The translations under genes and the position numbers were made by a program. Positions 1 through 64,000 of a stretch of 64,000 nt of DNA are shown in pieces. The stretch is from Acidobacteriaceae bacterium (GTDB lineage: Bacteria > Acidobacteriota > Terriglobia > Terriglobales > Acidobacteriaceae). Below the pieces are notes generated by a model, which was given only the letters and a program-made list of their open reading frames with translations, searched no databases and was not told the DNA's origin. Each line of letters starts with the position of its first letter. Positions within the stretch are counted from its first letter, which is position 1. The stretch is taken from assembly GCA_030040425.1 (NCBI GenBank), contig JASHTS010000128.1, positions 1 through 64,000 on the forward strand. The letters run 5' to 3'.

Positions 1-444
1 AGCCTCACTCTGTCGGCGACGGCGAGTTCCAGCTTGCCGGTGAGCTTCGTTTCGACCACGCCCGCGGTGTGCACGGTCTCGGGCAACACGGTTTCGCTGC
101 TCGAATATGGCAACTGCACCATCCAGGCGTCGCAGGCCGGCAACACCGGCTACTCCGCCGCGCCTCCGGTGACGCAGACCTTCCTTGTGCACCACGCCCC
201 CCAGACCATCAGCTTCGCGGCGATTCCGAGTCAGGCGGTGAACACCATGTTGACGCTGTCGGCCACGGCCAGTTCCGGTCTGCCGGTGAGCTTCTCCTCG
301 ACCACCACCGGCGTATGCACGGTTTCAGGGACGACGGCCTCGCTGATTGCCACCGGCACGTGCACCATTGAGGCATCGCAGGCGGGCAATACCATCTACC
401 AGCCCGCGCCGAACGTCGGGCACAGCTTTTTGGTGAAGCCGTAA
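1..444 (+). CDS. C-terminal end of an Ig-like repeat surface/secreted protein (5' end outside window)
   Basis: Frame open from nt 1 to the stop at 444; two tandem units of the form LPVSFxSTTxxVCTVSGxTxSLxxxGxCTIxASQAGNTxYxxAPxVxxxFLV. Confidence 0.75.
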   Translation, partial: SLTLSATASSSLPVSFVSTTPAVCTVSGNTVSLLEYGNCTIQASQAGNTGYSAAPPVTQTFLVHHAPQTISFAAIPSQAVNTMLTLSATASSGLPVSFSSTTTGVCTVSGTTASLIATGTCTIEASQAGNTIYQPAPNVGHSFLVKP

Positions 445-606
445 ACTGGTTTATATTCAGGGTTCTGTGATCGATCGCGCATGTCTCAACGGGCTCCTTC
501 TGGCCACAGTGCGGAGCCTCCGCAAGCAGCGACGGGAAGCAGTCTTTGGGTAGGCGTCCGCTTCTCGCCGTGTAGACAGTAGGGTGATCAAACTGGCGAT
601 GACCTT

Positions 607-1393
607 GTGAGCGCGACGATTCAAGTTTCTACCAGTGAATCTTCGAAATGGAGTTCATTGTACTCCGGCGGAGAAGCGCCGCATCGTCGTGGCGACACCT
701 GTTCCCGGGGCGTCGATTGCGCGAGTTGCGCGAGAGAACAGGGTCAACGCCAACCAGGTACCCACAGGCCCGAGCGCGATGGCTGTCCCGAGTGCGGCGG
801 CCAGTTGCGGCACTTCGGTGACGATGTCTCCGAACAACTGGAGTACGTTCCAGAGAGCTTCAAGGTCATCCGCCATGTTCGACCGAAGTTCGCCTGCACA
901 GGCTGCAATCGCGTGGTCGAAGCGCCGTCACCGTCGCGTCCGATCGAGCGCGGCCTTGCCGGACCCGGTCTGCTGGCTCATGTGATCTTCTCCAAGTACG
1001 CTGACCATCTGCCGTTGTTCCGGCGGTCGGAGATCTATGCCCGACAAGGAGTAGTGATCTCGCGTTCCACTCCGCCGGATGGGTCGGTGCAGCCAGTGAT
1101 CTGCTCGGTTCTCTGGTGGAGGCCATCGGCAAGCATGTTTTTGCCGGTCGCAAGCTCCATGCGGACGATACGCCCATACCGGTGCTTGCGCCCGGCAACG
1201 GCAAGACCAAGACCGGCTGTCTATGGACGTATGTACGCGATGAAAGACCGGCGGGCGAACAGGCCGCTCCTGCCGTCTGGTTCGCCTACTCGGAAGATCG
1301 CAGAGGAGAACATCCGAGGCAGCATCTGAAGAACTTCACCGGAGCTCCGCAGGCCGATGCTTACGCAGGCTCTCATCATCTGTACGGCATCTG
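607..1393 (+). pseudogene. IS66-family transposase remnant (OrfA-like HTH piece joined to broken TnpC)
   Basis: Frame at 635: TPAEKRRIVVATPVPGASIARVARENRVNANQV (IS66 OrfA-like). Frame at 607: CPECGGQLRHFGDDVSEQLEYVPESFKVIRHVRPKFACTGC...LLAHVIFSKYADHLPLFRRSEIYARQGV (TnpC zinc-finger and central part). Continues in another frame at 1116: HADDTPIPVLAPGNGKTKTGCLWTYVRDERPAG...ADAYAG. Confidence 0.8.
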
Positions 1394-1654
1394 ATGCCTG
1401 ACCATGTACACATGCTAATCTCGATACCGCCCAAGTACGCAGTGAGTCAGGTGATTGGGTTTATGAAGGGTAAGAGCGCGATCCACCTGGCGAGGGTGTA
1501 TGGAGAGCGGAAGCAGAACTATACCGGGCAGCACTTCTGGGCGCGGGGTTACATGGTGTCGACCGTGGGCCGGGACAAAAAGGCGATCCGGGACTATATC
1601 CGCAACCAGGAAGACGAAGACAAGCGCATCGACCAGATGCAGATTTGGAACTAA
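1394..1654 (+). pseudogene. IS200/IS605-family TnpA (Y1 HUH transposase), N-terminally truncated
   Basis: MPDHVHMLISIPPKYAVSQVIGFMKGKSAIHLARVYGE...FWARGYMVSTVGRDKKAIRDYIRNQE: HUH motif and catalytic Tyr helix present; residues before PDHVH missing; abuts the IS66 remnant. Confidence 0.8.
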
Positions 1655-1738
1655 CCGGCCGCCTTCAGGCGGTGCAATCAAACTGGGGCCGCGTTAGCGA
1701 CCCCCAACAGGCGCTTTGAGCGGCTCACACAAATAAGG

Positions 1739-1757
1739 CCCCCGGCTCTGCCGGGGG
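1739..1757. repeat. Perfect 8-bp inverted repeat (hairpin), possible IS end or terminator stem
   Basis: CCCCCGGC-TCT-GCCGGGGG about 85 bp after the IS200-like ORF; a smaller CCGCC-TTCA-GGCGG hairpin lies near 1660-1673. Confidence 0.5.
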
Positions 1758-2059
1758 ATACTTACCAACCCTTTTCGAGCACTCCCTTCCCTCAAGATGC
1801 GAAATTTCTCCCCAATCCGTTCTACTGGCGCGGTTCTGCAGAAGGAGAGCGGCGATAAGTTGAAGGTCTTTCGTCACTAGATGAGTGCTCCCGGCCTCAG
1901 TCTATCGAACCCAAACCGTCGGCGAATTCGCTCCGCCGTTCCACAACACGGCGCTGTCCGTGAAGTGCAGCCATAAACACCCAACGTGAGACAACTGGAC
2001 GGGGCGCGATTGCGAATGTTTTGTTGGGGTTAGTCAGTTGGAGTTGTCGGGCGTTCGAG

Positions 2060-2115
2060 TCAGTTTTCCCCTCATAACCGAAAGGTCGGTGGTTCAAATC
2101 CAGCCCCCGCAACCA
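2060..2115 (+). pseudogene. Degenerate initiator tRNA-Met 3'-half-like sequence
   Basis: CTCATAACCGAAAGGTCGGTGGTTCAAATCCAGCCCCCGCAACCA closely resembles the anticodon loop (CAT), T-arm and CCA end of bacterial fMet tRNA. Anticodon stem and T stem contain mismatches and no proper 5' acceptor strand is visible upstream. Confidence 0.6.
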
Positions 2116-2895
2116 ATTTGAATCAACGATATGCGTTGAGTCGCCAGGCGCAGCTTCCTATCGAAGTTGCGCCTGAGTTGCGTTTGGTGGCTGCAGTAAG
2201 CGTGCAAAGAATAATGGGTAGGGCGTCGGCCCCGCCCATCGTCGTCAGATCGCCTTTCGCCAAGCGTTATTGTCATGGAGTCAATTGCGACCGGGGTTCG
2301 GGGTTTCCCAGATCCCCCGGGGAAAGTCATTCTTATCCTTGATCAATCTCTGTTCAGGCTGCCCATATTGCTTTCTTGCCAGGCAACCCGATTACGCCAA
2401 CGGACCCAGCCCGACGTGACTTTGTCGTAGTCGGCTGGCTTTAGAATCCCGTTCATTTTCTCTTCGACAGCTTCCATGACTTCCACCCGTTCTCCGCGGC
2501 TACCCTTCTCAGCAAGGACCTCCGGAATCGGCCTACGGCAGGCAAAAACGGGGGTGAATTGTCCGCTTTCAGAGATTTCAATTCGCGGTCCCAGAACCTC
2601 GTTGCTCGGATTGGAGTTTGCCCCACCGAGGATCGTATTGATAGCGCCGATCTCTCCCGATATTCAGTGATCCTCGCTTGGAGTTTCCTCGGTTGCAAGC
2701 ACCGCGGTGGCCAGCTGGCTTACGCACTCGGCGCGAAGCTCAAGGAGATTAACTGTTCCCATGCTGTTTGCTCGCGATCTGCCCGATGCCGAGTGGGTGC
2801 CACCGAAATTCCTGCCGCTCGATGGCGAGGGCATTCTGTTCCTGAACGAACCGACCGCTGCCTGCGGCTGGTCAATCGGCGCAACGATCCAGGAG

Positions 2896-3855
2896 TTATT
2901 GAGTGAATTGAAGTGAGTAGGCGGTTGCCGGATCGAACGATCCCGGCACGATTTCAAGCGACTTGAGCTGGTCGCACGTGACCTGCCAGCGAGCGGCACT
3001 CATCTTGCCCACCTGTTCGTTGCTTCCGCCATCGCCGGTGATGAAGCCGCCGTCGCGGAGCGCCTGCGCGGTGTACGCCTCCTGTGCCGGGTTCAGTGCA
3101 GGATTGAGCTTGAGCAGCAGCGCATTGGTGGGACCGGGATCGCTGAGATACTGTTGCCAGCCGCGAATGCTGGCGCGAACGAATTTCGCCACAATGTCAG
3201 GGTGCTGCGCGGCAAAATCGCGCGTGGTGAATTGCACGCGATACGGGTCGTATCCAGACGAGCTGATCAGCATGGCGCGCACCTTCACGCCGGCCTCCCT
3301 GGCGAAAAACGGCTCGCTGGTGACAAAGATCTGCTGCACGTAGCCGGGGTCGGCCAGAAAGCTGGCGATCGAGCGCGTGGCAGGAATCTCGCGCACGTGG
3401 TCGAGGTTGTATCGCGCGATGACATACTTCAACCAGACGGCCCCGGTTTGTGCGGCGATGGTGTGCCCGTCCAGATCCTTGAAATTGCGAATCGGCGAAT
3501 CGGCGTGCACCATGACGGCCTGGGGGTCGTGTTGCATCGTGGCGGCAACGGCCAGCAGCGGCAATCCGTTGGAATCCCACTCCAGCATGTCGACGCTGGA
3601 GCCAAGACCGAATTCCGCCTTGCCTGTCGCCACGATCTGCGCAACGCTCCCGTACTGCGGCAGGGGCACAATCGACAAGTCGAGCCCTTCGCCCTGGTAG
3701 TAGCCGAGCATCTGCGCCGTATAAAATCCGCCGAGTTCCGGCTGCGGATACCAGTCAAGCTGAAGGCGGACCGGCGTGAGGCCCTTTTCAGAGCGGGATG
3801 AGCTGCCGTGACACCCGGTTAGGACGAGAGCAGCGGCTCCAACAAAGGCCGACAT
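2896..3855 (-). CDS. ABC transporter substrate-binding lipoprotein, NMT1/THI5-like
   Basis: Lipobox-like MSAFVGAAALVLTGCHGSS; VRLQLDWYPQPELGGFYTAQMLGYYQGEGLDLSIVP...AVWLKYVIARY typical of NMT1/THI5 SBPs; the listed 457-aa ORF is over-extended at its N-terminus. Confidence 0.85.
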   Translation of the reverse strand: MSAFVGAAALVLTGCHGSSSRSEKGLTPVRLQLDWYPQPELGGFYTAQMLGYYQGEGLDLSIVPLPQYGSVAQIVATGKAEFGLGSSVDMLEWDSNGLPLLAVAATMQHDPQAVMVHADSPIRNFKDLDGHTIAAQTGAVWLKYVIARYNLDHVREIPATRSIASFLADPGYVQQIFVTSEPFFAREAGVKVRAMLISSSGYDPYRVQFTTRDFAAQHPDIVAKFVRASIRGWQQYLSDPGPTNALLLKLNPALNPAQEAYTAQALRDGGFITGDGGSNEQVGKMSAARWQVTCDQLKSLEIVPGSFDPATAYSLQFTQ

Positions 3856-3977
3856 CAAGGTGAGAAAGGGTTGCAAGCGCAAGCGAGGCCTCGATAGCGA
3901 CGAAAGTTCCTTGCTATGAAACTTATCATGCAATGACAAGCCTAACGGCTCGCGCGGAGAATGACGTGAAGCCAGGC

Positions 3978-4003
3978 GCGAATTTTTTGACGCGTAAATT
4001 CGC
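3978..4003. promoter_or_regulatory. Inverted repeat in the divergent promoter between the SBP gene and the deaminase operon
   Basis: GCGAATTT-N10-AAATTCGC, perfect 8-bp arms. Confidence 0.45.
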
Positions 4004-4024
4004 CTTGCTGTGCTAAGTTCAGAC

Positions 4025-4579
4025 ATGGGACTGGCATCCGCTACCCCACACCGCACAACCAGACTCAACCCGCGCATCGCCGCCTCTGGGGCCGATTGCG
4101 AACAAATGGCTGCGCTCATCGCTTTCACCGCGCGGAGCCTGAAGAGCGCGTTTCCGCGACCCTTCGGGGCATCTGTGGTAGACACGGCCTCAGGAAAATT
4201 ATTGCTCCGCGCTTTGAATGCGGTCAGGCAGGAGTTCGATCCCAGTGCGCATGCCGAGGTCCGCGCCATTCGCCTGGCAACAAAGCGCCTCAGAATGATT
4301 TCACTGGCAGGCTACACGTTGTATACCACCTGCGAGCCATGTCCCATGTGCATGAGCGCGGCGTTGTGGGCAGGATTGGACCGCGTCGTCTACGGGGCGG
4401 CAATTGAAGATGCAAACCGGCACTGCATGCAAATACTGATTCCTGCTGCCGAAGTTGCGGCACGCGCCGACATGTCCTGCGTCGTCGAAGGCCCGTTGCT
4501 GCGCGAACATTGCAACTCGCTATTCACGCATCCACACATGTTACGGGCGTTTCGCACGTGGCCCTCCCGGAAGAAGTGA
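4025..4579 (+). CDS. Cytidine/guanine deaminase-like (CDA superfamily) nucleobase deaminase
   Basis: HAEVRAIR and TCEPCPMCMSAALWAG zinc motifs; ATG 4025 preferred over GTG 4010. Confidence 0.85.
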   Translation: MGLASATPHRTTRLNPRIAASGADCEQMAALIAFTARSLKSAFPRPFGASVVDTASGKLLLRALNAVRQEFDPSAHAEVRAIRLATKRLRMISLAGYTLYTTCEPCPMCMSAALWAGLDRVVYGAAIEDANRHCMQILIPAAEVAARADMSCVVEGPLLREHCNSLFTHPHMLRAFRTWPSRKK

Positions 4580-4621
4580 GGCCGGGCCGAACGCGCTTAG
4601 CCCGTTGGAGGTCTCCTAGCC

Positions 4622-5983
4622 ATGGACCAGCATCTTGCCGCTGAACTTTGCGGAGTTCTTGGCGAAGGCTCGCGAGTGTTGACTGAGCCGGCCGTGCTCG
4701 ATCGCCTCTCGCACGACTTCTACTGGTACTCGCCGGTGCTGCGCCCGCTGCTCGTAAACAAAAATGGCGACGTGGCAGTCCAGCCGGTCAGCACAGATGA
4801 GATCCTGGCGGTGCTTCACTACGCCGGAGAACACCATGTGCCCGTAACGGTGCGGGGCGCAGGCACCGGCAACTACGGCCAGTGCGTACCGCTCCACGGA
4901 GGCATCGTGCTCGATCTGTCGTTAATGGACAAACTCGAAGAAATTACGCCTGACGGCGTGGCCGTGTGCCAGCCGGGCTTGCGCCTGGGCGCGCTCGAAA
5001 CCGAAGCGCGCAAGCGCGGATGGGAGCTACGCATGTATCCCTCCACGCTGGTCAAGGCCTCGGTCGGCGGCTTTCTCGGCGGCGGATCCGGAGGCATCGG
5101 GTCTGTCGCGCATGGCGCCCTGCGCGATTTTGACAACGTGCGCGCCTTCGAGCTCGTCACCATGGAAGATCCGCCGCGCGTTGTGCGGCACGAGGGCTCG
5201 TCCGTCCACGAGATTCTGCACGCGTGGGGCACAAACGGCGTCCTCACGCGCATCTGGTTCGCACTCGCGCCCGCTGTCGAGTGGACGCAGGCTACAGCGG
5301 TCTTTGACACCTATCCGCAAGCTTTCCGTTTCACGCAGTCCATTGCCGCAGATCCAGCCTGGACGAAGCGGCTTGCCACGGTGTTCGAGTGGCCCATCCC
5401 TTCATTCTTTACACCGATCAGGGAAACCACGCGCGAAGGCAAAGCGCTGGCGCTCCTGATGATTGCGTCGGCACAGGCAGAAGACTTCGGCGCGGCGGTG
5501 AAAGCCGCTGGCGGCGAGGTCACCTTTTCCGGGCCATACGAGGGCCCGCGCACGCGGCCGCTGTTGAGTGATTACACGTGGAATCACACCACCCTGTGGG
5601 CCATGAAGGCCGATCCCGCTTATACCTATCTGCAGTGCGGCTTTTCGGCGACCGAGTGCGAGGAACAGTTTCGACTGCTGCGCGAGCGCTACGGGCAGGA
5701 AGTCCTTTTCCACATCGAGTTCATGAAAAACGGCGACGGACAGGTGATTCCCGGCGCGATTCCCGTGGTGCGCTTCTCCACTGAAGAACGATTAAACGAC
5801 ATGATCGCTTACTGCCGCGCAATCGGAGTTTCCGTCGCCAACCCACATGTAAATTACCTTGAGGACGGCGGCCGCTTTCGCCCGGATCATGTCCAGTTGC
5901 TCGCCAAGCAAAGATACGATCCGCGCGGCCTGCTCAACCCCGGCAAAATGATCAGCTTTCGCAAGCAGGCGGTGATCCGGTGA
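4622..5983 (+). CDS. FAD-binding (PCMH/GlcD-like) oxidase
   Basis: HVPVTVRGAGTGNYGQCVPLHGGIVLDLSLMDKLEEI...GGFLGGGSGGIGSVAHGAL...YDPRGLLNPGKM. Confidence 0.85.
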   Translation: MDQHLAAELCGVLGEGSRVLTEPAVLDRLSHDFYWYSPVLRPLLVNKNGDVAVQPVSTDEILAVLHYAGEHHVPVTVRGAGTGNYGQCVPLHGGIVLDLSLMDKLEEITPDGVAVCQPGLRLGALETEARKRGWELRMYPSTLVKASVGGFLGGGSGGIGSVAHGALRDFDNVRAFELVTMEDPPRVVRHEGSSVHEILHAWGTNGVLTRIWFALAPAVEWTQATAVFDTYPQAFRFTQSIAADPAWTKRLATVFEWPIPSFFTPIRETTREGKALALLMIASAQAEDFGAAVKAAGGEVTFSGPYEGPRTRPLLSDYTWNHTTLWAMKADPAYTYLQCGFSATECEEQFRLLRERYGQEVLFHIEFMKNGDGQVIPGAIPVVRFSTEERLNDMIAYCRAIGVSVANPHVNYLEDGGRFRPDHVQLLAKQRYDPRGLLNPGKMISFRKQAVIR

Positions 5984-6774
5984 AAACCTGGATTCCCGAA
6001 GCGCGCAACTTTGCATATCTCACTTGGAAGCAGGTGGACGCCCTGCCGCGCGCGTCCACGCTTCTGGTGCTGCCCACGGCGGCCATCGAGCAACATGGGC
6101 CCCACCTGCCTCTCGAAACTGACACGCTGATCAACAATCTGCTGCTGGGCAAGGCCCTCGCTTTGGTCCCCGAAGAGTTGCATGTGTTCGCCCTCCCGCC
6201 CGTCTGCTACGGCAAGAGCAACGAGCACATGGGGTTTCCCGGCACGCTTTCCGTGCGCGCTGAAACTTTCATGGCCGTAGTGCGCGACGTGGGTGCGAGC
6301 ATCGCCTCGGCGGGGTTCAAGAAGCTGGTGCTCTACAATACGCACGGCGGCAATACCTCGCTGGTTGACGTGCTCGCCCGCGACTTGCGCGCTGAATTCG
6401 GCCTGCGCACGTTTTCGCTCTTTGGCTCGGCCGGCGCCACGTTCCAGGGCTTGAGCGCGCAGGAGCGCACTTACGGCTTCCACGCCGGCGAAGTCGAAAC
6501 CGCCTATCTGCTGCATGCTGCGCCCGAGCTCGTTCATCGCGGCGAATACACGGCCAACTACATTGCGCGCGTCGAGCGGCCGGATCCAATCAACCCCGAG
6601 GGTTCCTCGGCAAACTTTGCATGGCTCACGCGCGACATCGCTCCCAGCGGCGTGCTGGGCGATCCTTCTGCCGCCACCGCAGAAAATGGCGAGCGGTGGT
6701 CAAATGAAGCCGCTGCGTCCATCGCCAAACTTCTGGCCGCGATGGTTCACTTTGAACCGAGGCACGTCGCTTGA
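5980..6774 (+). CDS. Creatininase-family amidohydrolase
   Basis: VLPTAAIEQHGPHLPLETDTLINN, GFPGTLSVRAETF, YNTHGGN, HAGEVETAYLL; GTG start overlapping the upstream stop. Confidence 0.9.
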   Translation: MKTWIPEARNFAYLTWKQVDALPRASTLLVLPTAAIEQHGPHLPLETDTLINNLLLGKALALVPEELHVFALPPVCYGKSNEHMGFPGTLSVRAETFMAVVRDVGASIASAGFKKLVLYNTHGGNTSLVDVLARDLRAEFGLRTFSLFGSAGATFQGLSAQERTYGFHAGEVETAYLLHAAPELVHRGEYTANYIARVERPDPINPEGSSANFAWLTRDIAPSGVLGDPSAATAENGERWSNEAAASIAKLLAAMVHFEPRHVA

Positions 6775-8480
6775 CAATGATCGATTGCGGAGATGGTGTG
6801 AGGCTTGAGCGGGCCATCGAGTGCCGCTTGAGCGACGGGACCACACTTGTTTCCGATCATTACTACCCGGCGGCGATCGGCCCCTGGCCCACGCTGCTCA
6901 TGCGCCAGCCCTACGGCCGTGACATTGCATCGACGGTGACTTATGCGCACCCTGTGTGGTTCGCGCGGCAGGGATATCATGTCGCGATTCAGGACGTGCG
7001 CGGCCGCGGCGGCTCAGGTGGCGCGTTTTATCCGTTTCGACACGAGGGCCGCGATGGTGCGGAAACCATTGCATGGCTGCGCTCACATCCGGCGTGCAAT
7101 GGGCGCATCGGCATGTACGGTTTCTCCTATCAAGGCGCCACGCAACTGCTCGCTGCGGCAGAGCAACCGGAGGGCCTGCAGTGCATCGCGCCGCACATGA
7201 CGGCGGCCGATCTCTATCACGGCTGGTTTTATCATCACGGCGCGCTGCGCCTGAGCTCGGCGCTGGGCTGGGGTATGCAGATGCTGCGCGAGGACGCACG
7301 CCGCAAGGGATTGCGGCAAACGAGTGACCGGTTGGAAGAGGATTGGATCAACGTTCGTTCCCAGTCCATGCACGTACCCTACGGCGCACATCCCGCGATC
7401 GCCGATCCCGCGTTGCCCGGCTACGTGCGCGACTGGTTTGCGCATCGCGATTTCGGACCCTACTGGAACGATTTCGACGTAAGCACGCGCATCGATCGCA
7501 TCCAGGTTCCCGCGCTGCACCTCGCGGGCTGGTACGACACATATGCGGAGGGCTCGATCGCGGGCTATCTGGCGCTGCGCAACGGCGCAGGCAGCCCGTC
7601 CGCCCGCGAGAATCAATATTTGATTGCCGGACCATGGATTCACATTCCATGGGGAGATCGCGCGGGAGACTCGAGCTTTGGCGAAGCTGCAAATTTGTCG
7701 GTGGACCAGGTCCTGCTTCGCTGGCTCAATCACTGGCTCAAAGATTCCGGGGAATTCCATGGCGAACACCGCGTGCGCTATTTTCTGCTGGGCCGCAATG
7801 AGTGGCGCACCGCGGAAGAATGGCCCGCCGAAGCCGGTTGCATCCTTTATCTGCACAGCGCGGGCAATGCAAACTCACGCAAAGGAGACGGAAGCCTCAC
7901 GCTACAGGCGCCGGAGGGCGATGAGCCGCGCGATGTATTCGTCTACGACCCGGAAGTTCCCGTCTTTGCGCCGGGAGGGCCGCAGGCCTTAAGCGGGCCA
8001 TTGGACCAGTCCGCGCTGGAACTGAACAACAACGTTCTTGTCTACACTGCGGGGCCGGTGAAGCGCGAGATGGAAATCTTCGGACAGCCGCGCATGAAGC
8101 TTTGCGCTTCCACTTCAGCTCCGCATGCCGATTTCACCGCGAAGATCGTCCGCGTCATGCGCAATGGTCGAGCAGAGTTTCTTTGCATTGGAATTGCTCG
8201 CAGCTCCTGGCTCTTTCGCGATTCCGCCTATGCCACCGACGCAGTACATTCATGGGAATTCACGCTGGAGCCGATTGCCTTCACGCTCGCTCCGGGTGAG
8301 CGCCTTCGCCTTGAAATTGCGAGCTCCGCGTTTCCGCTGTACGATCGCAATCCATCCACCTCGACGCCGCCACAACACGCAGACCATTGGAACTGGTCGC
8401 GCTCGACTCAGCAGATTCTGCATTCAGCCGGCCATCCCTCGGCAGTCTATCTTCCTCTCCAAGGAGAACCGGGATGGTGA
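6771..8480 (+). CDS. CocE/NonD family hydrolase (X-Pro dipeptidyl-peptidase-like serine hydrolase)
   Basis: DVRGRGGSGGAFYPF, GRIGMYGFSYQGATQLLAA, C-terminal jelly-roll-like domain; start TTG 6771 or ATG 6777. Confidence 0.85.
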   Translation: MTMIDCGDGVRLERAIECRLSDGTTLVSDHYYPAAIGPWPTLLMRQPYGRDIASTVTYAHPVWFARQGYHVAIQDVRGRGGSGGAFYPFRHEGRDGAETIAWLRSHPACNGRIGMYGFSYQGATQLLAAAEQPEGLQCIAPHMTAADLYHGWFYHHGALRLSSALGWGMQMLREDARRKGLRQTSDRLEEDWINVRSQSMHVPYGAHPAIADPALPGYVRDWFAHRDFGPYWNDFDVSTRIDRIQVPALHLAGWYDTYAEGSIAGYLALRNGAGSPSARENQYLIAGPWIHIPWGDRAGDSSFGEAANLSVDQVLLRWLNHWLKDSGEFHGEHRVRYFLLGRNEWRTAEEWPAEAGCILYLHSAGNANSRKGDGSLTLQAPEGDEPRDVFVYDPEVPVFAPGGPQALSGPLDQSALELNNNVLVYTAGPVKREMEIFGQPRMKLCASTSAPHADFTAKIVRVMRNGRAEFLCIGIARSSWLFRDSAYATDAVHSWEFTLEPIAFTLAPGERLRLEIASSAFPLYDRNPSTSTPPQHADHWNWSRSTQQILHSAGHPSAVYLPLQGEPGW

Positions 8481-9253
8481 GCCAGAGGCAAACGCCGATT
8501 CCCGAGATTGCTTTCGACTGCGTGGGCAAGCGTTTTCGAAATGGCGCCATCGCGCTTGAGAACGTGTCGCTCACGGTCGAACGCGGCGAGTTCGTGACCT
8601 TGCTCGGACCCTCAGGCTGCGGGAAATCGACGCTCCTCAAGCTCATTGCCGGCTTAATTCCGGCGAGCCGAGGCCAAATCCAGGTGAACGGGATGACACC
8701 GGAAAACGCGCGCGAGATGATGAGCTTTATCTTTCAGGATGCAACCCTTCTGCCCTGGCGGACCGTGCAGGAAAACGTCGGCCTCGGCCTTGAGCTTGAA
8801 TACGCCTCGCGCGCCGTTCGCCAGGAACGGGTGATGGCGATGCTCGACCTGGTGGGTTTGCGCAACGTGGCGCGCAGCTATCCCCGTCAGCTTTCCGGCG
8901 GCATGAAAATGCGGGTTTCGATTGCTCGCGCGCTGGTAAGCCGGCCGCGGATTTTGCTCATGGATGAGCCATTCGCCGCGCTCGACGAAATGACGCGCGA
9001 CCGCTTGAACGAGGAGCTCTTACGGCTGCACGATGAACAGAAGTGGACCGTTGTATTCGTCACCCATTCCGTGGCGGAAGCGGTATTTCTTTCCACACGG
9101 GTTGTGATTCTCGCGCCGCATCCCGGCCGCGTGGCGCATGAAGTCGACGTGCATCTCGCCTGGCCGCGGAAAGCGGATACGCGCGAGTCGCTTGCCTTTG
9201 AGGAGATCGTCACGCAGGTCGCTCGATTCCTGCGGGGAGTCGTCGAGTCATGA
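8474..9253 (+). CDS. ABC transporter ATP-binding protein (SsuB/TauB/ThiZ-type)
   Basis: LGPSGCGKSTLLKLIAG, LSGGMKMRVSIARAL, ILLMDEPFAALDEMTR. Confidence 0.92.
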   Translation: MVSQRQTPIPEIAFDCVGKRFRNGAIALENVSLTVERGEFVTLLGPSGCGKSTLLKLIAGLIPASRGQIQVNGMTPENAREMMSFIFQDATLLPWRTVQENVGLGLELEYASRAVRQERVMAMLDLVGLRNVARSYPRQLSGGMKMRVSIARALVSRPRILLMDEPFAALDEMTRDRLNEELLRLHDEQKWTVVFVTHSVAEAVFLSTRVVILAPHPGRVAHEVDVHLAWPRKADTRESLAFEEIVTQVARFLRGVVES

Positions 9254-10041
9254 CCAGACGCGCTTTCATAGCGCTTAGCAGCGCGCTCGTGCTTGCCTGC
9301 CTGCTCGGGCTTTGGCAGGCCATCATCTGGATCAACCACCTGCCGTCGTACATTCTTCCCGGGCCAATAGGCGTGGCGGAAATCATTGGAGCACGGTACC
9401 AGTCGCTTCTGAACTCGCTGTGGATCACGATGCAAGAGGCTGCGTGCGGCCTGGCTGCAAGCGTAGTCGCCGGTCTCGCAATCGCGATGGTGTTTGCCCA
9501 ATGGCGCTGGCTGCGCCAAACCCTGTATCCCTATACGATTCTGTTGCAGACCGTTCCCATTGTCGCCATCGCACCTCTGGTCATTTTTTGGATTGGCCCG
9601 GGAATCTTTGCCGTCAGCGTTGTCACTTTCATCATTTGCCTGGCGCCCATCATTGCCAACACCACCCAAGGACTCATCAGTGCCGACGAGAATCTCGTCA
9701 ATCTGTTCGTGATCTACAACGCCTCTCCCGCGCAGATACTTTTCAAGCTTCGCTTGCCCAATGCGCTCCCAAGTTTCTTTACCGGGTTGCGCATTGCGGC
9801 GGGCATTAGCGTCATTGGCGGAATCACCGGGGAGCTTTTCGCCGGTTCCACGCGCGTGGGCGAAGGCGGTTTGGGCTACGCCATGATCTACGCGAATAAT
9901 CAGATGGAAACAAGCTACCTGTTCGCACTGGTGCTTGCAGCCACAGTGCTTGGATTCATGTTTTTCTTTATCGTGATGTTTCTCGAGTGGCTGGCGCTGC
10001 ACAACTGGCACGAATCGAACCGGCCGCCGTTGACCGAATGA
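9250..10041 (+). CDS. ABC transporter permease (SsuC/TauC/ThiX-type)
   Basis: Multiple TM segments; EAACGLAASVVAG and ITGELFAGSTRVGEGGLGYAMI permease motifs; ATGA overlap with the ATPase gene. Confidence 0.9.
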   Translation: MTRRAFIALSSALVLACLLGLWQAIIWINHLPSYILPGPIGVAEIIGARYQSLLNSLWITMQEAACGLAASVVAGLAIAMVFAQWRWLRQTLYPYTILLQTVPIVAIAPLVIFWIGPGIFAVSVVTFIICLAPIIANTTQGLISADENLVNLFVIYNASPAQILFKLRLPNALPSFFTGLRIAAGISVIGGITGELFAGSTRVGEGGLGYAMIYANNQMETSYLFALVLAATVLGFMFFFIVMFLEWLALHNWHESNRPPLTE

Positions 10042-10053
10042 GGAGTAGGAACG

Positions 10054-10878
10054 ATGCTGCGCATGGAAACCGAAACCGGCTGGTGGCTCATTACCCACCC
10101 CGATCACGCCCGCCTCGCCGGAGACTTCGCCGCTGCCTGGGGCAACGCCGCATTTTGCAAGCCAGAGCCGCGCGCCCGCGTGCTCAAGGGCATCGCACGG
10201 CACGACGACGGGTGGGCGGCTCGCGATGCGCGTCCGGCCATCACAAGAGACGGCAAGCCATCTGCGTTTTCCGTCGAACTCGTGGGCAAATACTCCGCGT
10301 TCGAAGAGATCGATCTCGAAGACTATCTTGCTGTGCGGGAACGCGCCGTTGCGACCATTGCAGCCGAGGACGCGTATGCGGCACTGCTGATTTCGATGCA
10401 CACGTATAGCCTGCTCGCGGAACATGCCGATCGTTCCACGATCGCGCCGGAAAAACTGCCTCTTCTTGACCGGTTCCTCGCGAACCAGCGCAACGCGCAG
10501 AGGGAATTGCGCTCCGCCATCGCCTCAGACGCAACCATGGCTCCGCAGGGAAAAATGGACCAAACCATCGCGGAGCACTTTCGCCTTCTGCAGGCGTGCG
10601 ACAATCTTTCGCTCTTGAGTTGCGTCGCCTATTCACGGCCGGCCAATCTCCTGCATCCCTTGCCGCTTAGCAGCGGGGGCGCGAGTGAAGTGCAGGTCTT
10701 CCCGGTGGGGCCGCGCCGCTTCCTTTTGTCGCCGTGGCCGTTCTCTGAGCCGGAATTGACCTTTTGCTTTCCTGCGCGTCGCGTCGAAGGCAGGATTTTT
10801 GGTTCCTCGGCGGATCTGACTGCGGCCTTCTCCGCGGCTGAGGCGAAGACGATCGCGGTCACACTGACGAGTCAGTGA
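10054..10878 (+). CDS. DUF3891 family protein
   Basis: WWLITHPDHARLAGDFAAAWGN...GIARHDDGWAARDARP...LLISMHTYSLL. Confidence 0.8.
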   Translation: MLRMETETGWWLITHPDHARLAGDFAAAWGNAAFCKPEPRARVLKGIARHDDGWAARDARPAITRDGKPSAFSVELVGKYSAFEEIDLEDYLAVRERAVATIAAEDAYAALLISMHTYSLLAEHADRSTIAPEKLPLLDRFLANQRNAQRELRSAIASDATMAPQGKMDQTIAEHFRLLQACDNLSLLSCVAYSRPANLLHPLPLSSGGASEVQVFPVGPRRFLLSPWPFSEPELTFCFPARRVEGRIFGSSADLTAAFSAAEAKTIAVTLTSQ

Positions 10879-11015
10879 TTCATTGCAGTTTCCCTCTGGG
10901 TTTATCGGAATGCCGCGAACCTGCCAACTGGCCATCGTGCACCTGCTCACGCCAACTCGCGGCCTTTGTCGGGAACTGTCCGCCGTATGTCGCGTACATC
11001 TTCCAAGAAAAAGCT

Positions 11016-11960
11016 CTAAATCGGAAACAGCTCGCGCGGCGGCAAAATCTGCCTGGCAATCGCAGCGCTCACAGTGTGGACCGGTTCGTTGACCACCTGG
11101 CTCAGCCGCAACCGCATTGCCACGCTGCAAAGGATATACGCGTGAACGTGGCTGAATCCCCAGCGGCTGACGAGCAGCTCGATCATGCGCAGCGTCGCGC
11201 CCCGAGCCGCCTCGACGAGATCGGTCCCCGTCTCGACCACAACCCATGCGTCCGGGTGCGAATCGGGAACGACGGCCTCGCTCGATTCCACCAACGGGCC
11301 GGCCAGCGGCTGCCGCTTGTGCAGATGAAAGCGCAGCCTTGCGTCGAGCGGGCACTCGATTCCATTGATGCACACTTCGCCGTCCCCTTGCGCGGCGTGG
11401 CCGTCGCCGCAACTGAACAGTGCGCCGCGGTTGAAAACGGGCAGATAGAGTCTGGACCCCGCGCACAACTCGCGCACATCCAGGTTGCCTCCGAAAGGGC
11501 CAGGAGGCCGCGTGCGAAAGGCGCCCGCCTCTGCGCGCGCCACGCCCATCACTCCCAAAAACGGCCGCAACGGCACAACCGCAGGGGCGAGCGAGCGGGT
11601 GACATCGCCGTCGAGTTGCCAGTGGAAGAGCTGTGGATCGTGAAACCGGTCTTTGAGAAAGCCAAGGCCTTCAACCACGCTGCTCCATCCCCAGCCCTGG
11701 TGGCTCAGCGCCAGCACCTCGATCTCGAGTACATCGCCGGCCTCGGCCCCTTCCACAAATATCGGTCCGGTGAGTGCGTGAATGAGCGTGCGGTCGATGG
11801 TGAGGTATTCGTCTACCGGCATGCCCCGCCTGACCTGGGCGCCGCTCGAGTCCACACACTCAAAATGCACTTCATCGCCGGACTCGATATGCAGGCGCGG
11901 GGGCAACGAACGGTCCCACACCGAATGTGTGGGATTGGCGGAAAGCCCGTGCTCCTTCAT
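11016..11960 (-). CDS. Acetamidase/formamidase family protein
   Basis: HSVWDRSLPPRLHIESGDEVHFEC, PFGGNLDVRELCAGSRLYLPVFNRGALFSCGDGHAAQGDGEVC. Confidence 0.92.
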   Translation of the reverse strand: MKEHGLSANPTHSVWDRSLPPRLHIESGDEVHFECVDSSGAQVRRGMPVDEYLTIDRTLIHALTGPIFVEGAEAGDVLEIEVLALSHQGWGWSSVVEGLGFLKDRFHDPQLFHWQLDGDVTRSLAPAVVPLRPFLGVMGVARAEAGAFRTRPPGPFGGNLDVRELCAGSRLYLPVFNRGALFSCGDGHAAQGDGEVCINGIECPLDARLRFHLHKRQPLAGPLVESSEAVVPDSHPDAWVVVETGTDLVEAARGATLRMIELLVSRWGFSHVHAYILCSVAMRLRLSQVVNEPVHTVSAAIARQILPPRELFPI

Positions 11961-12427
11961 TCGTGCGCTCTCACGCTCATTTGCACTTCAACCAGCGCAT
12001 TCCTCGGCAGCGCGCTCACGCCCACCGCCGCGCGCACATGGCGTCCCGCATCACCGAAGACCTTGACCAGCAGATCCGAAGCTCCATTCACCACGGCGGG
12101 CGATTCGCCGAATCCAGGCGCCGCATTCACATAACCGTTCACTGTCAGCACCTCGGCCACGCGATCGAGCGAACCAAGCTCGCGCCGCAAAACCGCGAGT
12201 TGCATGAGCACGCAGGCTTGCGCCGCGCGATAGCCTTCTTCGATCGTGCGATCGGCTCCCGCTGTTCCGGCGATGACCCCAGCGGCATCGGCGGAGATTA
12301 CCCCGGAAAGATAAATCACCTGCCCGGCTCGCTTTGCCGCAACATAATTACCGCCAGGCGATGGCGGCTTCGGTAACTCGATGCCGAGTGTTCGAAGGTT
12401 TTCTTCTGGGGTCCGATCGTCTGCCAT
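11957..12427 (-). CDS. RidA (YjgF/YER057c/UK114) family protein
   Basis: LGIELPKPPSPGGNYVAAKRAGQVIYLSGVISAD...VNGYVNAAPGFGESPAVVNGASDLLVKVFGDAGRHVRAAVGVSALPRNALVEVQM. Confidence 0.88.
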   Translation of the reverse strand: MADDRTPEENLRTLGIELPKPPSPGGNYVAAKRAGQVIYLSGVISADAAGVIAGTAGADRTIEEGYRAAQACVLMQLAVLRRELGSLDRVAEVLTVNGYVNAAPGFGESPAVVNGASDLLVKVFGDAGRHVRAAVGVSALPRNALVEVQMSVRAHE

Positions 12428-12802
12428 TTCTTCTCGACTGTACCACGCGCTCGGGATTTTTCTTCCGCCTGCCGGCCCGCTCACGCTCGCATGGGCCTGA
12501 CCGCATGATTCGCAAATCGCGGCCTTCCTCACCCTCGCACACACCTCAACATCTGCTGCTCAATGGGGCTCGATACCATGATGACTCGTATTGCAAAATT
12601 GCTCCTTCTGGCCGGCATCGCCTTCTCCTGTCCGCTGGACGTCTTCAACAGAACGGCATTGTCTAAGAAAGAAGCGAATTCGCAATCGGACTGAAAACAC
12701 CGATGCCCCATTCTCGCCGCCTTGCGCGGAGGGAACAGGGCATTCGGGTCAGAGGCATCGAACCGGTTCGCGGAGAAGCTCTCAGGTTATTGAGACGCGG
12801 GT

Positions 12803-15800
12803 CTAGAAACTGTAACGCAGCGACATCTGCATGCGACGGCCCTGAGTGAGTAGGGAGGTGTATTCGCCATAGGTGGCGCCGCCGAACCACGGATCGTTGT
12901 TGATCGACGCCGGATCGAAGCGGACGGAGTTGGTGGTGTTGAACATCTCCGCCGCGAACTTGAGCTGATGGCGTTCGGAAAGGGCGAGGACCTTGGACAG
13001 GCCACTATCGATGCTGAAGTAACCATCGCCGCGATAGTTATTGCGATTGCCGGTTTCAGCGGCGTAGGGCGGACGAATATTACTAAGCGCCGCGGTGGTG
13101 GAGGAATTTCCGGTTTGATTGTGGAAGGCATTGGGCTGGCCGAGCGAGTCATGCTGGTGACCACCGGACGCGATGGGCCCCGTCTGGACATTCCAGCTCT
13201 GGTCGGCCCAATCCGTATTCCAACCCAGGCCGTCGATCGAGCTGAAGGGCAGTCCGCTCGTCCAATGGGTAAGACCGGTCAGATTCCAGTCTCCGATAAT
13301 TGCGTTGGCGAAGCGGTTGACGTTGCCGCCGATCAGGCGGCCCCTGCCGAATGGCAATGCGCCGATGGCGTTGACGGTAACGGCCTGGCGGACGTCGAAG
13401 TCCGATGGGCCCCGGTTGCCTCTGGGGTTATAGACGTTGATGATCTGGCTGGAATAGCCCCCGAAGCTGGTAGCGGTGGGACCGCTGCGCTCGACGTCGG
13501 AGCCGAGATCGATGGATTTGGAGAACGTGTAGTACGCGTCAAACTGAATGCCGTGGCTGGTCTGCTGGTGGAGTGCAAGCTGGGCGCCGTTATAGCTGCT
13601 GGTGCCCATCGACGACCAGGCGTAGAGCGACGCGTACTGGGGGTCGAAGAAACGGAAGCAACCACTTGGGGTTGGCGCGGAGCAACCTCCGCCGGAGCTG
13701 GGCGGCACATCGAGTATGAAGAGGGCCGAGGACTCATTACCACGGAAACCGGCTTCGGGGCCAGGACTGCCGGTGAAGTAAAGGTTGTAGATGTTCTGCG
13801 TAGCCGACATACCGTTACCAGCCATCCACGGGAACATGTCTTCCCAATATTGGATATTGGGCACGTTGGCTACGGGGGTACCAGCGTCGTTCAACTGGTC
13901 GAGCTGTCGCTCGGCGGTATAGTAGTCGGTGCCGCTCTGCGGGTCAGCCATGTCGTCGATCTCGCTCACGTCGCGCATTTGGAGGAGACGACGGCCGAGG
14001 CGGCCGGTGTAGGTAGCCTCGAGGATCATATTGCGATGAAGCTGTTGCTGGATGCCGAAGTTGAAGGCATAGGAGTAGGGAGTGTGAATGTTCTGATCGG
14101 CGCCCCAGGCGAGGGCCAGCACGTCGGGCGGAATCACGGGCGTTGCGCCGGTGACGTTGATCGTAGGAATGATGCTGGTAGGAACGGTTGTTGCCGTAGA
14201 AAAACGCGGCGCCGTGTCGGCGTCAGCGGCGCCTACCGGGGCCTGATTGGAGGTAATCAATCCAAACTCGCCCGACTGAGAGAACGAATCGACGATGCCC
14301 TGGCCGAAGTGATCGTAATAGGTGCCAAATCCTGCGCGAACGGTCGTCTTCTGCAACGGCTGCCAGGAGACGGCGAAACGCGGGGCAAGATCGAACTTAT
14401 CCATGCTCCAGAAGCCAGCTTTGCCGTTGGCCCTGCCACCCTGAGTAAAGCCGAATGCAGGGTCGACGACCTCGCCCTCTGCGGCGCCTCTCCAGCGGGC
14501 GTCAAGCCACTGGCCCAGGTTGACGGTGGGCACAACCTCCTGGCCATTGCGCTCGTAGGGAACCTGCTCGAGAGAGTGGCGCAGGCCGAGGGTAAGGGTA
14601 AGGTTCGGCCGAATCTTCCAGCTATCCTGGCCGTAATACTCAAACTCATTGGTAATGTACTGCTGGTTCACCCACTGGCCGGGCGGCAGCGGGGTCAACT
14701 GGCCGCTGGCGTATTGGTTGTTGTAGTACTGGGTCGCGACGGTGATCATGCCTACGACGTCGGCCACGGCAACATCATAGGCGGAGATGGAGGATACGGT
14801 GGGGAAACCAAAGGCGTCGGGGTCGAGGCTCGAGCCGGTGCCAGCGATGGCGCCGTAGCCAAGACAGACGTAGGTGACCTCGGCATTATTATAGAGCGTA
14901 GCGTCCGAAGAACGATTGTTGAAGAGGAGCCGGTAGTTGCCGCCAAATTGGAAGGTGTGATTGCCCTTGACCCAGGTGACATCGTCGACAAAGTCGTTGG
15001 TAGGTACGCTGACGACCTGCGAGGTGTTGCCCACTCCGCTCAACGTTGCGATGTCCTGGAACTTTACATAGTTGCCATCGGTAACACCGCGATTCGCATA
15101 GCCCTGGCGCACCAGGCCATAGCGAAAGTTGTTCACCAGGGCGTTGGAGATGGTCCATATATCGCCGGCGGCGATGCCCTTTGAGTTGTCGATGATGCGG
15201 TAGTTGGGCGGCTGCCCGGGGAATTGCTCCGGGCCATAAGTGTGGTCGTCCTGCAGATTCCCGCGGACGAAGAGGCGATGTTTGGCACCCAGATTGTAAT
15301 CCAGTTTGGCGATGAGAGTGTTCAGGTTGATGGGATTGGGCGAGGCGAAGGTGTAAGAGGCGAGGTTGTTCACGTCGCCCAACTGGTTGCCATTAGGCAG
15401 CGGCAGTCGCGCATAGTAGGCCTCAGCGGCCGGATTCACTCCTGCTCCGAGTGGACAGGTGCCATCGGCACTGCAATTCGGATCCATCGACGCAATGTTC
15501 GCGGGCGAGAGAGTCACCAAGCCGTTGTTACAGGCATAGGCTGTGGAACCCGAACAGGTGGGCGTGTAGTAATCGACGTAGCCATTGCGGAAGCTCTGCG
15601 TGGGAACCTCGAGGGTTTCCTGTAGGTCCTCGGCTGTGCGCTGGCCTTCGTAGGCCACAAAATAGAACAGCTTATTCTTCTGGATGGGAGCGCCGAAGGA
15701 GCCGCCAAAGGTATTGCGTAGGAACTTGGGGGGAATGTTAGGCTCGCCTTCTTCAATCTCTGCCTGCTTGTTGAACCAGTTGTTGGCGACGGTGTTGGTG

Positions 15801-16594
15801 GGACGGTAATACTCGTACAAGCTCCCGTGATATTGGTTGGTTCCACTCCGTGTCACCAGCGAAACCTGCGCCCCGGAGGAATAGCCGGCATCGGAATTAG
15901 AGTTGGTGGTAACCACGCGGAACTCCTCGACGGAATCGCGCGTGGAGCGCAGAACGCCGCTAAAGGCATAGCCATTGTTCTGGTCGTTGTCGTCCACGCC
16001 GTCGAGCGAAACGTTGCTCTGGTCGGAGCGGGCGCCATCGACCGAGCCGCTGCGGCTCCCGCCGGGAGAGTCCTGCTGCTGCTGCGTCTCGTCGCCGAGA
16101 AAGAGCACGCCTGACTGCAGGCTGAGCAGGTCGAGGACGTTGTTGCCCTCGAACGGCAGCGTCTGAATCTGCTCGGTGTTAAACGGCGTGCCGACTGTGG
16201 CGTCCTCCGTATTCAGCGTGGAGGCTGTGTCCACCACTAGAACCGTTTGTGACGTGGACGCCACAGAAAGCTTGAAGCTGGCCGTGGCCGGCTGGTTAAC
16301 GAGCAGTTCAACCTGTTTCTGCTCTTGCGACGTAAAGCCAATTGCATCCACATGGATCATGTATTTGCCCGGCGTGATCTGCTCGATATCGTAGTTGCCG
16401 TGCGCATCTGTGACGGCATGCGCGAGGACTCCGGTATCGGGATCGGTGATGGTTATCTGGGCGCCGGCAAGGACCGCGCCTGTCTGGTCGGTCACGCTGC
16501 CGTGCAGCGAGGTGAGGGCTGTTTGCGTCAGCAGGGGGAGCGGTCCAAGCAGACACACGGCAATAGGAACGAGGAAGTGTCGGAACTGCTTCAT
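12803..16594 (-). CDS. TonB-dependent receptor, Oar-like with carboxypeptidase-regulatory N-terminal domain
   Basis: Signal peptide; LHGSVTDQTGAVLAGAQITITDPDTGVLAHAVTDAHGNYDI; QIQTLPFEGNNVLDLLSLQSGV plug; C-terminal RRMQMSLRYSF. Confidence 0.92.
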   Translation of the reverse strand: MKQFRHFLVPIAVCLLGPLPLLTQTALTSLHGSVTDQTGAVLAGAQITITDPDTGVLAHAVTDAHGNYDIEQITPGKYMIHVDAIGFTSQEQKQVELLVNQPATASFKLSVASTSQTVLVVDTASTLNTEDATVGTPFNTEQIQTLPFEGNNVLDLLSLQSGVLFLGDETQQQQDSPGGSRSGSVDGARSDQSNVSLDGVDDNDQNNGYAFSGVLRSTRDSVEEFRVVTTNSNSDAGYSSGAQVSLVTRSGTNQYHGSLYEYYRPTNTVANNWFNKQAEIEEGEPNIPPKFLRNTFGGSFGAPIQKNKLFYFVAYEGQRTAEDLQETLEVPTQSFRNGYVDYYTPTCSGSTAYACNNGLVTLSPANIASMDPNCSADGTCPLGAGVNPAAEAYYARLPLPNGNQLGDVNNLASYTFASPNPINLNTLIAKLDYNLGAKHRLFVRGNLQDDHTYGPEQFPGQPPNYRIIDNSKGIAAGDIWTISNALVNNFRYGLVRQGYANRGVTDGNYVKFQDIATLSGVGNTSQVVSVPTNDFVDDVTWVKGNHTFQFGGNYRLLFNNRSSDATLYNNAEVTYVCLGYGAIAGTGSSLDPDAFGFPTVSSISAYDVAVADVVGMITVATQYYNNQYASGQLTPLPPGQWVNQQYITNEFEYYGQDSWKIRPNLTLTLGLRHSLEQVPYERNGQEVVPTVNLGQWLDARWRGAAEGEVVDPAFGFTQGGRANGKAGFWSMDKFDLAPRFAVSWQPLQKTTVRAGFGTYYDHFGQGIVDSFSQSGEFGLITSNQAPVGAADADTAPRFSTATTVPTSIIPTINVTGATPVIPPDVLALAWGADQNIHTPYSYAFNFGIQQQLHRNMILEATYTGRLGRRLLQMRDVSEIDDMADPQSGTDYYTAERQLDQLNDAGTPVANVPNIQYWEDMFPWMAGNGMSATQNIYNLYFTGSPGPEAGFRGNESSALFILDVPPSSGGGCSAPTPSGCFRFFDPQYASLYAWSSMGTSSYNGAQLALHQQTSHGIQFDAYYTFSKSIDLGSDVERSGPTATSFGGYSSQIINVYNPRGNRGPSDFDVRQAVTVNAIGALPFGRGRLIGGNVNRFANAIIGDWNLTGLTHWTSGLPFSSIDGLGWNTDWADQSWNVQTGPIASGGHQHDSLGQPNAFHNQTGNSSTTAALSNIRPPYAAETGNRNNYRGDGYFSIDSGLSKVLALSERHQLKFAAEMFNTTNSVRFDPASINNDPWFGGATYGEYTSLLTQGRRMQMSLRYSF

Positions 16595-17216
16595 CTAGTG
16601 CTGCCTCCATGGAGATACAGTTGCGTCGTCGCCGCCCCAAGCGGGGGCGCGGGCTAAGCAGTAAGCACCGATTCTTAGTTTGCAGACCGTCCAAGTCCGA
16701 ACGAGCCGCGCCTCTCTCCGGGGATGTTGCAGCGGAGAGACTGCGACTGGTAGAAGGATTCCGGGTGCTACGGCCTGCGGCTTGGAAAAATACGCCTATA
16801 GGGCGGCGTAGCTTGAGCCTTGCATAGGCACGATAGTGAGTCCATAGAGATAAAGAATTTCGATAAGGGCGAGAATGGGCTTTTATGATCGCAGATCCGC
16901 CTCATATCTGCTCCTGACGCGGAAGCGGCGGCTGGCTGCCAGGCCTGCGAGAAAAGCTAACTCGGGCGCTTCTGCCTATTCATCGCGCTCAGTCATGGCG
17001 GGGAAAAGGCAAAATGCCGCCATAAAGAATCTCCGTCGTGCTCGTACCCGGAAAGCACGAAATATGAAATTCCGCGGATTAATTCGTACTCGCGTATTGG
17101 CGGAGCCGGCATTTGGTAAATCCGGCCTTGTGCTCGCATGTTACCGGGCTTGCATTCGCGAGCACTTCGTTTACAATGACGTGACTGCAAGACAGATACT
17201 CTAGGGAGAATCGCAG

Positions 17217-17699
17217 TTGAAGGTTGTCTATTTATCAGCTTTCATGGCCGCGCTGGTTCCCGTGGCCTTTGCAATTGCGGCAGCTCCGTCACAGCAGGCC
17301 GCGCAGAGCACCCCGCCGGTCTCGGAGAGTGAGTCGCCGAAAAATCTCCAAGTTCTGTCAAAGGATCTGACCGTGCGCCAGGTAAAGGAGATCATGGACG
17401 ACTGGACCGACGCGCTGGGCGTGGACTGCAGCACATGCCACGTACGCGATATGGATCATCCGCTTCCCAATGGGCGCCCGGGTTACGACTATGCCGGCGA
17501 TTCCAAGCAGGAAAAGAGAACGGCGCGTGTGATGTACGCGATGACGGAAGAGATTAATGCGCGCTATGTTGCAGCGGTTCCAAACTCCGGAATTCCAGTA
17601 ACCTGCGGAACCTGCCATCGCGGCCATCTAAGCCCTGTGCCATTCAACAGCGCAGAGACAAAGACTCCCGTGAATTCAAGCAATACCGCTCAACCCTAG
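17217..17699 (+). CDS. Secreted c-type cytochrome (photosynthetic reaction-centre cytochrome-like fold)
   Basis: CSTCHV and CGTCHRGH haem motifs, N-terminal signal; TTG start with GGGAGAAT upstream. Confidence 0.75.
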   Translation: MKVVYLSAFMAALVPVAFAIAAAPSQQAAQSTPPVSESESPKNLQVLSKDLTVRQVKEIMDDWTDALGVDCSTCHVRDMDHPLPNGRPGYDYAGDSKQEKRTARVMYAMTEEINARYVAAVPNSGIPVTCGTCHRGHLSPVPFNSAETKTPVNSSNTAQP

Positions 17700-17785
17700 C
17701 CGATTTCGTATAAAGATCCCATAGTTTTTCAAAGAAATATATTTTTGGCCCGGCGTTTGAAATCATGCTAGGCTTTGCTCACGTG

Positions 17786-17896
17786 ATGGTCCGGCGCACA
17801 AGTCGACTTACCTCTATCAAGGTGCAGCTGCGCATTAACCATATGGACGTGTGCTGCGGGCCTCCGTCGTCTTTGATCTTTTACTCCCGCGCCTAG
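17786..17896 (+). CDS. Candidate short leader ORF, MVRRTSRLTSIKVQLRINHMDVCCGPPSSLIFYSRA*
   Basis: 36-codon ORF below the ORF-track length cut-off, in the 5' region of the DUF1989/carboxylase genes; tandem Cys codons (TGC TGC) after an R-x-N-H-M-D-V segment that resembles H-[VI]-D-L leader peptides of other bacteria. Confidence 0.5.
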   Translation: MVRRTSRLTSIKVQLRINHMDVCCGPPSSLIFYSRA

Positions 17897-18122
17897 AGTG
17901 CCGCTGAAGCGGCTTTCCAAATTTCACGCAAGCCACAGCAGCGCGGCCTCTTACCTGAGAGGACGCCAGGCATAGACTTCCGATAGAAGCCGCCAATCAT
18001 GGCCCGCATCGGCTGGCAGCAGCGTGATTCCTTGCACGTGAACATGTCGACTGACCGCAGCCAAAGCACAGGCCATGAGGGACTTTTCACTGCGGGTGAC
18101 CGTGCCAGGGAGAATTGTGTCG

Positions 18123-18836
18123 ATGGAGTCAAGCGTGGTTTCAAGCGAAGTTCTTCCGGGCGGCGCGACATGGTCGCACGTGCTGAAGCGAGGCAACGCG
18201 CTACGTATCACTGACGTGGAAGGAGGAGCTAATGTTGCCGCCTACTTCCTGAATTTCGAACTCCCCGCGGAGCGATTTAACCTTCCCGATACATTGAAGG
18301 CCCAACATACCGCGTGCCTTACTAAAGGTCACGTTCTGTATTCGGACATGGGACGCATCCTCTGTTCCATCACCGACGACACTGTGGGTTGGCACGATCC
18401 GATTGCCGGTATCTCGAACGCGGAGACGGTAAAAAAGAAATACGGCACGGCAACGTACCAGGGGATGCGCAACAATTGGCACCGGAATGCGCGCGACGGG
18501 CTTTCTATTGAGCTTTGCAAATACGGTCTGAGCGCCCGGGACCTGCACGCCACGGTGAACTTTTTCAGCAAAGTCGCCGTGGATCCGGCAGGCGATCTGC
18601 AGTTCTGTCCCGACAATTCTCCGGCTGGCGGCTACGTGGAGTTGCGCGCAGAGATGAACGTACTCGTGCTACTAAACAGCTGTCCGCATCCAATGGATCC
18701 AAGCGAGACTTATCATCCGAAGCCGGTAACACTGAGTATCGCCAGAGTGCCTGCTCCCCGTGCCGACGATGCCTGTCGTACCTCGTGTCGTGAGAACGCG
18801 CGAGGGTTTCTGCTGACCGAATTCTACTTCTTGTGA
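18123..18836 (+). CDS. DUF1989 protein (urea carboxylase-associated type; CgdA/CgdB-like carboxyguanidine deiminase subunit)
   Basis: [21 protein letters not shown]...[24 protein letters not shown]...[25 protein letters not shown]. Confidence 0.88.
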
Positions 18837-19519
18837 AGCCGCGCCGAGGGGGAGCAACGTTGGCCACCGTCAATCTTCAAGCAAGTTCCCTGCGCCCCGA
18901 AGAGGCGCTGGACAGTTTCATCGTCGAGGCGGGCGACTGGTTTGTGCACGTGATTCGCCGCGGGCAAATTGTGCGTATCGTCGATATGGAGGGCAACCAG
19001 TCGGTAGACACACTGTTCTACAACGCGCACGATTACAGCGATCGTTACAGCGCGCAGGACACGATTCGCGAGCAGAGAAATCTGTACCTGTCGGCAGGAA
19101 CGCGCCTGATCTCGACCGAGGGGCATGTGCTGTTGAGCATCCTCGCGGATACCTGCGGACGTCATGACACTCTGGGCGGCGCCTGCGCCCAGGAAAGCAA
19201 TATGGTGCGCTACGGTGTCGAGAAGCGATCCATGCATGCCTGCCGGCAGAGCTTCGTAAGCGCGATCCAGTATTGGAAGCATGGGCTCGAGAAGCGCGAC
19301 ATCACGAGTAACATCAATTTCTTCATGAATGTTCCTGTATCTGCGGACGGCACTCTCAGGTTCGAAGACGGTGTGTCAGACGCAGGTAAATACGTGGAGC
19401 TGCTCGCGGAGATGGATGTTCTCATGCTGGTGAGCAACTGCCCGCAACTGAATAATCCCTGCAATGCATATAATCCTACCCCGGTCAGGATCTTGATTTG
19501 GGACGAAAATGTTCGCTAA
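18833..19519 (+). CDS. DUF1989 protein, second paralogue (CgdA/CgdB-like)
   Basis: [35 protein letters not shown]...[58 protein letters not shown]. Confidence 0.9.
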
Positions 19520-22500
19520 GGTACTGATCGCCAACCGGGGAGCGATTGCATGCCGTATTGAACGCACCTTGCGGCGCATGGGTATTCGCTCAGTGGCTGT
19601 TTATTCCGAGGCAGATCGCGATGCGCGCCACGTTCTCGATGCCGATGAGGCGTTTCTCATCGGACCAGGCCCGGCGAGTGAGAGCTATCTTGCGATGGAG
19701 CGCATTCTGGCAGCGGCTTGGGAATCGCGCGCCGAGGCGATTCACCCGGGGTACGGCTTTCTGAGCGAGAATGCGGCGTTTGCGCGCGAGTGCGCACGGT
19801 GCGGCATCGCCTTTATCGGACCGCGCGTGGAGCAGATCGAGGCGTTTGCTTTGAAACACACGGCACGCGCCATCGCAAAGGAGAGCGGGGTGCCGCTGCT
19901 GCCAGGCACGGGAATTCTCAGCGATTGCGATGAGGCGCTTGGCCGCGCCGAAGAACTGGGTTACCCGTTGATGCTCAAGAGCACGGCGGGAGGCGGCGGC
20001 ATCGGCATGCGCGTTTGCTTGACTGCTGAGCAGCTTGCCGATGCTTATGAATCCGTTGTGCGTCTCAGCCAGAACAGCTTTGGCGACGGCAGCGTGTATC
20101 TCGAGAAGTTTGTTGCGAGGGCGCGGCACGTGGAAGCGCAGATATTCGGCGACGGAAAAGGCGGCATTCTAACCCTGGGGTTGCGCGATTGCTCGGCGCA
20201 ACGCCGTCACCAGAAGGTGATCGAAGAGACTCCCGTGCCCGGATTGGACCCGGCAATGGCGGACGTTATTTGCAACTCCGCGGGACTGCTGGGCAAAGCC
20301 GTCAATTATGCTTCGGCCGGCACGGTGGAGTTTCTACTGGACGCGGACACCGGCGCCTATTTTTTCCTCGAAGTCAACACGCGGCTGCAGGTGGAGCACG
20401 GCGTGACGGAGCAGGTAACCGGGCTTGACCTGGTGGAGCTCATGATCAGCGAGGCTGCCGGCGAGCTCTCTCCGCTGGAGAGCCTGCGCGTGAAACCGCG
20501 CGGTTGCTCAATCGAGGCGCGCATCTACGCGGAGGATCCGGGAAGAAATTTTCAGCCATCGCCTGGCAGGCTGGCGCGTGCCTGCTTCCCGTCAGCGGAC
20601 ACGGCGCGCGTGGAGACGTGGGTGGAAAACGGCACGGAAATCGTCCCGTACTACGACCCGATGATCGCCAAGATCATCGTTACGGGCGAGGACCGCCAGG
20701 ACGCAGTAGAGCGCCTGCAACGTGCACTTGATGAAACTTCGCTTTACGGCACGGAAACAAATCTTCGCTACCTGCGCGCTATCGCGGCGTCGGAGACATT
20801 TACCTCCGGGGCTGTGACCACAACATTCCTCGGCGGCTTTGATGCACCGCGGCGCGCGATCGAGGTGCTGGAGGGAGGAACGCAAACCACCATCCAGGAT
20901 TATCCCGGGCGCCTCGGCTACTGGCATGTGGGTGTGCCGCCGTCGGGGCCGATGGACTCCCTGGCATTTCGCGTGGCCAACCGGCTGGTGGGCAACGCCG
21001 AGGGAACGCCTGCACTGGAGTTCACCACGCTCGGTCCGCGGCTGCGCTTCCACGCCGATACCGCGGTGGCGCTTACGGGCGCCGATATGGGCGCAATGCT
21101 CGACGGCGACCCAGTTGCGCGTTGGAAAGCCCTCGAAGTGGCCGCCGGTTCGGTATTGCGTCTCGGCCCGGCGCGCAATGGCGGCACGCGCGCGTACCTG
21201 GCGATCGCGGGCGGGATCGATACGCCTGAGTGTTTGGGCAGTTGCGCCACGTTCATGCTGGGAGGCTTTGGCGGACACGCGGGTCGTGCTCTGCGAGCGG
21301 GCGACGTGATTCATCTCCGCAATGAAGACGAGCGGAGCGAGCCCGCAACCGGAGGATGTCTGGAACTCACCGAGGCGCAGCAACCGGTTTATACGCGGAA
21401 GTGGGAGATCGGCGTTCTCTACGGCCCGCAGGGAGAGCCCGATTTTTTCACGCCCGCCGACATGGAGACGATCTTCTCCACAGAATGGCGCGTCCATTAT
21501 CAGTCCGACCGCACGGGTGTGCGGCTGGTTGGCCCAAAGCCGCAGTGGGCCCGTCACGATGGCGGCGAGGCCGGATTGCATCCTTCGAATATTCACGACA
21601 ACGCCTACGCCGTCGGCTCAATCGACTTTACCGGTGACATGCCCATTTTGCTGGGACCGGATGGACCCAGCCTGGGAGGCTTCGTATGTCCGGGGGTGGT
21701 GATCGAAGCGGAACTGTGGAAGCTGGGACAACTGAAGGCGGGCGATGTTGTGCGGTTCCGACGGGTCGCGCTTGCGCAGGCCGAAACAATGGAAGCCGAG
21801 CTTGAGGCGTTTGTAACCACGCCTGGCGGCGCCCTGCCGCAATTTTCAGAAAACCAGCCGGCCCAGCCGGCAATCCTGCGCGCGAACACAGGACGAAAGC
21901 CGGAGCAGGTTTGCCGCGCCGACGGCGATAAGTACCTCCTCGTCGAATACGGGCCGCAGGTTCTCGATCTTGGTTTGCGCTTCCGGGCGCATCTGCTCGA
22001 GGGCCGACTGCGCGCCGCGCGACTTCCCGGCATCATCGACATCACGCCCGGGGTGCGCAGCCTGCAGATTCACTATGACAATCGCCGGCTGCGGCGGGAG
22101 GAATTGCTCGAAGCGTTGGCAGCATTCGATGCGGAGTTGCCCGAGCATCCGCAGATCGCCGTGCCTTCGCGCGTGGTGCATATGCCGCTTTCATGGAACG
22201 ATCCGGCTACCCAACTGGCGCAGGCCAAGTACACGCAGGCGGTGAGGCCGGATGCTCCATGGTGCCCTGACAACATCGAGTTCATCCGGCGCATCAACGG
22301 TCTCGACAGCCTGGACGACGTGCGTCGCATTGTGCATGAGGCCAGCTACCTGGTACTGGGTCTCGGCGATGTGTACCTGGGCGCGCCGGTAGCCACGCCG
22401 ACCGATCCCCGCCATCGTCTGGTGACTACCAAGTACAACCCTGCGCGTACGTGGACGCCGGAAAACGCTGTGGGTATCGGTGGCGCCTATATGTGTGTCT

Positions 22501-23138
22501 ACGGAATGGAGGGCCCGGGCGGCTATCAGCTCGTTGGCCGCACCGTACAGGTGTGGAACACCAACCGCGTCACGCGCACATTCGTGGAGGGTGCGCCGTG
22601 GGCGTTGCGCTTCTTCGACCAAATTCGCTTTTATCCGGTAACGAACGCCGAATTAATCGAACTGCGCCGAAACATTTTGCACGGCGCGTTCGATCTACGT
22701 GTTGAAGAGGCCGAGTTCAATCTGGCCAGGCATGAGAAATTCCTCGATGCGATTCGGCCCGGCATTATCGCCTTCAAGGAACGGCAGACCCATGCCTTCA
22801 ACGAGGAGCGCGAGCGCTGGCGGATCAACGGCCAGCTAGAGGCTGCGGTATCTGTCGCGGAGATGCCTGAGCCCGAAGCGCAGAGGCGCAGCGTTCCCGA
22901 GGGATGTGAAGCCGTGGTTGCGCCCATGACTGCGGGCGTTTTCCAGGTGGCCGCGCAACCCGGGCAACAGGTTGCCGAGGGGGACAAGCTGCTGGTGCTG
23001 GACGCGATGAAGCTTGAAATGATCGTCACGGCGCCGGTTGGCGGAGTGGTGCGGGAGATGCTATGCCACGCCGGCCAAATGGTAAGCGCCGGCCAATATC
23101 TGGCCATCGTCGAAACCAAACAGAGCCAGAAGAACTAA
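19509..23138 (+). CDS. Urea/guanidine carboxylase (biotin carboxylase, carboxyltransferase domains, BCCP)
   Basis: [19 protein letters not shown]-grasp; [39 protein letters not shown]-terminal biotinyl site VLDAMKLEM. Confidence 0.93.
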
Positions 23139-23140
23139 AT

Positions 23141-24940
23141 ATGAATATCGCCTCGCTCAAAGCGGCTTACGACAACGGGACAGCGACTCCCTGTTCTGTG
23201 CTTGCGGCAATCTACGACCAGATCGACCGCGGCGGGCAGCTGCCGGTGTGGATCTCGCTGGTAGACCGTGCCGACAACCTGGAACGCGCGCGCACCCTCG
23301 AGTCCGATCCCGGTGCGCGCGCCTTGCCGCTCTATGGAATTCCTTTTGCCGTGAAAGACAACTTCGATGTGGCCGGAATGACGACGACAGCGGCGTGCCC
23401 GGACTTTGCGCATGCGGCCACTGAAACAGCCAGGGTTATCGAGAAACTGCTTGACGCGGGCGCCGTCCTGATCGGAAAGACCAACATGGATCAGTTTGCG
23501 ACGGGTCTGGTCGGCACGCGCACTCCTTACGGAATTTGTTCCAGCGTCTTCGATGACCGTTATGTGTCGGGCGGCTCCAGTTCAGGATCGGCAGTTGCGG
23601 TCGGATGCGGACTGGTCAGCTTTGCGCTGGGCACCGACACCGCCGGCTCCGGCCGCGTCCCCGCGGCATTCAATCAGCTCGTCGGCCTGAAACCGACGCG
23701 CGGGTGGCTAAGCACACACGGATTGTTACCAGCGTGCCGCACACTGGATTGCGTTTCTATCTTCGCTGAAACCTGCGCGGACGCGAGCCGCGTCTTCACC
23801 GTCGCGCGCGGATATGACGCCGCCGATCCATACTCGCGCGTGCCTGCGCCGGGGCAGGATGCTGTGCCGTGGAGCGCGGCTGGGAACTTCCATTTTGGCG
23901 TGCCTTCGGCTCTCGAATTCTTCGGCGACGACGAAGCAGCCACAAGCTACGAGGCGGCGGCAACCGCGCTCAACGCACTCGGCGGCGTGGCAGTCCAGTT
24001 CGATTACACGCCGTTTCGCCAAGCGGCAGATCTGCTCTACAACGGGCCTTGGGTTGCCGAACGCGTGGTTGCCATTCGCGACTTCCTGGCCAGCGATCCC
24101 GAAACGCTCGATCCCACGGTGAAGAGCATTTTGCAGCGCGCGCAGTCTTTGAGTGCCGTCGACGCCTTTGAGGGGGCCTACGCGCTCAAGTCTCTGGCCG
24201 CACAATGTTCAGCCGTGTGGAGCGAAGTGGACCTGTTACTGCTGCCCACGACGCCGACTCACTATACCATCGCCCAGGTGCAGGCCGATCCGATTCGATT
24301 GAACTCGAAGCTTGGCTACTACACCAATTTTGTGAATCTTCTTGACCTTGCCGCCGTCGCCGTGCCCTCCAGACTCAGGCACAGCGGCCTGCCGTTCGGG
24401 GTCTCGCTGATCGGTCGCGCGTTTTCCGATCAGGGACTATTACACATCGCCGACCGCCTTCACCGCGAGCTTGCGGTCACGATGGGAGGGTCGCAGCGGA
24501 AGCTGGCGGCTACGCCGGCCCTTGAAGCCCCCCAAAGGCTGGAAGGCTGCATGCCCCTGGCCGTCGTCGGCGCACATCTCACCGGGCAGCCGTTGAACTG
24601 GCAACTCACCGAGCGCAAAGCGCGGCTTATACGCTTGACGCGCACGCATGGCGACTACCGGCTGTATGCGCTGATGAGTACCACACCGCCCAAGCCCGGC
24701 CTGGTTTACTCACCGGGATTTTGCGGCGACGGCATTGAGGTGGAGGTGTGGGCGATGCCCGAAGGAGGAGTAGGAAGTTTTCTGAATGCCATTCCGCCGC
24801 CGCTGGGGCTGGGCACCATTCATTTAAGCGATGGCTCGATGGTAAAAGGCTTCATCTGCGAGCCCTCGGGCCTGGAAGGAGCCCGCGAGATTACGCACTG
24901 GGGAGGTTGGAGGAAATATCTGGCGAGCAGGAGCGTCTGA
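23141..24940 (+). CDS. atzF: Allophanate hydrolase (amidase signature family, AtzF-type C-terminal domain)
   Basis: YGIPFAVKDNFDVAGMTTTAACPDFA, GGSSSGSAVAVGCGLVSFALGTDTAGSGRVPAAFNQLVGLKPTRG; C-terminal domain with GFICE and AREITHWGGWRKYL. Confidence 0.93.
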   Translation: MNIASLKAAYDNGTATPCSVLAAIYDQIDRGGQLPVWISLVDRADNLERARTLESDPGARALPLYGIPFAVKDNFDVAGMTTTAACPDFAHAATETARVIEKLLDAGAVLIGKTNMDQFATGLVGTRTPYGICSSVFDDRYVSGGSSSGSAVAVGCGLVSFALGTDTAGSGRVPAAFNQLVGLKPTRGWLSTHGLLPACRTLDCVSIFAETCADASRVFTVARGYDAADPYSRVPAPGQDAVPWSAAGNFHFGVPSALEFFGDDEAATSYEAAATALNALGGVAVQFDYTPFRQAADLLYNGPWVAERVVAIRDFLASDPETLDPTVKSILQRAQSLSAVDAFEGAYALKSLAAQCSAVWSEVDLLLLPTTPTHYTIAQVQADPIRLNSKLGYYTNFVNLLDLAAVAVPSRLRHSGLPFGVSLIGRAFSDQGLLHIADRLHRELAVTMGGSQRKLAATPALEAPQRLEGCMPLAVVGAHLTGQPLNWQLTERKARLIRLTRTHGDYRLYALMSTTPPKPGLVYSPGFCGDGIEVEVWAMPEGGVGSFLNAIPPPLGLGTIHLSDGSMVKGFICEPSGLEGAREITHWGGWRKYLASRSV

Positions 24941-24976
24941 GCCGACGAGCCCGCGCAGCACGGTTTCGCGTTGCAC

Positions 24977-25720
24977 TCAGTCGTCTTCCCTGTCGGTGTC
25001 GCTCGCGGCGGTTGGTTTGCTTTCTCCGCCATCGGGGTTTTTCTTGAATTTGCCGGAGAGTGCCGACTCGACGGCAACGTGAAAGTCGATATCGGCGGGA
25101 TCGACATCAACTTCGTAACGGGCCAGAGGTATTCCGTTCCGATCGATGAGGAACTTGGTGTAGTTCCATTTGATATCGCCGCCGGGAAGGCTCTGCTTGG
25201 GATCGCAGAGAAACTGGTACAGAGGAATGGAATTGATGCCGGTGAGCTGGGCGACGGCGAAAACAGGGAAGTCGACGTGAGCTGTATCGGCGTAGTACTT
25301 GCGTATGCCGGCAGGGTCTTTCAATTCCTCATTGCCGAAATCGGACGAGGGGATGCCGATCACCTGCAGCCCCTGGGGCCCATAGGATTTTTCGAGATCG
25401 TTAAGCGCTGCGATCTGACTGCTGTAGATGGATTGACTGGCAAGGTTCACGATCAGCAGCACCTTGCCCTTGTAAGCGGAAAGGGGTACGACCTTGCCAT
25501 TCTGATCGACCAGGGAAAAGTCGTAAGCGGTTTCTTTGTTCGTTGTGGCCTGGGGGGCATCGGCAGACGGCTTCGCTACCCGTCCCTGGGCAGCCGCCGG
25601 CAGAAAACAGAGAGGCAGCATGGCCAGGAAGAAGAAAAGAATCGAGCGGTAAGCCATTTTGGGGAAATACTCCGGGAATTGCGGCCAAGGACGCACGGAT
25701 AAGAGCATTGTGCCATTCAA
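24977..25720 (-). CDS. Glutathione peroxidase-fold/redoxin protein lacking the peroxidatic Cys
   Basis: KVLLIVNLASQSIYSSQIAALNDLEKSYGPQGLQVIGIPSSDFGNEE...IKWNYTKFLIDRNG; GPx scaffold with Ser in place of Cys/Sec. Confidence 0.8.
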   Translation of the reverse strand: MNGTMLLSVRPWPQFPEYFPKMAYRSILFFFLAMLPLCFLPAAAQGRVAKPSADAPQATTNKETAYDFSLVDQNGKVVPLSAYKGKVLLIVNLASQSIYSSQIAALNDLEKSYGPQGLQVIGIPSSDFGNEELKDPAGIRKYYADTAHVDFPVFAVAQLTGINSIPLYQFLCDPKQSLPGGDIKWNYTKFLIDRNGIPLARYEVDVDPADIDFHVAVESALSGKFKKNPDGGESKPTAASDTDREDD

Positions 25721-25923
25721 CCGGGCGGCGTGCGCAGAAATCAGCAGGAAGTAATTTCTTTTCTTCGTCTCATTCGATTTTGTTTTTCAGCGCGGAGGAC
25801 TCGCTCCGATCGGGATATGCTCAGGCAGATCCGTGCGTGAGTCCAGTCTTCCGCAATCCTTCGACTCCTTGGCCCGTGTCTGCAGAGTGGACATGGCGCA
25901 GCGAGCCAGTGCAGGTGGACAGC

Positions 25924-26871
25924 ATGGACTTTGAGCAGCTCCGAACATTTCTGCAGGTAGCCAAGCTGAAAAGCTTCTCGCGCGCGGCGTCAAAGCTGGG
26001 CATGACCCAACCGGCAATCTCCGCGCAGATCCGTTCGCTGGAGAAGGAGATGGGCGCACGCTTATTCGATCGCGAAGGCGGCAAAGTTACCTTTACTGCG
26101 GCGGGGCGTCTGTTTGAGCCGTTTGCGGAACACTGCCTGCAGTGCCAGAGCCACATTTCCCTGGCAGTCAACGAGCTTTACCGCTCGGCGCGAGGCGAGG
26201 TCTCAGTGAGCACCAGTGAAGCCACCAGCCTCTACGTGTTGCCACCGGTCCTGGCCCAATACAAGCGGCTGTACACGCGTGTCAACCTCAACGTGGTGCG
26301 TGCGGAGCACTCGCGCTCGCTTGAATCGGTGCTGAGCCGGGGTGTGGATTTCGCCGTGGTTTCAATGCCGGTGAAAGACCCGCGCCTGAACGTCCATATC
26401 ATCCATCGCGACGAGGTCGTGCTGGTGGTTCCGCCTACCCACGCGCTTGCCGGGCAGGAGGCGATCCGCCTGGATGACCTGCTGCAATACCCGCTTTTGC
26501 TGCTCAAGCAGGGACGCCAGCGCAACCGTATCGACAATAGCTTCCACGAACACGACGCGCATCCCCGCATCGCCATGGAGGTGGACTCCAGCGAATTGCT
26601 GAAGCGGCTGATCTGCGCCGAACTGGGCGTCGGATTTCTACCCCGCGTCAACGTGGCGGACGATGTAAATGCCGGGCTGCTGAAGATTGTAAAGGTCGAA
26701 GGCATGCTTTTGCGCCGCGAACTGGCGCTGGTCTACCGCAAGGACCGCACTCTGACGCACGCAGCCAATGCCTTTCTTGAAACTGCCTTGGGCAACACGC
26801 GGCACGATTTCTATAACTCGGCGCGCCCACCGCGTGCGCTTCCCACCGTTGCGGAAAGGCTCACCCAATGA
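25924..26871 (+). CDS. LysR-family transcriptional regulator
   Basis: MDFEQLRTFLQVAKLKSFSRAASKLGMTQPAISAQIRSLEKEMGARLFDREGGKVTFTAAG. Confidence 0.93.
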   Translation: MDFEQLRTFLQVAKLKSFSRAASKLGMTQPAISAQIRSLEKEMGARLFDREGGKVTFTAAGRLFEPFAEHCLQCQSHISLAVNELYRSARGEVSVSTSEATSLYVLPPVLAQYKRLYTRVNLNVVRAEHSRSLESVLSRGVDFAVVSMPVKDPRLNVHIIHRDEVVLVVPPTHALAGQEAIRLDDLLQYPLLLLKQGRQRNRIDNSFHEHDAHPRIAMEVDSSELLKRLICAELGVGFLPRVNVADDVNAGLLKIVKVEGMLLRRELALVYRKDRTLTHAANAFLETALGNTRHDFYNSARPPRALPTVAERLTQ

Positions 26872-26881
26872 GGAGGCAAGA

Positions 26882-27898
26882 ATGAGGCGAATTTCCCCGT
26901 CGCGCGCAGCGGTTCTACTGCTGGGCGTCTGCTATGCATGGTCTGCCGCAGCCCAGTCGCCGGGTCAGCCGTCTAACCGCGAGCGGCCGCAGTTCCCACC
27001 CAAGACCGGTGTGCAGACACCCGGCGTCCAGCGGGATATCGCCTCGATTAACCCGGTTGCGGTCTTCCCCGTGGCGGGGCATCCCGACTGGATGGTTGTT
27101 GCCGACGGCGGCGTTTGGGTCACCAGTTCCAGCGCCAATCACGTCGTGTGGCTCGACGCCAAGACCAACAAGCCGGGCGCGATAATCACCGTTCAAAAGC
27201 CGTGTGCCGGCCTGGCCCTCGGCTTCGGCAGCCTCTGGATTCCGAGTTGCGGGGATCACAGCGTGGTCCGCGCCAGCGCAGGAACCGGCGCCTTGCAGGC
27301 CACCATCGCTTCCGGCCCCGCAGACTCGGAGGGCGGCATTGCAGTCGGCGCCGGGAGCGTCTGGATCGTCACCTCGCGCGACAGCGACCTGGCGCGCATC
27401 GACCCTGAGAGCAACAAAGTGGTGTCGATTATCCGTATTCCGCCAGGCTCGTTCAACCCAGTTTATGCGAATGGATCGATATGGGTGAGCTCGAATCAAG
27501 GCGGCACGCTGGTGCGCGTCGATCCGGCTACGAACACAGTGACGGGGCAGACTCCGGTCGGTCCCATGCCCCGTTTCCTGGCCGTCGGCGACGGATCGAT
27601 CTGGGTGCTCAACCAGGGTGACGGCACCATTGCCCGCGTGGATGCAGGGACCGGTAAGCGCACCGCTCTCATCGCCGCGGGAATTCCCGGATTCGGCGGC
27701 GAAATCGCCTTCGGGGGCGGCCGGGTGTGGGCTACCGTGTTTAAATTTCCGATTACGGAGGTGAATCCCAGGCGCAACACGGTGGTCGCCCAGTGGCATG
27801 GCGCCGGCGGCGACAGCATCCGCTACGGCCACAACGCGATCTGGCTCAGCTCCTATACCGGCGCCATCGTTTCCCGACTCCCGGTCCCAAAGCAGTAA
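26882..27898 (+). CDS. Secreted beta-propeller protein (YncE / virginiamycin B lyase-like repeats)
   Basis: Signal peptide; repeated G(S/A)(I/V)W(V/I)xxxxxxxxxxxRxDPxTxxV blades. Confidence 0.8.
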   Translation: MRRISPSRAAVLLLGVCYAWSAAAQSPGQPSNRERPQFPPKTGVQTPGVQRDIASINPVAVFPVAGHPDWMVVADGGVWVTSSSANHVVWLDAKTNKPGAIITVQKPCAGLALGFGSLWIPSCGDHSVVRASAGTGALQATIASGPADSEGGIAVGAGSVWIVTSRDSDLARIDPESNKVVSIIRIPPGSFNPVYANGSIWVSSNQGGTLVRVDPATNTVTGQTPVGPMPRFLAVGDGSIWVLNQGDGTIARVDAGTGKRTALIAAGIPGFGGEIAFGGGRVWATVFKFPITEVNPRRNTVVAQWHGAGGDSIRYGHNAIWLSSYTGAIVSRLPVPKQ

Positions 27899-28163
27899 TC
27901 CGGGGCCGGGTTGGCGAAGCGATCATGCCATTCTCCCATCCCGCCAATTTTTGTTCTGCCTGAAGCGAGATACCGATGGCCAGACTGCTGCACCCTGCGG
28001 ATCTTGGGCGCAACCCTTTATGCTCCATGATTCTGCATAAAAATCCAATCAAAACTCGTTCAAAACTCGCTGGAGAAAAATCCAGAATCGAATCATCTTA
28101 TTGGCGCCATAAAAGACTTGAATGGTTGTTCTGGCATGCTCCCCGGCAGGCTAAAGTTCTTGT

Positions 28164-29342
28164 ATGCCGAACCCTTTGTCTTCTTGCGTGAGCCGGCATC
28201 CTAACTCCAATTTATTGCTCCAAGGTGAAAAGGTTTTGTCTCGGGTACTTTCAGGCAGGCGCCGTCTCTTCCGTGGTTTTCTCGCCGCGGTTGCGCTCTT
28301 AGCCGCATTGTGCCCGAACGCGGCATGGGCCGGCGTCCCGACATTTACCGTGGGCTGGTCAGTTTACGCCGGGTGGAACCCCTATTACTACATGTACCGG
28401 TCCGGTATTCTCGACTACTGGGCCCACAAGTATGGCATCGAGATCAAAGTCCAGCGCTTCGATTACGCTGCGTCGCTTGACGCTTTCGTCGCGAAGAATA
28501 TCGACGCCTGCACCATGACGAACATGGAGGCGCTCGACATGCCGGCCGCGGCGGGTGTCGACTCCTCGGTGGTGATTATCGGCGACTACTCGAACGGCAA
28601 CGATGCCGTGCTGGTACGCAATGACCTTGACCTGGCACAGCTTCCCGGCCGTCCCATTCTTCTTGTTCAGAAGACCGTTTCCGAGTACCTGCTGCAGCGG
28701 GCCATGGAACTCAATGGTCTCGGCGGCCAGATCGATCGGCTCAAGCTGTATAACACTTCAGATTCCGACATTGTCGGAGCATTCCTTGGTGACCGGAGCA
28801 ACCAGGTGGCTGTTACCTGGAAGCCACTGGTGTCAGAGATCCTTGCCCAGGACAAGGGGGTCAGGGAGGTATTCAACTCCTCGCAGATCCCTGGCGAGAT
28901 TCTCGACCTCCTCGTCATCCGCACCGACGTACTCAACCGTCCCGACGGCTCCGGCAAGCGCTTTGCCGAGGCCGTCACCGCTGCATGGTACCAAACCATG
29001 GCCCAACTTACGGGAACCGGACCTGACGCGGCCCGCGCCATCGCCGGCAGCGCCGCCGCCAGCGACGACAGCGTCTCTTCTTACGAAAACCAGTTGCAGA
29101 CGACCTATCTCTTCCGATCCGCGCAGATGGCCGTGCAGTTCACCACCAGCGCCACTATCAAGCAAAAGATGAATCTGGTGCGGGAGTTCTGTTTCCAACA
29201 CGGCCTGCTCGGCCAGAGCGTTTACTCACCTGACGACGTCGCCATCCTCTACCCCGACGGAACCGTCCAGGGCCGAAAAGACCGCGTGCGCCTGCGCTTT
29301 GACGACTCCTACATGCAGATGGCGGAACAAGGGAAACTGTAG
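28164..29342 (+). CDS. ABC transporter substrate-binding protein, NMT1/SsuA-like
   Basis: Signal peptide; PTFTVGWSVYAGWNPYYYMYRSGILDYWAHKYGIEIKVQRFDYAASLDAFVAKNIDACTMTNMEALDMPAAAGVDSSVVIIGDYSNGNDAVLVR. Confidence 0.85.
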   Translation: MPNPLSSCVSRHPNSNLLLQGEKVLSRVLSGRRRLFRGFLAAVALLAALCPNAAWAGVPTFTVGWSVYAGWNPYYYMYRSGILDYWAHKYGIEIKVQRFDYAASLDAFVAKNIDACTMTNMEALDMPAAAGVDSSVVIIGDYSNGNDAVLVRNDLDLAQLPGRPILLVQKTVSEYLLQRAMELNGLGGQIDRLKLYNTSDSDIVGAFLGDRSNQVAVTWKPLVSEILAQDKGVREVFNSSQIPGEILDLLVIRTDVLNRPDGSGKRFAEAVTAAWYQTMAQLTGTGPDAARAIAGSAAASDDSVSSYENQLQTTYLFRSAQMAVQFTTSATIKQKMNLVREFCFQHGLLGQSVYSPDDVAILYPDGTVQGRKDRVRLRFDDSYMQMAEQGKL

Positions 29343-29344
29343 CC

Positions 29345-30217
29345 ATGAGACCGAGATTCCATCCCGCCGACCTCCTGGGCATTCAGGTCCGCCCCGCGCG
29401 CCTGTGGACACAGTCGCTCGGCTGGGTGTTGTTCGTCGCGGGCATCGCGCTTTATGCCCATCTCTCTTACGTGCGCCACAAAGAGAATCCCTACGACCGC
29501 GTTGCGCCCACCGTCCACCAGCTTTACCAGGGCATGCTCACCTCCGCGCTGCAACCTGCCGAAGAAGATCCGCCCCTCGATCCCGGTGCCAGCCTCTGGC
29601 AGCACATACGTTACAGCATGTTGTGGAAGGATACGGTAGCCAGCGCGCGACGGTTTCTCATCGCCATCGCGCTGTTGGTGCCGTGCATCATTCTCGGCCT
29701 GCACATGGCCATCTTTCCCTACTTCGGCGCGGTGTTTCAGCGATTCGTGCTTTTCTTCGACAAGATTGTCGCGCTCTCGCTCTTGCCCATTCTCTTCATC
29801 GTCTTCGGCATCGAGGAGTGGTCGAAGATCATGCTCATGGTAATCGGCGTAGGCCCCACGCTCGTCCTGGACACTTTCAACATCGGCAAGAGCGTTCCGC
29901 GCGAGCAGATCGTCAAGGCTTTCACGCTGAAGTCCACGAACCTCGATGTCGCGTACCGCGTAGTTCTCAAGCAGGTGATGCCGCAGATCATCAACAGCGT
30001 GCGCCTAAACTTGAAACCCCTGGCGTTGTTCCTCTTTGCCGGCGAGATGATCGCCTCCACGGATGGTCTCGCTTATCGCATTGCCATCATGCGCCGCCAC
30101 ATGGGCATGGACATCATTCTTCCCTATCTGCTTTGGGTTGCGCTGCTTCTGTTCCTGCTCGACGTAACCCTGCGCTTCGCCAACCGGAGACTGCATCCGT
30201 GGTATCAGTCGCTCTGA
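29345..30217 (+). CDS. ABC transporter permease
   Basis: Multiple TM helices; SLLPILFIVFGIEEWSKIMLMVIGVGPTLVLDTFNI; begins 2 nt after the SBP stop. Confidence 0.88.
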   Translation: MRPRFHPADLLGIQVRPARLWTQSLGWVLFVAGIALYAHLSYVRHKENPYDRVAPTVHQLYQGMLTSALQPAEEDPPLDPGASLWQHIRYSMLWKDTVASARRFLIAIALLVPCIILGLHMAIFPYFGAVFQRFVLFFDKIVALSLLPILFIVFGIEEWSKIMLMVIGVGPTLVLDTFNIGKSVPREQIVKAFTLKSTNLDVAYRVVLKQVMPQIINSVRLNLKPLALFLFAGEMIASTDGLAYRIAIMRRHMGMDIILPYLLWVALLLFLLDVTLRFANRRLHPWYQSL

Positions 30218-31143
30218 AGCTCGGACCCGCACTTGAGTTCCCGCCTGCTGCGGTCCCGGCCTCGCGCCGGATAGAGATATCACTGCGCGATGTCGCGCTG
30301 TCTTATCCGGCGGGCGGTGAGGGCGTCAAGACAGTCCTCTCCAGCATCAATCTCGAGATTGCCCAAGGCGAGTTCGTGGCCGTGCTCGGCGAAACCGGAT
30401 GCGGCAAGAGCACCATGCTTCGCCTCATCCTGGGGCAGGAGTTTCCCACCGCCGGAACGATTGAAGTCGACTGCAAGCCGGTGACGAAAATCGACGCGCG
30501 CTGCGGCTACGTCCCCCAGAAATATTCGCTCTTCCCCGACCGTACGGTACTGGGCAACGTGATGTACGGTCCCGAGAATATGAAGAGCCGGATGCTGGGC
30601 CGGCTGCGCCCTTCCTTCCGGCATTTTCGCAAGGAGCTCCGCGATCAGGCCACAGCTTATCTCTTGCGCATGGGCTTGCGTTCGCAGGACCTGGGGAAGT
30701 ATCCGCATCAGCTCTCCGGTGGAATGCAGCAGCGCGTCGCCATCGCGCAGGCGCTGCTCATGCGTCCGGCGGTCTTGCTCATGGATGAGGCCTTCAGTGC
30801 CCTCGATTCCGCCACGCGCGCCAGCCTGCAGGAGCAGCTCCACACGATCTGGCGGGAATCCCGGCCCACCATTGTCTTTGTTACCCACAATACCCAGGAA
30901 GCGCTGCTGTTAGGTACACGGCTCATCCTGCTTGGGCGTCATCAGGAGGAGCAGGCGCAGCGGAGCAGCGTCCTGCTCGATATGGAGGTTCCCTCAACGC
31001 GGCTGGCCTTCGGCCAGCGCATTCACAGCCACGAGTTTCACGAACTGCACGAGTACGTCAAGCAGATCGCCTACAAGTCCTCATCCCTGCATCGCGAGGA
31101 GGACACGGCCCAACCTCCGACTGTGGAAGGCAATTTACAATGA
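30199..31143 (+). CDS. ABC transporter ATP-binding protein
   Basis: LGETGCGKSTMLRLILG, LSGGMQQRVAIAQALLMRPAVLLMDEAFSALD; probable GTG start at 30199 overlapping the permease end; the listed 614-aa ORF starts far too early. Confidence 0.88.
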   Translation: MVSVALKLGPALEFPPAAVPASRRIEISLRDVALSYPAGGEGVKTVLSSINLEIAQGEFVAVLGETGCGKSTMLRLILGQEFPTAGTIEVDCKPVTKIDARCGYVPQKYSLFPDRTVLGNVMYGPENMKSRMLGRLRPSFRHFRKELRDQATAYLLRMGLRSQDLGKYPHQLSGGMQQRVAIAQALLMRPAVLLMDEAFSALDSATRASLQEQLHTIWRESRPTIVFVTHNTQEALLLGTRLILLGRHQEEQAQRSSVLLDMEVPSTRLAFGQRIHSHEFHELHEYVKQIAYKSSSLHREEDTAQPPTVEGNLQ

Positions 31144-34100
31144 AGCTTTTCTTTATCTTGGTGAGCGCCTGCGCCCTTGCGGTGGCTGCAGCCGCGATTC
31201 CCAGCGCGACTGTTTCGGCATTCGGAGCCGATCCGGCGCCGGGTTCAGCGGAGTTCTACAGCACCAAGGTCGTTCCCATCTTCGAGAAGAACTGCATCCG
31301 GTGTCACGATGCTACGGCCAAGGGCGGCCTGCGCCTCGACTCCTATGCCGCAGTAATGGCCGGCGGCGACGATGGCGCGGTTATCGATGCCGGTCATGCG
31401 GATGAGAGCATGCTGATTCAGGCCGTGGAGCGCACCGGCGACTTGATGATGCCGCCCAAGACCACGCTCGATCAGGAAGACATCGACACGCTGATCGCGT
31501 GGGTCAGGGCCGGCGCTATCGGCGACACGGCGATGCCGGCCGCGCGGGGCACGACCACAGCGCCCGTGCCCGCGGAAGCCGACGCAAACACGGCTCCCGC
31601 GCGCGATTCGTCCGACGCGCCATCTGCAGAGTCTCCCGAAAAAGCGCAGCCAGAATCGGCGCCGGAAGCTGCTCCCGCACCCACAGCCGCTGAAGCTGCT
31701 GCCACCAAGCCGCCCGCACAATCCGAGGGCTCCGGTGTGGCCGCGGAGCTTCGCGCCGTCTCCATGACCGAGGGCAACGACTACTTCGAGATGAAGGTCC
31801 GCCCCATCTTCGCGGAGCACTGCTACTTCTGCCACACCGACCAGCAGAATGGCGGATTCCGCATCGACAACAAAACCGACTTCGAAAAAGGCGGCAAACA
31901 CGGGCCGGAAGTCATTCCAGGAGATCCCGACAAGAGCCGGTTGATCCAGGCCGTGGAGGGCATCGGCTCCATCAAGATGCCCGCGGCCGGTCCAAAGTTG
32001 ACCTCGGATGAGATTGCGACGCTGACGGCGTGGGTTAAATCCGGGGCCCAATGGCCGAACAACCTTGCGCCGATGGGCACAACTGCGACCACCGGCGTGA
32101 TTACCGACGCCCAGCGCAAGTTCTGGTCGTTTCTCCCCCTCGATGACGCGCCTGTTCCACCCGACTCGGACCCCAAACACCGTCATTGGGCCAAAACGCC
32201 GATCGATAACTTCGTGCTTGCCGATCTCGAGAAGAACGGGCTTACGCCGGCGGCGGAGGCGGACCGCCGCACCCTCATCCGCCGCGCGACATACGATCTG
32301 ACGGGCCTGCCGCCCACGGAAGCCGAAGCGGAGGCCTTCGAGCACGACCGCTCCCCCAAAGCCTGGGAAAAGGTCGTCGACCGTCTGCTAGCCTCACCGC
32401 GCTATGGTGAGCGCTGGGGGCGTCATTGGCTCGACGTCGCTCGTTATTCGGAGGACGATGTGCGCGGCCTCGATCCCAAGGGCCGCGGCTACATGCCGTT
32501 CTCCGGCGCCTACCGCTTCCGCGACTGGGTCATCAAGTCCTTCAACGACGATCTGCCCTATGACAAGTTCGTGATCATGCAGCTCGCCGGCGATCGCCTG
32601 CCCGCCAAGACCGCTTCCGAGCGGGATGATAACCTGGTCGCAACAACGTATCTTGGCGCCGGACCTTGGGTTTGGGATCAGGCGGAGCCGGTGCAGGGCC
32701 GCGCCGACGAGCGCAACGAGCGCGTCGACGCCGTGACCCGCGGCTTGCTGGGCATGACTGTCGCCTGCGCCCGGTGCCACAATCACAAATACGACCCAAT
32801 CGCGCAGACAGACTATTACAAGCTGGTCAGCGTCTTTGCCAGCTCCACCTACAAGCAATACTCGGTCCTTTCACCGGCCGCCACTGATCAGTACAACGAC
32901 AAGGTCGTGCAGGATGCTACGCTGCGCATGAGCATCCGCAACTATACGTCCGACCTCAGCAAGGAGCTTGCCGGCGCACTTGCCGTGCAAACTTCGGATT
33001 ACATGGTCGCGGCCTGGCACGTACTGAATCCCAAAGAACAGAAGCCGATCGATGAAGCCTCTGCCGAAGCCAAGCTCGATCCCGAGGTCCTGGAACGCTG
33101 GGTCGACTACCTGAAGAAGCCGCATGAGGACTATCCCTTCCTCAACGACTGGAAGGCCATGTTGGCTTCGCCCGACAGCACTGCCGATCAGGCCAGGGTC
33201 ATCGGCGACGCCTTCCAGAAAGAAGTTGTCAGGGTTCGCATTCAGGATCAGAAGATCGAGCTTGAGAACGAGATCATCAAGGATAAGGCCGATGTTCCGC
33301 GCGACCGCCTGCTCATCGATGCCAAGCCCAGCCAGTTCGATACGTACGACGAATTCTGCCCCGGTTGCCAGCTATCGCTTAAAGCTTTATCCACGCATGA
33401 AGCCAAGCTGTACTCCGACATCTTCGAGAGGCAGGACGCGGAGGAGGATGAACAGCGCGGCTCGCCGGGAGTGCTTGTCTTCCAAGGATGGGATCTCGAG
33501 CGCCGCCTTGGGCCGGCCTTTCAGGGCTACATTACCGAGCAGCAGAAGCAGCTGGCGTCGCTCGACAAATGGCTCGCCGATGCGACCTATCCGTACGTCA
33601 ACGGCTATGGCGACAAGCCCCGTCCCGTCGATGTGCGCCTGAACGTCCGCGGCAATCCGCACTCGCTCGGCCTGGTTGTGCAGCGCGGATTCCTGACCGT
33701 CCTCAGCCCGCCCGGCGCCAAGCCCTTCAGCGATGGCAGCGGCCGCTTGCAACTGGCCGACGATATTGCCTACCATCCGCTCGCGGCACGTGTCATCGTG
33801 AACCGCATCTGGGAGTGGCACTTCGGCTCCGGAATCGTGAACACCCCCGATAACTTCGGCATCATGGGCGATCAGCCCTCCGACCCCGAGTTGCTCGAGT
33901 GGCTGGCCTACCAGTTCGTCGCCCACGGCCGCTCCATCAAGTGGCTGCAGCGCGAAATCATGCTCTCAGCCGTTTACCAGGAGAGCTCCGCGGCGTCGCC
34001 CGAAGCCGACAACCGCGATCCGGGCAACCGGCTCTACTCCCACTTCAGCCGCCAGCGCCTCGACGCCGAGGAGTTGCGCGACAGCATGTTGGATGTGGCT

Positions 34101-34556
34101 GGCGATCTCGATCTGAAAAACACCTCGGGGCCATCCGAGCCCTTCGGACCAACCAATCTGCGCCGGACTGTCTTCTGCAAAGTCAGCCGCTTCCAGCTCA
34201 GCAATTACCTTCTGGTCTTCGATTTTCCCAATCCGAGCTTCACGGCGGAGCAGCGATTCTCATCTAACGTGCCGCTGCAGCAGCTCTACCTGATGAACAA
34301 TCCGTTTGTGTATGACCAGGCAAGCGTGCTCGCCGATCGCGTGCACGGCCTTGCCACGCAGGAAGCTCGCATTACCCAAGCTTATGAGTACGTTTATCAG
34401 CGGAAGCCGACAGAGGAAGAGATCCAGTTGGGGCTGAAGTTTCTGAGCACCACCCCGGAAAGACCGGGCTATGCGGTTGCGGGTAGGCCCTTCACTGCAT
34501 GGCGTGAGTACGCCCACGTGTTACTAAGCTCTAATGAGTTTCAGTTTATTGATTGA
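31140..34556 (+). CDS. Secreted PSCyt1 (x2)-DUF1549-DUF1553 cytochrome c protein
   Basis: CIRCHDATAKGGLRLDSY and CYFCHTDQQNGGFRIDN haem motifs; ERWGRHWLDVARYSEDD; ACARCHNHKYDPI; DUF1553 C-terminus with VIVNRIWEWHFGSGIVNTPDNFG. Confidence 0.92.
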   Translation: MKLFFILVSACALAVAAAAIPSATVSAFGADPAPGSAEFYSTKVVPIFEKNCIRCHDATAKGGLRLDSYAAVMAGGDDGAVIDAGHADESMLIQAVERTGDLMMPPKTTLDQEDIDTLIAWVRAGAIGDTAMPAARGTTTAPVPAEADANTAPARDSSDAPSAESPEKAQPESAPEAAPAPTAAEAAATKPPAQSEGSGVAAELRAVSMTEGNDYFEMKVRPIFAEHCYFCHTDQQNGGFRIDNKTDFEKGGKHGPEVIPGDPDKSRLIQAVEGIGSIKMPAAGPKLTSDEIATLTAWVKSGAQWPNNLAPMGTTATTGVITDAQRKFWSFLPLDDAPVPPDSDPKHRHWAKTPIDNFVLADLEKNGLTPAAEADRRTLIRRATYDLTGLPPTEAEAEAFEHDRSPKAWEKVVDRLLASPRYGERWGRHWLDVARYSEDDVRGLDPKGRGYMPFSGAYRFRDWVIKSFNDDLPYDKFVIMQLAGDRLPAKTASERDDNLVATTYLGAGPWVWDQAEPVQGRADERNERVDAVTRGLLGMTVACARCHNHKYDPIAQTDYYKLVSVFASSTYKQYSVLSPAATDQYNDKVVQDATLRMSIRNYTSDLSKELAGALAVQTSDYMVAAWHVLNPKEQKPIDEASAEAKLDPEVLERWVDYLKKPHEDYPFLNDWKAMLASPDSTADQARVIGDAFQKEVVRVRIQDQKIELENEIIKDKADVPRDRLLIDAKPSQFDTYDEFCPGCQLSLKALSTHEAKLYSDIFERQDAEEDEQRGSPGVLVFQGWDLERRLGPAFQGYITEQQKQLASLDKWLADATYPYVNGYGDKPRPVDVRLNVRGNPHSLGLVVQRGFLTVLSPPGAKPFSDGSGRLQLADDIAYHPLAARVIVNRIWEWHFGSGIVNTPDNFGIMGDQPSDPELLEWLAYQFVAHGRSIKWLQREIMLSAVYQESSAASPEADNRDPGNRLYSHFSRQRLDAEELRDSMLDVAGDLDLKNTSGPSEPFGPTNLRRTVFCKVSRFQLSNYLLVFDFPNPSFTAEQRFSSNVPLQQLYLMNNPFVYDQASVLADRVHGLATQEARITQAYEYVYQRKPTEEEIQLGLKFLSTTPERPGYAVAGRPFTAWREYAHVLLSSNEFQFID

Positions 34557-34611
34557 TCAGCTTTCCATTCACCTAACGCACAGGCGGACCGCCCCGGGGC
34601 CCGCAGAGGAG

Positions 34612-36063
34612 ATGAAGATGATTCACATACCGGCAAGCCGTCCGATCACGCGCCGCGACGCTCTAAGAAAACTCGGTTGTGGCTTTGGGTATCTCAGCCT
34701 TGCAAGCATGGTCGGCGCATCGCTGGCCCGCGCCGAGGCCGCACCCGATAAAAAGCGCTGGATGATCACGGGCAAGCCCAAAGCCAAGGCGGTCATTTTT
34801 CTGTTCATGAACGGCGGACTTTCCCAGATCGACAGCTTCGACTATAAGCCGATGCTGGCCAAATACAACGGCAAGCCTATGCCCGGCGGAGACCTTTCGC
34901 ACGAGCGCAAGACCGGCGGCATCATGATGTCGCCTTTCACGTTCAAGCAATACGGCCAGAGCGGAGCCTGGGTCAGCGAAATCTTTCCGAAACTTGCCGA
35001 ATGTGTTGACGACATGTGCTTTGTCAAGTCTGTTTACACCGAGATTCCCAATCACGAGCCGGCGCTGGAAATGGTAAACACGGGCGCCAACTTCACCGGG
35101 CGGCCATCTATGGGCTCCTGGGTTACTTATGGCCTCGGGGTCGCCAACCAGAATCTGCCCGGCTTTGTAGTGCTGTGTCCTGACCAGCCCACCACCGTCG
35201 GTCCGCCGCTCTGGTCCTCGGCGTTTCTCTCGCCGGTCTACCAAGGAACCTATGTATCCGATAAGGTTGCCAAAGGCGACTTCGATCCGCAGAAGCTCAT
35301 CGCCAACGTCCATAACAACCGCTTCGATCTCCAGCAGCAGGCCAAGGAACTCGACCTCGAGAAGCAGCTCGACCAGCTCAACATGCAGACGGTCCCAGGC
35401 GCCATGCACGATCCCCAGCTCGAGGCCACCATCAGTTCGATGGAAACCGCGTACCGCATGCAGACCGACGCGCCCGATGTATTCAATGTCTACAAGGAGT
35501 CGCCCGCCGTCCTCAAAATGTACGGCGAGGGCAGCACGGCGCGCGGCTGCCTCACCGCGGCCCGCCTGATCGAGCGTGGCGTGCGCATGGTCCAGGTTTA
35601 CTACGCCAAGGGCGACCCCTGGGATCATCACTTCGACATCGAATTACACCGCGTTACCGGCGGCAACTCCGATCAGGCGTTCGCTGCTCTCATTAAGGAT
35701 CTTAAGCAACGCGGTCTCTTCGATGAGACCATCATCGTGGCCGGCTCGGAGTTCGGCCGTACTCCGGTGGTCGAGCTCAGCAGCGGCTTCATGGGCGGCC
35801 AGACCCACAACGGCCGCGATCACAATCCACACGGATTCACCATGTGGCTCGCCGGCGGCGGCTTCAAGCGCGGCTTTACCTACGGCGCTACCGACGACTT
35901 CGGCTGGAAAGCAGTCGAGAATCCTGTACACGTCCACGACATACACGCCACCATCCTGTACCAGCTAGGAATCGATCACACCAAGCTCACGTACCACTAC
36001 AGCGGCCGCGATTACCGGCTAACCGACCTGTACGGCAACGTGATCCACGACCTGATCACCTGA
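34612..36063 (+). CDS. DUF1501 family (sulfatase-like fold) protein
   Basis: TRRDALRKLGCGFGYLSLASM (Tat-like N-terminus); FLFMNGGLSQIDSFDYKPML; GSEFGRTPVVE...GRDHNPHGFTMWLAGGGFKRGFTYGATDDFGW. Confidence 0.92.
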   Translation: MKMIHIPASRPITRRDALRKLGCGFGYLSLASMVGASLARAEAAPDKKRWMITGKPKAKAVIFLFMNGGLSQIDSFDYKPMLAKYNGKPMPGGDLSHERKTGGIMMSPFTFKQYGQSGAWVSEIFPKLAECVDDMCFVKSVYTEIPNHEPALEMVNTGANFTGRPSMGSWVTYGLGVANQNLPGFVVLCPDQPTTVGPPLWSSAFLSPVYQGTYVSDKVAKGDFDPQKLIANVHNNRFDLQQQAKELDLEKQLDQLNMQTVPGAMHDPQLEATISSMETAYRMQTDAPDVFNVYKESPAVLKMYGEGSTARGCLTAARLIERGVRMVQVYYAKGDPWDHHFDIELHRVTGGNSDQAFAALIKDLKQRGLFDETIIVAGSEFGRTPVVELSSGFMGGQTHNGRDHNPHGFTMWLAGGGFKRGFTYGATDDFGWKAVENPVHVHDIHATILYQLGIDHTKLTYHYSGRDYRLTDLYGNVIHDLIT

Positions 36064-36130
36064 AGACAATCCCGCTCCGGCCGGAGTTGCTCCGCGCCGG
36101 AGCCGACCTGATCCGTCAGGAAAACGCCCG

Positions 36131-37129
36131 ATGCGCTCTTCAATCTTGATGACATGGATATTCGTGTACGCGCTGTGGGGGCATGCGCAGTTCCCGCAGC
36201 CCGATGGCGGCGATCTCCAGCCTGGAACCCTTCCACTTTCCTGGAACAGCGGTGGGCCGAAATGTATGGAGATGCCCGAGTGGCAGATTCATGAGTACAA
36301 TCCCAATCTCTTCATCCTGCGCCAGTCCGGCTGCACAGATTTCGAAATGCCCTTCCTCTATCTCTTCTTCGGAAAGGAACGCGGACTTCTGTGGGACACC
36401 GGTTCTCGCAACGGCGACTTAGTGCCAACTCTGCAGCACGTGGTGCACGAATGGCTCGAGCGCAATCATCGCGGCAGCATATCTCTCGTGGTTATGCACT
36501 CGCACTCACACTCCGACCACACCTGGGGCGACAAAGCGGTGCAGGGCATGAACGATCCCGCCATTCCCATCCAGTTCGTCGCGCCCACCGTCGAGGCAGC
36601 CATCAAATTCTTCAACATCGATTCATGGCCTACGGGGCTGGGCAAGGTTGACCTGGGGGGACGTGTCCTCAACATCGTTCCCGTTCCCGGTCACGACACC
36701 TACGCCGTTGCACTCTACGACCGCTCAACCGGAATCGTATTGACCGGCGATAATCTTTATCCCGGCCGGCTCTATATCTCCGATTTCGCCGCGTACCAGG
36801 CCAGCACTGAGCGGCTCATCGCGTTCCTAAGGGGAAAGCCCGTCTCCTACATCCTCGGCAACCACATCGAAGAGACCAGCACTCCGTTCAAGGATTTTCC
36901 TATCGGATCGATATACCACCCGCAAGAGCGCCGTCTCGAACTCTCGTTCGGCGATCTGCTAGCCCTTGACGATGGCTTGAAATCGATGCAGGGAGCCCCG
37001 CATCGCATGGCGATGAGCGATTTCACCATCTGGCCGCGCCAGCCGAAAGGGCAAGACGACAAGCTGGAACAGATTTTTCGTGAGACTCAGGAGGAGCAAC
37101 TCAGGAACAAATGGGATCAGCCGCGATAA
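36131..37129 (+). CDS. Secreted MBL-fold metallo-hydrolase
   Basis: Signal peptide; VVMHSHSHSDHTWGDKAV; VPGHDTYAVALYDRSTGIVLTGDNLYPG. Confidence 0.87.
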   Translation: MRSSILMTWIFVYALWGHAQFPQPDGGDLQPGTLPLSWNSGGPKCMEMPEWQIHEYNPNLFILRQSGCTDFEMPFLYLFFGKERGLLWDTGSRNGDLVPTLQHVVHEWLERNHRGSISLVVMHSHSHSDHTWGDKAVQGMNDPAIPIQFVAPTVEAAIKFFNIDSWPTGLGKVDLGGRVLNIVPVPGHDTYAVALYDRSTGIVLTGDNLYPGRLYISDFAAYQASTERLIAFLRGKPVSYILGNHIEETSTPFKDFPIGSIYHPQERRLELSFGDLLALDDGLKSMQGAPHRMAMSDFTIWPRQPKGQDDKLEQIFRETQEEQLRNKWDQPR

Positions 37130-37477
37130 TTGCGCGGGCGTGTACGCGGAGGCAAACTCGCCCGCGGATTGGCAAATTTTCCAATTCTCACGGCCTTCTC
37201 ATGGCGGGTGCGACATGCTTCCCGTGGAAGCCGATGCTGCACGAATGGCGTTCGATGCTTCGGAAGTATCGGAACTTAGCAACGATCGAGATTGAGGAAA
37301 CCATGGATTGGTTAGCCTGAGCGGAGCGAGGGGTCTGCGGTTTTTTTTCGCCATCTCGCTTGGCATTTTGCTGCCAGCCAGATCGCGGGCGCAAGGCCTG
37401 TTTGTCCATACACCCCAGTTTCTGAGCGGAGACGGCGATTGCTCCTTAGCCGCAGCGAATCTCGAAAGGACTGCCTG

Positions 37478-38053
37478 ATGAAACATTTACTTCTTCCCGC
37501 ATTGCTTCTTTTCGCCATCGCGCCAGCCGTTCCGGCACAGGCCGCTTCCTGGACACCTGACCAGGCGCACAGCGATGTTGAGTTTTCGGTGCTGCACATG
37601 AGCTTGTCTAATGTGCACGGCCGCTTAGGGCATGTGACCGGCATCATCCATTTCGACCCGGCAGACCTCGCCAACTCCAACGTCGACGTTACCATTGACG
37701 TGAACACCATCGACACAGGCGAAGGCGCGCGCGACGCGGTGCTTAAGAGCGCCAGTTTTTTCGATGTCGAAGACCATCCGGCTGCTACCTTTGTCAGCAC
37801 GAAAGTGGAGAAGACTGCCAGTGGACTGGCGGTCACAGGCAATCTCACCCTGCGAGGCGTAACCAAGTCCGTGGTCCTTGCTGTCGAAGGCCCGAATGGC
37901 CCGGTGACCGGAATGGATCAAAAGCTGCACGCAGGCTTTACCGCTACGGCCTCGATCGACCGCAGAGATTTCGGGATCGGTGCAAGCTTTCCGCCCGGGA
38001 TCATCGGGGATCAGGTCCAGCTCTCCATTGATCTGGAGATCGTTAAGCAATAA
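37478..38053 (+). CDS. YceI-family periplasmic lipid-binding protein
   Basis: ASWTPDQAHSDVEFSVLHMSLSNVHGRL...FDPADLANSNVDVTID...ASFFDVEDHPAATFVSTKVE. Confidence 0.92.
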   Translation: MKHLLLPALLLFAIAPAVPAQAASWTPDQAHSDVEFSVLHMSLSNVHGRLGHVTGIIHFDPADLANSNVDVTIDVNTIDTGEGARDAVLKSASFFDVEDHPAATFVSTKVEKTASGLAVTGNLTLRGVTKSVVLAVEGPNGPVTGMDQKLHAGFTATASIDRRDFGIGASFPPGIIGDQVQLSIDLEIVKQ

Positions 38054-39027
38054 CAGAGGCCGACTGCCGCTTCAACCGAAAAAACCATTGTTGATCGAGA
38101 GTCTGCCTGGGTGGTATTCAATTCGAAATTCAACCGCGTTATGAACCTGCCCGACGGTTGATAAATCGCTAATGCCCTCACCGACGACAGCGGTCGAGCC
38201 ACCTGGACGAAAGTCGCCATTTCGGGCTACAGCCGGTTATACCTGCACGCGACCGCGCAGGACGCTGTTCAAGTCCCACCAAAAATCGCACCAGTCCTCG
38301 CATGAGCCTCGCGACACAGTTCATCAAGTAGCAAATGACGTGCGGGCGCCCGAAATCCGCGAAGCCGGTCCCATGCGGTTCCAGGGTTCCTGGTAGCGAT
38401 TATGAACTTGCTGCCGGAGGCGCAGCGTTACGCAGACTACTTAACCCTGATGCAGGCCAGGAATCCGAGCGTTCACGCCCGGAAAAGTTGACGGCGTCAT
38501 AGGTAAGAAAATAGAGAGATTGAGAGGGTTCCGGCATTTTCCTCATGGATTCCTTATGAGATCTTTGATCTCCTATGAATCGGTGCGCGGCCGAGAGAGC
38601 AGAATTAGCCCACACATCTTTCCGCTCGGAGGGTCAAGGTTGGGGCCGATAGAACTATTTAGTTGCTCCTTCGGACGATTACTGCTAACGAGGTTGAACC
38701 CAGACATGCGCTGGTGGAAAGGCTGGTAACTGGAGGCCAGCTTCTCGAAGCCGTACGTCTGTGCTTCTCCTGTTCAATTCTCGACATCAACTCCTTTCGG
38801 GGATCCACGATTGCAACCAGAAATTCATCGATTGAGACGAAGGGAGAATTGTGCCTCAGCAACCTGTCTTGTACAAAATCCGAAATCTTTACGGGTTTCT
38901 CATGCCGAGAGGCTCTGAATTTGGGGTTGCGCTTAAAACTCCAAGGTTTGCCGGGAAACAAGACCTGATTGGCAAGTTATTTTCCGCGATAGTCCGCAAA
39001 AATCATTCCCAAACCATAAGTGCATTG

Positions 39028-40092
39028 ATGCGATTTTGGCCGTTATGGCTGCTGGTCTGGGCGATCTCGCCCGTGTATGCGCAAACGTTCGAGCCCAAGT
39101 TTTCAGTAGGGGCTGGAATACAAACCAGCTATGACCACTCCAACACTGACGGAGGTCAGTCAGTCGATCAATTCCCGCTTGACCATGCTCGGCTCTACTT
39201 TAGCGGAGATGTGACAGATCATATCAGCGCCATGTTTAATACGGATTACCAAAGCAGCGCCGATTCAATGGAAATTCTCGATGCGGTCGGAGAGTTTCAC
39301 GGCTCGCCGAAAGCCAATGTCTGGTTCGGTCGCTTCCTGCCGCCCAGCGACCGTGCTAACTTGTACGGGCCGTTCTACTCGAATGAGTGGGACGTATTTA
39401 ACGATGGCATCCAAGACGGCTATCCGTTTGTCTTTCAAGGACGCGACAATGGCGCGGCCTATTGGGGTGATTTCAAAGCGGGCGCCGCCGAAATTAAAGC
39501 TTCGGCGGGCGCGTTTGAAGGCACATCTGCGGATGGAAAAAACAGTGTTATTTGGGCGAGCCGTGTCCAGATTGATTTGTGGGATCCGGAGAACGGATAT
39601 TACCTGAACGGCACGTATTACGGCGACAAAAATCTGCTAGCGATATCCGGCGCAACTCAGGTCCAGTCCGGTAAGACAGCAACAACCGGCGACTTTCTAA
39701 TGGAGAGAAAGGTTCCTAGAGGAGGCGCCTTCACCATCGAAAGTGAATACTCCCGCTACAACGGTCTCGGCGGTTACAACGCGGACTATGCCAAGAGCGA
39801 AGGCGCGTATGGCCTGGCGTCTTTCCTGATACCAAAACATGGCGGAAAAGGCAATTTTGAACTCCTCGGAAAATATGCGATCGCGGAGTACACGGGGGGA
39901 AGCGGCAGTGCGCCCAGTTACCGCCAAAACACTGCCGAGGCTAACTTCAGCTATATTCTCGAACAGTTTAATGCTCGGATCATGAGCTTTTATCGCAACG
40001 CCAGCTACAACGCGATAACTGCCAATAACTGGCAGGCTGGTGTCGGCCTGCAGCTTCAGTTGTCCAAGACATTCAGCCTGAACGCAAAGTAA
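39028..40092 (+). CDS. Outer-membrane porin-like beta-barrel, upstream of urtA
   Basis: Signal peptide; FEPKFSVGAGIQTSYDHSN...LDHARLYFSGDVTDHISAMFNTDYQ..., amphipathic strands, C-terminal GVGLQLQLSKTFSLNAK. Confidence 0.75.
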   Translation: MRFWPLWLLVWAISPVYAQTFEPKFSVGAGIQTSYDHSNTDGGQSVDQFPLDHARLYFSGDVTDHISAMFNTDYQSSADSMEILDAVGEFHGSPKANVWFGRFLPPSDRANLYGPFYSNEWDVFNDGIQDGYPFVFQGRDNGAAYWGDFKAGAAEIKASAGAFEGTSADGKNSVIWASRVQIDLWDPENGYYLNGTYYGDKNLLAISGATQVQSGKTATTGDFLMERKVPRGGAFTIESEYSRYNGLGGYNADYAKSEGAYGLASFLIPKHGGKGNFELLGKYAIAEYTGGSGSAPSYRQNTAEANFSYILEQFNARIMSFYRNASYNAITANNWQAGVGLQLQLSKTFSLNAK

Positions 40093-40227
40093 CTGCGGGT
40101 CATTTGCAAACGATCGAAACAAACTATTCCCGTTGCGGTTCGCCATCACACCCGGGGACGTTCAAACAAACGGATCGCGCCAGGCACTTAATCGACTTAC
40201 CAATCAGAGGGCAAAGGAGAAACGTCT

Positions 40228-41463
40228 ATGAAACAGCCATCAAACGGCGCAGCGCATTTGAGATTAAAAGCGGCAGGCGCCGTCGCAACGATCTTATCGC
40301 TCGCATTTTGCGCAGCGGCCTCGACCCCAGTCTTGGCGCAGAACGGATCAGTAAAGGTGGGAGTGTTACAGTCCCTTTCGGGAACCATGGCGATCAGCGA
40401 GGTGGCTGTGAAGGATGCGACCATGCTCGCCATCGATCAAATCAACGCGTCCGGCGGCGTGATGGGAAGGAAGATCGTTCCTGTAGTGGAAGACGGCGCT
40501 TCCGATCCAGCCATCTTTGCGCAGAAAGCGCAGGAGCTGATTCAGCAGGACAATGTGGTCACGGTTTTCGGTGGCTGGACTTCGGCCAGCCGCAAGGCGA
40601 TGCTCCCGGTCTTTCAACGCTTCCAATCGCTGCTCTGGTATCCGGTGCAGTTCGAAGGCAATGAATGTTCGCCGGACATCATGTACTCCGGTGCGCAACC
40701 CAATCAGCAGATTCTTCCTGCGCTGCAGTGGGCCATGGAGAAGGGTGAGAAGCGGATCTTCCTGCTCGGCTCCGATTATGTGTTTCCGCGCACGGCAAAC
40801 TATATTTTGAAGAAGTATATTGTCCACGATGGCGGTACGGTTGCCGGCGAAGAGTATGTTCCACTCGGCGGCACCGACTTTAGCTCCGTCATCGCCAAAA
40901 TCAAGATCTCGCACCCGCAGATCATCTTTAATACATTGAACGGGGACAGCAATGTCTCCTTCTTCAAGCAGATGGCTGCCGCGGGCATGACGCCCGACAA
41001 AATGCCGGTGATGTCTTTCAGCATCGCTGAGCAGGAAGCGCACGCCATGGGTCCGAGCCTGGTGCAGGGAAGTTATGCAGCCTGGAATTATTTCCAGAGC
41101 CTGCAGAACCCGCTTAATAAGAAGTTTGTGGCCGCGTTTAAGGCCGAGTACGGCGGAAACTCAGTGCTCGACGATCCCATGATTCACGGGTACGAGGACG
41201 TTTATCTGTGGGCAGCTGCGGCGAGGAAAGCAGGAAGCTTCGATCCGATGAAGGTGCGCACGGCCGCGATCGAGATGGGCTGGCAGGATTCTCCGATGGG
41301 CAAAGTCGAATTCGCCAACAATCAGAGCCTCTACCAGACGGCTTACGTCGGTCAGCTTGAACCGGACGGACAATTTAAGATACTGTGGCAGTCAAATGGC
41401 CCCATCCGTCCCAACCCATACGACCCGCTGGCGTTCCCCGGCCGGAGCTGCCCGGCGAAATAA
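40228..41463 (+). CDS. urtA: Urea ABC transporter substrate-binding protein
   Basis: VKVGVLQSLSGTMAISEVAVKDATMLAIDQINASGGVMGRKI...FGGWTSASRKAMLPVFQRFQSLLWYPVQFEGNECSPDIMYSGAQPNQQILPA. Confidence 0.95.
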   Translation: MKQPSNGAAHLRLKAAGAVATILSLAFCAAASTPVLAQNGSVKVGVLQSLSGTMAISEVAVKDATMLAIDQINASGGVMGRKIVPVVEDGASDPAIFAQKAQELIQQDNVVTVFGGWTSASRKAMLPVFQRFQSLLWYPVQFEGNECSPDIMYSGAQPNQQILPALQWAMEKGEKRIFLLGSDYVFPRTANYILKKYIVHDGGTVAGEEYVPLGGTDFSSVIAKIKISHPQIIFNTLNGDSNVSFFKQMAAAGMTPDKMPVMSFSIAEQEAHAMGPSLVQGSYAAWNYFQSLQNPLNKKFVAAFKAEYGGNSVLDDPMIHGYEDVYLWAAAARKAGSFDPMKVRTAAIEMGWQDSPMGKVEFANNQSLYQTAYVGQLEPDGQFKILWQSNGPIRPNPYDPLAFPGRSCPAK

Positions 41464-41496
41464 ATTTGGATCGGGAAAAGAAAAGGGAAAAACAGT

Positions 41497-42408
41497 ATGT
41501 GGCATTTACCGATCATTGCGGGCCAGGTTTTCAACGGCTTCAGTGTCGCTTCGATCCTGCTGCTGACGGCGTTGGGCTTGGCCTTGAGCTTCGGCCAGAT
41601 GAACGTCATCAATATGGCGCATGGCGAGATGCTGATGTCCGGCGGTTACCTGTCTTACCTGGCCTGCAAATTTGTGCACGGCCCTGCCGCCTTTCCCTGT
41701 GCTCTGCTGACCGCGTTCGCTGGGGCGACTATTTTGGGTGCGCTGCTGGAGGTGTCGGTGATCCGCTGGCTCTACGGCAGGCCGCTGGATACACTGCTGG
41801 CCACCTGGGGCATCAGTTTGATCATGCAACAGGGCGCCCGCAGTATTTTTGGGGCGATTGGCGTGGAGGTGGTTGCGCCGCATTGGATGGACGAGTCCAT
41901 TAACATCACGCACGGCTGGTTCGCCGGGCTTTCTCTTCCGTTTATCCGCATTTTCATCATCCTGCTGGCGGTCGCGGTTTTGGCGGGCCTTGCACTCTTC
42001 ATCGCCCGCACCCGCTGGGGACAGTGGCTTCGCGCGGTCCATCAGGACCGGGATATGGCCGGAGCGTTGGGCATCAACACCAAACGCGTGGATCTGATTG
42101 TTTTTGCATTGGGCTCGGGCGTAGCCGGTCTGGCCGGCGCAGCGTTGGCGCTGATCTCGCCGGTCACGCCCACGGTGGGACAAAGCTATATTGTCTATGC
42201 TTTTCTGGTGGTGATCGTGGGCGGACTGGGAAGCCTGTTGGGCACCACACTCGCCGCGTGCCTGGTGGGGTTGTTCTCCGCGGGTGCGCAGATGTTCACC
42301 AGCGTCAGCTTCTCCGACGTTCTCCTGCTGGTGATGGTGGTGGTGCTTATTCAATTCCGCCCCCGGGGTCTTGTGGCGACGCGCAGTCGCGCATTGAAGG
42401 AGGCGTGA
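41497..42408 (+). CDS. urtB: Urea ABC transporter permease UrtB
   Basis: LLLTALGLALSFGQMNVINMAHGEMLMSGGY; followed by urtC, urtD and urtE. Confidence 0.94.
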   Translation: MWHLPIIAGQVFNGFSVASILLLTALGLALSFGQMNVINMAHGEMLMSGGYLSYLACKFVHGPAAFPCALLTAFAGATILGALLEVSVIRWLYGRPLDTLLATWGISLIMQQGARSIFGAIGVEVVAPHWMDESINITHGWFAGLSLPFIRIFIILLAVAVLAGLALFIARTRWGQWLRAVHQDRDMAGALGINTKRVDLIVFALGSGVAGLAGAALALISPVTPTVGQSYIVYAFLVVIVGGLGSLLGTTLAACLVGLFSAGAQMFTSVSFSDVLLLVMVVVLIQFRPRGLVATRSRALKEA

Positions 42409-42409
42409 G

Positions 42410-43528
42410 TTGCGGCTGAAACACGTCTTCGATGGGCTGATTCTGATTGCGCTGGCGCTCGCCCCGTATTATCTTTCCGCGTTTAACCTCTCGTTGCTGG
42501 GACGGTTCCTGGCATTGGCCATCCTCTCTCTTGGCCTGGTGCTGGTTTGGGGATGGGGTGGCATTCTCAGCCTGGGGCAGGGAATATTTTTCGGACTAGG
42601 CGCCTATGTGCTGGCCATGCACATGACGATGGTGTCACTCGGCCCCGGCGAACTGCCTGATTTCATGATGTGGAGCGGCCTCGACCACGTGCCCGCATGG
42701 TGGTCCGTCTTCCACAGCCCGGTTCTGACCCTGGCCTGCGTGGTCCTGCTGCCCATGGCGGCGGCCGCGATACTTGGATGGCTGATGTTCCATCGCCGCG
42801 TCGGCGGCGTCTACTTTGCGCTCATCACCCAGGCCCTGGCGCTGGCCTTCTCCACGCTGCTCATCAGCGAACAGGCGTATACCGGTGGGTTCAACGGCCT
42901 GACCAACTTCACCACGATTCTGGGCTACTCGGTCGACGGTCCCGATTTTGGACGCGGGCTTTACTGGGTCACGCTAGGCTTCCTCGCGCTGTCCTTTATT
43001 CTGTGCCAGTGGCTTCGCCGCACCAACTTCGGCAAGGTTCTGGTGGCCATACGCGACGGCGAAAACCGCGTCCGCTTTCTTGGCTACAATGCCATGGCGT
43101 ACAAGACGGTCGCATTCGCGGCGGGCGGCGCGATGGCGGGGATCGCGGGAGCGCTTTATATGTTGCATCTGGGCGACATCTCGCCGGCGATGGTGGGTGT
43201 GATTCCTTCCATCGAGATGGTGGTGGCTGTTGCGGTGGGCGGCCGCGAAAGCCTAACCGGCGTAATCCTGGGGACGCTTCTGGTGAACTTCGGCAAGGAC
43301 TGGATCAGCAACGCCATGCCGCAGCTTTGGCTCTTCGTAATGGGTGCGCTGTTTGTGCTGGTGGTGACAGGGATGCGGGGAGGCCTTGCGAGCTTGCCGC
43401 AGATCTTTTTCCGGTTGTTGCATTGGCGGCATAAGAGAGTTGCGGGCGCACATGCCGCATCCGCCATCGAAGCCGGAAATCCCGCACCGACGGTCGAAGA
43501 AGAGGCGGGAGCGCAGAAGGCGGTATGA
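42410..43528 (+). CDS. urtC: Urea ABC transporter permease UrtC
   Basis: LGLVLVWGWGGILSLGQGIFFGLGAY; FNGLTNFTTILGYSVDGPDFGRGLYWVTLGFLALSF; TTG start. Confidence 0.93.
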   Translation: MRLKHVFDGLILIALALAPYYLSAFNLSLLGRFLALAILSLGLVLVWGWGGILSLGQGIFFGLGAYVLAMHMTMVSLGPGELPDFMMWSGLDHVPAWWSVFHSPVLTLACVVLLPMAAAAILGWLMFHRRVGGVYFALITQALALAFSTLLISEQAYTGGFNGLTNFTTILGYSVDGPDFGRGLYWVTLGFLALSFILCQWLRRTNFGKVLVAIRDGENRVRFLGYNAMAYKTVAFAAGGAMAGIAGALYMLHLGDISPAMVGVIPSIEMVVAVAVGGRESLTGVILGTLLVNFGKDWISNAMPQLWLFVMGALFVLVVTGMRGGLASLPQIFFRLLHWRHKRVAGAHAASAIEAGNPAPTVEEEAGAQKAV

Positions 43529-43543
43529 GCGGAGGAGGTCGCA

Positions 43544-44308
43544 ATGACAGCGTCACTACTCGACGTTGAGGATCTGACGGTTGATTTTGACGGCTTCAAA
43601 GCCCTCGATGGCATGAGCCTGCACTTGGAGCCGAATTCTGTGCGCGTTCTCATCGGGCCCAACGGCGCCGGCAAGTCCACACTGTGCGACGCCATCATCG
43701 GGCGTGTGCATCCGACCTCGGGCAAGGTTGTCTTCAAGGGGAAAAACATCACTTCCTTGCCGGAATATGAGATCGTGCGCAAAGGGATTTGCCGGAAATT
43801 TCAAACGCCAGGCGTGCTCGAAAATCTGACTGTGGCGGAGAATCTGGCGCTTTCAGCGCGCAGCAGGCGGGAGTGCTGGAGATCTTTCGGTTGGACTCTC
43901 AGCGGGGAAGCGCGCCTGCGGGTGGAAGAGACGCTCGAACTGATTGGTCTGACGGAAAAGCGGAATCAGCTTGCCGGAGAGTTGTCGCACGGGCAGAAAC
44001 AGTGGCTGGAAATTGGCATGGTGGTTGCTTCCGACGCCGATGTGCTCCTGCTGGACGAGCCGGCCGCCGGCATGTCCCACGGCGAAGCGGCGCAAACCGC
44101 GGAACTGATCCGCCGTCTCTCCCTGCGGCACAGTTTTCTGGTGATCGACCACGATATGACATTTGTGGCGCAGTTGGAGGCGCCGGTCAGCGTGATGCAC
44201 ATGGGGCGAATGCTCAAGGAAGGAACGCTCGAAGAAGTGCGCAACGACCCGCAAGTGGCCGCGGTCTATCTGGGCCGGGTCAAGGAGGTCGCCCGTGCTT
44301 GCGCTTGA
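43544..44308 (+). CDS. urtD: Urea ABC transporter ATP-binding protein UrtD
   Basis: LIGPNGAGKSTLCDAIIGRVHPTSG, LSHGQKQWLEIGMVVASDADVLLLDEPAAGMSHGE. Confidence 0.94.
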   Translation: MTASLLDVEDLTVDFDGFKALDGMSLHLEPNSVRVLIGPNGAGKSTLCDAIIGRVHPTSGKVVFKGKNITSLPEYEIVRKGICRKFQTPGVLENLTVAENLALSARSRRECWRSFGWTLSGEARLRVEETLELIGLTEKRNQLAGELSHGQKQWLEIGMVVASDADVLLLDEPAAGMSHGEAAQTAELIRRLSLRHSFLVIDHDMTFVAQLEAPVSVMHMGRMLKEGTLEEVRNDPQVAAVYLGRVKEVARACA

Positions 44309-45002
44309 GGGTGTCTGCGCCGGATACGGCCAGAGTCGCGTGCTGGAAGCCGTGGGAATTTCGGTGGCCGAAGGCGAGGCAGTCACACTGCTGGGACGCA
44401 ATGGCGTGGGCAAGACGACCCTGCTGCGCACCATCGTCGGCTTGCATCCAGCCGAGCAGGGAATCGTCAAGCTGAACAATGAGGACATCACCGATTTCCC
44501 CGCTTATAAGCGCGCACGCAAGGGAATCGGCTATGTTCCCCAAGGCCGAGGCATTTTTCCCCACTTAACCGTGGAGGAGAATCTGCGCACGGGTTTCGCC
44601 AGCCTGACTGGCCGGGCAGGCGGGGAACGCGAAACCATCCCCACATACATCTACGAATTGTTCCCCCTCCTGAACCGGGTTGCCGCGCGCAAGGGCGGGG
44701 TGCTGAGCGGAGGTGAACAGCAGCAACTGGCTCTCGCCAGGGCCCTGGTGGCGCAGCCCAAGCTGCTGATCCTCGACGAGCCGACGGAGGGCATTCAGCC
44801 TTCCATCGTGCAGCAGATCGAGGAAGTGCTGCGGGAGATTCGCACCCGGCTCAAAATTGCTATTCTTCTGGTGGAGCAATATCTGGACTTTGCATGGTCG
44901 ATCGCGGACCGTTTTTACGTCATGCGCAGCGGAAGAATCATCGATGAAGGCAATCCCCGTGAACGCGAGCCAGGCAGCGTGATTCATTGGCTCAATGTTT
45001 GA
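44295..45002 (+). CDS. urtE: Urea ABC transporter ATP-binding protein UrtE
   Basis: LGRNGVGKTTLLRTIVG, GYVPQGRGIFPHLTVEENL, LSGGEQQQLALARALVAQPKLLILDEPTEGIQPSIVQQI. Confidence 0.95.
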   Translation: MLALEGVCAGYGQSRVLEAVGISVAEGEAVTLLGRNGVGKTTLLRTIVGLHPAEQGIVKLNNEDITDFPAYKRARKGIGYVPQGRGIFPHLTVEENLRTGFASLTGRAGGERETIPTYIYELFPLLNRVAARKGGVLSGGEQQQLALARALVAQPKLLILDEPTEGIQPSIVQQIEEVLREIRTRLKIAILLVEQYLDFAWSIADRFYVMRSGRIIDEGNPREREPGSVIHWLNV

Positions 45003-45024
45003 AGACGGCGTTTGAAGACGGCAA

Positions 45025-45327
45025 ATGCACCTGACACCCCGAGAATCCGAAAAACTTCTCATCGCGGTGGCTGCCGACCTGGCACGCAAACGGCGTGACC
45101 GCGGACTCAAGCTGAACTACCCCGAAGCGGTCGCACTGATCAGCGCTGAGATTCTGGAAAAGATCCGCGACGGGAACACGGTCTCGGAACTGATGGACTG
45201 CGGAGCCGCCATCCTGACCCGCGAGGACGTGATGGAAGGCGTGCCGGAGATGGTGAAGGAGGTGCAGATTGAAGGCACCTTTCCTGACGGCACCAAGCTG
45301 GTGACTGTACACAATCCGATACGATGA
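45025..45327 (+). CDS. ureA: Urease subunit gamma
   Basis: [40 protein letters not shown]...[30 protein letters not shown]. Confidence 0.97.
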
Positions 45328-45722
45328 TCGGCTCCGAAGGGAGGCGGCGCATGATTCCCGGAGAGTATTTGTTGGCGGAAACGCCCATCATGGCCAACCC
45401 CGGCCGCGCGACCCGCGAACTGGAAGTTGTCAATACCGCCGACCGGCCCATTCAAATAGGGTCGCATTTTCATTTTTTCGAGGCCAATAAGGCACTGCGC
45501 TTCGATCGCTCCCTGGCCTTCGGCACGCGCCTCAACGTGCCCGCCGGCACAGCTGTGCGTTTTGAGCCAGGGGACAGCAAACGGGTTCGGCTGGTCGCAA
45601 TCGGCGGGGAAGCTGCTGTTTTTGGTCTGAATGGGCTGACCAACGGCGCCACCGGCGATGCGCATCGCGAGGCCGCTATTGGCCGGGCTCGGAGCCTTGA
45701 GTTTCTGGGAGTGGACTCTTGA
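45324..45722 (+). CDS. ureB: Urease subunit beta
   Basis: [10 protein letters not shown]...[48 protein letters not shown]. Confidence 0.97.
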
Positions 45723-47437
45723 CTCTCAGAATTCCACGCCGCCAATATGCAGACCTCTACGGCCCGACGGCGGGAGACCGCGTGCGTCTTGCCGACACGG
45801 ATCTCTTCATCGAGATCGAGCGCGATTTAACGACACCCGGTGATGAAACGAAATTCGGTGGCGGCAAGGTGCTGCGCGACGGCATGGGACAATCTGCGCG
45901 AGCGACCTCGGCAGAGGGAGTGCTGGATGCTGTCGTCACCAACGCTGTGATCGTCGATCACTGGGGCGTTGTCAAGGCCGATATCGGCATTCGCGGCGGA
46001 CGCATTGTGGCCGTGGGTAAGGCGGGAAATCCCGACATGATGGACGGTGTGACACCCGGCATGGTGGTGGGTGCAGCTACCGAGGTGATTGCCGGGGAAG
46101 GCAAGATCGTCACAGCAGGGGGCGTGGATTCGCATGTCCACTTCATCTGTCCGCAATTGGTATGGGCGGCCCTGTCTGGGGGGCTGACTACGCTGTTGGG
46201 AGGAGGAACTGGACCGGCAGCCGGGACCAACGCCACCACTTGCACTCCCGGCCCGTGGAATATGGATCGCATGTTGCAGGCCGCGGACGCGTTTCCCGTC
46301 AATCTGGGTTTTCTAGGAAAGGGCAATGCCTCGTTTCCAGCGCCGCTGCGCGAGCAGATCGAGCGTGGCGCTATCGGCCTCAAGCTCCATGAGGACTGGG
46401 GCAGCACTCCGGCTGCCATCGACTGCGCGCTCTCGGTCGCCGAAGATTTCGATGTGCAGATCGCCATCCATACCGACACGCTGAACGAAGCAGGATTTGT
46501 CCAGGATTCTATCCAGGCATTCAAAGGGCGTACGATTCACACCTATCACACCGAAGGTGCGGGAGGTGGGCATGCGCCTGACATCATCAAAGTGTGCGGC
46601 GAAGCGAATTGCCTGCCATCGTCGACCAACCCGACCATGCCGTTCACGGTGAACACTCTTGACGAGCACCTGGACATGTTGATGGTCTGCCATCACTTGA
46701 ATCCATCCATTCCCGAAGACCTGGCTTTCGCCGAGTCGCGCATCCGCGCCGAGACCATTGCCGCGGAGGATGTGCTGCATGATTTGGGCGCCATCAGCAT
46801 GATGTCCTCCGATGCGCAGGCCATGGGCCGCATCGGCGAGGTGGTTTTGCGAACCTGGCAAACAGCCGACAAGATGAAGCGGCAAAGAGGACCGCTCGCC
46901 GGGGAGAACCCGGGCAGCGACAATCTCCGCGTGCGCCGCTACGTGGCCAAATACACCATCAACCCGGCCATCGCGCACGGCATCTCGCAAGAGGTGGGAT
47001 CGATTGAAGCCGGCAAGCTGGCCGACCTGGTGCTATGGTCGCCGGCATTTTTTGGCGTCAAGCCGGAGATGGTGGTCAAAGGCGGCTTTATCGCGTGGTC
47101 GGTGATGGGTGACGCCAACGCCTCCATCCCCACACCGCAACCGGTGATCTACCGGCCCATGTTCGGCGCCTTTGCCGGCGCCATGCACGCCACCAGCCTC
47201 ACCTTCGTTTCGCAAGCGGCAATGAGTGCGGGCATTCCCGGCGAATTGAGCCTGAAGAAACAAACAGCCGCCGTGCGCCACTGCCGCAATCTCAGCAAAC
47301 GCGAAATGATCAATAACGATGCTCTACCGCGCATCGACGTCGATCCGGAGACCTACCAGGTGCGGGCGGACGGCGAATGGCTTACCTGCGATCCGGTCTC
47401 CGTGCTCCCCTTGGCGCAGCGCTACTTTTTATTCTGA
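45719..47437 (+). CDS. ureC: Urease subunit alpha
   Basis: [43 protein letters not shown] (carbamylated Lys); [37 protein letters not shown]: active-site residues present. Confidence 0.98.
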
Positions 47438-47440
47438 CCT

Positions 47441-47905
47441 ATGGCGAACGATACTCAAATGCTTATGATCGATCATTTGATCGGCCACACCCACGCGGCA
47501 GAAGTACAAGGGCGGCAATGCGATAGCCTGGTGCTTACTTCCGAACAGCGCCGCTGGGTGCGCGGGCGCTTCGTCAGCGCGCGGGGCCGTGAAGTGGCAC
47601 TGGCGCTTCCCACGGGAACGGTTCTCCAGCCGGAGCAAATCCTGTGGATGGAAGACGATTGGTATCTGCAAGTGCAAGCTGCCCCCGAACCTGTTCTTGC
47701 GATCTCCCCAACGGATGCCCGTAGCGCTGTAAGCATTGCGTTTGAAGTGGGAAACCGGCATTTTCCTCTGGCCATGGACGAAGAAAAATTGCTCGTCCCC
47801 GACGACCCTGCGATGGTGCAATTACTCAACCGGCTTGGCGTTGCGTGGGAGCGGGCGAACGCGATCTTCCAGCCCATCGGTCATGCGCACCGCCATGAGC
47901 ACTAG
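47441..47905 (+). CDS. ureE: Urease accessory protein UreE
   Basis: [54 protein letters not shown] with His-rich tail. Confidence 0.9.
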   Translation: MANDTQMLMIDHLIGHTHAAEVQGRQCDSLVLTSEQRRWVRGRFVSARGREVALALPTGTVLQPEQILWMEDDWYLQVQAAPEPVLAISPTDARSAVSIAFEVGNRHFPLAMDEEKLLVPDDPAMVQLLNRLGVAWERANAIFQPIGHAHRHEH

Positions 47906-48580
47906 ACACTGGACAACGCTCCTGCAATTCAGCGACGGGCTCTTTCCCGCCGGAGCCTACGCGCACTCCTTTGGCCTGGAATGGTACGTGCAGGCGGGCA
48001 TGGTTGGCGATGCGGCATCGCTCGAGTCGCTGGTGCGGGGCAATCTGGAGGCCTCTGTCGCGCCTACCGATGCGGTGGTGTTGCTCTGCTCCTGGAGGGC
48101 CGCGCACGCGGAAGAGTTCGAATCGTGCCTGCGTATCGACGCGATGGCCGATGCCCTCAAAGCTGCCGAGGAATTGCGCAACGCCAGCCGCCAGATGGGT
48201 CGTCAAACGCTGCGCATCGCCAGCAGTTTCCTGGCGCACGATCTGACGCAGACCTTCTTTCGCTCGGTTGAAAAGTGTCAGACGCCGGGCCATCATCCGG
48301 TGGCCCTTGGCATCGTCGGCAGCGCTCTCCAATGGGAGCCGCGGGAGATGATCGCCGCCTATCTCTATTCTTCAAGTGCTATGCTGGTGAACTCTGCGTT
48401 GCGTCTCTTTCCTCTGGGCCAGCTTGCCGGGCAGCGCATTCTTTGGAATCTGCAGCCGCTCTTTGGCCGTTTAGCCACGGAAGTCTTGAGCAAAGGCGAA
48501 AAGGACGTCTGGAGCTTTGCTCCCGCCTTGGAGATTGCAGCGATGCGTCACTCGACCCTCGATGCGAGGTTGTTCCGATC

Positions 48581-48584
<4 letters not shown>
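47895..48584 (+). CDS. ureF: Urease accessory protein UreF
   Basis: [27 protein letters not shown]...[51 protein letters not shown]. Confidence 0.93.
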
Positions 48585-49169
<585 letters not shown>

Positions 49170-49192
<23 letters not shown>

Positions 49193-50018
49193 CCGAGTAG
49201 GGCGCGACGGGCGGCTATCATTGCGCTTCGCTCGGCGCGGGCCGCGCACCGATCTCGTTCGTTCCAGCTATACTCTGCCCCTGCAAGTGCTCGCGCCGCT
49301 GGCAATGGAAGACGGCTCGGCTTATCTCGTGCTCCTCAACCCTACCGGCGGAGTGCTGGGTGGAGATCGCCTGACCAGCGAAATCGTACTTGAACCGTTC
49401 GCGCATGCAAGCCTGACCACCTCGTCCGCGACGCGGGTCTATCGCACCGACAATCTGCCGGCCATACAGGATACTGTTATCCGCGTGGGCGGAGGCGCGA
49501 CCATCGAGTATTTTCCCGATCATCTGATTCCCCATCCGGGCGCGGCTCTGCGCCAATCGCTGCGAGTGGAGATCGACCGCGGCGGCCGCGCCCTCTTTTG
49601 GGAGGCGATGGCCTGTGGACGCATAGGACGAAACGAGCGCTGGGAATTCCGCCAAATAGTCACGGAGGTCGAGGTCTTGGTGCGAGAAAAACCGGCATGG
49701 CTCAGCCGTGCCCGGATCGATCCCGACGTTTTGGCTCCGAAACGGCCTGGCCTCGCAGAAGCCTATGCGTACACCGGTTCGCTGGCGATTATTGCCGATG
49801 GCTTTACGCAATGGCCGCAGTTGATCGCGGAGATAAGCCGGGAGCTTGCAGCCTTTCCTGAGGTGCATGGCGGCGTTAGCAAGTTGACGGGAGACGGTTG
49901 TCTGGTTCGTGTGCTCGCGAATTCTGCAATCCGCCTGACTGGAATCTGCACCTCGTTGTGGGCTATCGGTCGTGCCATGGTGCTGGGCTTGCCCGCGTTT
50001 GAATCGAGGAAGTTTTGA
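49170..50018 (+). CDS. ureD: Urease accessory protein UreD (UreH)
   Basis: [58 protein letters not shown]...[17 protein letters not shown]; no ATG near the domain start, GTG 49170 proposed, overlapping ureG. Confidence 0.9.
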
Positions 50019-50310
50019 ACAGGTTTTGCGATTCCGGATCAGCTTTCAGGAAAATGGCTCCGAACCGCGTGCAATTTGCGGGCGGAATCGAGCGCAACCG
50101 AAGCATCTCGGCAAGTGGAACCGAGCTCTCCTGGACAGCGGCCAGTGTGTCAGCGCTCAATTAAGGAACCTTGAACTTCACCGCAAAGATTGCGTTACAA
50201 AACGCGCGCGTTCCTGATCGCTAGCCGACCTTTCGATACCATTCCGGGCTCGATAAGTGACTTGGCGATTCGGCACTCATCAGGGACCGGAAGGGGTGTT
50301 CAACCGAGTT

Positions 50311-50934
50311 TCAGTCGCGCCGCGTGGAAGGTTGCGCCGGGGTCGTGCGCTGACGCGACAGGCAGAACCACGCCTTTGCGCCGTGATCCCGGAATTCGGC
50401 TGAACGCAATTCGATGATCTCCAGCGCAGGCTCGATGGCGAGGGTGATCTCGCGCGCCGAGCGGCGCGGCGGACCGACTTCGCGCGGCGGACCTTCAGTG
50501 CTGCCGATCAAGCTCAGCCACAATCCGCCCGGCGCCAGGACGGCACCGACTTGTGCCGCGAAACGCCCTCTCTCCTCCGCTTCATCGAACACATGGAAGC
50601 AACCGCGATCGAACACAAACTGGAACGGTCCGCCGGGCGGAGGCGCGGCGAGAAAATCCAATGCAGCAAAACGACAGCGCAGCGCGCGCCCCTCCATTTT
50701 GGCGTGGGCTCTCTCTACAGCGAGTGGCGAGAGATCGATTCCGAGTACATCGAAGCCGCGTTCTGCCATCCAAAAGGCATTCGTACCGGTACCTGCGCCG
50801 ATCTCAAGCACAGAACCGGGCGTAAGCGCGCCCGAAGTGACGAACTCGACGAGCACAGGCTCCGGTTGCCCAGTATCCCAGGGCAACTGTCCCGCGGCGT
50901 AGGCCTCATTCCATGCGGGGTGCGGCATCACCAT
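50311..50934 (-). CDS. SAM-dependent methyltransferase
   Basis: WNEAYAAGQLPWDTGQPEPVL; GSVLEIGAGTGTNAFWMAERGFDVLGIDLSPLAVERAHAK; VFDRGCFHVF. Confidence 0.88.
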   Translation of the reverse strand: MVMPHPAWNEAYAAGQLPWDTGQPEPVLVEFVTSGALTPGSVLEIGAGTGTNAFWMAERGFDVLGIDLSPLAVERAHAKMEGRALRCRFAALDFLAAPPPGGPFQFVFDRGCFHVFDEAEERGRFAAQVGAVLAPGGLWLSLIGSTEGPPREVGPPRRSAREITLAIEPALEIIELRSAEFRDHGAKAWFCLSRQRTTPAQPSTRRD

Positions 50935-51296
50935 ACGAGTTTATCCGACGGTGTTCTGTTTTGGTGAGCGATTCGGCGATAACGCGCCAGTGCAAAACTG
51001 ACAAGAACCCGTTTAAGGGGACCTATTGTCTCATTGCACGTAAGCCCGGCCTGTTGAAAGTTTGGAACCTTCCAGCAATTCCGTGCTCGAGAATCTATCC
51101 AGCCGGGCGAGATCCTGCACGTCTCAAAAGCGGTTCACGCAGGCCGTCGCTAAGCCTCCGAAAATCTATGTCCCGACCTCCCTGTTCCGGCTGTTCCACA
51201 AGGCGCAGCTAAGAAAACAGGGTGCCATTTAAGTCTCCGATTGGACCTGCCTGGCATCTTCAATACCAGCTTCGATCAGCTTACAGCGCCCGGTCT

Positions 51297-52922
51297 TCAG
51301 TGCAACGTCGCCAGGGACGGATTGGTGTTTTCCGGCGGAAGATGCGCGGTAAGCGGGCGAAGCGTCGGGGCTGAGGCAATCTCTACGCCGTCGCAAAGTA
51401 CGCGCAACCCGGTCCCGCGATGGTATCGGGCGCCATCCCGGTCATAGAGGATCGCGAGCAGATGGCCGTGGTAGGGTACGCCGTCAATCGCGAACCATGG
51501 CCACTCGTCCGACACCAGCGGATGGATCGTCAAGGCGTCCCCCGGAGCAGGACGCAGGCCAATGAGCCCGGTAATGACAAGATCGGCAAATCCTGAGTGA
51601 TTGTAATAGCGCCCGCGGTTCGCCGGCGGCTGTTTCTTTTCCTCGAGGATAGTGCGGGCGATCCACTGTCCGGTGTCCGGATCGAGGTCTTCGTCAATCC
51701 ACGGGATACGCCGCCCGTTGGGAAGCTGGATATGCTGCGAGAGAACATACTCGGCGAGGATCTCGCGGTAAGCGCCGGGGCCGATCACTGTTTGCGAGGG
51801 GCCGTTCAATAGATTTGCCAGCGCAATCAGCGTCTGCGTGGTGGCGAAGGGCCAGGATGGTCCATTCCAAAGGCACTCGTGCGGATATGCAAAGCGGAAG
51901 CGCGGGCTTCTTCGCTCTGCCGTCGTTGGGCCATATTTTCCGGCAAAGCCTTGCGGGTCCGTCAGCTGTTCCCAGGCGACGGCGCGATTGGCATGCGGCA
52001 GATTGAAGTACCAAGGCACGTATCCAATCAGCTCCCGAACGTCCACCCAGCCTGCAGCGGAGCCGCGGTGTACCGTCTCATAGAATTGGTCGGTGGGATT
52101 CCAGAGCCAGCTCTCTACCAGGGCACGCAGGTCTTCAGCCTTTTTTTCGTATTGCAGCTCGAGCGCGCTGTCGCTTTCAATTTCCGCCATTTTGGAAATA
52201 GCGGTCGCGTCTCCGTACATATAGCTATTGATGGTGGGGCGATAGCCGCTGCCGCCGATCGAGTCTTCCATGCCGTCGCGGTCGTCGATCTGCCAGAATA
52301 GCCCGTTGGGATCCCGATGCGTCTTTTCCCACGCATCGTAATTATTCACCAGGGCCGGCAAAAGGTCGATCACCAGCCTGCGATCTCCCTGCGCAAGATA
52401 CACCGCATAGATGGAGTCGGCCGCGGCAAAACTGTAGCGCCGCGGTTCGCCGTCGGGCGAGAGCCAGAACCGTGCATCGTCGTTGGCGTACTTTGCGTCG
52501 CGCAGCCAGCGAGCCTCTTTGAGGTGATCCTCCGCCGCGCAGTCGATGGCGTTGAATTTGCCCGCCCAGGGCACGTTGTCGAGAAACTCATCGATGATAT
52601 AGCCATCCGGCGTAAGCCGGATATGTTTTTGAAAGGAGTACCAGCGGAAATAATAAATCTCTTCGAGGTTCTTGTCCGGAACATCAAGCCAGGGGATATT
52701 CCGCGTCATCCACGGCCATTCATTCGGCGGATTATCGTTAAGAAACGCGCGCTCCTGTTGCTCGAATTCAACGAAATAATGACGGAACGCGTCAGGGTGG
52801 AGCAACTCCTTCCTCGGCTCAATCGGGCGCTGGGCTTGCGCTGCAGCCACATGCGGGAGAAGGGACAGGAGCAACGGAACGATCAAGAGCAGCAAAGGCG
52901 CGCGGGAGTCGCGAGGTTTCAT
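51297..52922 (-). CDS. Secreted MGH1-like (alpha/alpha)6-barrel glycoside hydrolase
   Basis: Signal peptide; IYYFRWYSFQKHI; WQIDDRDGMEDSIGGSGYRPTINSYMYGDATAIS; HECLWNGPSWPFATTQTL. Confidence 0.82.
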   Translation of the reverse strand: MKPRDSRAPLLLLIVPLLLSLLPHVAAAQAQRPIEPRKELLHPDAFRHYFVEFEQQERAFLNDNPPNEWPWMTRNIPWLDVPDKNLEEIYYFRWYSFQKHIRLTPDGYIIDEFLDNVPWAGKFNAIDCAAEDHLKEARWLRDAKYANDDARFWLSPDGEPRRYSFAAADSIYAVYLAQGDRRLVIDLLPALVNNYDAWEKTHRDPNGLFWQIDDRDGMEDSIGGSGYRPTINSYMYGDATAISKMAEIESDSALELQYEKKAEDLRALVESWLWNPTDQFYETVHRGSAAGWVDVRELIGYVPWYFNLPHANRAVAWEQLTDPQGFAGKYGPTTAERRSPRFRFAYPHECLWNGPSWPFATTQTLIALANLLNGPSQTVIGPGAYREILAEYVLSQHIQLPNGRRIPWIDEDLDPDTGQWIARTILEEKKQPPANRGRYYNHSGFADLVITGLIGLRPAPGDALTIHPLVSDEWPWFAIDGVPYHGHLLAILYDRDGARYHRGTGLRVLCDGVEIASAPTLRPLTAHLPPENTNPSLATLH

Positions 52923-53938
52923 TCTGACTCCTCAAAGCCAAGTGACGGTCCACGGTGCGTAGCCAATCCGATCTGCTCGAGATGAACATTTCTGCCGTTG
53001 TACCAGAGCATCCATTTGCCGCCGGCGAGTATCGCGTAGGGCTTGTAGCACGCGTCTGCGTCAAAGCCGCTCCCGACGGCGCGAATGATGGGATTCGCCG
53101 GGCAGCGTTCCCAGGCATACAGGCCATCGCGCGAGCGGGCGAGCCCGATCTGCGCATGGTCGATATCGCGATAACCGATATAAAGCGCGTAGTACCAGTC
53201 GTCGCGGCGAATCACCTGAATGCCGGCAACGCGCTGTTTCTCCCATTCATACTGGGGATCCGGCCGAAACACCGGATTCCCTGAATTCTTTGTCCAGTGC
53301 AATCCATCCTTGCTCAAGGCGTAGCCGATTGCGTTCGGCTCATATTGTGCGCCGCCGGAATACCACATCCGCCACTCTCTCCTTTTCTCGTCCCACAAGA
53401 CGTGCGGGCACATCAGAGCCACGCCTTCCCAGGGCAGCTCCGGCCTGAGAACCGGGTCTCGGGACTGGCGCACCCATGCAGTCCCATCGCGGCTCGTTGC
53501 ATATCCGATGGCTGAATGACCGTCCTGCCGCCCTTCTCTCGACGGCGTCCGGCTCCACGTCTGGCCGGTGTACCACATGTGATAGCCATCCGCGCGCTTC
53601 ACTACAACCGGCCGGTTGATGTCGTCCTCCCATCCGGATGCCGGATTGGGAGACAGCACGATCTGTGGTGCTGACCAATGGATGCCGTCGCTGCTTTCGG
53701 ACAGAGCCACCGATTTCTTGGGCCGCCAGGAGAGCCACATCCGGAATCTGCTTCGATCCTCGAGAACGCATATGTCAAAACAGCTCCCGTATTCCGCTCC
53801 CAGAACGGGATTCCCAGAGTATTTGTGCCAACCTGCGCTTGTCTGCTCTTCTTCAGGAACAGACCAGCCTCCAGAGCTTTTGAGGTTCGCAATTCCCACC
53901 GCACCTAGCCACGCGAGCACCGCACGGCGATTGATCAT
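52919..53938 (-). CDS. GH43/GH130-like five-bladed beta-propeller glycosidase-family protein (paralogue 1)
   Basis: WHKYSGNPVLGAEYGSCFDICVLEDRSRFRMWLSWRPKKSVALSESSDGIHW...GYHMWYTGQ...AIGYATSRDG...MWYSGG. Confidence 0.75.
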   Translation of the reverse strand: MINRRAVLAWLGAVGIANLKSSGGWSVPEEEQTSAGWHKYSGNPVLGAEYGSCFDICVLEDRSRFRMWLSWRPKKSVALSESSDGIHWSAPQIVLSPNPASGWEDDINRPVVVKRADGYHMWYTGQTWSRTPSREGRQDGHSAIGYATSRDGTAWVRQSRDPVLRPELPWEGVALMCPHVLWDEKRREWRMWYSGGAQYEPNAIGYALSKDGLHWTKNSGNPVFRPDPQYEWEKQRVAGIQVIRRDDWYYALYIGYRDIDHAQIGLARSRDGLYAWERCPANPIIRAVGSGFDADACYKPYAILAGGKWMLWYNGRNVHLEQIGLATHRGPSLGFEESE

Positions 53939-54024
53939 GACACAACCCGCTCCCGATTCTCCAACGCAAAACAATTCAAAGACACCCCGGCTGCATTCCA
54001 GCCCGCTTCAGCAGCCACATGATC

Positions 54025-55005
54025 TTAGGACTCTGCGATGAAATCCAGACTTTCGCCGGAGTGCGTCACGAGCCCGATCTGCTCCAGGTGCTCCCTCCGG
54101 CCGTTATACCAGAGCCTCCATTGGCCATCGGAGTACAGGGCATAAGGCTTGTAACAGGCGTCCGCATCCCAGCCTTTCGGAGTTGGCCGCACAATGGGAT
54201 CTTCGGCGTGACGGATCCAGCCGGTAATGCCGTCTTTGGAACGCGCAAGCCCAATCTGCGCATGATCGATATCGCGAAAGCCGATATAGAAGGCGTAGTA
54301 CCATCCCTTCCAATAAAGTATCTGCGCTGCCGTTACGCGGTCTTTTTCCCAATCGTTTTTGGGATTCGGCCTTAGCACCGGGTTGGCATTGTACTTGTGC
54401 CAGACGAGTCCGTCGCCGCTGGTTGCGTAGCCGATCGCATTGGGCTCATATTGTTGGCCACCCGAGTACCACATTTTCCAAATTCGATTTTCACTGTCCC
54501 ACAGCACGTGCGGGCACATAACCGCGACACCCTCCCAGGCAGCCTCCGACACCAGAACCGGCTTATCTGACTGCCGCGTCCACTTCACTCCGTCCGGGCT
54601 TGTCGCGTAACCGATCGCCGATCGCCCCTTGGCCTGGCCCGTGTACCACATGTGGTAGCCGTTTTCACGATGCACTACGACCGGACGATTCATGTCGTCT
54701 TCCCAGCCGGTCTGAGGCAACGGGGCGAGCACGATCTGCGGCGGATTCCAGTGGATACCATCCGTGCTTTCAGTGATGGCGATGCTCTTCTTTGGACGCC
54801 AGGAGACCCACATCCTGAACTTCGCGCCTTCTTTCAGCACGCACACGTCAAAGCATGTGCCATATTGCCCGCCAAGAACAGGATTCCCTTCGTATTTGAC
54901 CCAGCCACGAGGGCGCTCCGCGTTAAAAGCTCGCAACGCTCTGCCCAGCGAAAGTGCCGCAGTTGCGGCTCCCAGGATCTTCAGCAAACTCCGTCTCTCG
55001 ATCAT
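54025..55005 (-). CDS. GH43/GH130-like five-bladed beta-propeller glycosidase-family protein (paralogue 2)
   Basis: WVKYEGNPVLGGQYGTCFDVCVLKEGAKFRMWVSWRPKKSIAITESTDGIHWN...; colinear with the ORF at 52919-53938. Confidence 0.75.
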   Translation of the reverse strand: MIERRSLLKILGAATAALSLGRALRAFNAERPRGWVKYEGNPVLGGQYGTCFDVCVLKEGAKFRMWVSWRPKKSIAITESTDGIHWNPPQIVLAPLPQTGWEDDMNRPVVVHRENGYHMWYTGQAKGRSAIGYATSPDGVKWTRQSDKPVLVSEAAWEGVAVMCPHVLWDSENRIWKMWYSGGQQYEPNAIGYATSGDGLVWHKYNANPVLRPNPKNDWEKDRVTAAQILYWKGWYYAFYIGFRDIDHAQIGLARSKDGITGWIRHAEDPIVRPTPKGWDADACYKPYALYSDGQWRLWYNGRREHLEQIGLVTHSGESLDFIAES

Positions 55006-55044
55006 GTCCTTCTCGACTGTATTCGCCTGCGAGTGGGTTTTCGT

Positions 55045-58000
55045 TTAAAAGATCGCGTGGAGCGAAAGCTGGATGTTCCTCGGAGCATTGGCGGTGCTGA
55101 TAATGCCGAAGCCCTCTGTGTCTGGCGAGACCTGGTTGTTGTAGCCGGGGGCCTGCAGCACGGTGTGATTCAATGCATTGAATGCCTCGGCGTGGAAGTT
55201 GAGCTTCACCGATTCCCAGATTCCGAAATCCTTGTCAAGGCTGGCGTTGAAGTCTTCGATGCCTGATGCCGGTCCTTTGAAGACGCCGTTGATCGCGTTG
55301 CCCAGGTAGAGGCGGTCGCCCGTCGGCAAGGTGGTTAAGGATCCATTGACCATAACCTGGTCAGCGTGGATGAATTTGCTGGGATCGATCCAGCTCACGC
55401 CAATTTCGGAGCCGCCGGACACGACTGTCTGTTTACGGTTGGATAGCAGCGCGCCGCCTCCGGTGTAATTCGCGTAGCATCCCGCCGACTGGAAATTAAA
55501 TGCGTCGCAGCTGTTGTCTGAGATGCTGCCGTACGAGCCGGTGATCGCCGTGCCCGTTCCGCCGATCGCCCAACCTCCGAAGATCTTGTCCGCAGTCCGG
55601 TAATTTCTGAGGAAGGAAGGGATCTTGTAGCGGAATGCAGCGGTCATTTGATGGACAAAGCCGGGGCTGTAGTAATCGAGCGCGCAGTCCGCCAGGTATC
55701 TGCAGCCATTCTGTTGCGCCACGTCGTTGCTGAAAGTGTAGGTTCCCAAAAGCGTCAGACCATAGGAATACCGCTTATTGACCTGCACCTGAAGCGAGTT
55801 ATACATGGAGTTGTAGTCGGAGTAGAGCGTAGTGATGCCGCTGAAGCCGGCCGGGTAATACGGCTCGCGCGAATATACGTTGGCAGCATCGTTTGTGCTG
55901 CCGCCGGGAAGGAATACCGGCCAGTTCTGGTTGTGGGTTTCGAACAGGTGCGTTCCGCGCGTGGCCACCCAGGCGGCAGAGAAGACCCAGGTGTTGATGG
56001 GTTCGATTTGATACTCCAGATCGAATTTTGAGTACTCGCCATTGTTGAAGTTCGGGGCTAAGGCCTGTTCCGTGAGGGGATTGGGGAAAACGAGGGTCGC
56101 GGCCGCCGCCGAGCCCGCGGTGGGCGCGGTGAAGGGGAACGGCACGCTGCCATATTGTGCATAAGGCTGGGAAAGGTTCAGCCCCGGACCCTGTGCGGGC
56201 GAATAATCGACGCCAAATGGGGCGGCGGTCGTGTATCCGTTGAAAGTGAGAAGGTACTCATAGTCGGTGTACAAGCCGTACCCGCCCTTGAGCGCCGATT
56301 TGTGATTTCCGAAGATGTCCCACGCGAACGAGAAGCGAGGACCGAGGTTGTAGTGGTTGCCAGTGAGGTTCGGTGGAATTCCCGCATCGCCTACGGTCAC
56401 CAGTCCGACAGGTGCGGTGGGAAATACGGTGGATGGTTGTCCTGGACGGAAGGTGACGAACCGGTTCTTTTCCTCCCTGACTCCGAAATAGGGCTGCAAA
56501 CGCAAGCCAGCCATGAATGTGAGTCGCGGGTTCAGTTTGAACGTGTCCTGGATGTACCCCTCGCGGGCCGGGTAGTTGACGATGAGATTTTGCGCGCTGT
56601 TCTGATAAAAGCTGGCGCCGAATTGCCCGAGAGGCCCGCCGTTCAGCATCATGTCGGCAATGCCATTTCCGGTCCCACCAAAAACGTTGTCCGAGTCTTC
56701 GAACGAAACGTCGGCCCCTGCATCCCAGGTTTGGCTGAAGACTTCGTGATAATTGCGCAACTCGAGGCCGGTCTTGATGGTATGCCGGCCCTTGGTCCAT
56801 GTGAAGTTGTCTGTAATGTCCCAGGTGTACTGGGTCATGGGATTGACGTAACCCTGCCAGATATCGACGCCCATGTTCCGCGGAGTCGAAATCTCCATGA
56901 CATCTGGAGCCAGGTGGTCACCGACGGCGGCGATGCCTGTGTTCTGCGGATTGATGATCCCGCTGCACGGGGCGCAGGTGTTGGTCACCGAGATTTCAGT
57001 CTGAGTGAGGCCAAGAACGAAGTTGTTCAGCATCGACGGGTTAATCGTGTAGGTTTCGTTGATTGCCCATACCTTGGTCTGGATGGGTTCACCCCAGGTC
57101 GCGTCGGGATCGGGGTACTGCGTGGCCCAGGATGCTTCGCTGAACTCGTCGTACATATCCTGGAAGCTGGGCGAGTCGTTATACCACCAGAGGCTTCCGA
57201 AGATACGGTTTTTGCTGCCGAGATTCTCGTCGACTCGGACGACCCAGGTTTGAATGAGCGTATTGAAGCTCGGAGTCCAGGTGAATGTGTCGGTTCCGCT
57301 GGTGGGCGCGGGCATGATCGCTGTTCCGCCGGAAGCATTGAGGGCTTGTCCGATGGGCCCGAAGTCGGATGCCGGAATGACGGGGGTCGCCACGCCGTTG
57401 ATTACTGGTACGCCGTCGGGTGAATCGGCGAAATTGCCGCCGCGCTCATCGTTGGTAATTGTCTGCCCGCTTGTGGTGGAGTTCTTCGAAGTGCTGGTGC
57501 GCTCATAGGAGACGAAGAAGAATGTCCTCTCTTTTCCGTTGTACAACTTCGGAATCCAGACCGGACCTCCAACATTTCCGCCGTACCACTCCTGGTGAAA
57601 GGGCTGACGCGCGACTCCCTGGAAATTGTTCGACCAGGAGTTCGCGTTCCACGCGCCGTTCTGAAGATAGGTCCAGAATTGCCCGTGAAACTGGTTGGTG
57701 CCGTTTCTCAGCGTAGCCTCAATCTGGCCGCCGGCACCGCGGCCGACGGAGGCGTCAGGGAGGGCTGATGCGACGCTGAACTCGGCCGTGTTTTCCGACT
57801 GGGGGTAATCAGCCGCGGCTGAGCCATGCATATAGTCGTTCATAGCTGCGCCGTCGATATCGTAGTTATTGGTGAGCTGGGAAACGCCGTTGAAGCTGGT
57901 TACCGGGATGAAGAAGCTGGCGCCGGTCCCGGCGGCCGTAGCGCCGGGCATCAGCACCTCCATCGATTCGCGCGGGTCACGCCCTTCTACTGGAACCCCC

Positions 58001-58560
58001 TCGATCAAATCGGGGTCGATGGTGGTCAGATTATTGGCCGTCTCCGTATCCACCATCGCCGACGAGCCAGACACGGTCACGGTTTCCACCGCGGTCCCCA
58101 CCGACAGCGCCACGGGAAGCGTTGCCGATCCGCCGGCATGAAGAATCACCTCGTCCGCCTGGAAAGTCTTAAACCCTTGCATGGTGCATTTCACCGTGTA
58201 CGCGCCGGCGGCGAGCGAGACAAATTGATAAAGGCCCGACCCGTTGCTCACCGTGCTCGAAGTCACGCCTGTTTCCACATTTCGCGCCACAATGGTGGCG
58301 CCGGGAACGACCGCGCCGTTTTGATCATTTACGGTGCCGGAAAGAGACGCCGAAATGTCGACCTGCGCCGGGGAGGTTAGAGATGTTGCCAACAGCAAAG
58401 CCACGCAGCACAGCACGGAAGAGAGTCGGAATGGTCCAAGCATGTCGCGGACCAAATTCTGCCGGGAGCCGGCGGTCTTTTTGCTTCTCAAGGGGTTGAC
58501 CGCAGACCAGAGAGTGCGCGCAAGGCTCGGGGATTCGCCAGTATACGGGTATCCTGTCAT
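55045..58560 (-). CDS. TonB-dependent receptor, Oar-like
   Basis: ISASLSGTVNDQNGAVVPGATIVARNVETGVTSSTVSNGSGLYQFVSLAAGAYTVKC; VPVEGRDPRESMEVLMPGA plug; C-terminal PRNIQLSLHAIF. Confidence 0.92.
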   Translation of the reverse strand: MTGYPYTGESPSLARTLWSAVNPLRSKKTAGSRQNLVRDMLGPFRLSSVLCCVALLLATSLTSPAQVDISASLSGTVNDQNGAVVPGATIVARNVETGVTSSTVSNGSGLYQFVSLAAGAYTVKCTMQGFKTFQADEVILHAGGSATLPVALSVGTAVETVTVSGSSAMVDTETANNLTTIDPDLIEGVPVEGRDPRESMEVLMPGATAAGTGASFFIPVTSFNGVSQLTNNYDIDGAAMNDYMHGSAAADYPQSENTAEFSVASALPDASVGRGAGGQIEATLRNGTNQFHGQFWTYLQNGAWNANSWSNNFQGVARQPFHQEWYGGNVGGPVWIPKLYNGKERTFFFVSYERTSTSKNSTTSGQTITNDERGGNFADSPDGVPVINGVATPVIPASDFGPIGQALNASGGTAIMPAPTSGTDTFTWTPSFNTLIQTWVVRVDENLGSKNRIFGSLWWYNDSPSFQDMYDEFSEASWATQYPDPDATWGEPIQTKVWAINETYTINPSMLNNFVLGLTQTEISVTNTCAPCSGIINPQNTGIAAVGDHLAPDVMEISTPRNMGVDIWQGYVNPMTQYTWDITDNFTWTKGRHTIKTGLELRNYHEVFSQTWDAGADVSFEDSDNVFGGTGNGIADMMLNGGPLGQFGASFYQNSAQNLIVNYPAREGYIQDTFKLNPRLTFMAGLRLQPYFGVREEKNRFVTFRPGQPSTVFPTAPVGLVTVGDAGIPPNLTGNHYNLGPRFSFAWDIFGNHKSALKGGYGLYTDYEYLLTFNGYTTAAPFGVDYSPAQGPGLNLSQPYAQYGSVPFPFTAPTAGSAAAATLVFPNPLTEQALAPNFNNGEYSKFDLEYQIEPINTWVFSAAWVATRGTHLFETHNQNWPVFLPGGSTNDAANVYSREPYYPAGFSGITTLYSDYNSMYNSLQVQVNKRYSYGLTLLGTYTFSNDVAQQNGCRYLADCALDYYSPGFVHQMTAAFRYKIPSFLRNYRTADKIFGGWAIGGTGTAITGSYGSISDNSCDAFNFQSAGCYANYTGGGALLSNRKQTVVSGGSEIGVSWIDPSKFIHADQVMVNGSLTTLPTGDRLYLGNAINGVFKGPASGIEDFNASLDKDFGIWESVKLNFHAEAFNALNHTVLQAPGYNNQVSPDTEGFGIISTANAPRNIQLSLHAIF

Positions 58561-58641
58561 CGTGGAACCTCCTGAAGTGCAAACAGAAACGTATACCCCT
58601 TTTCGGCCGTAAGCGTGAATCGAGCCATCCGTCGGTGTCCA

Positions 58642-58766
58642 GTACATTCCTCGTTAATCGCTGTACATTCAGGGCGCGCTCGCCAGGACGCTGAATGCGA
58701 GGAAACTTCTGGTAGTTAACGGCTTAGTGTCACGTTACAACTGGCTGGCATCATCCGTTACAACTG
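58642..58766. promoter_or_regulatory. Two pairs of direct repeats in the divergent promoter region
   Basis: GTACATTC at 58642-58649 and 58663-58670; CGTTACAACTG at 58733-58743 and 58756-58766. Confidence 0.5.
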
Positions 58767-58799
58767 ATCCGAATCATTCTTGCCGCAGCAATTTTTCAT

Positions 58800-60377
58800 G
58801 TGATAACGTTGGAATCGCCTGGGGGCGGCATGTTGGTAATTGACCGAACTGCGGAACTGGCCGAGTATGAAGCCGTAATCTCGTCTGCTCATTTCGCTGG
58901 CACGACAAACTCCAGCCGTCTGCTGCGCTATGTTTGCGACAGATTCTTCCTCGGGGCCACACATATCACTGAAGCAGAGGTCGCGGTCGGGGCCCTGGGC
59001 CGGCGAACAGATTTCGACTCGCAGCAGGATTCGATCGTGCGAGTCGAGGCCCACCGCGTTCGCAAGCGCCTCCATGATTTTTACGAGAGCGAGGGAGCCG
59101 GCCACGCGATTCGGCTCGTCCTTCCGCTGGGCAGTTATCTGCCCCATTTTGTTCCCGCGGACGAAGTCGCCGGAGCCGCCAGGAATGGAGAGGTGGCGGA
59201 GATACCCCAGCTCGCGGGGCCTCTTTCATCCAAGCCGCGGGGACCGATCCGCAAACGGGCCATCCAGATTTCGGCACTGCTCTTCGCCGCCTTCCTTGTG
59301 GTGGCGGGCTACCTCTATTTTCACAATCGCGTGAAGACGCCCGCGCCTGCGCTTCCAGCATCGGCAGCGCCGACGTCAGCGGCCGCACCGGGGCCACCTG
59401 AAGTTCTTGTCATGGCCGGTTCGTCGGCCAGGAGCTACACCGACCAGCTCGGGCACGTCTGGTCTGCCGACCGCTATTTTAGCGGGGGCGAAGAATGGCA
59501 GGTTTCGTATCGCAGAATTCTCAGGACCAGCGATCCGCAGCTGTTTCTATCCGCGCGGCAGGGCCAGGATTTCAGCTACGACATTCCACTCAAGCCCGGG
59601 TATTACGAGTTGCGTCTCTACTTTGCGGAGACATTTTACGGGGAAGACAACACCGAAGGCGGCGGCGAATCGAGCCGGATGTTTGACGTGACCGCGAACG
59701 GCGCGCCGATCCTGACCAATTTCGATCCGCTTTCCGATGCGGGAGGAAGCAACACTGCGGACGTTCGTGTGTTTGCGGGAATCTCGCCGGGCGCTGACGG
59801 CAAACTTCATCTTCGATTCCGCAACCACTTTGCGCTCAAAGCGGTGGCCTTCGTCAACGCGATCGAGCTGACGCGCACTGAAGGCAAAGCCATGCTTCCG
59901 GTCCGCTGGGTAGCCAGTGATTCCGCCGTGGAGGACAAGGCGGGCCGGCTCTGGGTTCCGGATCAATTTGTTGAAGGCGGACGAAGGCGCGCGCATCGGA
60001 ATCAGGTTCAAGGCACCGAGGAGCCTGAGCTTTACCAGTCAGAGCGCTATGGGAATTTCACTTACGCGATTCCTGTTTCGTCCGATGCGACCTATACACT
60101 CACCCTTTATTTTGCCGAAGAGTGGTTCGGCACCTCGGACACCGGAACTTCAAATACCGGTTGGGTCGGCAGCCGCGTCTTCGACGTCTATTGCAACGGA
60201 ATTTTCCTCCTGCATGACTTCGACATTTACAAGGAGTCGGGAGGGGCCCTGCGAGCGATCACGCGCACCTTTCACGGATTGAAGCCGAATCACCAGGGCA
60301 AGCTCTATCTTTCCTTTGTTCCCAATCAGGATTACCCGAACATCACCGCGCTTGAAGTCGTTCCCGAGCGCAAATAG
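58800..60377 (+). CDS. Putative membrane-bound regulator: cytoplasmic HTH-like domain, TM helix, two malectin-like domains
   Basis: N-terminus SSRLLRYVCDRFFLGATHITEAEVAVGALGRRTDFDSQQDSIVRVEAHRVRKRLHDFYESEG; TM IQISALLFAAFLVVAGYLYF; two units of QDFSYDIPL/NFTYAIPVSS...YxLxLYFAExxFG...SRxFDVxxNGxxLLxxFDxxxxxGG. Confidence 0.8.
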   Translation: MITLESPGGGMLVIDRTAELAEYEAVISSAHFAGTTNSSRLLRYVCDRFFLGATHITEAEVAVGALGRRTDFDSQQDSIVRVEAHRVRKRLHDFYESEGAGHAIRLVLPLGSYLPHFVPADEVAGAARNGEVAEIPQLAGPLSSKPRGPIRKRAIQISALLFAAFLVVAGYLYFHNRVKTPAPALPASAAPTSAAAPGPPEVLVMAGSSARSYTDQLGHVWSADRYFSGGEEWQVSYRRILRTSDPQLFLSARQGQDFSYDIPLKPGYYELRLYFAETFYGEDNTEGGGESSRMFDVTANGAPILTNFDPLSDAGGSNTADVRVFAGISPGADGKLHLRFRNHFALKAVAFVNAIELTRTEGKAMLPVRWVASDSAVEDKAGRLWVPDQFVEGGRRRAHRNQVQGTEEPELYQSERYGNFTYAIPVSSDATYTLTLYFAEEWFGTSDTGTSNTGWVGSRVFDVYCNGIFLLHDFDIYKESGGALRAITRTFHGLKPNHQGKLYLSFVPNQDYPNITALEVVPERK

Positions 60378-60429
60378 CTACTCCTCTTGACGCTCTGGTT
60401 TTGGTATCCTCAGGCTTCTAGGAGGGACT

Positions 60430-61737
60430 ATGTACATTCCGCTCGTCTGCGGATGCCCGGCTTTTCGCTTGGAAAAATGCAGGAGGCTTTCGTCCGGCCT
60501 TCTGTGGTCATTCCTGCTGGCCGCGATGATTTCTTTTGGCTATCACTCTTCCGCGCAGCAGCCGGCGCAAGCCGACTCGCGAATTGTTCACCTCGCGCAG
60601 CAAGCGGAGTCTGATCTTCACAGTCAGAGGCCCGATCTGGCTGCGTCCGAATATGAAAGGATTCTCGCTCTCGATCCCAACAACCTGAGCGCCCATTCGA
60701 ACCTGGGACTGGCGGACTATCTGCAGGGCAAGTTCGCCCCAGCGGCCGAGGAATTTGAGAACGTTCTCGCGCTCAAGCCCAATCTTTGGAACATCGACGC
60801 CCTCTGCGGGCTGTCTGAAGCGAAGACCGGCAAGAACGCGGATGCGACCCTGCACCTTGACCTCGCATTCCAGCATGTGGACGAGCCCGTGCTTCGCCTT
60901 TCCGTCGGCCAGCAGCTGTTCACCCTTTTGTTTCAATCGGGCCAATTGGTCCGCGCAGGTGACGTGGTCGATCGACTGCAGCAGCTCGATCCCGGCAACA
61001 TTGACGTGCTCTATGCCGCGCACCAGGTCTACTCAATGCTCGCCGACAAGGCCTTCGTCAGCATGGCGCAGCTCCAACCCGCCTCCGCACGCATGTTTGA
61101 GCTGCGCGCCGATCGCATGGCCGGGATGGGCAATATCGAAGGCGCTATCCGGGCCTATCGCCTCGCCATCCAGGGCGACCCGCATCTTTCGGGCGTGCAC
61201 TTCGCTTTGGGCGAGGCGCTCAGCGTTTCTCACGACGAAGCGGAGCGCGCAGGGGCCGAGGGCGAATATAACAAAGCGCTTGAGGACAATCCCCTCGACG
61301 AAAAGGCAGAGTGCAGGCTGGGAGACATTGCGATGCGGCGCTCCGACCTCAAGAGCGGGGCACAGCATTATCAGCGCGCTCTCGCGCTCCAGCCCGGCGA
61401 CGCCGATGCAAATGAGGGCTACGGCATGATACTGCTGAGCTCAGATTCCGCCCGAGAAGCTCGCGTCTATCTTCTCCGCGCCGTCAAGTTCGATCCTTCC
61501 GACGTGACCGCTTACTATCACCTGAGCGAGGCCAGCCGGAAGACCGGGGATATGGACGATGCTCGGACCGAGATGGATGAGTTTCTCAAGTTGAAGACGG
61601 CGCAGGACACTCTGAAGCATAGCTTCGACGATTTGCCTCTCCGGACCCTTCCTCAAAACTCCGGCAAGGGAGACGAGGAAGCTTCTCCGCAAGGTGTCCC
61701 GGCTCTGCCACCACCAGTGCCCAACAAGAATTTTTGA
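60430..61737 (+). CDS. TPR-repeat protein with signal peptide
   Basis: Repeats such as ASEYERILALDPNNLSAHSNLGLADYLQGKFAPAAEEFENVLALKPN and LKSGAQHYQRALALQPGDADANEGYGMILL. Confidence 0.87.
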   Translation: MYIPLVCGCPAFRLEKCRRLSSGLLWSFLLAAMISFGYHSSAQQPAQADSRIVHLAQQAESDLHSQRPDLAASEYERILALDPNNLSAHSNLGLADYLQGKFAPAAEEFENVLALKPNLWNIDALCGLSEAKTGKNADATLHLDLAFQHVDEPVLRLSVGQQLFTLLFQSGQLVRAGDVVDRLQQLDPGNIDVLYAAHQVYSMLADKAFVSMAQLQPASARMFELRADRMAGMGNIEGAIRAYRLAIQGDPHLSGVHFALGEALSVSHDEAERAGAEGEYNKALEDNPLDEKAECRLGDIAMRRSDLKSGAQHYQRALALQPGDADANEGYGMILLSSDSAREARVYLLRAVKFDPSDVTAYYHLSEASRKTGDMDDARTEMDEFLKLKTAQDTLKHSFDDLPLRTLPQNSGKGDEEASPQGVPALPPPVPNKNF

Positions 61738-62141
61738 GGCTTACTCCAGGGTGCCTGATCCTTCTGCCGGAGGCCTTTGCCCCGAAATGCTCCACGCGCG
61801 TTCCTTCATCTGCACGCCGTTCTTGTCTTCAACTTTCATCTCGTCTCCGGATTGATGACGGCGTCGATCAAGACGGGTTCGTTTGAGATGAAGCGCATAC
61901 TCAACTGGACCGGATCGACACCCGAAAATAGTTCGCGCCTATCGCCGCGTCTCTTGAGATCTCGAATGCCCATTGCCTCGAAAACCTGCATGGCGGGATC
62001 GTCGATAATCGCCACGTGCTCCTTGCCGTTCTTCGTGCTGCACGGCAGAACTTGACGCCCGTCGAGATCGATATCGGGTAAGAGAACCAGCGTTCTCTTG
62101 CGAATAGCGAGATGATTCCACCTTCCTTCATCGCCACCAAG

Positions 62142-63971
62142 TCACTGTCCGGCCGGGGTCATCGAGGGGGGAGCCGCATCCACAGCGCTGCCCCAGTTCG
62201 GATTCGGTTGCGGCCCCAGGGTCAGCACGAGCTCGGCACCGCCGGCGATGTCGGACTGGCTGAACCATGGTTTGTTCCAGGGCTTGCCGTTGAGGGTGGC
62301 CGACTGGATATACACATTCTTTGCCGAGTTATTGCGGGCAAGAATGACGAAGTCCTTTCCGTTGCTTATATGGATGGTGGAGCGATCGAAAATCGGGCTG
62401 CCCATGATGTAATTCGGGCTGGACGGATCGACCGGATAAAATCCCAGCGCGCTCATCACATACCACGACGCTGTCGAGCCCTGATCATCCATCCCCGGAA
62501 ATGCATAACCAGTCTTATCGCTGCCGTACATCAGATCGAGGATTTCGCGTGTGAGTTTTTGCGTCTTCCACGGCTCGCCGCCCCAGTCGTAGTAATACGC
62601 TGCCTGCTGGTCCGGCTGATTGCCCTGCGCATACTGGCCGATCACTCCTGTGCAGTCGCGGCAGATGCCTTTCGCCGTATACGGCGTGCTGAAAAAGGCG
62701 TCGAGCTTCGCGTCAAACTTCTCCCGCCCACCCAGCAGGTCGATGAGGCCCTGCACGTCGTGGGGTACCAACCACAGCGTCGACCAGCCTGAGGCTTCCT
62801 TCATCATGAAGTTGTAGTAAGGCTCGCGGGGATCGAAGGGCGAGATCCAGTTGCCATCCGCGGTGCGGCCACGCATGAACCCGACACCCGCATCGAATAC
62901 GTTGCGGTAATTATGCGCGCGCTCGAGGAACATCTCATAGTCGTCTTGCAGTCCAAGCTTCTTCGCGTAGAGAGCGAGAGCGTAGTCGTCCCAGCTGTAT
63001 TCGAGCGTGGTAGCCGCCCCGGCCTTGCCTCCGGCGTAGGGCGGGCTTGGATTGCGGTCGGGGATGAAGTCGGAAATCCAGCCCTGCTTCATATACTCGG
63101 CGAGATACCGGCGCGGACCGTTCGGATCAGTGGCATTTTTGCGCAGATATTCGTACGCCCGAGCCCAATCGAACTGCAGGCCACGCTGCCAGTCGCCAAG
63201 GAAAAGGAGGTCGGCGTTGTCGCCATGGAAGGATGTTCCCATGTATCCGGTTTCGCGCGCGATGTCGAGTTGCGAGCGCAGAATGTCCACCTTGACGGCG
63301 GGCTCGAGCATAGTGAGGAGCACAACCTGATTGCGTCCGGTATCCCAGAGAGGCACCTGATTGTAGCGATCGAACTCTGCCGTGTGAATCTTCCCGTCCT
63401 CCCCGAAAAACCGCTCACCCTTTTTGGCAAGAAGCTGCGGGCTCTCGAACGAGTGATAGAGGCAGGAATAGAAGAGCATCTTCTGCTTCTCCGTTCCGCC
63501 GGCTACCTCGATCTTGTTCAGGTCCGCGGCCCACGCTTCGCGCGCCTCCTGGTGGATACGGTCGAAGTCCCAGCCCGGATCTTCCGTTTGCAGTCTCGCG
63601 TCCGCCGCATCATAACTCTCGCCAGTGGCGACCTTCACGAGAATCTGCTCGCCTGCCGTGCTGGAAAAGCGCAGGTACGCGCCCGCGAATTGTCCGCTGA
63701 TGCTCTTCGCTCCGGGATCGACCTCGCTGAAACCGATGATCGGCCAGCCGGTCCCCTGCCGCGGATGCTGTTTGAATGTGCCGAATATGTGAAACGGGCG
63801 GGAGAACTCGGCCACAAAGTAAATGTCCTTATCCTGCAGTTTGCCGCGCACCGTCTGATCGTCGGGGATTTCGATGTCGCCTCCCCGATCGCCGAGATCG
63901 AGCAGGATGTGGGCCTTATCCGTTTGCGGGAAGGTGAAGCGGAACAGCCCGGTCCACAGCGTCGCGGTCAT
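62142..63971 (-). CDS. GH92-type alpha-mannosidase (N-terminus outside window)
   Basis: EYSWDDYALALYAKKLG; YAFPGMDDQGSTASWYVMSALGFYPVDPSSPNYIMGSPIFDRSTIHI; the reading frame runs up to the window edge. Confidence 0.9.
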   Translation of the reverse strand: MTATLWTGLFRFTFPQTDKAHILLDLGDRGGDIEIPDDQTVRGKLQDKDIYFVAEFSRPFHIFGTFKQHPRQGTGWPIIGFSEVDPGAKSISGQFAGAYLRFSSTAGEQILVKVATGESYDAADARLQTEDPGWDFDRIHQEAREAWAADLNKIEVAGGTEKQKMLFYSCLYHSFESPQLLAKKGERFFGEDGKIHTAEFDRYNQVPLWDTGRNQVVLLTMLEPAVKVDILRSQLDIARETGYMGTSFHGDNADLLFLGDWQRGLQFDWARAYEYLRKNATDPNGPRRYLAEYMKQGWISDFIPDRNPSPPYAGGKAGAATTLEYSWDDYALALYAKKLGLQDDYEMFLERAHNYRNVFDAGVGFMRGRTADGNWISPFDPREPYYNFMMKEASGWSTLWLVPHDVQGLIDLLGGREKFDAKLDAFFSTPYTAKGICRDCTGVIGQYAQGNQPDQQAAYYYDWGGEPWKTQKLTREILDLMYGSDKTGYAFPGMDDQGSTASWYVMSALGFYPVDPSSPNYIMGSPIFDRSTIHISNGKDFVILARNNSAKNVYIQSATLNGKPWNKPWFSQSDIAGGAELVLTLGPQPNPNWGSAVDAAPPSMTPAGQ

Positions 63972-64000
63972 CTCGGCTTTGGCGTGGAAATCGTCGAGAT

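Follow-up and report, generated by a model that had tools for sequence, protein, structure and literature searches.

Results

A Predicted Membrane-Anchored Regulator Faces an Outer-Membrane Receptor Gene

The open reading frame at 58800–60377 on the plus strand of the 64 kb window (the whole stretch of DNA that was analyzed) is a real gene. Its frame opens at GTG 58800 and spans 525 aa. ATG 58830 is the likelier start because GGGGGCGG stands directly 5′ of it, and the product would then have 515 aa. The gene, its domains, its neighbors, and the predicted operator half-sites are as follows.

51297–52922, minus strand: MGH1-like glycoside hydrolase
52919–53974, minus strand: GH32/43/130-like protein
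54025–55005, minus strand: GH130-like protein, the next gene after the receptor
55045–58647, minus strand: Oar-like outer-membrane receptor (CarboxypepD_reg and OMP_b-brl_4), divergent, the proposed target; start probably near 58443
58652–58657, plus strand: predicted operator half-site CGTTAA
58714–58719, plus strand: predicted operator half-site AGTTAA, within GTTAAC; also CGTTAA on the minus strand
58733–58743, plus strand: predicted operator half-site CGTTACAACTG, copy 1
58756–58766, plus strand: predicted operator half-site CGTTACAACTG, copy 2, 23 bp from copy 1
58830–60377, plus strand: putative membrane-anchored one-component regulator, with winged helix, linker, transmembrane (TM) helix, malectin 1, and malectin 2 (Pfam, hydropathy, AlphaFold model)
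58830–59186, plus strand: predicted N-terminal winged-helix DNA-binding domain, without a Pfam family (AF2, fold matches, profile alignment)
59034–59087, plus strand: recognition helix α3, with conserved R71, R76, R78, K79, and R80 in model numbering (AF2 and alignment)
59109–59156, plus strand: wing (β hairpin), sequence IRLVLPLGSYLPHF (AF2 and alignment)
59187–59258, plus strand: putative cytoplasmic linker, predicted disordered (pLDDT <50 at model residues 119–147)
59259–59315, plus strand: single transmembrane helix (hydropathy and full-length model)
59403–59879, plus strand: malectin domain 1, Y89-equivalent aromatic lost (Pfam, model, alignment)
59901–60365, plus strand: malectin domain 2, E-R-aromatic-G motif conserved (Pfam, model, alignment)
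60430–61737, plus strand: TPR protein, downstream; TPR neighbors recur in the family
62142–63998, minus strand: GH92 α-mannosidase, cut by the window end, its own upstream region lying outside the window

In the full-length model (mean pLDDT 87.7), a winged helix is joined by a linker of low confidence to a TM helix, and two β-rich domains follow. The sequence-only reading had anticipated this ToxR/CadC-like order, an HTH-like N-terminal domain followed by one TM helix and two malectins, and Pfam, hydropathy, and AlphaFold bear it out. Structure prediction had been proposed there as a check on both halves of the protein; it returned a confident winged helix for the N-terminal half and two β-rich domains for the sensor half. 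One strong hydrophobic TM segment is found at aa 154–172; when the same rule is applied to 79 family proteins, 66 show a single segment. Positive-inside bias is slight (3.1 versus 2.6 K/R). Since the fold of the N-terminal domain is of a DNA-binding type, we infer that the winged helix faces the cytoplasm and the malectin pair the periplasm. On that basis, the opposite topology, a second case named against the sequence-only reading, did not arise. A Pfam scan of the regulator found no kinase, receiver, sigma, or anti-sigma domain.

The N-Terminal Domain Is Very Likely a DNA-Binding Winged Helix

An AlphaFold model of the N-terminal domain, built with 74 sequences, has a mean pLDDT of 92.7 and a pTM of 0.84; three helices are followed by a long helix and two strands. 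When the model was compared with the PDB by Foldseek, the best five matches were all OmpR/PhoB-type DNA-binding domains, among them SaeR (probability 0.98), ArlR, and DNA-bound PhoB. The scores are weak, with a best E value of 0.044 and TM-scores of 0.41 and 0.47 for the best match. The model lacks the N-terminal β sheet of OmpR-type domains and has an extra N-terminal helix in its place. A profile of the domain aligned in register with that of Trans_reg_C domains from the same genome over 76 of 77 columns (hhalign score 13.4; maximum 8.3 in 100 column shuffles). Searching PDB sequences with the profile gave chance matches only. In helix α3, R71 and R78 are present in all 74 sequences, K79 in 73, R80 in 69, and R76 in 68, while the net charge of the domain as a whole is slightly negative.

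Taken together, the fold model, the OmpR/PhoB-type matches, the profile alignment, and the basic recognition helix make a DNA-binding winged helix very likely. The domain had been described from sequence as HTH-like, which agrees with the model and its nearest folds; a domain devoid of DNA-binding features, the case named against that description, did not arise. Trans_reg_C (PF00486) is not matched by the query protein even at E 10, and it is matched weakly by two relatives. For this reason the protein is likened to CadC in its mode of action but is kept out of PF00486.

The Domain Recurs with Different Sensors across the Acidobacteriota

The domain spans ∼aa 13–127, and a search of Pfam and NCBIfam gave no family match for it. 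The genome of the window holds 13 copies, and at least 80 full-length homologs or loci with the same domain order, all from Acidobacteriota, were found in the genome collection. The 13 copies and the 80 full-length homologs sharing one domain order identify a real conserved family and exclude chance. The earlier suggestion that this ∼110 aa region is a recurrent acidobacterial module holds, with fusions of other kinds across the phylum. Within the genome, its partners are a double malectin (two copies), GH16, TPR/FlgO-like domains, and an unnamed periplasmic domain. Other Acidobacteriota have up to 19 detected copies per genome, and elsewhere in the phylum the domain is fused to TolB_N/FlgO-like plus TPR or AAA/NB-ARC modules, some copies having no TM segment. 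Within the family sample of 101 genomes, 18 encode the full-length double-malectin protein. Homologs are also present in cultured members such as Terriglobus albidus and Occallatibacter savannae.

Several of these relatives have architectures of their own. One paralog (L002, contig C82) joins winged helix and TM helix to a GH16 domain (PF00722, E = 7.8e-14), possibly an enzyme-derived glucan sensor. Seven others (L004, L005, L006, L007, L008, L010, and L013) have a similar-looking C-terminal periplasmic region without a Pfam family. In another acidobacterial family, the domain is joined to an AAA/NB-ARC module and resembles STAND-type regulators (L174).

The Regulator Pairs with a Class of Receptor or with TPR Proteins

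Among 76 loci of the family, the directly divergent neighbor of the regulator gene is an Oar-like outer-membrane protein in 30 and a secreted-looking TPR protein in 36. In the tree, a branch with 100/100 support separates 37 receptor-linked rows, the window among them, from 39 TPR-linked rows. The paired receptors are ∼25% identical to the receptor of the window, except at one locus (L043, 80%). A single conserved orthologous receptor was therefore ruled out as the partner, and the pairing is with a protein class. In the genome itself, which holds 58 outer-membrane receptor matches, 10 of the 13 N-domain genes lie within 5 kb of a receptor gene of this type (binomial p ∼2e-6, against a simple length-based expected rate of 0.16). 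Just beyond the window end, near 75338 of the same genome's contig C200, a CadC-type protein of ∼811 aa with a true Trans_reg_C domain (L156) adjoins another receptor gene; winged helices of both types thus seem to be used at receptor loci here.

Several loci of the receptor-linked clade carry glycan-degrading genes (GH3, GH31, GH43, and pectate lyase-like; in the window GH130-like, MGH1-like, and GH92). A general link to glycosidases was dropped, as many homologs have none nearby.

Phased GTTA Repeats Form a Probable Operator

The intergenic DNA at L043 contains GTCACGTTAAAG and GTCAGGTTAAAG, 22 bp apart, and these together with the repeats in the window led to a family-wide test. Across 76 upstream regions, the gene strand carries 180 copies of the core [CG]GTTA[AC], and 53 of the regions have at least two; in 200 dinucleotide shuffles, the count averaged 25 and peaked at 41. 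GTTACA is enriched 39-fold relative to other intergenic and random pieces from the same loci. Spacings with an excess of direct repeats include 10, 11, 21, and 32–33; the spacings of core pairs peak at 10, 32–33, and 42–43, and a typical triad reads GGTTACAnnCCGTTACA...CCGTTAA. The cores are phased with a period near 10.5–11, with R = 0.83 in the TPR-linked class (86 pairs) and R = 0.63 in the receptor-linked class (23 pairs; nominal p = 1e-4, p values here being indicative only since pairs and relatives are non-independent). The receptor-linked class, which includes the window, shows less regular repeats.

The density of cores upstream is ∼7.4 per kb for the malectin regulators versus 1.0 for the other N-domain paralogs of the genome and 0.14 for Trans_reg_C genes. 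The value of 1.0 rules out a common operator for all N-domain paralogs. The second double-malectin copy in the genome (L003) has one core only upstream. In the 64 kb window, the sole spot with at least three cores inside 120 bp is 58652–58766, between the regulator and the divergent receptor gene. These phased direct repeats, [C/G]GTTA[A/C], are probably the operator of the regulator. The regulator is the only gene that the receptor-linked and TPR-linked classes have in common; hence the simplest reading is that it is the regulator that binds the repeats.

The sequence-only reading had placed the adjacent receptor, the glycosidases, and the GH92 gene under control of this protein. The receptor link is supported by the conserved pairing and the predicted operator in the shared intergenic region. 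Control of the glycosidases and GH92 found no such support: the window holds no other operator-like cluster, and many homologs lack nearby glycosidases.

Other elements were considered in the same DNA. The 11-mer CGTTACAACTG has two copies in the 4.56 Mb assembly, both at the predicted operator sites, with about two expected by chance. No distant regulon emerged through this 11-mer, the word being confined to two sites, although the chance expectation makes the count weak evidence. Inverted repeats were rejected as the operator; they are few and weak, and in L043 none was found. A sigma-70 promoter scan found no promoter, and alignment of the intergenic DNA of the window with that of L043 showed only patchy conservation. 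In TPR-linked loci (e.g., L062, L076, and L083), a second conserved element, GCAGGTATAGCGTTG, lies on the minus strand ∼220–280 bp upstream of the N-domain start. It resembles the −10 region of the divergent TPR gene, and in many loci a GTTA core lies ∼33 bp away.

The Sensor Half Is a Tandem Malectin

Two stretches of the sensor half match malectin (PF11721; E = 4.4e-44, 150.8 bits versus a curated cut-off of 23), and the scan of the whole genome places them at 59424–59771 and 59925–60350. Foldseek gave FERONIA and ANXUR, with their tandem-malectin ectodomains, as the nearest solved structures (E = 1.5e-21 over ∼380 columns), and human malectin as a lower-placed match. The orientation of the two domains fits those of FERONIA and ANXUR poorly (rmsd 8.4).

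In malectin, the ligand residues are Y67, Y89, Y116, F117, and D186 (PMC7783096). Three of these positions (Y89, Y116, and F117) were mapped through alignment to PDB 2jwp, with the chain numbering taken as offset by 27. Malectin 2 has an aromatic residue at the Y89 position in all 64 family proteins, and each position of the surrounding E-R-aromatic-G motif is kept in 63 or 64 of them. The Y116 and F117 positions, W and F in the protein of the window, vary across the family. Y417 and W442 are aromatics of malectin 2 in this protein. The Y89 position of malectin 1 is mostly occupied by Q. Because the Y89-type aromatic is kept in malectin 2 and lost in malectin 1, sugar binding appears plausible in the former domain but doubtful in the latter. 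The proposal that both malectins sense sugars finds partial support, mainly for the second domain.

Discussion

From the computed domains, predicted fold, conservation, repeats, and gene pairing, we infer a membrane-anchored one-component regulator that would sense a ligand through its malectin pair, bind GTTA repeats through its winged helix, and control the divergent receptor gene as well as its own; we give this reading a probability of roughly three in four. The winged helix, cytoplasmic and tied through a disordered linker to one TM helix, would bind the phased [C/G]GTTA[A/C] direct repeats in the intergenic region common to the regulator gene and the divergent outer-membrane receptor gene. 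The periplasmic malectin pair would have its binding site mainly in malectin 2, with a carbohydrate as the likeliest ligand. Ligand binding might then alter the pairing of monomers so that they fill the repeats, and the filled repeats would regulate both genes. That the effect is activation is a guess.

The main rival keeps the same type of membrane regulator and changes its signal: the protein would watch the cell's own envelope or exopolysaccharide, as plant malectin receptors watch wall integrity, instead of food sugars. The FERONIA and ANXUR ectodomains are the structures nearest to the sensor half, no glycosidase family recurs among the neighbors of the TPR-linked clade (39 rows), and those neighbors include a pyridoxal-type acyltransferase and a dihydroorotase (names read from sequence), all of which suits an envelope signal. 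Several receptor-linked loci carry glycan-degrading genes, however, and we hold this reading as a tentative second choice. The same glycan genes speak against a malectin pair that serves purely as a dimerization or protein-binding scaffold, for example for a TPR partner or an outer-membrane protein, with no role in sugar sensing, as does the E-R-aromatic-G motif of malectin 2, kept almost throughout the family. Loss of the Y89-equivalent aromatic in malectin 1, variation at Y116/F117 in malectin 2, and the recurrence of TPR proteins beside the regulator gene speak for a scaffold, and the FERONIA ectodomain has been solved in complex with the peptide RALF23 and LLG2 (PDB entry title). On this evidence, a scaffold alone seems unlikely.

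The output half could also be read differently. Winged helices can bind proteins, the net charge of this one is near neutral to negative, and its fold matches are weak; it might therefore hold a protein partner, the GTTA repeats belonging to another transcription factor that controls the divergent genes. Against this, the repeats accompany the regulator in two clades whose divergent genes differ, and they are rare upstream of N-domain paralogs, upstream of Trans_reg_C genes, and in intergenic control pieces. The domain also has a conserved, basic recognition helix. PhoB-type winged helices bind phased direct repeats, and the arrangement found here suits such a domain. A purely protein-binding winged helix is thus improbable, and we retain the DNA-binding, ligand-sensing regulator.

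Transmembrane one-component regulators are already known as a kind, including CadC, ToxR, TfoS, and ChiS (PMC5430869; PMC11856585). Like the CadC/ToxR group, the protein would combine a cytoplasmic winged helix, a disordered linker, one TM helix, and a periplasmic sensor, with no phosphorelay and with nearby promoters as targets; the linker of CadC is equally disordered (PMC5430869). It differs in that its N-terminal domain is not recognized as Trans_reg_C and lacks the N-terminal β sheet in the model, in its tandem-malectin sensor, and in a predicted operator of GTTA direct repeats rather than an AT-rich quasi-palindrome. OmpR/PhoB domains (Trans_reg_C, PF00486) provide the nearest fold and share the order helix, helix, recognition helix, wing and, as predicted here, the use of phased direct repeats, but the query has no Pfam match, the TM-score stays below 0.5, and an extra N-terminal helix replaces the sheet. 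TfoS and ChiS of Vibrio, which span the membrane, regulate transcription in response to an oligosaccharide, chitin (PMC11856585); their sensors and targets are different.

As in FERONIA and ANXUR (CrRLK1L), two consecutive malectin domains are predicted to lie outside the membrane next to one TM helix. Here, in contrast, the TM helix is N-terminal to the sensor, the output is a DNA-binding domain and not a kinase, and the domain orientation fits poorly. Animal ER malectin (CBM57) is the same domain, and its Y89-type aromatic is kept in malectin 2, whereas here the domain is bacterial, occurs in two copies, and varies at other ligand residues. Bacteroidota place a membrane sensor beside an outer-membrane receptor and glycosidases in their SusR-type hybrid two-component systems and ECF sigma/anti-sigma pairs. 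Domains of the types used there (kinase, receiver, sigma, or anti-sigma) are absent from the present regulator.

No earlier description seems to exist of the DNA-binding family, of the tandem-malectin input, or of the operator. The open-access literature (subscription papers lay outside the search) yielded nothing that joins malectin with Acidobacteria, nothing on malectin-type regulators in bacteria, and nothing that joins malectin with bacterial transcription factors and TonB-dependent receptors, in line with the earlier remark that no characterized example was known.

More broadly, it is fairly probable that the unnamed winged-helix family forms the output half of acidobacterial membrane regulators with exchangeable sensors (double malectin, GH16-like, TPR/TolB-like, or the unnamed domain), most copies lying near a receptor that they would control and the malectin branch acting on phased GTTA repeats. 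Acidobacteriota abound in soil and have outer-membrane receptors in very large numbers. For these receptors, candidates can now be named for a regulator class, an operator, and a target. The structure of the sensor suggests that a type of ectodomain used by plants in wall sensing serves bacteria as the input of a transcription factor. If true, the winged-helix family would be the acidobacterial counterpart to the SusR and sigma/anti-sigma systems of Bacteroidota.
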